Assembly: GCA_030614685.1 (NCBI GenBank)
Contig: JAUWTO010000010.1
Coordinates: 1 to 32,863, forward strand
Source: Candidatus Aminicenantota bacterium
GTDB taxonomy: Bacteria; Acidobacteriota; Aminicenantia; Aminicenantales; Aminicenantaceae
Reading direction: 5' to 3'
Length of the DNA: 32,863 nucleotides
Shown here: positions 1 through 32,863 of the stretch, piece by piece
Layout: each line of letters starts with the position of its first letter
Position numbering within the stretch: position 1 is the first letter of the stretch
The notes under the pieces: model-generated
Databases searched by the model: none
The model's input: the letters and a program-made list of their open reading frames with translations, nothing else
What the model was told of the DNA's origin: nothing
Position numbers and translations under genes: made by a program

Positions 1-90
1 AAAGCGGGCGAGACTCCTGTTTGTGTGGACGGTTAAATTTCATCGGGACTCTGTACGGATGGCGGTGAATAGCTAAATAAACCTTTAAAC

Positions 91-124
91 ATAAAATAAG
101 GGGGCTTGGAAACGCCATGCCCCT
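91..124 (-). terminator. Putative intrinsic terminator downstream of the iscU-like gene
   Basis: Inverted repeat GGGGCTTGG-AAACG-CCATGCCCC (101-123) with one mismatch; on the minus strand it is followed by CTTTATTTTAT. Confidence 0.6.
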
Positions 125-158
125 ACTTGCTAGCTTCAGAGCTTCCGCTCTTTCGATC

Positions 159-530
159 TTATTTCTGTTTGCTTCTGTAATCCTCTATCGCCTTATGAAG
201 CGCGTCCGCACCCAGGTTGGAGCAGTGCATTTTGTTTCCGGGCAGACCGCCCAGCTCATCCGCCACATCCTGGTTTGTGATCTGCATGGCCTCATCCAGG
301 GTTTTGCCCATGGCCATCTCGCTCACCATGCTGGAGACAGCGATGGCGGCGCCACATCCGAAGGTCTGGAATTTCACCTCACTGAGGCGGTCCTCTTTGA
401 CCTTGATATAAAACGTCATCATATCGCCGCACACGGGATTTCCGACCTCTCCGACGCCATCGGCGTCCTTGAGGACTCCCACGTTGCGAGGATCGGAGAA
501 ATGCTCCATGACTTTGTCACTGTACATCAT
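159..530 (-). CDS. iscU: IscU/NifU-type Fe-S cluster scaffold protein
   Basis: 123 aa; the three conserved Cys contexts are present (GNPVCGD, FGCGAAIA, KMHCSNLG); overlaps the 3' end of the iscS-like gene. Confidence 0.93.
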   Translation of the reverse strand: MMYSDKVMEHFSDPRNVGVLKDADGVGEVGNPVCGDMMTFYIKVKEDRLSEVKFQTFGCGAAIAVSSMVSEMAMGKTLDEAMQITNQDVADELGGLPGNKMHCSNLGADALHKAIEDYRSKQK

Positions 531-1710
531 TGTTGTTCTCCTCCAGATATTGGGTGTAGAGCGGCGACATCTTGCGCAGTTTCTCTATGTTGGGAGAGAA
601 TATCTCGATGAAATAGTCGATGTCTTCCTGTGTCAGGCTGTCGATCAGGCTGAAGACCAGCGAGCCCTGAGCCAGGGCGTGATCCAGCCCCATGGCCAGC
701 AGGACATGGGATACCTTCAGGGATTTGGATGTGCAGGCAGACCCGCTGGAGACCGCGATCCCCTGCATGTCCAGGGTCAAGAGCATGGCTTCCCCCTCCA
801 CAAAGGCCACGCAGAAACTGGCATGATGAGGCAGCCGGTTGACCGGATGGCCGGTGAGGACCACATGTTCCATCTCGAAGGACAGGTGCTGGACGATGCG
901 GTCCCTCAGGGGCTGTACCCTCGCTATTCGGTTTTCCATCTCACGGCCGGCGATCTCGGCCGCCTCACCCAGGCCCACGATACCCGGCAGGTTTTCAGAC
1001 CCGGCTCGCTTGCCGTGTTCCTGGATCCCGCCGTCGATAAGCGGCAGGATGCCGGTCCCCTTTCGGACATAAAGGGCCGCGCTGCCGTTGGGGCCGTAAA
1101 ACTGGTTCCCTGCCAAGCTGAGCGCCTGGACGCCCAGTTCCTGGACATCCACCGGGATCACACCCGCCGCGGCCACGGCATCGGTGTGCAGCACAACCCC
1201 CGCCTGCCGGCATACCTCGGCGATCTCCTGGAAATGAGGCTGTATGGTTCCCACCTCGCTATTGGCCAGCATGATCGAGACCACGGTCGTCTCCGGCATT
1301 ATGGCCTTACGGATCTCATCCGGGTCGATCACAGCCTGCTGGTCAACGGGGACCTGTGTGGACGTATAACCCAATCGTTCCAGGCTCTTCACCGAATTCA
1401 GGACTGAGAGGTGCTCGATCGCCGATACAACGCTGTGCTTCCCCTGCTTGCGTTTGGCCAGGGCCAGCCCCTTCAGGGCAAAATTGTTGGATTCGGTTCC
1501 GCTGGACGTGAAATAGATCTCAGAAGGCTCGGCATTGATGAGCGCGGCGACCCTGGCCCGGGCTCCTTCCAGAGCCTCCGCCGCCGTCTGACCGAAGGAG
1601 TGCAGGTTCTGGGGATTACCGAACCGCTCCCCGAGATAGGGAAGCATGGCTTCCTTGACCCGGGGGTGCAGCGGAGTCCCGGCGATCCGGTCCATATACA
1701 CTTTTCTCAT
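517..1710 (-). CDS. IscS/NifS cysteine desulfurase homologue with altered PLP pocket
   Basis: 397 aa aligned by eye along the IscS fold (FTSSGTESNN, AIEHLSVL, LHTDAV, SSGSACTS), but the SGHK(I/F)YGPKG motif reads AGNQFYGPNG. Confidence 0.9.
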   Translation of the reverse strand: MRKVYMDRIAGTPLHPRVKEAMLPYLGERFGNPQNLHSFGQTAAEALEGARARVAALINAEPSEIYFTSSGTESNNFALKGLALAKRKQGKHSVVSAIEHLSVLNSVKSLERLGYTSTQVPVDQQAVIDPDEIRKAIMPETTVVSIMLANSEVGTIQPHFQEIAEVCRQAGVVLHTDAVAAAGVIPVDVQELGVQALSLAGNQFYGPNGSAALYVRKGTGILPLIDGGIQEHGKRAGSENLPGIVGLGEAAEIAGREMENRIARVQPLRDRIVQHLSFEMEHVVLTGHPVNRLPHHASFCVAFVEGEAMLLTLDMQGIAVSSGSACTSKSLKVSHVLLAMGLDHALAQGSLVFSLIDSLTQEDIDYFIEIFSPNIEKLRKMSPLYTQYLEENNNDVQ

Positions 1711-1851
1711 TTATTTCCTCGATCTGCCCGGATGTCCCTTGCCTGGTCCTAACGCGATTCTATCTAAGGAGTGTATGCGTCCTATGGAGCCCAAGTCCCT
1801 CTGCTCAGAGGGGGGCGAAGGCCCCTGGTCGATCTGGCAACTCGAGAAGGG

Positions 1852-2073
1852 TCAGACAGAAACGACTTCCAGAACCTCCGGGATCTCCTTCTTCAGGAGT
1901 TTCTCGATGCCCATTTTCAGCGTCATCTGGGACATGGGACAGCCGGCACAGGCCCCGACCAGTTTCACCTTGACAATGCCGTCGTCTCCGACATCCACGA
2001 GCTCGACATTCCCTCCGTCCGCAACCAGAGAGGGACGGATCTTATTCAGAACCTCTTCTACTCTTTCTTTCAT
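1852..2073 (-). CDS. NifU C-terminal-domain (Nfu-type) Fe-S protein
   Basis: 73 aa; [17 protein letters not shown]...[30 protein letters not shown] is typical of the NifU C-terminal domain. Confidence 0.93.
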
Positions 2074-2131
2074 CCTAGGTTTCTCCTTTGCAGGGATAGA
2101 TTGTATATTAAATCTTTTTAGCCGACAAGTC

Positions 2132-2151
2132 TATTGGACCTTGGTCCAATA
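2132..2151. promoter_or_regulatory. Perfect 8-4-8 palindrome TATTGGAC-CTTG-GTCCAATA, candidate operator or hairpin
   Basis: Read directly; 58 nt upstream of the nfu start; near-identical copy at 7932-7951. Confidence 0.55.
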
Positions 2152-2227
2152 CGCCGTGTTCCAAGCCCATCTTGTTTATAGCACTCCAGGGTCTTATTGT
2201 CAACTATTCCTATAGATTTTATAATAT

Positions 2228-3391
2228 TTAATCCTCCGCTTTCGACTCCTTCACGATCCGGGGTATATTTGGACTGAGACGGGCCACGATCTCGTAGTTT
2301 ATGGTCCCAGCCCAAGCCGCCAGCATATCGGCAGACACCTGGTCGGCCTGAGAACGGCCGATCAGGACGACCGGATCTTCCAAGCCGGCGGCCGGGATAT
2401 CGGTGATGTCCGCCGTGATGAAATTCATGGCCACCCTCCCCCGCAAAGGGGCCCTCTGTCCCTCGATCAGGACGTGGGCGATGTTGGAGAGATGACGGGG
2501 ATAGCCGTCCGAATACCCGATAGGGATCACGGCCAGCCGTGTGGCCCGCGTGGCCCGAAAAGAACGTCCGTATCCGACGAATGCTCCCTTGGGGATGGAT
2601 TTGACCTGGGCAATGCGGGCCTTCCAGGCCAGGACCGGATGGAGCTCGAGCGGATCCCGATCCTGCTGCAGGCTCGAGACGTAGGTCTCTTTGGAGGGCC
2701 ACAGCCAATACAGCCCGATCCCTACCCTCAGCATGTCGAAGTGGGTCTCCGGAAACAGAATGGCCGCCGCCGTACAGGACATGTGCCGGAGAGGAATCCG
2801 TAAGCCCTTTTTCTCGAGTTCAGCCAGGGAACGGTTGAAGCTTTCCAATTGACGCCGGGCATAGGAGTGATCGGTGGTATCCTCGATATCTGCGAAGTGC
2901 GACGAGATCCCCTCGAGCACGATCCCGGGATACAGCCGCAGCTGCTCGATCATTGCGCCCAGTTTTCCGGGATCGACGCCCTGGCGATTGGTCCCGGTTT
3001 CGAGTTTGATGTGGACATAGGCCTGGAGCCGCCGGTCCTGGCAGAGGCGGCCCAGCCTCTCGATCGCCTCCGGATTGTACACCGTCAGCCTCAGGCCGTG
3101 CACCACGGCCTCCTCGAGATCGGAGAGGGCAACATAGCCCGAGATCAAGATCGGGGTTCGGATCCCTTGATCACTCAGGGAGACCCCCTCTTCCAGAGAG
3201 TGCACACCCAGCCAGTCGGCGCCTTCCGCAAGGGCCAGGTCCGCGACCTGGGACATACCGTGGCCATAGGCATTGGCCTTAACCATGGCCAGGACCTTGC
3301 GCTTAGGCCCGACCAGGGCGCGGAACTGCTTGAGATTATGGGAGAGCGCGGCCCTGTCCAGCTCGATCCACTGGAGGTATTCCGCATTCAT
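2228..3391 (-). CDS. alr: Alanine racemase
   Basis: 387 aa; AMVKANAYGHG PLP-Lys motif; overall alanine racemase layout. Confidence 0.95.
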   Translation of the reverse strand: MNAEYLQWIELDRAALSHNLKQFRALVGPKRKVLAMVKANAYGHGMSQVADLALAEGADWLGVHSLEEGVSLSDQGIRTPILISGYVALSDLEEAVVHGLRLTVYNPEAIERLGRLCQDRRLQAYVHIKLETGTNRQGVDPGKLGAMIEQLRLYPGIVLEGISSHFADIEDTTDHSYARRQLESFNRSLAELEKKGLRIPLRHMSCTAAAILFPETHFDMLRVGIGLYWLWPSKETYVSSLQQDRDPLELHPVLAWKARIAQVKSIPKGAFVGYGRSFRATRATRLAVIPIGYSDGYPRHLSNIAHVLIEGQRAPLRGRVAMNFITADITDIPAAGLEDPVVLIGRSQADQVSADMLAAWAGTINYEIVARLSPNIPRIVKESKAED

Positions 3392-3398
3392 GGGACAG

Positions 3399-4724
3399 TC
3401 AGGCAGCGGCGGGATCGAGTCTGGACAGGTCGACCAGTCCCCGCAGATGGTCCTCCATCAAGATCGTGTCCCGGCGGCCCACGCCCGTGGAGATGATCGC
3501 GACCTTGACTTCCAGGAGGTCTTCGATGAGCTTGACATAATCCCGGAATCCCTGGGGAAGGTCATCCCAGGCGCTCTGGCCGGCAACGCCGGTCCCCCAT
3601 CCCTTTACTGTCCGGTAACGAGGCTCCGCTTTTTCCAGAACCCAGCTTTCCATGGGAAAGCTCGGCAGCGTCTCCCCTTTGTAGGTGTAATCGACACAGA
3701 CCTTGATCTCTTCTAGGCCATCCAGGACATCCGGCTTGGTCAGGATGATCCGTTTGACTCCGTTCAAGCGGCAGGCATACGCCAACTGCACGGCATCCAG
3801 CCAGCCGCAGCGCCTGGGCCTGCCAGTGGTGGAGCCGTATTCCTGGCCGTGGTCCCGCAGGTATTCCCCCCATTGGTCAAAGGCCTCTGTGGGGAAGGGC
3901 CCTTCCCCGACCCGGGTCGTGTAGGCTTTGCACACTCCCAGGACGGCATCCAGCTTATCCGGGCCGATCCCCAGGCCGGAGCATATGCCGCCGGCCGTGG
4001 AGTTGGAGGATGTGACAAAGGGATAGGTGCCGTGATCCACATCCAGAAGCGCACCCTGCGCCCCCTCGTACAGCACGGGTCTTCCCTCTCTGAAGGCATT
4101 GTCCAGGAAAAACGAAACATCCCGGATATAGGGGCGGAGCTGCTCGGCATACTCCGAGAACTGCCGGACGATGGGCTCCGCCTCGAGCGGCTCTTTCCCG
4201 TAGTGGGCAAGCAGGACGTTTTTCTCTCTCACATTGTGTTCGATCTTGGTCCGCAGGAGCTCCGGGTTGAGCAGGTCTCCGACCTTGATTCCCAGCCGAT
4301 CGGCCTTGTCCACATAGGCCGGACCGATGCCCCGGCAGGTCGTCCCGATCTTCAGATCGCTCTGTTCCTCGCGCAGGCTCTCGATCTCCGTGTGGTAGGG
4401 TAGGATGAGGTGGGCGTTGGGGCTGATGAGGATGTTGTCCTGGATGTCGATCCCGATCTCCTCCAAGGCCTTTTTTTCCTGCAGGAACGCCTCCGGGTTG
4501 ATAACCATGCCATTGCCCATCAGGCAGAGCTTGCCGCTGTGCAGCACGCCGGACGGGATGAGGTGCAGGATCACCTTGCGACCATCGACATAGATGGTAT
4601 GGCCGGCATTGTGCCCGCCCTGGTAGCGGGCCACGATATCGAAAGCCGGGGTGAGCAGGTCTGTGATCTTTCCCTTGCCTTCGTCCCCCCACTGCATACC
4701 GATAACGGCGACATTGCTCATCAC
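3399..4724 (-). CDS. purA: Adenylosuccinate synthetase
   Basis: 441 aa; VIGMQWGDEGKGKITDLL, RYQGGHNAGHTIYVDG, GTTCRGIGPAYVDK. Confidence 0.97.
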   Translation of the reverse strand: MMSNVAVIGMQWGDEGKGKITDLLTPAFDIVARYQGGHNAGHTIYVDGRKVILHLIPSGVLHSGKLCLMGNGMVINPEAFLQEKKALEEIGIDIQDNILISPNAHLILPYHTEIESLREEQSDLKIGTTCRGIGPAYVDKADRLGIKVGDLLNPELLRTKIEHNVREKNVLLAHYGKEPLEAEPIVRQFSEYAEQLRPYIRDVSFFLDNAFREGRPVLYEGAQGALLDVDHGTYPFVTSSNSTAGGICSGLGIGPDKLDAVLGVCKAYTTRVGEGPFPTEAFDQWGEYLRDHGQEYGSTTGRPRRCGWLDAVQLAYACRLNGVKRIILTKPDVLDGLEEIKVCVDYTYKGETLPSFPMESWVLEKAEPRYRTVKGWGTGVAGQSAWDDLPQGFRDYVKLIEDLLEVKVAIISTGVGRRDTILMEDHLRGLVDLSRLDPAAA

Positions 4725-4735
4725 ACCACCCCCTC

Positions 4736-5776
4736 CTAGAATCCCACAGCCACCTGAACGAGCCAGGTGTCGTTATTGATCTCCACGTCCTTTTCCCGGT
4801 TGAAGTCATACTCGAGCTTGAGGAACGCATTCTGGGCGAACATGAAGACGGCGCCCAGGGCCCAGCGGGTCCGGTCCAGGTGGAATCCCTCACCCGGTGT
4901 ATCCGGTCCTTCGAATCCCGGGCCGTGAAAGGCGTCGTCGTACTTCACGACCTGATAGCTCACGACCGGGCGGAAATTCTTCCAGACCATGGCGGTCTGG
5001 ATGTAATACCCCCAGCCTTCGGCGTCTTCAAAAGGTTTCGGGGTCTCTGAACGGGAGTGGTTATACTCGGCCTTGAGGTAGTAATCCGAGGTGGCCCAGA
5101 TCGCGGTCCCTGCCTGCAGGATCCGGTCGCGGCTGTTGGCATCATCGTACTTTCCCCGGTAGTAAGAGTATCCGACCGAGAATCCATCACCCAGGGACAG
5201 GTCCAGCCGCCCGCCCCAACCCTTATTGCGGTTGTTGTCCCGGAACTGCTGGCCGCTGGACAGGAATTCACCTTCCGATAGGCCGTTCCCCATGTAGAGC
5301 ACATACTCCAGACCGCTGATCGAGCCGCCCCCGCTTACACCGATGTCTCGCCAGGTAAAGGGAAACAGGTACTCGATGTTCAGGGGGGGATTGACCATAT
5401 CGGTCTGATGGGGAAGGTTGTTCTCGTTGAACTGGCCGAAGGGGACGACAAAAAGCCCCAACTTGGTATTGAAGTACTCGGAAGCCTGAAAACTCAGCCA
5501 GGCCTGGTTGAGGTCGAAGCGGTTCCCTTCGTAGTAGGAGGCCTCTGTCACGAATGAGATTTGGGGTGCCAACTGCCCGGACATCAGGATCCCCAGCAGC
5601 GGGTTCTCGAACGTACCGTCGGGATACGGGCCGTCCACCTCACTTTTAATATAGTCCGCGGCCAGGTAGCCGCCGACCCGGACCCGGAACGGATCCGTCT
5701 GGGGCAGCATCTGTTGAGCCCCGGCCCAGGTCGCACTTGCCAGTAACAACAAGACCAAAAATGTGTTTTTTTTCAT
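4736..5776 (-). CDS. Outer-membrane beta-barrel / phosphate-selective porin-like protein
   Basis: 346 aa; signal peptide MKKNTFLVLLLLASATWAGAQ; alternating beta-strand pattern, terminal aromatic (VAVGF). Confidence 0.75.
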   Translation of the reverse strand: MKKNTFLVLLLLASATWAGAQQMLPQTDPFRVRVGGYLAADYIKSEVDGPYPDGTFENPLLGILMSGQLAPQISFVTEASYYEGNRFDLNQAWLSFQASEYFNTKLGLFVVPFGQFNENNLPHQTDMVNPPLNIEYLFPFTWRDIGVSGGGSISGLEYVLYMGNGLSEGEFLSSGQQFRDNNRNKGWGGRLDLSLGDGFSVGYSYYRGKYDDANSRDRILQAGTAIWATSDYYLKAEYNHSRSETPKPFEDAEGWGYYIQTAMVWKNFRPVVSYQVVKYDDAFHGPGFEGPDTPGEGFHLDRTRWALGAVFMFAQNAFLKLEYDFNREKDVEINNDTWLVQVAVGF

Positions 5777-6975
5777 ATCGCTGTGATGTCGAAATCGTCA
5801 TCCAGGAGCTTATCCATCCAGCGGCCCACGTCCGCCTTTTCGGCCACCAGGCGGTTGATCTCGTTGACTCCCGCCTTGGTCCCCATCCACACCGCCCCGA
5901 CCAGCCGACCCTCCTGGATCACGACTTTTTTATAGATCCCCTGATCCGGTGTTTCCCGTTGGAACTCCTGAGCCGTGCCCGGCTCCGGATTGACCAGGCC
6001 AATGGACGTGACGGTCACGCCCATGACTTTGAGGGTATTGGAGGGCACGCTGCCCTCGTAGACCTGAGGGCGTCCCAGAATGGTATGGGCTGCTGTCCGG
6101 GCCTGCTGGAAGGAGGCCGGGATGATCCCGTAGATCCGGCCGCGGTGCTGCACGCTGTCGCCGGCCGCATAGATGAGGGGATCGCTGGTCTGGAGCGAAT
6201 CATCGACGATGATCCCCTTGTCGGTCTCGAGCCCAGCCTCCCGGGCCAGCTCGATCCGCGGCCTCACGCCGGCCGCCACGATGATCATGTCGGCCGGGCT
6301 CTCGCCGCCGTCCTTGAACCGCAGCCCCCGAGCCTCGCCCTCTCCCAGGATCTCCTCGGTCGCCACGTCGAGATGGACGCGGATCCCCAGGCTCTCAACC
6401 TGGCGCTTCAGGACCTCAGCACCCGGAATGTCCAACTGACGGGGGAGGAGGCGCGGGAAGAACTCATAGACATCCACGTCCCCGCCCCGGGTCTTGACCG
6501 CCCGCGCGATCTCCAGGCCCAGAAGCCCCCCTCCGATGATCGCCACCCGGGGGTGATCTGCCATATAGTCCAGGATGGCCTGGGCATCATCCAGCGTCCT
6601 CAGGGTGAAGACCCCGCGTTTATCCGTTCCCTGGAAGGGAGGGACGGCGGCATAGGCCCCGTTGGCCAGGACCAGGCGATCATAGGGGAAAAACCCTCTC
6701 CCGTCTGTTTCCACCGCCTTGGAGTCCCGCCGGATCCCGATCACCCTGCTGTCCAGATGGAGCTCCAATCCCTGCTCCCGGTACCACTCCTCCTTGAATG
6801 CGAAGAGCCGTTCATAAGCCAGGTTACCGGCCAGGTATTCGATGAGGTTGGGCCGCGGGTAATACAGGTGTTTTTCATCCCCGAGCAGTACGATTTTTGC
6901 TCCGGGGTCCAGCTCCCGCAGGGTCTTAGCCAGAATCGTCCCGGACAAACCATTCCCTACGATGACGACATTCAT
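5773..6975 (-). CDS. FAD/NAD(P)-dependent oxidoreductase, rubredoxin-NAD+ reductase-like
   Basis: 400 aa; VVIVGNGLSG and IIGGGLLGLE dinucleotide-binding motifs, IYAAGD motif; adjacent to a rubredoxin gene. Confidence 0.85.
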   Translation of the reverse strand: MNVVIVGNGLSGTILAKTLRELDPGAKIVLLGDEKHLYYPRPNLIEYLAGNLAYERLFAFKEEWYREQGLELHLDSRVIGIRRDSKAVETDGRGFFPYDRLVLANGAYAAVPPFQGTDKRGVFTLRTLDDAQAILDYMADHPRVAIIGGGLLGLEIARAVKTRGGDVDVYEFFPRLLPRQLDIPGAEVLKRQVESLGIRVHLDVATEEILGEGEARGLRFKDGGESPADMIIVAAGVRPRIELAREAGLETDKGIIVDDSLQTSDPLIYAAGDSVQHRGRIYGIIPASFQQARTAAHTILGRPQVYEGSVPSNTLKVMGVTVTSIGLVNPEPGTAQEFQRETPDQGIYKKVVIQEGRLVGAVWMGTKAGVNEINRLVAEKADVGRWMDKLLDDDFDITAI

Positions 6976-7011
6976 TTTAGTGGAGCCTGCTCTCCTGAAG
7001 AGTGCTGTCGA

Positions 7012-7173
7012 TCAGTCCATCTTCTGGAAGAACTCTTTCCCGACGCCGCACTGGGGGCAGACCCAGTCGTCGGGGATGTCCTCAAAAGCGGTCCCGGGAG
7101 CGATCCCGCCGTCGGGATCTCCCATCCCGGGATCGTAGATGTAGCCACAGGCTGTGCATTCGTATTTATCCAT
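7012..7173 (-). CDS. Rubredoxin
   Basis: Translated by hand (below the ORF-track cut-off): [53 protein letters not shown]; two CxxC(G) motifs. Confidence 0.97.
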
Positions 7174-7220
7174 GTCGGTCCTCCTCACAATTTAGTTTAT
7201 CCGGGATCACTCCCGGTAAC

Positions 7221-7673
7221 TCAATCCTCTTCCAGGACATGCTCTTCGTACTTGACTTCCAGTTTGTACTTGTGGGCCTTCTCCTGCTCCGCCATAAAAT
7301 CGAAGAGCTTCTGCAAATCCGCGTCATCCGAGCTGTTTTTCAGTTTGGTGTACAGCTCAATGGCGCTCTGTTCTTTTTTAGCGGCAAAAATGAGAAGATC
7401 CTGGAAATTCATCTCCGGGCCGGTGGGTTCCTCGACCAGGTAATCGGAGATCTTCAGGTCGATAACCCTCTCGGGTTTCAGGGAGGCGATCTTCTGGGAA
7501 GTTAACTCGACCAGGAGTTTTTTGTGGTTCTTCTCTTCCTCCTGCAGTTCCAGAAGCAGCTCTCTGAGTCCGGGGGACTTGGCTTTCTCACTCATGCTAC
7601 CATAGGCTTCAACAGCGTCCTCTTCCCGTGCGATCGCAAACTTGATGACATCTTCAAAATTATTGAATTCCAT
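7221..7673 (-). CDS. Ferritin-like/rubrerythrin-type diiron protein without a rubredoxin domain
   Basis: 150 aa; two helical halves with EEEKNH and EQEKAH motifs. Confidence 0.85.
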   Translation of the reverse strand: MEFNNFEDVIKFAIAREEDAVEAYGSMSEKAKSPGLRELLLELQEEEKNHKKLLVELTSQKIASLKPERVIDLKISDYLVEEPTGPEMNFQDLLIFAAKKEQSAIELYTKLKNSSDDADLQKLFDFMAEQEKAHKYKLEVKYEEHVLEED

Positions 7674-7701
7674 AATTTCTCCTTCTCAGGGGACTGTAGA
7701 T

Positions 7702-7824
7702 CTATTCGTCTTTCTTGGGCTGCATGGGCTTGCCGCAGCACACGAGTGTTCCTGCGCCGGGCTTGACCACCTGGACTTCCTGCCCGCATAGGGCACACAC
7801 ATAAATCTTTCCTTTTTCCGCCAT
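7702..7824 (-). CDS. Desulforedoxin-like (desulfoferrodoxin N-terminal domain) protein
   Basis: Translated by hand: MAEKGKIYVCALCGQEVQVVKPGAGTLVCCGKPMQPKKDE; CxxC plus CC iron site; AGGAGT-type RBS upstream. Confidence 0.88.
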   Translation of the reverse strand: MAEKGKIYVCALCGQEVQVVKPGAGTLVCCGKPMQPKKDE

Positions 7825-7931
7825 CTAAGGACTCCTTTCCAGTTAAGGTATTTCTTAGGGCTTATCATTATAATGAATAGCCCGGTTCTAGTAAACCACG
7901 TCTATTCATAACGCAATAATTCTCTGCTGTC

Positions 7932-7951
7932 TATTGGACTTTCGTCCAATA
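7932..7951. promoter_or_regulatory. Perfect 8-4-8 palindrome TATTGGAC-TTTC-GTCCAATA, candidate operator or hairpin
   Basis: Same half-sites as 2132-2151, with shared flanks (GTC...CS G); upstream of the desulforedoxin/rubrerythrin/rubredoxin operon. Confidence 0.55.
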
Positions 7952-7959
7952 CCGTTCTA

Positions 7960-10839
7960 TCAACCCTTGAAATCTTTAATAAAGTTGTGGAAGTCGATCT
8001 CATTGGCGTCCAGGCCGTAGGCGTAGACGTAGCGGCTCGCCATGCGTGAAGCGAATACGGCCCGCAGATAGGCCTCGGGGACCCGCCTCATGATCTTTTC
8101 GAATCCCAGTTCGTCGATCAGCACACGGGGACAGCAGCACTGGATGACATTCCTGAACAACGTACGGTCCTTGAACAATTCGGAGGCATAGATGGCGTCG
8201 GTCACGCTGTTGATCTTGTCGCTCAGTCTGTCGGTCAGCAACACCAGGGAGATCCCTTTCTCACGGTTTTCTTTGGAGATCGCCTGGAATTCCAGGGTGG
8301 CGTTCTCGCGGATGATATCGAGGATCTCGGCGATATAGCGCTTCCGGAAGGCCGGGATGCGGTGGTTTTTGACACACATCTTCCTGGTGTGCTCCTCATC
8401 CGAAAGAGCCAGGCTGACAAAGACCTCCAGGGATGATGATGTTACCCCACCCTTGTTGGCGGAAGCGTCTTTGAAAATAATGACGCCTTTTTCCTCCAGG
8501 CGGAGGCGTGCACCCTGGGTCAGGAACAGGTTGGCTCCCTCAGATATGACCTTGAAGCGGGGATTCCCCTCCTCGTCCAGGAACCGGGTCCAGTTGTTGA
8601 TGGTTATGGAGGCGGGCCGCCCCCCACAGGGCACGAACAGGTCGGCCGAAAATCTGGAGTCAAAATGGAAGGAGTTGCGAAACTCCAGCCCGCTCACGAC
8701 CTTCTGCCCGTCCGGAAGGATCACATCCTCCTGATCGACCTTGACCAGGAAGCCCTGCCTGGACAGACAGGACTTCCGGAAGTGGCCGACAGGTTTACGT
8801 TCGAGCGCAAGCCTCTTCAGCTCCTTCCGGTTCAATCCTTTAGGATCGTAGAGAACCCCGGAACCGTCGATGATCGCCAGGATCTGGTCCTGGGAGATCA
8901 GGATCTCATTGCTGCCCAGGTCCCCGTCCGGCCCCCCCGTCATGACTTTGGTGATCTGCTCTTCCTTCCAGCCCAGCTCAGCCAGGATGTTCAGCACATA
9001 CTGATGGACCGAATTGGTGGTCATCCCGTACAGGTCGTGAGGGATCCCGCCCATGGTCACCGGTTTGCCCGTGGAAAAGGACTTCCAGTAGGGATAATCC
9101 AGGGCCTTGGCACGCTGCGAGGCCCACTCCATGAGGTCGGCGGTGCCTTCGTCCGGCCCCAGGAACAGAATGACCTCCCTGCCGTAATAGTCCAGGATGT
9201 TTTCATCCGGGACCAGCAAATCCAGCAGCCCGTTGATGTATTTCTTAAAGGCGCATTCCGCCTTGTCCTGGTCTTCCCAACCCAAGAGGACCGTGCCCTT
9301 GGAGCCCCCTTCCGGGATGTCTTTGTTCTTTTTCTGCTGAGTGTCGGCCAGGTTGTAGTTCTCGTCAAAGATAAAATCCGAATTATTGATGTAGTTCTGA
9401 AAAGAGTTGGAGCGGACGATGCGGATCCCTCCCCGTGAAATGTCCCGAAAACGGATGTGGAACCCGCGCAGCTCGATCCCCAGGACATGGAAGATGCCGT
9501 AGGGCCTGCGGGGATAGTCGACCATGTTCAGGAATCCGGGCTCGTACATGAAGGAAATGGAGATTTTTTCCTCTTTGTAAAAGTTGGTCCGGAGGATGGA
9601 GCGGATGAAGAGCAGGATCGCCTGGTATACCTGTCGGTCGACCTCCACAGGGATCCGCCGCTGGATCTCGTCGGTAAGTTTGTCCAGGTCCTCTTCTATA
9701 TCATGGTCTTTGTGAAAGGGATTGAACTTGCGGTCAAACAGGCGAAAGAGATCTTTGAGATATACATAGTTACCGATCAGGGCATCCCAGACCTTGGCCT
9801 CGGTGAAGGTGTCCTTGGCCAGCTTGGTCTTCAGGTTCCGCAGGATGCCCATGAGCTCAGGCGAGTCGTGCAGGACCTCGGCGATCTTCAGGTATTCTTC
9901 GTTGTAGGCAAACAGGAACTGATGAGCGAAACTCCAAGCAGAGACACCGAAGACCGTCTCCTGGGCCGTGAGCTTCCCCTGACGGAACAGGTCAGACAGG
10001 GGGCTGTCGGGGACCACATACACCAGGGTGAACTCAGAGATCAGGTTCTGCAGGAGCTCCTCGTCTGTGATCCTGTCCAGGTAGAACACATACACGGTCT
10101 TGCCATTGGAGAACTGTTCGATGTATTTGCGGTTGGACACCATCCTGTGGGTGTTGATCACATCAGAGATGTTGGAAAAGAAGCAGCTGCTGGAGTCCCG
10201 GTTAGTGACGATCATGATGCGGTGCTCTTCCGTGTCCTGTTTCAGGGAGACCTCGATATGGGGTGTCTCCCACCCACTGCTGGTATCGAGAGCCCTTTGG
10301 TAGCGGGCATAGGTCTCCGGTGTGGTGGTCTTCAGGAAATCCTGGCAGGCGATGGCCTTGAGGTCTGTCTTTTCCGGATAGACCTTGTCCATCCGGATGG
10401 TGGGCTTGTACACCAGATACATGCGCAGGTGCTCGGCGCCGCGGGCCTTGCCCGAAGTCCGGTAAGACTGAATGCGGTGGTTGGGATAGCGTTCCTCGAT
10501 CCTCCGCTCTATCTCCATGGCTCGCTTGTGGTCATCATCCACGAGGTAAATGGCTTCCTCTTCCGCTTCGGTCTCCAAGTCGATGATGAGGTCCTTGTCG
10601 CTGCGGACCATGGCCATGATCTCGGCCGCCTTGATAGCTTCGATGTGGCCGGCGATGGTCTCGATGGGTGTCGTGCGGAAATAATAGGGCGCCATTCCCA
10701 GCTTGGTACAGAACCAGTCGATCTCTGCCCGTACCGCCTGCTCCGTGCACTGCCCATGGCTCTGGATGATCTCTTCCACCTGCCGCATCTGGTCTTCGGA
10801 CAAAAGAGCCTTCTCAGCTATTTTTTTCAAGGTTTTCAT
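7960..10839 (-). CDS. Large NAD-type glutamate dehydrogenase (about 110 kDa class)
   Basis: 959 aa; GGIRIVRSNSFQNYINN, KNKDIPEGGSKGTVLL, GPDEGTADLMEWAS, MTGGPDGDLGSNEI, ISEGANLFLTQGARL. Confidence 0.85.
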   Translation of the reverse strand: MKTLKKIAEKALLSEDQMRQVEEIIQSHGQCTEQAVRAEIDWFCTKLGMAPYYFRTTPIETIAGHIEAIKAAEIMAMVRSDKDLIIDLETEAEEEAIYLVDDDHKRAMEIERRIEERYPNHRIQSYRTSGKARGAEHLRMYLVYKPTIRMDKVYPEKTDLKAIACQDFLKTTTPETYARYQRALDTSSGWETPHIEVSLKQDTEEHRIMIVTNRDSSSCFFSNISDVINTHRMVSNRKYIEQFSNGKTVYVFYLDRITDEELLQNLISEFTLVYVVPDSPLSDLFRQGKLTAQETVFGVSAWSFAHQFLFAYNEEYLKIAEVLHDSPELMGILRNLKTKLAKDTFTEAKVWDALIGNYVYLKDLFRLFDRKFNPFHKDHDIEEDLDKLTDEIQRRIPVEVDRQVYQAILLFIRSILRTNFYKEEKISISFMYEPGFLNMVDYPRRPYGIFHVLGIELRGFHIRFRDISRGGIRIVRSNSFQNYINNSDFIFDENYNLADTQQKKNKDIPEGGSKGTVLLGWEDQDKAECAFKKYINGLLDLLVPDENILDYYGREVILFLGPDEGTADLMEWASQRAKALDYPYWKSFSTGKPVTMGGIPHDLYGMTTNSVHQYVLNILAELGWKEEQITKVMTGGPDGDLGSNEILISQDQILAIIDGSGVLYDPKGLNRKELKRLALERKPVGHFRKSCLSRQGFLVKVDQEDVILPDGQKVVSGLEFRNSFHFDSRFSADLFVPCGGRPASITINNWTRFLDEEGNPRFKVISEGANLFLTQGARLRLEEKGVIIFKDASANKGGVTSSSLEVFVSLALSDEEHTRKMCVKNHRIPAFRKRYIAEILDIIRENATLEFQAISKENREKGISLVLLTDRLSDKINSVTDAIYASELFKDRTLFRNVIQCCCPRVLIDELGFEKIMRRVPEAYLRAVFASRMASRYVYAYGLDANEIDFHNFIKDFKG

Positions 10840-11056
10840 TAACAGCTCCTTGGGAAATTCGAGAGTCCAAAGCTATGCCGTTTAAAAGCGCCCCATTTTA
10901 CCACACGAGCCCCATAAATTCACCCATAAGCGTTCCCATGGAGGAACCTCTCCGGTCGCCTGGGTTGGCGCACACTCCTCTTCTTGGTCTGTTCAAGAGG
11001 AGCGCACGGCGTGGTTGCATTTCTTCCCGGGTATAAGGTTCAGGCGCATGGGGAAA

Positions 11057-11125
11057 GGAGAGTTTGTCTGATTGAGCCGAAGACCCACCCAACCACCCCA
11101 TGCGGCTCAATAAGACAGACTCTCC
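11057..11125 (+). repeat. Stem-loop element 1
   Basis: GGAGAGTTTGTCTGATTGAGCCG / AAGACCCACCCAACCACCCCATG loop / CGGCTCAATAAGACAGACTCTCC; 23-nt arms, 1 wobble and 1 mismatch. Confidence 0.9.
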
Positions 11126-11224
11126 TCAGAGCTGTGAGCATGAGAGGAAAGAATCCCCGGGGGAAGGAAGGGGGAGCTTGATCGGCGAATCTTCCCCTCC
11201 GGTCGCCTGGGTTGGCGCACACTC

Positions 11225-11301
11225 CTCCTCTTGTTCTGTTCAGGGGAGCGCATGGGGTGGTTGGGTGGATCTTCCGCTCCTCCTGAACAGAACAAGAGGA
11301 G
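11225..11301 (-). repeat. Stem-loop element 2 (loop in opposite orientation)
   Basis: CTCCTCTTGTTCTGTTCAGGGGAGCG / CATGGGGTGGTTGGGTGGATCTTC / CGCTCCTCCTGAACAGAACAAGAGGAG. Confidence 0.9.
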
Positions 11302-11350
11302 AACCGATTCTTGCATTTCCCATGGGATTCCTATATCATTCATCCTCAAA

Positions 11351-11719
11351 ATGAAAGCCAAAGCGGTCGCTAGCCTCCTCGTGGGTTGGTTCATTCCCGG
11401 CCTGGGCCATGCCCTGCTCAAAAAGTACTCCAGAGCGGTAATCTTTTTTGTCAGCATCTCCGCCATGACGGCTCTCGGGGTGCTCATGGGTGGCAAGATC
11501 TATTCCTTTCAGACCGAAAATCCCATCACCATCCTGGCGTTCTTCTCCGAGATCGGATACGGCAGTTGCTACCTCCTGTCGAAGATCCTCAGCTTCGGGC
11601 TCGGTAACCTCCAGAGCACGACATTTGAATTCGGAACCGCCTACATCGCCGGCGCCGGGCTCCTGAACTACCTGGTGGCCCTGGACGCCTACGACATCGC
11701 GATCGGGAAAAAATCATGA
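11351..11719 (+). CDS. Small membrane protein, possibly DUF6677-like
   Basis: MKAKAVASLLVGWFIPGLGHALLKKYSRAVIFF...; the longer ORF from 11231 would start inside the hairpin repeat. Confidence 0.65.
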   Translation: MKAKAVASLLVGWFIPGLGHALLKKYSRAVIFFVSISAMTALGVLMGGKIYSFQTENPITILAFFSEIGYGSCYLLSKILSFGLGNLQSTTFEFGTAYIAGAGLLNYLVALDAYDIAIGKKS

Positions 11720-11892
11720 TCTTCCAGAGCCACCTCCTCTCCATGATCGTGTATTCCTTTTTTGTCTGCCTGGTGCTGGGCCTCATCCGGCGGAACGACA
11801 GGAAAGCGCAGCTGCGTTATGGCCTTTCCCTGTTCCTCATCATGGTGGGGGGTGCCCTGATCTTCGGATGGTTCATGTTCCTTTTTATCTAG
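11716..11892 (+). CDS. Small two-TM membrane protein
   Basis: MIFQSHLLSMIVYSFFVCLVLGLIRRNDRKAQLRYGLSLFLIMVGGALIFGWFMFLFI; ATGA overlap with the upstream CDS. Confidence 0.6.
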   Translation: MIFQSHLLSMIVYSFFVCLVLGLIRRNDRKAQLRYGLSLFLIMVGGALIFGWFMFLFI

Positions 11893-11949
11893 ACCACAGC
11901 AGACCCTCCCACTTTTATCCAAGATCCTGAGCATTTGCTTTAAACGCTA

Positions 11950-12110
11950 GTTTGTGGGGAAGCAGGCCACTGCGACATCGGTGGCACCCGCCTGAATTCG
12001 CTGCTGCTGAGAGTATCCCAAGGGGACGGCCGAAGAGGCAGCGGGGAGAGGCGATAAGGAGCCAACAGGAGCTAGGCTGCTGCCCTATAAACAGCCCTGC
12101 CCCCACAGAC
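11950..12110. ncRNA. Candidate structured RNA, family not recognised, strand uncertain
   Basis: Ends pair as GTTTGTGGGG (11950-11959) with CCCCACAGAC (12101-12110); inner GCAGG/CCTGC; hairpins CCACTG..CGGTGG and CGCTGC (11999-12004)..GCAGCG (12038-12043). Confidence 0.35.
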
Positions 12111-12112
12111 AC

Positions 12113-12141
12113 TTTCCAAAGAGAGGCAAGTAGCATATAAT
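12113..12141 (+). promoter_or_regulatory. Putative sigma70-type promoter for ftsE
   Basis: TTTCCA - 17 nt - TATAAT. Confidence 0.5.
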
Positions 12142-12194
12142 ATTTGCGCTTTGGAGTTCATGAATACACAGCAGAAACGGATCGAAAACCGAGC

Positions 12195-12860
12195 ATGATT
12201 GAGCTGTATCACGTCTGGAAACAGTATCAGAAACCCCATTGGGCCCTCTCGGACGTCTCCTTCCATGTCGAGAGGGGAGATTTCTGGTTCATCACGGGGC
12301 CCAGTGGATCGGGGAAAACCACGCTGCTCAAGATCATGTTCCGCGAGATCCTCCCAACCCAGGGCCAGATCATCATTGACCGCCGCAACATCCTGAAGAT
12401 ATCCGACCACAGGATCTACCAGCTGCGGAGGAAAATGGGGATCGTATTCCAGGATTTCAGGCTGCTTTTTCATAAGAAAGTCTTCGACAACGTCGCGATC
12501 GTACTGGAAATCCTAGGTGTTCCGCGGAAGGAGATCCGGCGCCGTGTGTTCGCTGCCCTGCGCATGGTCAACCTCCACAACAAGATGTGGGAATATCCCT
12601 CGCACCTGTCCTACGGGGAACAGCAGCGGGTGGCCATCGCCCGGGCGGTTGTCAACCAGCCCACCATCATCCTGGCGGACGAACCCACCGGAAACCTGGA
12701 TACGGAACTGGCCTTCGAGATCATGAGCCTGTTCCGAGAGATCAACAAGCGGGGGGCCACAGTGATCATATGTACTCATGACCGGGAGCTCATCCGACAT
12801 TTCGGACAGAAGATCCTGTTTCTATACAAGGGAAAACTCCTGAGAAAGGAAGCACTCTGA
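12195..12860 (+). CDS. ftsE: Cell division ATP-binding protein FtsE
   Basis: MIELYHVWKQY..., Walker A GPSGSGKTT, LSYGEQQRVAIARA signature, ADEPTGNLD. The ORF-track start at 12144 looks too long. Confidence 0.92.
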   Translation: MIELYHVWKQYQKPHWALSDVSFHVERGDFWFITGPSGSGKTTLLKIMFREILPTQGQIIIDRRNILKISDHRIYQLRRKMGIVFQDFRLLFHKKVFDNVAIVLEILGVPRKEIRRRVFAALRMVNLHNKMWEYPSHLSYGEQQRVAIARAVVNQPTIILADEPTGNLDTELAFEIMSLFREINKRGATVIICTHDRELIRHFGQKILFLYKGKLLRKEAL

Positions 12861-13756
12861 TTTTTCAGAAACTGAAGTATTTCGGTCGCGAGGCTGTCAA
12901 CAACCTCTGGCAGTATCGCGTCCGGAACCTGTTCTCGATCACCATCATCTGTCTGTCCTTCCTGATCCTGGGAGTATTCCTCTCGCTCTCGAACAACCTC
13001 AGGTTCATGGCCGATCAGGTCTCCCAGAACATGGCAGTGGTCTTCTTCCTGGAAAAAGACGTTTCCGAAGACCAACTCCGGTCCATTGAGGAGAAGCTCG
13101 CCGGATCCTCGCTGGTCCTCCAGGCAAACTTCATCTCCTCCCGGGACGCCGTGACCAAGTTCACGGAGAGGTTTCCAGAGCTGCAGGGGATCGTGGACAA
13201 TCTCAGGAGCAATCCGTTCCCCCCTTCCTTCGAGGCCACTCTCAAAGAAAACCTCCTCTCCTCCGATATCACAGCTGAAGTCATCGCCGAGATGGTGATC
13301 CTGCCCGGAGTCGAGGATGTGCAGTTCAACCGGGACTGGATCGAACGCATGCAGTCGCTGAGCCGCCTGGCCAGCGCCATCGGATTTTTTCTGGGTGGGA
13401 TCCTCATCCTGGCCTCCTTTTTCATCATATCCAACGTCATCAAGCTCAATGTCTTTTCCCGCAAGGACGAGATCGAGATCTTGCGCATGAGCGGTGCCAC
13501 CAACACCTTCATCCGCATCCCGTTCCTGCTCGAGGGTGTGGTCCTCGGTTTCCTGGGGGGACTGCTCTCACTTCTTCTGCTGCTGGTCCTGATCCAGATC
13601 TTCCCCCTCTACCTGGGCGGCTCTCTCGGTGCCCTAAGGGACCTGATCAACTTCCGTTACCTCACGTTCCCACAGAGCGTGAACATCGTGCTCGGTGGAG
13701 CGACCATCGGCTTTACAGGCAGTCTGACCTCCCTGGCCCGCTTCCTCAAAAACTGA
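12857..13756 (+). CDS. ftsX: Cell division protein FtsX (probable non-ATG start)
   Basis: In-frame extension upstream of ATG 13007 reads (L)IFQKLKYFGREAVNNLWQYRVRNLFSITIICLSFLILGVFLSLSNN, which includes the expected TM1; CTGA overlap with ftsE. Confidence 0.85.
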   Translation: MIFQKLKYFGREAVNNLWQYRVRNLFSITIICLSFLILGVFLSLSNNLRFMADQVSQNMAVVFFLEKDVSEDQLRSIEEKLAGSSLVLQANFISSRDAVTKFTERFPELQGIVDNLRSNPFPPSFEATLKENLLSSDITAEVIAEMVILPGVEDVQFNRDWIERMQSLSRLASAIGFFLGGILILASFFIISNVIKLNVFSRKDEIEILRMSGATNTFIRIPFLLEGVVLGFLGGLLSLLLLLVLIQIFPLYLGGSLGALRDLINFRYLTFPQSVNIVLGGATIGFTGSLTSLARFLKN

Positions 13757-13941
13757 TCAGGTTCAGCTCCCGCACTGCGCCGGCATCCGGGGGTTCAGGG
13801 GATGTGGGAAATTGTCTGGTGTTATACGCCCCGTCCTGAGAACAGGCATGACCTCGTTAGGCAGCCGGAGAGACAATCCTGGAGTCGAACCTTGCGGGTG
13901 TGATTGACATGGCTCGATGCATTGATTTACAATTCGAACAA

Positions 13942-14688
13942 ATGGCGTCTTTAGGGCAGGAACTCAAGCGTGAAAGGGAACTCCGGGGCATTCCGCTCAA
14001 GGAGATCGCCGAAGCCACCAAGATCAACCTCCGGTTTCTCCGCTCCCTGGAGGAAGACCAGTTCGATATCTTGCCGGGAAAGTTTTTCACCCGCGGCATC
14101 ATCCGCTCCTATGCAGGGTATCTCGGACTGGAAGAACACATGATCCTGAACCTGTATCAGGAAACACTGGAGCAGGGGGATCTCCCCCGGGAAGAGGTGG
14201 CAAAAGAGGACGGGAAGGAACGAGGCGGTGACCGGGTCAAGAAGATTTTCTCTTACTCGCTCATGGCAGTGTTTCTGACGACGGTGCTGGTCGTTTTCTT
14301 CATCCTCATCCAGAAAAAGGAAGCGGAACCGGTTACCCCTGCCTCCTCCACGCCGGCCTCGGCCTTCGTCGAAGAGGAGTCTCCCCCTCCCCCGGTAGTG
14401 GAATCAGAGTCGACTGAGACCGAGCTCCACCTGGACATTGCCTTCACCCAGGAAACCTGGGTCCAGGTCTTCGCCGATGGTGAACTGAAGCTGGATACCA
14501 TCAAGCAGTCGGGTGATAGCTTCCAGGTCACGGCCCTGGAATCCCTCCGGATCAACACAGGTAATGCCGGGGGCTTCACTTTTACACTGAACGGCAAAAC
14601 AGCGAAAGCCCTGGGCCTCCCGGGCCGGGTGATCAATGACACGATCATAACGCTCGAGAACTACCGGGAATTCCTCGAGGAAAATTAG
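13942..14688 (+). CDS. RodZ-like membrane protein with N-terminal HTH and C-terminal DUF4115-like domain
   Basis: MASLGQELKRERELRGIPLKEIAEATKINLRFLRSLEEDQFDILPGKFFTRGIIRSYAGYLGL; TM; LDIAFTQETWVQVFADGE. Confidence 0.82.
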   Translation: MASLGQELKRERELRGIPLKEIAEATKINLRFLRSLEEDQFDILPGKFFTRGIIRSYAGYLGLEEHMILNLYQETLEQGDLPREEVAKEDGKERGGDRVKKIFSYSLMAVFLTTVLVVFFILIQKKEAEPVTPASSTPASAFVEEESPPPPVVESESTETELHLDIAFTQETWVQVFADGELKLDTIKQSGDSFQVTALESLRINTGNAGGFTFTLNGKTAKALGLPGRVINDTIITLENYREFLEEN

Positions 14689-14696
14689 TCAGGCCA

Positions 14697-16862
14697 ATGG
14701 AGAATCCCAAACCCAAAGGGCCCCGTGTCATCGGATTCATCATCGTCCTCCTCATCATCCTGTTCTTCGCTATCGAGATCTTTGTGCGCGAGACACAGCA
14801 GTTCTCGCCCACCACCATGACCAACATTCTGCTGGCTTCGCTCCAGATCATCGTCCTGCTGATGTTCCTCATCCTGCTGTTCGTGCTGGGTCGCAACCTG
14901 GTCAAGCTCTACATGGAACGGAAAAGGAAAGTCGCGGGCGCCCATTTCAAGACCAAGCTGGTCCTCTTCTTCATCGCGCTCACCCTGATCCCGACCCTGC
15001 TGCTGTTCTTTTTTGCCAGCGACCTGATAAGCCGCAACATCGAGCAGTGGTTCAAGACTCCCATCGATAAGATCCTGGAAGACACGCGCAGCCTCTCCGA
15101 AGGGATCTACCAGAGCAACGACGATGTCACACTCCACTACGCAGAGCAGCTGAACAACGCCATCCGGTCCCAGAATCTGGTGGACGTGCGCAACCGCGGC
15201 CCCATGATGGATTTCGTGAAGGAAAAGCTAAAGGAATACAAGGTTGACGAGATCGGGGTCTATCTTGACGAGCAAGAGCTGTTCGCATACATGAACCCGG
15301 ACCTTCCCCTCAAGTACTACCGGGACCTGGATACCAACTTCGTCAAACTGGCTCATCTGGGAGAAAAGATCCGCACGATCGACGACATGGGGACCGGAGA
15401 GATGATCCGCCGTGGCGTCTCGTACAACATCCCGGAAACCGGCAACCTGCTGGTTGTCGTCAGTAAATTCCTTCCCCAAAGCTATGCCGAGAAGATCGAG
15501 AATATCCGGGCCTATGTGGACCGCTACCGGCAGCTCAAAATCCAACGCAATCCGGTCAAGACGTTCTATCTGCTGACACTCATCTTCATCACCCTGCTCA
15601 TCGTGTTCGCTGCAAGCTGGATCGGGTTTCACTTGGCCAAGGGGATCACCGTTCCCATCGAAAAACTGGCCAATGCCACCAAGGAAGTGTCCAAGGGAAA
15701 CCTGGATATCCGGGTGGAGGACCCGGCTTCGGACGAGATCGGCATTTTTATCGAATCGTTCAACCAGATGATCTCGGACCTCAAGGAGAGCCAGCGCAGC
15801 ATCGCACTGAAAACAGCAGAACTGGAAGGCAGAAAGCAGTACATCGAGACCGTCCTCAACAACGTCACGACCGGAGTCGTAACGCTGGACGCCAAGGGCA
15901 CCATCACAACCATCAACCCTTCGGCCCGCACCATGCTGGGCCTCAGGGAGAAGGACCTGGTCGGGAAAAACCATACGGATGTTTTGAGCGATGCCCGCTA
16001 TAAAGAGCTCGGCAAACAGATCCGCAGGGGCATGACGAATCGCTTTCAGACCACGGATAAAGAGATCATGATCAAGCTCGCCACCCAGAACGTGACCCTG
16101 GCTCTCTCGATGTCCCCGTTGAGACTGTCCGACAACCGTTTTTCCGGGATGATCCTGGTCCTCGACGACCTGACTCAGTTGATCCAGGCCCAGAAGATCG
16201 CCGCCTGGAAAGAGGTGGCCCAGCGCGTGGCCCACGAGATCAAGAATCCCTTGACTCCGATTCAGCTTTCTGCCGAGCGCATACTGAAAAAAATACGGAA
16301 CAAAGACGACCTCAAGGACAAAGCCATCGAGGAAGGCGCCAACACCATCGTACAGGAAGCAGGGGCCATCAAGTCGCTGGTGGACGAGTTCTCCAACTTC
16401 GCCCGCATGCCCAAGATCCAGCTGCAGGAGGTGGATATCAACGACATCATCCATCAGGCGATCGCGCCCTTCAGAGGCATCTTCTCTGAAGTGAAATTCC
16501 AGACGGATTTCGCCGCCGATATCCCCCTCTCCATCACAATCGACCCGGAGCAGATGCGGCGCGTGTTCATCAACCTCTTCGATAATGCCATCGATGCGAT
16601 GAACAAACAGGGCGAGGTAGGGATCAGGACCTCCTTCGACAAGCTGCAACAGCGGGTCTCCATCGAGATCTCCGACTCCGGTCCCGGGATCTCGGAGGAG
16701 GACAAAGAGAAGCTCTTCCTCCCCTACTTCTCCACAAAGAAAAAGGGGACAGGCCTCGGTCTCGCGATCGTCAACCAGGTCATCAACGAACATAAGGGCA
16801 CCATCCACGTGGAAGACAACAAGCCCCTGGGTGCCAGGTTCGTCATCCAACTCCCGACATGA
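14697..16862 (+). CDS. NtrY-like sensor histidine kinase (TM-HAMP-PAS-HisKA-HATPase)
   Basis: 721 aa; RVAHEIKNPLTPIQLSAERI H-box; NLFDNAIDAM, DSGPGI, GTGLGLAIV. Confidence 0.93.
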   Translation: MENPKPKGPRVIGFIIVLLIILFFAIEIFVRETQQFSPTTMTNILLASLQIIVLLMFLILLFVLGRNLVKLYMERKRKVAGAHFKTKLVLFFIALTLIPTLLLFFFASDLISRNIEQWFKTPIDKILEDTRSLSEGIYQSNDDVTLHYAEQLNNAIRSQNLVDVRNRGPMMDFVKEKLKEYKVDEIGVYLDEQELFAYMNPDLPLKYYRDLDTNFVKLAHLGEKIRTIDDMGTGEMIRRGVSYNIPETGNLLVVVSKFLPQSYAEKIENIRAYVDRYRQLKIQRNPVKTFYLLTLIFITLLIVFAASWIGFHLAKGITVPIEKLANATKEVSKGNLDIRVEDPASDEIGIFIESFNQMISDLKESQRSIALKTAELEGRKQYIETVLNNVTTGVVTLDAKGTITTINPSARTMLGLREKDLVGKNHTDVLSDARYKELGKQIRRGMTNRFQTTDKEIMIKLATQNVTLALSMSPLRLSDNRFSGMILVLDDLTQLIQAQKIAAWKEVAQRVAHEIKNPLTPIQLSAERILKKIRNKDDLKDKAIEEGANTIVQEAGAIKSLVDEFSNFARMPKIQLQEVDINDIIHQAIAPFRGIFSEVKFQTDFAADIPLSITIDPEQMRRVFINLFDNAIDAMNKQGEVGIRTSFDKLQQRVSIEISDSGPGISEEDKEKLFLPYFSTKKKGTGLGLAIVNQVINEHKGTIHVEDNKPLGARFVIQLPT

Positions 16863-18220
16863 CAAACGAAAAGATCCTGATCATCGATGACGAAGCCGGA
16901 ATCCGGTCGTCCCTGCACGGAGTCCTGGAAGACGAGGGATATTCTATAAAAACGACCTCGACAGGAGAAAAGGCCCTGGAATTCCTGATGGCTGAAGAGT
17001 TCGACCTCGTGTTCCTGGACATCTGGCTCCCCGAGATGAACGGGATCGAGGTCCTGAAAAAGATCCGGGAACAGGATAAGAAAATCCAGGTGGTCATGAT
17101 CACGGGTCATGGCTCCGTCGAATCCGCCGTCGAGTCCACCAAACTGGGGGCCTTCAATTTTCTGGAAAAGCCGCTCTCCCTGGAAAAAGTGGTACTCACA
17201 GCCAAGAACGCCCTGAGGCAGAAGAAGCTGGAAGAGGAAAACATTCAGCTGCATGAAAAGCTCAGATCGCGGCTGCACCTGGTCGGGAGGTCCCCCTCCA
17301 TGCAGCGGCTGAGGAAGGAGGCGGCGGCCGCTGCCCCCACGGACGGGCGGGTCCTGATCATGGGAGAGAGCGGCACGGGAAAAGAACTCGTGGCACGGTT
17401 GATCCACCAGCGCAGCAAGCGCCGGAACAAGCGCTTCATTCAGGTCAGCGCCGCCGCGATCCCTGATGAACTGATCGAAGACGAGCTCTTCGGGCACACC
17501 CGAGACGCGTTCCCGAATGCGGAACGGGACAAGAAGGGCCTCATGCTGCTGGCCGACGGCGGCACCCTCTTCCTGGACGATATCGAGGAGCTGAGCCTCA
17601 AGACACAGTCCAAGCTCACGCGGATGATCGAGGAGGGGAGGTTCGAACCTCTGGGTTCGGAAGATTCCCTGTCAGCCGATGTGCGAATCATCACCGCCAC
17701 CGACAAGGACCTGCGCAAGCTGACGCTTCAGAGGGCGTTCCTGGAGGAACTGTTTTTCAAGCTGAACATCATCCCCATGGCCATCCCACCCCTGCGAGAG
17801 CGGAAGGAGGACATCCCCGTCCTCATCCACTACTATCTCAAACGGTTCGCCCGAGAAGCCAGGAAAAAGGAAAAAACCATGAGCCCGGAGGCCATGCAGG
17901 CCTTCATCAACTACGCCTGGCCCGGCAACGTCAGCGAGCTCATCAATGTCCTGGAGCGCTTCGTCATCATGATCAAGGAGGACCGGATCGAGGCCTCTCA
18001 CCTCTATCTGCTGGTCGAACCCAGGGAGTCGCAGTTCATCAGCGGGCTGGCCGAGAGCCTCTCGCTGATCGAAGCCCGGGAACACTTCGACCGGGAATAC
18101 ATCAACAATGTCCTCCTCCGCAACGACTGGGACCTGGCCAAGGCGGCCAAGGACCTGAACATCGATTTGCCCACTCTCGAGGCCAACATCCGGCGCCTCA
18201 ACATCCGCTTCCTCGGGTGA
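16859..18220 (+). CDS. NtrX/NtrC-family response regulator with atypical GAFTGA loop
   Basis: REC domain (ILIIDDE, FLDIWLP), GESGTGKE, GGTLFLDD, Fis-like tail; DAFPNA at the GAFTGA position. Confidence 0.92.
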   Translation: MTNEKILIIDDEAGIRSSLHGVLEDEGYSIKTTSTGEKALEFLMAEEFDLVFLDIWLPEMNGIEVLKKIREQDKKIQVVMITGHGSVESAVESTKLGAFNFLEKPLSLEKVVLTAKNALRQKKLEEENIQLHEKLRSRLHLVGRSPSMQRLRKEAAAAAPTDGRVLIMGESGTGKELVARLIHQRSKRRNKRFIQVSAAAIPDELIEDELFGHTRDAFPNAERDKKGLMLLADGGTLFLDDIEELSLKTQSKLTRMIEEGRFEPLGSEDSLSADVRIITATDKDLRKLTLQRAFLEELFFKLNIIPMAIPPLRERKEDIPVLIHYYLKRFAREARKKEKTMSPEAMQAFINYAWPGNVSELINVLERFVIMIKEDRIEASHLYLLVEPRESQFISGLAESLSLIEAREHFDREYINNVLLRNDWDLAKAAKDLNIDLPTLEANIRRLNIRFLG

Positions 18221-18292
18221 GCCGGGCCTATTCAATCCGAGGGGAAGACCCTCCCAACCACCCCATGCCCTCGGATTGAATAGGCCCAGCTC
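18219..18292 (+). repeat. Stem-loop element 3
   Basis: GAGCCGGGCCTATTCAATCCGAGGG / GAAGACCCTCCCAACCACCCCATG / CCCTCGGATTGAATAGGCCCAGCTC; one mismatch in 25; overlaps the ntrX-like stop codon. Confidence 0.9.
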
Positions 18293-18561
18293 CTAGCTCC
18301 CCATGCACACTGACTAAATAAACCCGGCTCTCGGTACTCCATGCACACTGACTGAAAACAACCAGCTCTCGGTACTCCATGCGCGCTGCCTGAAATAAGC
18401 CAACATCCGGCGCCTCAACATCCCATGCACTCGCATTACACAGGCCCGGCTCGTAGCATCCCATGCGTTTAGGCGGAACAGGCCGCCCATTGGGCTGGGC
18501 CAAGATGCGAGCAGAAGACCCGCCGGCCAACCACCCATCCCTCCCTTGCTTATAGCTCTAA

Positions 18562-18631
18562 GGAGAGTTTGTCTTATTGAGCCGCATGGTGGAGGATGGG
18601 AGGGTCTTCGGCTCAATAAGATTAACTCTCC
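18562..18631 (-). repeat. Stem-loop element 4 (loop in opposite orientation)
   Basis: GGAGAGTTTGTCTTATTGAGCCG / CATGGTGGAGGATGGGAGGGTCTT / CGGCTCAATAAGATTAACTCTCC. Confidence 0.9.
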
Positions 18632-18711
18632 ACCTGTTTTTTAAAAATTATCCATTGGCTATATGCCGGAATTTGTGGTATTTTGAGAGGCGATTTTTTA
18701 AGGGAAAAACC

Positions 18712-20073
18712 ATGAAAGTCGAAGCGCTCCGGTTGGTAATCAGTTCCGCTCGCAAGTTCATCAACATGGGTTCGCTCACCCGCCTGTGGAACCTCGTCAA
18801 GAACTTCCACCCCGCCGTGCTAGCCGACATCATGGAACATCTCATCGCGCGCGAGCGCCTGATCCTGATCAACACCCTGTATGAGCGGGACAAAGAGAAG
18901 GCGGCAGAGGTCCTAAGCGAACTGGACCCGGAAGACGCCGTCACCATCCTGGAAAACCTCCCCATCGATCAGATCGCCGACATCATGCAGATCACGCCCC
19001 CCGACGATGTCGCGCCCATCCTCGAACTGCTGCCCGAAGAGATGAAAGATGCGGTCCTGACCGCTATGGCAGCGAAGCCGACCGAAGAGGTCATGGAGCT
19101 CCTCGACCACGAGCAGGAAACCGCGGGCCGCATCATGTCCCCGAACTTCTACGCCCTCAAAGAGAGCACCAATGTCTCCGACGCTATCACAGCCATGCAG
19201 CTGGAAGGCGATGTGGAATCCGCCTTCTACCTCTACGCGGTCAATGACCAGGATCACCTGCGGGGAGTCGTATCCCTGAGACAGCTGCTGTTTTCCCGGC
19301 CCAACACTCCGCTGAAGGACATCATGACCAAGGATGTGATCAGCGTACAAACGGAGACTGACCAGGAGGAGGTGGCCCGGCAGGTGGCGGACTACAATCT
19401 GGTGGCCATCCCGGTCGTGGACTCTGAGCACAAGCTCGTGGGAGTGGTCACAGTCGACGACATCATCGATGTTATCGACAAAGAGGCCACCGAAGACATG
19501 TACAAGATGGTGTCACTGGACACCACCGACAGAATTCAGGACAGCCCCTTCACCTCCATCAAAAAGCGGCTCCCATTCCTGCTTTTCAGCCTGCTCACGG
19601 CTTCGGTCTCTCCCTTTGTCGTCAAGCATTTCCAGGGAACCATCCAGGAATTCGTGACCCTGGCCGTGTTCATGCCTCTGGTCGCGGCGCTGGGCGGGAT
19701 CGCGGGGAACCAGACCATCGCCATCATGGTCCGGGAGATCGCCATCGGACAGACAGAATGGCTCTCGGCCCGCAAGGCCCTGCTCAAAGAGCTGCTGGTG
19801 GGCATCGGCAACGGGCTCGTGATCGGCATCATCGTCGGAGCCGCATCCTACGCCCTCTATGGAAATCTCTACCTGGGCATGGTGGTGGGTGTGGCCGTCA
19901 TCATCAACCTGTTCGTGGCAGCCCTGATCGGGAGCTTGATCCCCTTCTTCCTCAAGCTGCTCAAGCTGGACCCGGCTCTGGGGTCTGTTAACCTGCTCAC
20001 CATGTTCACCGACTCCATCGGCCTGCTCACGTTCCTGGGATTGGCCACCTTCTTCCTCGCCTACCTGAAATGA
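18712..20073 (+). CDS. mgtE: Magnesium transporter MgtE
   Basis: MgtE_N, tandem CBS and 5-TM layout; start placed at MKVEALRL because the ORF-track start at 18577 lies in hairpin 4. Confidence 0.93.
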   Translation: MKVEALRLVISSARKFINMGSLTRLWNLVKNFHPAVLADIMEHLIARERLILINTLYERDKEKAAEVLSELDPEDAVTILENLPIDQIADIMQITPPDDVAPILELLPEEMKDAVLTAMAAKPTEEVMELLDHEQETAGRIMSPNFYALKESTNVSDAITAMQLEGDVESAFYLYAVNDQDHLRGVVSLRQLLFSRPNTPLKDIMTKDVISVQTETDQEEVARQVADYNLVAIPVVDSEHKLVGVVTVDDIIDVIDKEATEDMYKMVSLDTTDRIQDSPFTSIKKRLPFLLFSLLTASVSPFVVKHFQGTIQEFVTLAVFMPLVAALGGIAGNQTIAIMVREIAIGQTEWLSARKALLKELLVGIGNGLVIGIIVGAASYALYGNLYLGMVVGVAVIINLFVAALIGSLIPFFLKLLKLDPALGSVNLLTMFTDSIGLLTFLGLATFFLAYLK

Positions 20074-20077
20074 GGCC

Positions 20078-20818
20078 ATGCCGCGCGATCAGTCCGAAAG
20101 CATCATCCTCCGCACCTTCCCCATTGGAGACCAGGATAAGCTGGCGGTCTTCTTCGGACGTCAGCGGGGGATCTTCAAAGGGATCGCCAAAGGCGCACGC
20201 AAGTTCGGCAACCGCTTCGGCAGCAGCCTGGAACCCATGTCCCACGTGACAGCCTTCTACTACGAGAAGGAGGGCAAAGAACTGGTGACGGTCAGCGGAT
20301 GCGACCTGTTGGAATCGTTTTTCGAGCTGCAGACGGATTTGGAGGTTTCGTTCACGCTTGGCTATTTTGCAGAACTCATCGAAGACTCCCGGCCCTCGCT
20401 CACCGAGGATGACGTGCTCTTCCGCCTCCTTCTCCAACTCCTGCAAGCCTTGAAGGCCGGGGGGGATCTCAAGCTCCTGACCGCATATTTCGAAGTCTGG
20501 TTCCTGAAGCTCAACGGATTTCTCCCCGAACTGGACCGCTGCCGGGGCTGCCGCCAAGACATCACAGAAACGGGCTGGCTCTCGCACAAAAGAGACGGAG
20601 CCTACTGTGACGGCTGCGCCCCCAGCAGGAAAGAGGAGGTCACACAGGACCTGCTGGCCTTTCTGGAATGGGTCCGGAAGAATCCTCCCTCCAAGGAATA
20701 CGATGTCCCCTTCACACGGACACAGGTCGATGCCATGCGCCGGGTACTGAAAGACCTCATTGTATTCTCCATGGAGCGCACGCCAAAATCGCTCTCTTAC
20801 CTCGACCGACCGTCCTAA
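20078..20818 (+). CDS. recO: DNA repair protein RecO
   Basis: 246 aa; SIILRTFPIGDQDKLAVFFGRQRGIFKGIAKGARK; zinc-finger CRGC...CDGC. Confidence 0.9.
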   Translation: MPRDQSESIILRTFPIGDQDKLAVFFGRQRGIFKGIAKGARKFGNRFGSSLEPMSHVTAFYYEKEGKELVTVSGCDLLESFFELQTDLEVSFTLGYFAELIEDSRPSLTEDDVLFRLLLQLLQALKAGGDLKLLTAYFEVWFLKLNGFLPELDRCRGCRQDITETGWLSHKRDGAYCDGCAPSRKEEVTQDLLAFLEWVRKNPPSKEYDVPFTRTQVDAMRRVLKDLIVFSMERTPKSLSYLDRPS

Positions 20819-20874
20819 CCGCAATGCGATTTCTCGCTCAATGTCCAGCCCCTGTTATTAGCATGGGAATTTCC

Positions 20875-20903
20875 TTGACCCAATAATCCATTTCTGCTAT
20901 AAA
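20875..20903 (+). promoter_or_regulatory. Putative sigma70-type promoter of the nuoE-like operon
   Basis: TTGACC - 17 nt - TATAAA. Confidence 0.6.
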
Positions 20904-21095
20904 ACCTTGTTATCATAAGAGATAATTTCAGGTCATAACACAGGTTACAAGAGGAGAACTAATATCTGCATATTCGGCCCTCTTTATGCCAATTTTTCTT
21001 TTCCTTTTCCCACAATGTCCCTCCCTTTCCGGGAAAAGGCACAACCCCGTATCCCCACAAAAGCTTCATATAAATCCTAATTTGGGAGTAATTAT

Positions 21096-21590
21096 ATGCA
21101 TAATGATCCTTCAGAGTTTGAAGCCATCATCGAAAGGCATTCCTCTGAGAAGCAGTACCTGATCCCCATCCTGCAGGACATCCAGTCCCAATTCAACTAC
21201 CTCCCCCCAGTCGCCCTGGCCACCGTATCCAAACAGCTGGACATCCCCATGATCGACATCATAAGCGTCGCCTCCTTCTACAACGCATTCAGCCTCACGC
21301 CCAGAGGAGAACATGTCGTCACCGTGTGTATGGGAACGGCCTGTCACGTCCGGGGAGGCCCGAAGATCCTGGAAGAATTCGAGCGGAGGCTGAAAGTCCC
21401 GGCCGGAGGCACCACCGAAAACAAGCAGTTCACTCTGGAAACCGTGGCATGCCTGGGATGCTGTGCCATTGGTCCGGTGGTGGTGGTAGACGGCGACTAT
21501 TACGCCCAGCAGACGATCGGTAAAGTTGAATCCGTACTGAAAAAATACGCATCGAAAGAGAAAAACAATGGCAAGCCACGCGAAAATTAA
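21096..21590 (+). CDS. NuoE/HndA-like 24-kDa [2Fe-2S] NADH dehydrogenase/hydrogenase subunit
   Basis: 164 aa; CMGTACHVRGGPKILEEFE, ETVACLGCCAIGPVVVVD. Confidence 0.94.
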   Translation: MHNDPSEFEAIIERHSSEKQYLIPILQDIQSQFNYLPPVALATVSKQLDIPMIDIISVASFYNAFSLTPRGEHVVTVCMGTACHVRGGPKILEEFERRLKVPAGGTTENKQFTLETVACLGCCAIGPVVVVDGDYYAQQTIGKVESVLKKYASKEKNNGKPREN

Positions 21591-23433
21591 TTCTGCTGAG
21601 GAACTCAAGAAAACCGTAGATCACCACACGGCGCTGAGGGCCGCTGACGACAGAGTCACACTCACCGTGTCCGCCGGGACATGCGGCCAGGCCCGCGGCT
21701 CCCTGGATGTCATCGCATCCCTGGAAAATGCCATCCAGGAAAAAGGGCTGCAAGAGAAAGTCAGGGTCAAGGTCACCGGTTGCCATGGTTTCTGTGAGGC
21801 CGAACCCAACATCATCATCCAGCCTCAGGACCTTTTCTACCAGCACGTCACAACCAAGGATGCCGAGGCCATCATCCAGGAAACCGTACTCAAAGACCAG
21901 GCGGTCGAGACGCTGTTGTACAAAGACCCCGTCAACGGCCAGACTGCCAGTAAGGAGAGCGAGATACCCTTTTACACCAAACAGAACCGCCTGGTGCTGG
22001 GTGACAATGCGCTCATCGATCCGACGGACATCCGGGAATACTTCTCCATCGGCGGCTACCTGTCCCTGGCAAAAAGCCTATCAGACATGACGCCCGAGGA
22101 TGTGATAGAAACCATCACGGCATCGGGGCTTCGGGGGCGAGGCGGGGCCGGGTTCCCCACGGGAAAGAAATGGGATTTTACCCGCAAGTCGAAAGGAGAT
22201 GTGAAGTACATCATCTGCAACGCTGATGAAGGAGACCCCGGAGCGTACATGGATCGCAGCCTGCTGGAAGGGAATCCTCACCGCATGCTCGAGGGAATGA
22301 TCATCGGAGGCTACGCCATCGGCGCCAGTGAAGGCTACGTGTACATCCGGGAGGAATATCCCCTGGCCCTCAAGAACATCACTCGAGCCGTGGAACAGGC
22401 CCACGAGGCCGGCCTCCTGGGCGAGAACATCCTGGGAAGCGGCTTCAGCTTCAATGTCAAGGTCTACAAGGGAGCCGGCGCCTTTGTCTGCGGCGAAGAA
22501 ACCGCCCTGATGCAATCCATCGAAGGCAAGGTCGGAGTGCCACGTCAACGGCCCCCTTTCCCCGCAGTAAAGGGCCTGTGGAAAAAACCAACCAATATCA
22601 ACAACGTGGAGACCTGGGCTAACGTGCCCCTTATCCTGGATAGGGGTTCAGACTGGTACGCTCAGATCGGGACCGAAAGCAGCAAAGGAACCAAGATCTT
22701 CTCCCTGGTGGGCAAGATCAACAACACTGGCCTGGTGGAAGTCCCCATGGGGATCACGCTGCGGGAGATCATCTACGACATCGGCGGGGGAATCCCGGAC
22801 GGCAGGGAGTTCAAGGCTGTCCAAACCGGAGGCCCCTCCGGCGGCTGCCTTCCCAAAGAGAAGCTGGACCTGCCCATCGACTATCAAAGCTTGATGCAGG
22901 CCGGCTCCATCATGGGTTCCGGCGGCATGATCGTGATGGACGATAAAACCTGCATGGTGGACGTGGCCAAGTACTTCCTGAACTTCCTGCGGGACGAATC
23001 CTGCGGCAAATGTCTCTCCTGCCGGGAGGGAACCCAACGCATGTGGGAGATCGTCCGCAACATCACAGAAGGCCAGGGAAAAGAAGGAGACCTCGTACTG
23101 CTCGAAACCCTGGCCCATGCGGTCAAGGACGCCTCCATGTGCGGGCTGGGTCAGACAGCAGCCAATCCGGTGCTGTCCACCCTGAGGTATTTCAACGATG
23201 AGTATCTGGCCCACATCAAGGACAAAAAGTGCCCGGCCGGCGTGTGCAAGGACCTGGTCGAGTACTTCATCATCCCGGACAAATGCACGGGATGCATGGT
23301 GTGCGCCCGAGTGTGTCCCCAGGATGCCATCACCGGGGAGAAGCAGCAGGTGCACATACTGGACCAGGAAAAATGCATCAAATGCGGGGCCTGTTACGAG
23401 GCCTGCAAGTTTGACGCCATCCTCGTGGAGTGA
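21568..23433 (+). CDS. NuoF/HndC-like FMN- and NADH-binding subunit with thioredoxin-like N-terminus and C-terminal 2x[4Fe-4S]
   Basis: 621 aa; GLRGRGGAGFPTGKKW, CNADEGDPGAYMDR, ESCGKCLSCREGT, CTGCMVCARVCPQDAI...CIKCGACYEACKFDAI. Confidence 0.95.
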   Translation: MASHAKINSAEELKKTVDHHTALRAADDRVTLTVSAGTCGQARGSLDVIASLENAIQEKGLQEKVRVKVTGCHGFCEAEPNIIIQPQDLFYQHVTTKDAEAIIQETVLKDQAVETLLYKDPVNGQTASKESEIPFYTKQNRLVLGDNALIDPTDIREYFSIGGYLSLAKSLSDMTPEDVIETITASGLRGRGGAGFPTGKKWDFTRKSKGDVKYIICNADEGDPGAYMDRSLLEGNPHRMLEGMIIGGYAIGASEGYVYIREEYPLALKNITRAVEQAHEAGLLGENILGSGFSFNVKVYKGAGAFVCGEETALMQSIEGKVGVPRQRPPFPAVKGLWKKPTNINNVETWANVPLILDRGSDWYAQIGTESSKGTKIFSLVGKINNTGLVEVPMGITLREIIYDIGGGIPDGREFKAVQTGGPSGGCLPKEKLDLPIDYQSLMQAGSIMGSGGMIVMDDKTCMVDVAKYFLNFLRDESCGKCLSCREGTQRMWEIVRNITEGQGKEGDLVLLETLAHAVKDASMCGLGQTAANPVLSTLRYFNDEYLAHIKDKKCPAGVCKDLVEYFIIPDKCTGCMVCARVCPQDAITGEKQQVHILDQEKCIKCGACYEACKFDAILVE

Positions 23434-23441
23434 AGAAGACC

Positions 23442-24164
23442 ATGATAAAAATGCTAATCAACAACCTGGAAGTGCAGGCCGAAGAAGGCTACACCATTCT
23501 GGACACCTGCAAATTCTACGGCCTGGAAATCCCGACGATCTGCCACAATGATGGCCTCAGCAACTACGGGGCCTGCCGTCTTTGTCTGGTCGAGATCGGA
23601 GAAGGAACAAACACCAAGATGGTCAGTTCCTGCACCTATCCGGCCCAGGAAGGCCTGGTGGTCCATACAGACACACGCCGCGTCCTGGAGACACGGAAAA
23701 TGATGATCGAGCTCATGCTGTCTACAGCACCGGGTTCGAAGATCCTTCAAGACATGGCCGCCAAGATGGGCGTCAAACAGCAGCGGTTCGAGCTCCGGAA
23801 CGAGGAGTGCATGTACTGCGGGCTGTGTGTGCGGATATGCGCGGAGCAGATGGACGCCAGAGCCATCGGGTTTCAAAATCGTGGCTATCAGCGTAAGATC
23901 TCGACGCCCTTTGACGTGAAATCCAAGGAGTGCCGACTCTGCGGAGCATGCATGTACATCTGCCCGGCCTGCCAGCTCCGCTGTCAAGGCCCGGATGCCG
24001 AAACCGCCATCTGCAGCGGATGCCTGGACATGGACCCCACCTGTGTGGATGTCTACGACGAGCTGCAGTGCTGGATGTACGATGCCGGCGAGTGTGGGAC
24101 CTGTATACGCAAACCCTCAGAAGTCGCTGACGACATCGAGGAACCCAAAGAGAAAAATGCTTAG
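23442..24164 (+). CDS. NuoG N-terminal/HoxU-like ferredoxin subunit
   Basis: MIKMLINNLEVQAEEGYTILDTC...GACRLCLVEI [2Fe-2S]; ECMYCGLCVRIC and ECRLCGACMYICPAC clusters; no H-cluster domain. Confidence 0.88.
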   Translation: MIKMLINNLEVQAEEGYTILDTCKFYGLEIPTICHNDGLSNYGACRLCLVEIGEGTNTKMVSSCTYPAQEGLVVHTDTRRVLETRKMMIELMLSTAPGSKILQDMAAKMGVKQQRFELRNEECMYCGLCVRICAEQMDARAIGFQNRGYQRKISTPFDVKSKECRLCGACMYICPACQLRCQGPDAETAICSGCLDMDPTCVDVYDELQCWMYDAGECGTCIRKPSEVADDIEEPKEKNA

Positions 24165-24224
24165 CATGATTCTCGATTACATAAAAAAGACCAACTATCA
24201 AGGTAATTCATAGGAGGAATCAGA

Positions 24225-25802
24225 ATGTCTTATACAAAACTCAACAGAAGCGCAGCCACTTTGACCAAGAACAGGACCGAAGGTTCCGTCAGCCCTTTCA
24301 GCGGGATGTGTGCCACCTGTGTCGATGGCTGTATCGGAATGTGCGAGATCGGCAAGTCCGCCTACCGCGGCTCCGAAGTCCTGTATCCCCAGCCTTTCGG
24401 GATCATCACCGCGGCCTCGGAGAAGGACTACCCCGTAGATCTGTCCCACTTCACCGTGCTGGGAACCGCGGTCGGCGCCCACGGTGTCAAGGCCGATCCC
24501 GACCATGCAACTTTTGAAAAAGTCAGTGTCGCGACCAAGATCGGCGTTAACAAGGACATCAAGCTCAAGGTCCCCTTTATCGTTCCGGGCATGGGCTCCA
24601 CCAACGTGGCCAAGCAGAACTGGAAGGGTTTGGCCATCGGCGTCGCCATCAGCGGCGGCATCCTGACCATCGGCGAGAACGTGTGTGCCATGGACGAGGA
24701 TTCGGTGATCGAGAACGGGCGTGTGGTCCGTTCCCCCGACATGGAGAACCGGATCAAGTGGTTCCAGGAATGGGCGGACGGATACGGCGATGTGGTCGTG
24801 CAGTCCAACGTGGAAGACACCCGGTTGAAGGTTCAGGAATATGTTATCGAAAAGCTCGGTGTTGAGACCGTCGAGCTCAAGTGGGGGCAGGGCGCCAAGG
24901 ACATCGGCGGAGAGGTCAAGATCAAGAAGCTCGCCAAGGCCCAGGAGCTCAAGCGCAGAGGCTACATCGTGCTCCCTGATCCCGAAGATCCCCACATCAT
25001 CAAAGCCTTTGAGAGGGGCGCCTTCAAGGAATTCGAGAGACACTCCCGCCTGGGTATGGTGGAGTTCGATTCCTTCATGGCCCGTGCGGAAGAGCTCAGG
25101 GCCGCCGGCGCCAAGCGTGTCTTCCTCAAGACCGGAGCCTACCGGCCCGCAGACCTGGCCCGCGCAGTCAAGTATGCCTCGAAAGCCAAGCTCGACCTAC
25201 TGACCGTGGACGGAGCCGGCGGCGGGACCGGTATGAGCCCCTGGCGCATGATGAACGAATGGGGAGTCCCAGGCGTGGAACTCTGGTCCCTGACCTATGA
25301 GTACTGCAGGAAGCTGGATGAGAAGGGCGAGTTTGTGCCCGACCTCTGCTTTGCCGGCGGCATCACCTTCGAGGATCAGATCTACAAGGCCCTGGCGCTG
25401 GGTGCGCCCTATGTGAAGGCCATTGGCATGGCCCGGGGGCCGTTGGCCGCAGCCATGGTCGGAAAGACCATCGGCAAGCGGATCGCAGAAGACCAGATCC
25501 CGGTCTATGTCGAGCGTTTCGGCAGCAAGAAAGAAGAGATCTTCGTCACCGCTTCCGACCTGAAAAACGAGTATGGAGACCGCTTCGAGGAAATACCCAC
25601 CGGTGCCTTGGGAGTCACAGGGTATTTCACAAGACTGAACCAGGGCCTGCGTCAGCTCATGGCGGGCAACCGGAAGTTCAACCTCAGCCTGATCGAGAGA
25701 AATGACATAGCCTCGCTCACCAGGGAAGCCGCCGACATCAGCAAGATCCCCTATGTGATGGATGTCGACCAGGAAGAGGTCGAAGAGATCCTGAACAGCT
25801 GA
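24225..25802 (+). CDS. FMN-binding glutamate-synthase-like protein (no glutaminase domain)
   Basis: 525 aa; VPGMGSTNVAKQNWKGLAIG, LLTVDGAGGGTGMSPWRMMNEWG, AGGITFEDQIYKALALGAPYVKAIGMARGPL. Confidence 0.85.
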   Translation: MSYTKLNRSAATLTKNRTEGSVSPFSGMCATCVDGCIGMCEIGKSAYRGSEVLYPQPFGIITAASEKDYPVDLSHFTVLGTAVGAHGVKADPDHATFEKVSVATKIGVNKDIKLKVPFIVPGMGSTNVAKQNWKGLAIGVAISGGILTIGENVCAMDEDSVIENGRVVRSPDMENRIKWFQEWADGYGDVVVQSNVEDTRLKVQEYVIEKLGVETVELKWGQGAKDIGGEVKIKKLAKAQELKRRGYIVLPDPEDPHIIKAFERGAFKEFERHSRLGMVEFDSFMARAEELRAAGAKRVFLKTGAYRPADLARAVKYASKAKLDLLTVDGAGGGTGMSPWRMMNEWGVPGVELWSLTYEYCRKLDEKGEFVPDLCFAGGITFEDQIYKALALGAPYVKAIGMARGPLAAAMVGKTIGKRIAEDQIPVYVERFGSKKEEIFVTASDLKNEYGDRFEEIPTGALGVTGYFTRLNQGLRQLMAGNRKFNLSLIERNDIASLTREAADISKIPYVMDVDQEEVEEILNS

Positions 25803-25829
25803 CCCATATTCTGTAGCACGGAACACCAG

Positions 25830-25876
25830 GGGGCGGAACCGGCCTGAGAGGGCCGGTTTCTGCCCCTTTTTTTTTT
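25830..25876 (+). terminator. Intrinsic terminator
   Basis: GGGGCGGAACCGGCC-TGAGAG-GGCCGGTTTCTGCCCC followed by T10. Confidence 0.92.
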
Positions 25877-25959
25877 GCAACATATTGTGCTTAAAAGCAG
25901 CGGGATGGTATACTTTCTCTCTATAAAATGGACCATCGCACCATACGAGGAGGACAACC

Positions 25960-26964
25960 ATGGACAGGATGAGGGTCATCATAATGGGATGCGGCATCAT
26001 GGGCCGCAGGGTAGCAGAGGCACTGCTGCCCAAACAAAGTTTCGAAATCGTGGGCGCCCTGGACATCAACCCGGAGTTGACAGGCAGAGACCTGGGAGAA
26101 CTGTTCTCGAGCCCACAGGACACAGGCATTGTCATCGCGAACGATGCGGAGGCGCTGTTTACGCGAGTAAAAGCAGACGCCGTAGTGCAGACCACCCTGT
26201 CTCATCTTACGACCGTGCTTCCTCAGATCGAGCAGTGCCTCCAGGCGGGCCTGAATATCGTATCGACCTGCGAGGAGCTGTCCTTCCCCTGGAAGCGACA
26301 CCCTGAGCTGGCCTCTCGAATCGACAATATGGCCAAAGAGGCCGGCGTGACCGTGGTGGGGACCGGGATCAATCCCGGGTATTTGATGGACTCGCTGCCC
26401 CTGGCGCTCACCGCACCCTGCCTGCGTGTCGATTCCATACGGGTGACACGGATGATGAATTCCGCCCGGAGACGCATCCCCTTCCAGAAAAAGGTGGGAA
26501 GCAATATGACTCCCGAGGAGTTCCGCCAGAAGATCGATGACGGGATCATCACCGGGCATGTGGGCCTGCTGGAGTCGATCAACATGATCGCTTCAGGGCT
26601 GGGATGGAAGCTGGATGAGGCCGTGGAACTTCCTCCGGAGGCCGTGATTGCGGAGACGGAGACACCGAGCGGGATGGGAACCGTGCCGCCCGGGGACGTG
26701 ATCGGCCTGAGGAGTGTGGCCTATGCTAAAAAGGACGGGGAAAAAATCATTACCCTCGAGTTCATCGCCAACGCCGGTGTCAAACAAGAGTATGACGAGA
26801 TCGAGATCAAGGGCGAACCCGACATACACGAAAAGATCCTGGGTGGTGTCCATGGAGACACGGGGACCGTATCCATGACCATCAACACCATCCCCAAGAC
26901 CATCGCTGCGGTACCCGGTCTCAAGGTGATGAGCGAGCTCCCCGCCCCCTGCGCCACCCTATAG
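25960..26964 (+). CDS. 2,4-diaminopentanoate dehydrogenase-like / DapB-related oxidoreductase
   Basis: 334 aa; N-terminal Rossmann MRVIIMGCGIMGRRVAEALL; GTGINPGYLMDSLPLALTAPC. Confidence 0.75.
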   Translation: MDRMRVIIMGCGIMGRRVAEALLPKQSFEIVGALDINPELTGRDLGELFSSPQDTGIVIANDAEALFTRVKADAVVQTTLSHLTTVLPQIEQCLQAGLNIVSTCEELSFPWKRHPELASRIDNMAKEAGVTVVGTGINPGYLMDSLPLALTAPCLRVDSIRVTRMMNSARRRIPFQKKVGSNMTPEEFRQKIDDGIITGHVGLLESINMIASGLGWKLDEAVELPPEAVIAETETPSGMGTVPPGDVIGLRSVAYAKKDGEKIITLEFIANAGVKQEYDEIEIKGEPDIHEKILGGVHGDTGTVSMTINTIPKTIAAVPGLKVMSELPAPCATL

Positions 26965-26980
26965 TCCCTGTCCCCTTTGC

Positions 26981-28366
26981 TTATTTGCGGAATTTCTTGA
27001 TAAACTCTTCGACTTCGGGCACCCCTCCCTGATAGATCAGGTAGCCATTGTAGGGTTCCCGCTCAGTGATGTCATCGTTCACGGGCGTCAGCATGATCTC
27101 ATTGACCTTCCCCAGGTCATTCGTTTGGCCCAATGCCCAGCCCAGTTTTATGTAGGCGACCTCAGGAAGCATGTTCTGCAGGGGGATGACGCCCAGGTCC
27201 AGCATGTCGCGTCCGGTCTCGTACACATACATGTGGACATAACCCCACAGCGTCTGCACGGTCATGTAGATCGCCACCCCCTTTTCCACGGCCCGCTTGA
27301 TGGCCGGGTAAAGCGGCTTGTTCACATGGCCGAGGCCCGTCCCCGCGATCACGATCCCTTTATAGCCGTTGTCAACCAGGCAGTCGATGACATCCGGCAT
27401 CATGTTGGGATAGTAATAGACGAGCGTGACCTTCTCCTCAAAATAGGGCAGGGCGGTCACCTTCCTGTCTCTGCGGCGCGGATTGTAGGGATGCTTGAGC
27501 ATCTCCACGCCGTCCTGCACAACCTTGGCCAGCGGGATGTCTCCAATGGTCCGGAAGGCGGAGCGGTAGGAGGAGTGCATCTTGCGAACCCGGGTTCCCC
27601 GGTGCAGGAATCCGTAGTCATCCGAAGTGGGCCCGAACATGCTCACCATGACTTCGGCGATGTCGGAGTGACCTGCCGCATAGGCGGCATGCATCAGGTT
27701 CAGGGCGGCATCCGAGCTGGGCCGGTCAGAGGACCGCTGCGAGCCCACCAGCACCACCGGCACCGGAAGATCGTCCAACATGTAGGTCAGGGCGGCGGCC
27801 GTGTGGTGGAGCGTATCGGTCCCGTGCCCGATGATGACCCCATCGATCCCCTTCCGGATCTCCTTGGCTATGGCCACGGCCAGGGTCTTGTACTGCTCAG
27901 GCCCCATGTTCTCACTGAAGACCGCAAACAGCTTGTCGGTGGTCAGGTTGCAGATATCCGCCAGTTCCGGAACGGCGCCGTACAGCTCTCCCGGGGAAAA
28001 GGCCGGGATCACGGCCCCCGTGCGGTAGTCCAGCCGGGATGCGATCGTACCGCCGGTCCCGAACAGCTTGACATTGGGTTTGTCATCCGAATACGGGAAT
28101 TCCTTCTCAGGGATCTGGTAATGTGCCTTCTGATACCCCAGCTCTGTGATGGATCGAATGGTGTTGACCTTGATCCCGATATTGTAGCCCGTGGCGATCT
28201 TAAGGACGATGTGCTGGTCGTCATCGCTCTCCGATCGGGGCAGGATGGTCCCTTCAAAAAGCCCGCGGGTCGTGTCCATCCTGACCAGGCCCCAGACACG
28301 AGCGTGAAGGTCCTGCAGGACCTTCAGCGCCTGCCCCTTGTAGCCCTGGAAGATGTCGTCGCTCAT
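26981..28366 (-). CDS. gatD: Archaeal-type Glu-tRNA(Gln) amidotransferase subunit D (asparaginase-like)
   Basis: 461 aa; N-terminal FEGTILPRSESDDDQHIVLKIATGYNIGIKV, then VKLFGTGGTIASRLDY, HGTDTLHHTAAAL; coupled to gatE. Confidence 0.92.
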   Translation of the reverse strand: MSDDIFQGYKGQALKVLQDLHARVWGLVRMDTTRGLFEGTILPRSESDDDQHIVLKIATGYNIGIKVNTIRSITELGYQKAHYQIPEKEFPYSDDKPNVKLFGTGGTIASRLDYRTGAVIPAFSPGELYGAVPELADICNLTTDKLFAVFSENMGPEQYKTLAVAIAKEIRKGIDGVIIGHGTDTLHHTAAALTYMLDDLPVPVVLVGSQRSSDRPSSDAALNLMHAAYAAGHSDIAEVMVSMFGPTSDDYGFLHRGTRVRKMHSSYRSAFRTIGDIPLAKVVQDGVEMLKHPYNPRRRDRKVTALPYFEEKVTLVYYYPNMMPDVIDCLVDNGYKGIVIAGTGLGHVNKPLYPAIKRAVEKGVAIYMTVQTLWGYVHMYVYETGRDMLDLGVIPLQNMLPEVAYIKLGWALGQTNDLGKVNEIMLTPVNDDITEREPYNGYLIYQGGVPEVEEFIKKFRK

Positions 28367-30390
28367 TGTCCCGCACCTTCCCGGTTCGAATGGGCCCGGG
28401 CCTGGGAGTTGTATTCCTTCACGTGTCGATGAAGCTCAGGAAGCGAGATGTTGCCCCGAGCAGAAGGCCGAAGCTGGCCCATCATCCAGCGTGTCCGGGC
28501 CCCGGAGTCTTCAGAGATCCCGGACTCCTCTGCGATCGTGCAGAGCACTGGGATCTTCTCCAGGATCTCCGCCTCCGCGACCTTCTTGAACTTGATGGCC
28601 GCCAGGCTGGATTCGATATCTATCTGGGGATGCTGATACCGCTCCTCGATCATCTCCCGAGCGAGGGCAGGCTCGATGCCTTCCTTTTTGAGGTGCTCCA
28701 TCAGGTCATAGATGACCTCATAACGGAAATCCGGGGACCGGGGATGCCTACCCTCCACATGCTTCAGCGTATGACCGAACAGGGTCCCGGCAAATACCGG
28801 ATCGACCTCAAGCTCCTCGATGATGCGTGTCAATAGCGGAAACAGGTTGTTCCGCAGGATGTAGGGATAGGTGTCCTCGGGAATCCCCCACTCCGTCATC
28901 CTGGCATACATCTCATGGACATCGAGCGGCAGCCGGCTCCGAATCTCTTCAATGGCGTCGTAGTCCAGAGAGATGGGCACAGAGTCTGTATCCGGGTACA
29001 TCCGATTGGGGCCGGGCAGCACTCTCTCAAATACCGTGGTCCCATCGGAAAAGGATTTTCGGCTCTCCCGGGGCACACCCTCAAAGGCCAGCTGACACCG
29101 CTCCTCCACGGTTTCCAGGGCTGTGGAGATATCCTCCTCAGGCCCCCAGAGCAGGACCAGGGCATCTTCCTCGTCAGCCTGCAGTTCATTCCGGATGCGA
29201 TCCCAAAATTCTGGGGGAAGGACAGGATCGAGCTCTTCGGAGTGGATCATGTTGGGCTTGTCGATGCAGGCGATGACCTTCAGCCGGCCGCTCAGCTCAT
29301 CTGCGAACATTTGGCCCGGTTGGGTGAAATGCGAAAGCATGCCCCGAAAACCCGGGAGCCTCAACGCGGAACAGCCATACCCTGATTCACGGGCTTTGGC
29401 GACCTCCGGCTGGATCAGCCCATACTCTTCCGCATCCAGGGATTTTGAAGAGATCCGCCAGCCTCGAGGATCCTGGACGGTTTTCTTAAGCAGGTCCCGG
29501 ATCCGCAGGAGGGACCACTGCCGGAAGACCTCGTTGTGGGTCAGTTCCGGGATCCACCGGTTGTGCGATACACCCTTGATCTCGACCCTGTCTCCCCCCC
29601 GGCAGCTGACATTGACATCCTCTCTCCCGGCACCGATGCCGACCAGCACTTTTCCAGTGCTGCGGTTCAGGAAACGGATATACTGGGCGCCTTCCTGCAC
29701 CTCATCGGGATGGGAAAAATCCGGATAGGTCACCGTCTCGATCAGGGGTATGCCGAGCCGGTCAGTCTGGTACACGCGGACGTGCCCCACATCCGAAACT
29801 TCCCGGCAGGAGTCCTCCTCCAGGGACAGTTGAATGATGCGGACCGTCTTGTTCTTCAGCTGGATCACGCCTTCCACACCCAGGATGGCGGTCCTCTGGA
29901 AGCCGGTGGGGATGCTCCCATCCAGATACTGCTTGCGGATGATGTGCACCTCCCCCACGATGTTGAGCCTGCACAGCAGCGAGAGCTCAAGGGCGATCTC
30001 CAGCGCCTTCCGGTTCAGGGGAAAGGGAGGTGTGTCGTCGATGTCATAGGTGCAGGCGGTCTCATTTCGGATCTGGTACACGATCTGCTTCCGGGTCTTG
30101 AACTCCATCAGGGCAGTGCCGTCATACTCGCCCAGTTCGCTCAGGGTGGGCCGCATGTGACGGATGATCTCCGCATCATACTCGCCTTTCCGGTTGTACC
30201 GGCCGGCCGGACAGTTGCAGAAGAGTTTTTTCCGTGTTTTCAGCTGCTGATGGACCTCAATCCCGGACTTGAAACCCACTCGGTCGTAATCCTCCTGCGT
30301 GGCCTTGGCTCGAGGGACATACCCCACGGCCTCGCGTGAGGTTTGGTAGTTTTGTCTGGGATCGATTTTTTCGTTTTTCATCAGGAACAT
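28363..30390 (-). CDS. gatE: Archaeal-type Glu-tRNA(Gln) amidotransferase subunit E
   Basis: 675 aa; FKSGIEVHQQLKTRKKLFCNCPA; GAD-like insertion near 29000-29300; C-terminal YqeY-like tail; 4-nt overlap with gatD. Confidence 0.92.
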   Translation of the reverse strand: MFLMKNEKIDPRQNYQTSREAVGYVPRAKATQEDYDRVGFKSGIEVHQQLKTRKKLFCNCPAGRYNRKGEYDAEIIRHMRPTLSELGEYDGTALMEFKTRKQIVYQIRNETACTYDIDDTPPFPLNRKALEIALELSLLCRLNIVGEVHIIRKQYLDGSIPTGFQRTAILGVEGVIQLKNKTVRIIQLSLEEDSCREVSDVGHVRVYQTDRLGIPLIETVTYPDFSHPDEVQEGAQYIRFLNRSTGKVLVGIGAGREDVNVSCRGGDRVEIKGVSHNRWIPELTHNEVFRQWSLLRIRDLLKKTVQDPRGWRISSKSLDAEEYGLIQPEVAKARESGYGCSALRLPGFRGMLSHFTQPGQMFADELSGRLKVIACIDKPNMIHSEELDPVLPPEFWDRIRNELQADEEDALVLLWGPEEDISTALETVEERCQLAFEGVPRESRKSFSDGTTVFERVLPGPNRMYPDTDSVPISLDYDAIEEIRSRLPLDVHEMYARMTEWGIPEDTYPYILRNNLFPLLTRIIEELEVDPVFAGTLFGHTLKHVEGRHPRSPDFRYEVIYDLMEHLKKEGIEPALAREMIEERYQHPQIDIESSLAAIKFKKVAEAEILEKIPVLCTIAEESGISEDSGARTRWMMGQLRPSARGNISLPELHRHVKEYNSQARAHSNREGAGQ

Positions 30391-30594
30391 TTATCAATAA
30401 GGTCGGTATTGTAACAGAAAAGCCCAGAGGAAATCTAATATACGTCGCCGCGACCAGATCCTCTAAAAACTTGAGCTTAAAAACCAACCGCACAGAATAG
30501 GGATATGTATAAATCGGATAGGAGTTGAAACCATTTGGCTCCGGATTCCGTCTATAGAGATGAACGGACAAATGAGGCAATACAAGGCAATACG

Positions 30595-30681
30595 ATGAAG
30601 ATAAAGACCATGATCGGGATGGGATTGGTGGCGGTCCTGTTCTCTCCGATACCTGTCCTGCTGCTGCTTATCCTGATCTGA
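30595..30681 (+). CDS. Possible small hydrophobic peptide
   Basis: Translated by hand: MKIKTMIGMGLVAVLFSPIPVLLLLILI; weak RBS. Confidence 0.2.
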   Translation: MKIKTMIGMGLVAVLFSPIPVLLLLILI

Positions 30682-30700
30682 TCAGCAAGTATGAAATCTA

Positions 30701-31933
30701 TCAATTGGCATAATAGCCTTTCCGGTGGGTGATCCTGTAATCCTTGTCCTTGATCTTGATCTCGATGGTCCTGAAGTTGCCATCTCTGACATATTCCCTG
30801 GGAGAGTAGTACAGCAGATAAGAATACTCTGTGAGCTTTGAGGTCGACTTGAATGCCGCGGCCGGATTCCGCGATTTGTCCACCACCCCACCCGTCGCCT
30901 CCGCCACCTGGGAAAATACCATGTACACATCCTCGGACTGCTCCCGCATGTAGACTCCGGAGACGCTCGCGGGCTTATTGTCTATAAAGAAGAAATTGAG
31001 GAGCACCGCCGCATCGGAAAAAGCCCGGCTAAGCCGATCCACATCGAGGGTCAGTTCCCGATGATATGCCTGGAACAGGTCCTGGATCTGCCCGATGATG
31101 TTGTAGTCGTCGTGATACTGCATCTGGATCTGGCCCAGAAGCGAGGCCTGGATCTCAGGGCGGAACTCCCGTTCATAGAAAAAATAGACGGTCTTCTGCT
31201 CTTCGATCCTCTTTAACTGAGACGCGAAGCGCAGGATCCATTTCTCATCGATCAGCCGGAGCTCCTCCATCCTGCCCAGCGTGTCGCGGTAGCGGGGGAG
31301 CAGGAACTCGAGGCTCTGGACCCCCACGGAGCCCGAGGAATCCATGTCCGCCATCCCGGAAGGCATCCCCGTCTGGGCTGAGGCGATGGAGCGCACGATC
31401 CGCCTCAGATCCTTAAGCAGGTTTTTGTACTCCATGGCCCCGACATTGGCATCCTTGCGGATGATGGTCTTCAAATCCTTGATCAGGGTTTCTTTGGGGA
31501 TGGTCCTGGCCTTTTCCGCCGGGAGGCTGTAGTTCTTGACCGGGGTTTGGATCACCAGGTCATCGCCCGGTTGGTAGACGTGGTCGAAGAAATATTCGAT
31601 GGCCTCCGTCATCTTGGGGTTGTACTCCATGACCTGAAAGACAAAATAGAACTGGCGGTCGACCATGGGCATGTAGTCTCTGGTGGCATCCATGCGTTCG
31701 ATCTGGCCGTTCCGAGTGAGATACAGGGCCGTGATGTCCTGCGGCTTGCCGTCCTCAAAGACCTCGAAGTCGGCCATGTTCAGGTCGGGCACGAACCGCT
31801 CCCCCTCGAAGACACGGAGGGGAACCTGGACATTGGTCACCACGACCTCGTGCTGCTCCTGATGAAAAGCCGGATTCGATGTCAGGAACAGGAGGATGGC
31901 GACCAGGATCACAAGAATGAGCGTTTTCTTCAT
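30701..31933 (-). CDS. Secreted VWFA-related domain protein
   Basis: MKKTLILVILVAILLFLTSNPAFHQ signal; VTNVQVPLRVFEGERFVPDLNMADFEVFEDGKPQDI resembles the VWFA-related family common in Acidobacteriota; start corrected from 32008. Confidence 0.7.
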   Translation of the reverse strand: MKKTLILVILVAILLFLTSNPAFHQEQHEVVVTNVQVPLRVFEGERFVPDLNMADFEVFEDGKPQDITALYLTRNGQIERMDATRDYMPMVDRQFYFVFQVMEYNPKMTEAIEYFFDHVYQPGDDLVIQTPVKNYSLPAEKARTIPKETLIKDLKTIIRKDANVGAMEYKNLLKDLRRIVRSIASAQTGMPSGMADMDSSGSVGVQSLEFLLPRYRDTLGRMEELRLIDEKWILRFASQLKRIEEQKTVYFFYEREFRPEIQASLLGQIQMQYHDDYNIIGQIQDLFQAYHRELTLDVDRLSRAFSDAAVLLNFFFIDNKPASVSGVYMREQSEDVYMVFSQVAEATGGVVDKSRNPAAAFKSTSKLTEYSYLLYYSPREYVRDGNFRTIEIKIKDKDYRITHRKGYYAN

Positions 31934-32126
31934 AATGAACCCCCCTTTATATATTGCACTTATATGTCCCTGATTGTATATACCTAAAATCCGCTCTCTT
32001 TGATGCATTCAGAAGCAAGAAGTGTGCCACATCACACAGGATCCCGCGTCTGGAACCGCACTCTTGGGGAATCCACCAGGAACTCAGAGCAGTTATCAAT
32101 TCCCAGTGCAAAGGCGGATCTGTATC

Positions 32127-32149
32127 TGTAAACATTGTTTACATATAAG
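32127..32149 (+). promoter_or_regulatory. 17-bp perfect palindrome followed by a -10-like hexamer
   Basis: TGTAAACA-T-TGTTTACA (32127-32143) immediately followed by TATAAG. Confidence 0.5.
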
Positions 32150-32202
32150 TCTCCGTTGGATCCCTTGGCCGGGCCTTCCCCCCATCCCCACAATCTGCTA
32201 GA

Positions 32203-32538
32203 ATGAGAGAGATTGAGAAAGGAAGTCACAACGGGCTGAATTCCATGAAAGCGCCAACCGGTAGAGCCGGGGAAGAGTCGGAAAGACGCGGATCCTCCCG
32301 CTATGACTCCGTCCACAAAATGAACTACAAGGCCCTCATACCCAGGGAGGGACAGGGCTTCACCCAGAATATCAGCCAGGGCGGATTCGCCCTACTGCTG
32401 GATGATGAAGTGCCGCCCGGCGCTGTCCTGGAACTGAAGTTCGAAGATTCCAGCAAGGTGACCCAGCCCGAACGCACGATCGTCAAGGTCATGTGGCAGA
32501 AAGACCACATCGCAGGCGTCAAGCTCCTGGGCCGCTAG
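32203..32538 (+). CDS. PilZ-domain-like protein
   Basis: 111 aa; ERRGSSRYDS...ISQGGFALLLDDEVPPGAVLELKF; start may be internal (MKAPTG). Confidence 0.65.
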   Translation: MREIEKGSHNGLNSMKAPTGRAGEESERRGSSRYDSVHKMNYKALIPREGQGFTQNISQGGFALLLDDEVPPGAVLELKFEDSSKVTQPERTIVKVMWQKDHIAGVKLLGR

Positions 32539-32715
32539 ATCTGATCCTGCACGGCTTAATCCGCCAGATAACCAGCCCCCCCGTGGTTACCGCGATCTCA
32601 TTTCTTTTCTTGCCTGCGCGGGTGGTTTTGATGTGTAATACTTTTTTCCCGGGCATTGGGAAACCCGGACCGGAAAAGCCGGTATTCCCGCAAAACTCGA
32701 ACAAAGGAGAGAATC

Positions 32716-32863
32716 ATGTTTCCAGCCAAGACATACATCCAGCGGCGACGGCGCCTGCGCGAGCAGGTCGGATCCGGCGTCCTGCTTTTCCTGGGCAACG
32801 ATGAAAGCCCCATGAACTACGCGGACAATCCCTTCCATTTCCGGCAGGACAGCACGTTCCTGT
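32716..32863 (+). CDS. M24 / Xaa-Pro aminopeptidase N-terminal region (truncated by window end)
   Basis: MFPAKTYIQRRRRLREQVGSGVLLFLGNDESPMNYADNPFHFRQDSTFL; RBS AAAGGAGAG. Confidence 0.8.
   Translation, partial: MFPAKTYIQRRRRLREQVGSGVLLFLGNDESPMNYADNPFHFRQDSTFL

Follow-up and report, generated by a model that had tools for sequence, protein, structure and literature searches.

The gatE-gatD pair of the window (the whole stretch of 32,863 nucleotides that was analysed) encodes an archaeal-type GatDE amidotransferase that has kept its active sites, is under purifying selection, falls into a bacterial clade and co-occurs with glutaminyl-tRNA synthetase (GlnRS). We regard it as the working GatDE of a bacterial branch, which likely has an auxiliary or corrective function beside GlnRS, amidating Glu-tRNA(Gln), and to this reading we assign a probability of about 0.5.

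GatDE is regarded as archaeal, a premise of the original prediction that agrees with the literature: a 2022 review describes GatDE as present only in archaea, and as reading the D-loop and the A1-U72 pair of tRNA-Gln, and states that GlnRS is lacking in archaea (PMC9499178), and a 2021 review likewise limits it to archaea (PMC8007984). The accessible parts of a survey of bacterial GluRS and GlnRS (PMC3927822) and of a survey of GatCAB occurring with GlnRS (PMC4206432) report no bacterial GatDE, and in open-access papers we found neither a prior report of one, an earlier mention elsewhere being possible, nor biochemistry of any bacterial GatDE. Scenarios for LUCA and for the evolution of tRNA-Gln have been built on archaeal-only GatDE and on archaea without GlnRS (PMC9499178), and hundreds of bacterial GatDE genomes, nearly all of those tested having GlnRS, do not fit such archaea-only scenarios. 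Bacterial GatDE is a widespread and overlooked branch, and its context, beside a GlnRS that should make it unnecessary, is more surprising than its reading as a direct archaeal import. What GatDE does where GlnRS exists, how a U1-A72 tRNA-Gln is read, and in which direction genes moved between the domains are questions that can now be tested.

The gatE-gatD locus

The features of the locus are the following.

28363..30390, minus strand: gatE, 675 amino acids; archaeal-type GatE, the tRNA-binding and transamidase subunit
26981..28366, minus strand: gatD, 461 amino acids; asparaginase-type amidohydrolase subunit with a GatD_N domain
28363..28366, minus strand: ATGA, the 4 bases in which the gatE stop and the gatD start overlap

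The coupled gatE-gatD pair that had been predicted is found at exactly these coordinates, and the 4-base overlap is consistent with translational coupling; an alternative in-frame ATG of gatE lies 3 codons downstream. GatD scored 506.6 bits against NCBIfam PRK04183 (cut-off 310) and 501 bits against TIGR02153 (cut-off 324), and GatE scored 410 bits against TIGR00134 (cut-off 319.6) and 453 bits, slightly below the cut-off of 456, against PRK04028. The claim of an archaeal-type enzyme in a bacterium holds. The gatE-gatD adjacency also occurs in relatives, at most loci with enough flanking sequence, and a neighbour analysis across 80 loci revealed no conserved partner gene other than gatD. Over the pairs computed, dN/dS was 0.05-0.22 for GatE and 0.01-0.04 for GatD, and this purifying selection shows that the bacterial GatDE is functional. 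Automatic annotation pipelines presumably already label bacterial gatD and gatE genes.

Active sites and predicted fold

As had been predicted from the sequence, GatD combines an N-terminal GatD domain with an asparaginase core, since Pfam matched GatD_N (residues 35-74, 46.8 bits), Asparaginase and Asparaginase_C. In GatE, the GatB_N match extends across residues 42-480 on a profile of 277 positions, which indicates the presence of an insertion. The GAD-like nature ascribed to this insertion was upheld: PF02938 (GAD) matched in 18 of 28 close GatE homologues (best E 4.5e-5), while its match in the window's own GatE was weak (13.5 bits, E 0.09). By alignment, T107, T183, D184 and K262 of GatD correspond to T101, T177, D178 and K254 of Mth GatD, which we take to be the catalytic Thr, Thr, Asp and Lys, and H47, E191 and E218 of GatE correspond to H15, E157 and E184 of Mth GatE, presumably its catalytic residues. 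An AF2 model of GatE built from 28 homologues (mean pLDDT 77) had the archaeal GatE structures 2d6f and 1zq1 as its best PDB matches (E about 1e-36 to 1e-38), and the fold is thus predicted to be like that of archaeal GatE. A YqeY-like tail in contact with the tRNA D-loop is a feature of GatE; no Pfam GatB_Yqey was detected in the window's protein, the tail of which is helical in the model, and this domain was matched in 9 of 28 members of the type I clade described below.

Compared with the archaeal GatDE of Methanothermobacter (2d6f) and Pyrococcus (1zq1), the window's enzyme has in common both subunits, the domain order, the Thr/Thr/Asp/Lys residues of GatD, the H/E/E residues of GatE, the GatB_N core with its GAD-like insertion and, by prediction, the fold. 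It differs in forming part of a separate bacterial clade and in having a canonical GlnRS and a bacterial-type GluRS alongside; moreover, tRNA-Gln has U1-A72 in the window's genome and A1-U72 in archaea, and no GatB was found in this genome, whereas archaea commonly make use of GatCAB for Asn. With the MurT/GatD peptidoglycan amidotransferase the window's enzyme presumably shares the gene name GatD alone, as we take that enzyme to be an unrelated glutamine amidotransferase of a different family.

GlnRS, AsnRS and GatB in GatDE carriers

The window's genome encodes a canonical, full-length and intact GlnRS (750.6 bits against the glnS model, cut-off 425.8) and an AsnRS (476 bits, cut-off 342.6), the non-discriminating AspRS model remaining below its cut-off, and one GluRS was found (495 bits). 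No AspRS was found, presumably due to incompleteness of the assembly, which is 83% complete. Checking the genome for gatCAB, as had been proposed, revealed no GatB in this 83% complete assembly, GatE being the only GatB_N protein. The implication that GatDE stands in place of GatCAB as the route to Gln-tRNA nevertheless fails, since this genome has a canonical GlnRS, as do nearly all of the bacteria with GatDE that were tested (66 of 70, and 38 of the 38 high-quality genomes). In the 20 genomes reached via type I loci, for which the GlnRS signature was checked, GlnRS was full or near-full in 18, fragmentary in one and missing in one. GatB was found in none of these 20 genomes and in none of nine carriers from another family of the same class, while overall it accompanied GatDE in 31 of 79 carriers, including G145, whose complete genome, a single contig, has all three of GatDE, GatB and GlnRS. 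Among the carriers tested there was no genome where GatDE clearly replaces GlnRS, and the co-occurrence with GlnRS argues that bacterial GatDE is not the one-route solution of archaea.

An amidotransferase retained beside GlnRS and AsnRS is also seen in Deinococcus, Bdellovibrio and Legionella, where it is GatCAB and is explained by tRNA-dependent Asn synthesis in the absence of Asn synthetase (PMC4206432); unlike in the case described there, the genome of the window has GatDE with AsnB present. Five relatives from the window's order (G008, G015, G018, G022 and G028) have GatB and two GluRS without GlnRS, the set known from Helicobacter-like GluRS1/GluRS2 with GatCAB, and their gene content is that of the classical indirect route. 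In contrast, the GatDE-positive genomes of the window's family have GlnRS and no GatB. Relics of gatB were detected in three GlnRS-bearing relatives without GatDE, which suggests a shift of the window's family from GatCAB to GlnRS, and GatDE seems to be present in part of its GlnRS-bearing lineages. The relics lie at L347 3527-3819, L349 2230-2343 and L348 1544-1636, one of them in a single-contig genome; the GatB_N fragments of G005, G011 and G014 were considered as GatE relics and rejected, being relics of gatB.

tRNA-Gln and the specificity of GluRS

Both tRNA-Gln isoacceptors of the window's genome (UUG and CUG) have U1-A72 and G73 and are thus of bacterial type, the archaeal-style A1-U72 being absent from both. 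The tRNA-Gln(UUG) matches that of a same-genus genome, in which no Gat system was found, at 100% identity and that of a GatB-dependent relative at 97%; the identity in a same-genus genome without GatDE means that no co-evolution of tRNA and enzyme is visible. In the alignment, one-base shifts in G013, G021 and G023 reflect genes without encoded CCA. Two truncated tRNA-like pieces resembling the 3' parts of tRNA-Gln(CUG) and tRNA-Asp, with no ARAGORN call, were seen at contig ends at L269 ~207-274 (G000 C262) and L270 ~239-304 (G000 C129).

We compared GluRS proteins at the alignment column, set with Tma and Synechococcus references, that we take to be Thermus residue 358, the discrimination residue. 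The GluRS found in the window's 83% complete genome has the discriminating-type Arg at this position, a single residue and as such a weak predictor, and Arg is also present in G000, G004, G013 and G032 and in each of the ten GatDE-positive Bacteroidales that were aligned. With Arg kept in the window's genome and in these ten Bacteroidales, no dedicated source of Glu-tRNA(Gln) is visible there. In the five GatB-dependent relatives without GlnRS, the longer GluRS has lost the Arg (G, G, G, N and T), and the GatDE-positive G017, G009 and G010 similarly have a long GluRS without it (G, K and K), which points to a supply of Glu-tRNA(Gln) in these three. The GluRS genes of relatives (L051, L055-L070 and others) fall into two types, with the discrimination residue tracking the presence of GatB and the absence of GlnRS; a third, short type, found next to GlnRS, misses ~45 residues of the catalytic-domain insertion. 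The GlnRS gene of G009 (L352 3545-5248) is full length with one in-frame TAG, which may be an error, a pseudogene mutation or a readthrough site.

The role of bacterial GatDE

In the proposed mechanism, GatD would release ammonia from glutamine or asparagine at its asparaginase-type Thr/Thr/Asp/Lys site, while GatE would bind the misacylated tRNA, activate the carboxylate and then amidate it. Glu-tRNA(Gln) would arise by GluRS mischarging, or from a tRNA-Gln-charging GluRS where one exists, and GatDE would convert it to Gln-tRNA(Gln) without being, as in archaea, the sole route to this product. Glu-tRNA(Gln) as the substrate and a corrective role are what we infer for the bacterial enzyme. The first base pair of tRNA-Gln bears on this in both directions: U1-A72 has been tied to bacterial amidotransferase recognition (PMC9976931), and its retention in tRNA-Gln(UUG) of the window's genome counts for a Glu-tRNA(Gln) role, whereas its difference from the A1-U72 read by archaeal GatDE counts against it. 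A simple backup role appears redundant, since many genomes have GatDE, GatB and GlnRS together.

The main rival of the corrective Glu-tRNA(Gln) role is a switch of substrate, whereby the target of GatDE would be Asp-tRNA(Asn), a misacylated tRNA of some other kind or a carboxylate that is not on tRNA, and GatDE would no longer have a role in Gln-tRNA formation. The nearly constant presence of GlnRS and the frequent presence of GatB speak for a switch, as do the long branch of type I GatE (1.17 changes/site), a tRNA-contacting tail that is not recognizable as GatB_Yqey in the window's GatE and is so in just 9 of the 28 members of type I, and a GluRS that looks discriminating in most carriers. 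We nevertheless consider it rather unlikely, because AsnRS is present and AsnB (asparagine synthetase) was found in 39 of 50 genomes, the window's among them, leaving no evident need for Asp-tRNA(Asn) amidation and weakening its candidacy as a means of Asn supply, because conservation is very strong in the catalytic core and in GatD, and because no conserved neighbour gene points to another substrate. Still more improbable is that GatDE provides the main route to Gln-tRNA(Gln), as in archaea, with GlnRS being dispensable or inactive. Although no GatB was found in the window's genome, the GlnRS of the GatDE-positive G009 carries an in-frame TAG, and G009, G010 and G017 have a non-Arg GluRS, the window's genome has an intact GlnRS of full length and high score, all 38 high-quality carriers have GlnRS, and genomes of the same family live with GlnRS and without any Gat system found. 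We favour the corrective amidation of Glu-tRNA(Gln) beside GlnRS. It is possible, and we propose it tentatively, that bacterial GatDE represents a distinct functional class in GlnRS-bearing bacteria, which may repair mischarged tRNA by amidation rather than supply bulk Gln-tRNA, or may act on a new substrate, its tail having diverged and its recognition of tRNA having changed (U1-A72).

Spread and phylogeny of bacterial GatDE

Searching GTDB, with one genome per species, we found GatE relatives at no fewer than 582 loci and examined the best 80 of these. Two of the 80 were Aminicenantes GatE proteins (66-67% identity), and the others came from Bacteroidetes/Bacteroidales MAGs and subgroups (57-63%, best segment). 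Among the matches listed, the nearest bacterial relatives were 56-67% identical for GatE, with dozens of Bacteroidales MAGs at 56-62%, and 70-84% identical for GatD. GatE was present in 58 of 396 sampled Acidobacteriota genomes (41 of 211 genera) and in 23 of 298 sampled Bacteroidota genomes. Across the full alignment, GatE proteins from other families of the window's order shared just 39-43% identity with that of the window, which means that this order has two or more GatDE lineages. No GatDE relatives were found in viral contigs, and plasmids yielded matches only to a GatE region of Natrinema, an archaeon, and to distant GatB.

Quick trees were built from 80 GatE rows, three of them archaeal, and 73 GatD rows, two of them archaeal, with one archaeal row being very long-branched. 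In both trees, which are congruent in their main groups, every bacterial row was set apart from these two to three archaeal rows with an SH-aLRT of 100. The window falls into an Aminicenantes clade (SH-aLRT 100 for GatE and 97 for GatD), and this is nested with Bacteroidales in the type I clade (98 for GatE and 100 for GatD). The original prediction had proposed horizontal acquisition from Archaea and had named a bacterial GatDE clade as the placement speaking against it; this placement is what we obtained, which indicates that the recent step was a spread between bacteria and not a direct transfer from archaea. A direct or recent acquisition from an archaeon by the window's lineage is accordingly very improbable: the protein family is archaeal-type, and the only GatDE with solved structures that we found are the Pyrococcus and Methanothermobacter homologues, but the closest relatives listed are bacterial, as against 34-35% identity to archaeal GatE in structural alignment, the bacterial rows group away from archaea, and the GC3 of gatE and gatD matches that of the neighbour genes. 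The best explanation of the sequences is that a GatDE branch spread between Acidobacteriota and Bacteroidota, the window's copy being of the type common to Bacteroidales. In the more distant past the bacterial clade as a whole may have come from archaea, given trees that hold two to three archaeal rows.

Integrity of the contig and neighbour genes

Contamination or a chimeric contig, the other objection foreseen in the original prediction, has next to no likelihood even though the assembly is a MAG of 397 contigs (83% complete): bacterial genes flank the pair on both sides within a contig of 32.8 kb, its GC3 (gatE 0.74, gatD 0.81) is within or near the 0.75-0.81 of ten neighbour genes, and at least five further GatDE-positive Aminicenantes genomes have the same clade; a very recent import is unlikely on the same grounds of GC3 and close relatives. 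As to the neighbours described as clearly bacterial, PilZ, FtsE/FtsX and RecO were confirmed, while VWFA remained sub-threshold and MgtE was assigned by sequence reading only.

The window also has a NifS/IscS-like cysteine desulfurase (517..1710, minus strand; 454 bits against the NifS model, under the cut-off of 531), for which we found no link to the gat genes. The Lys-less IscS noted earlier is real: at the expected PLP lysine motif the protein reads 'SLAGNQFYGPNG', with Lys replaced by Gln. Convergent with gatD lies a gene (25960..26964, plus strand) for a 2,4-diaminopentanoate dehydrogenase-like protein, which scored 292 bits against the Ord model and did not reach its cut-off of 400.
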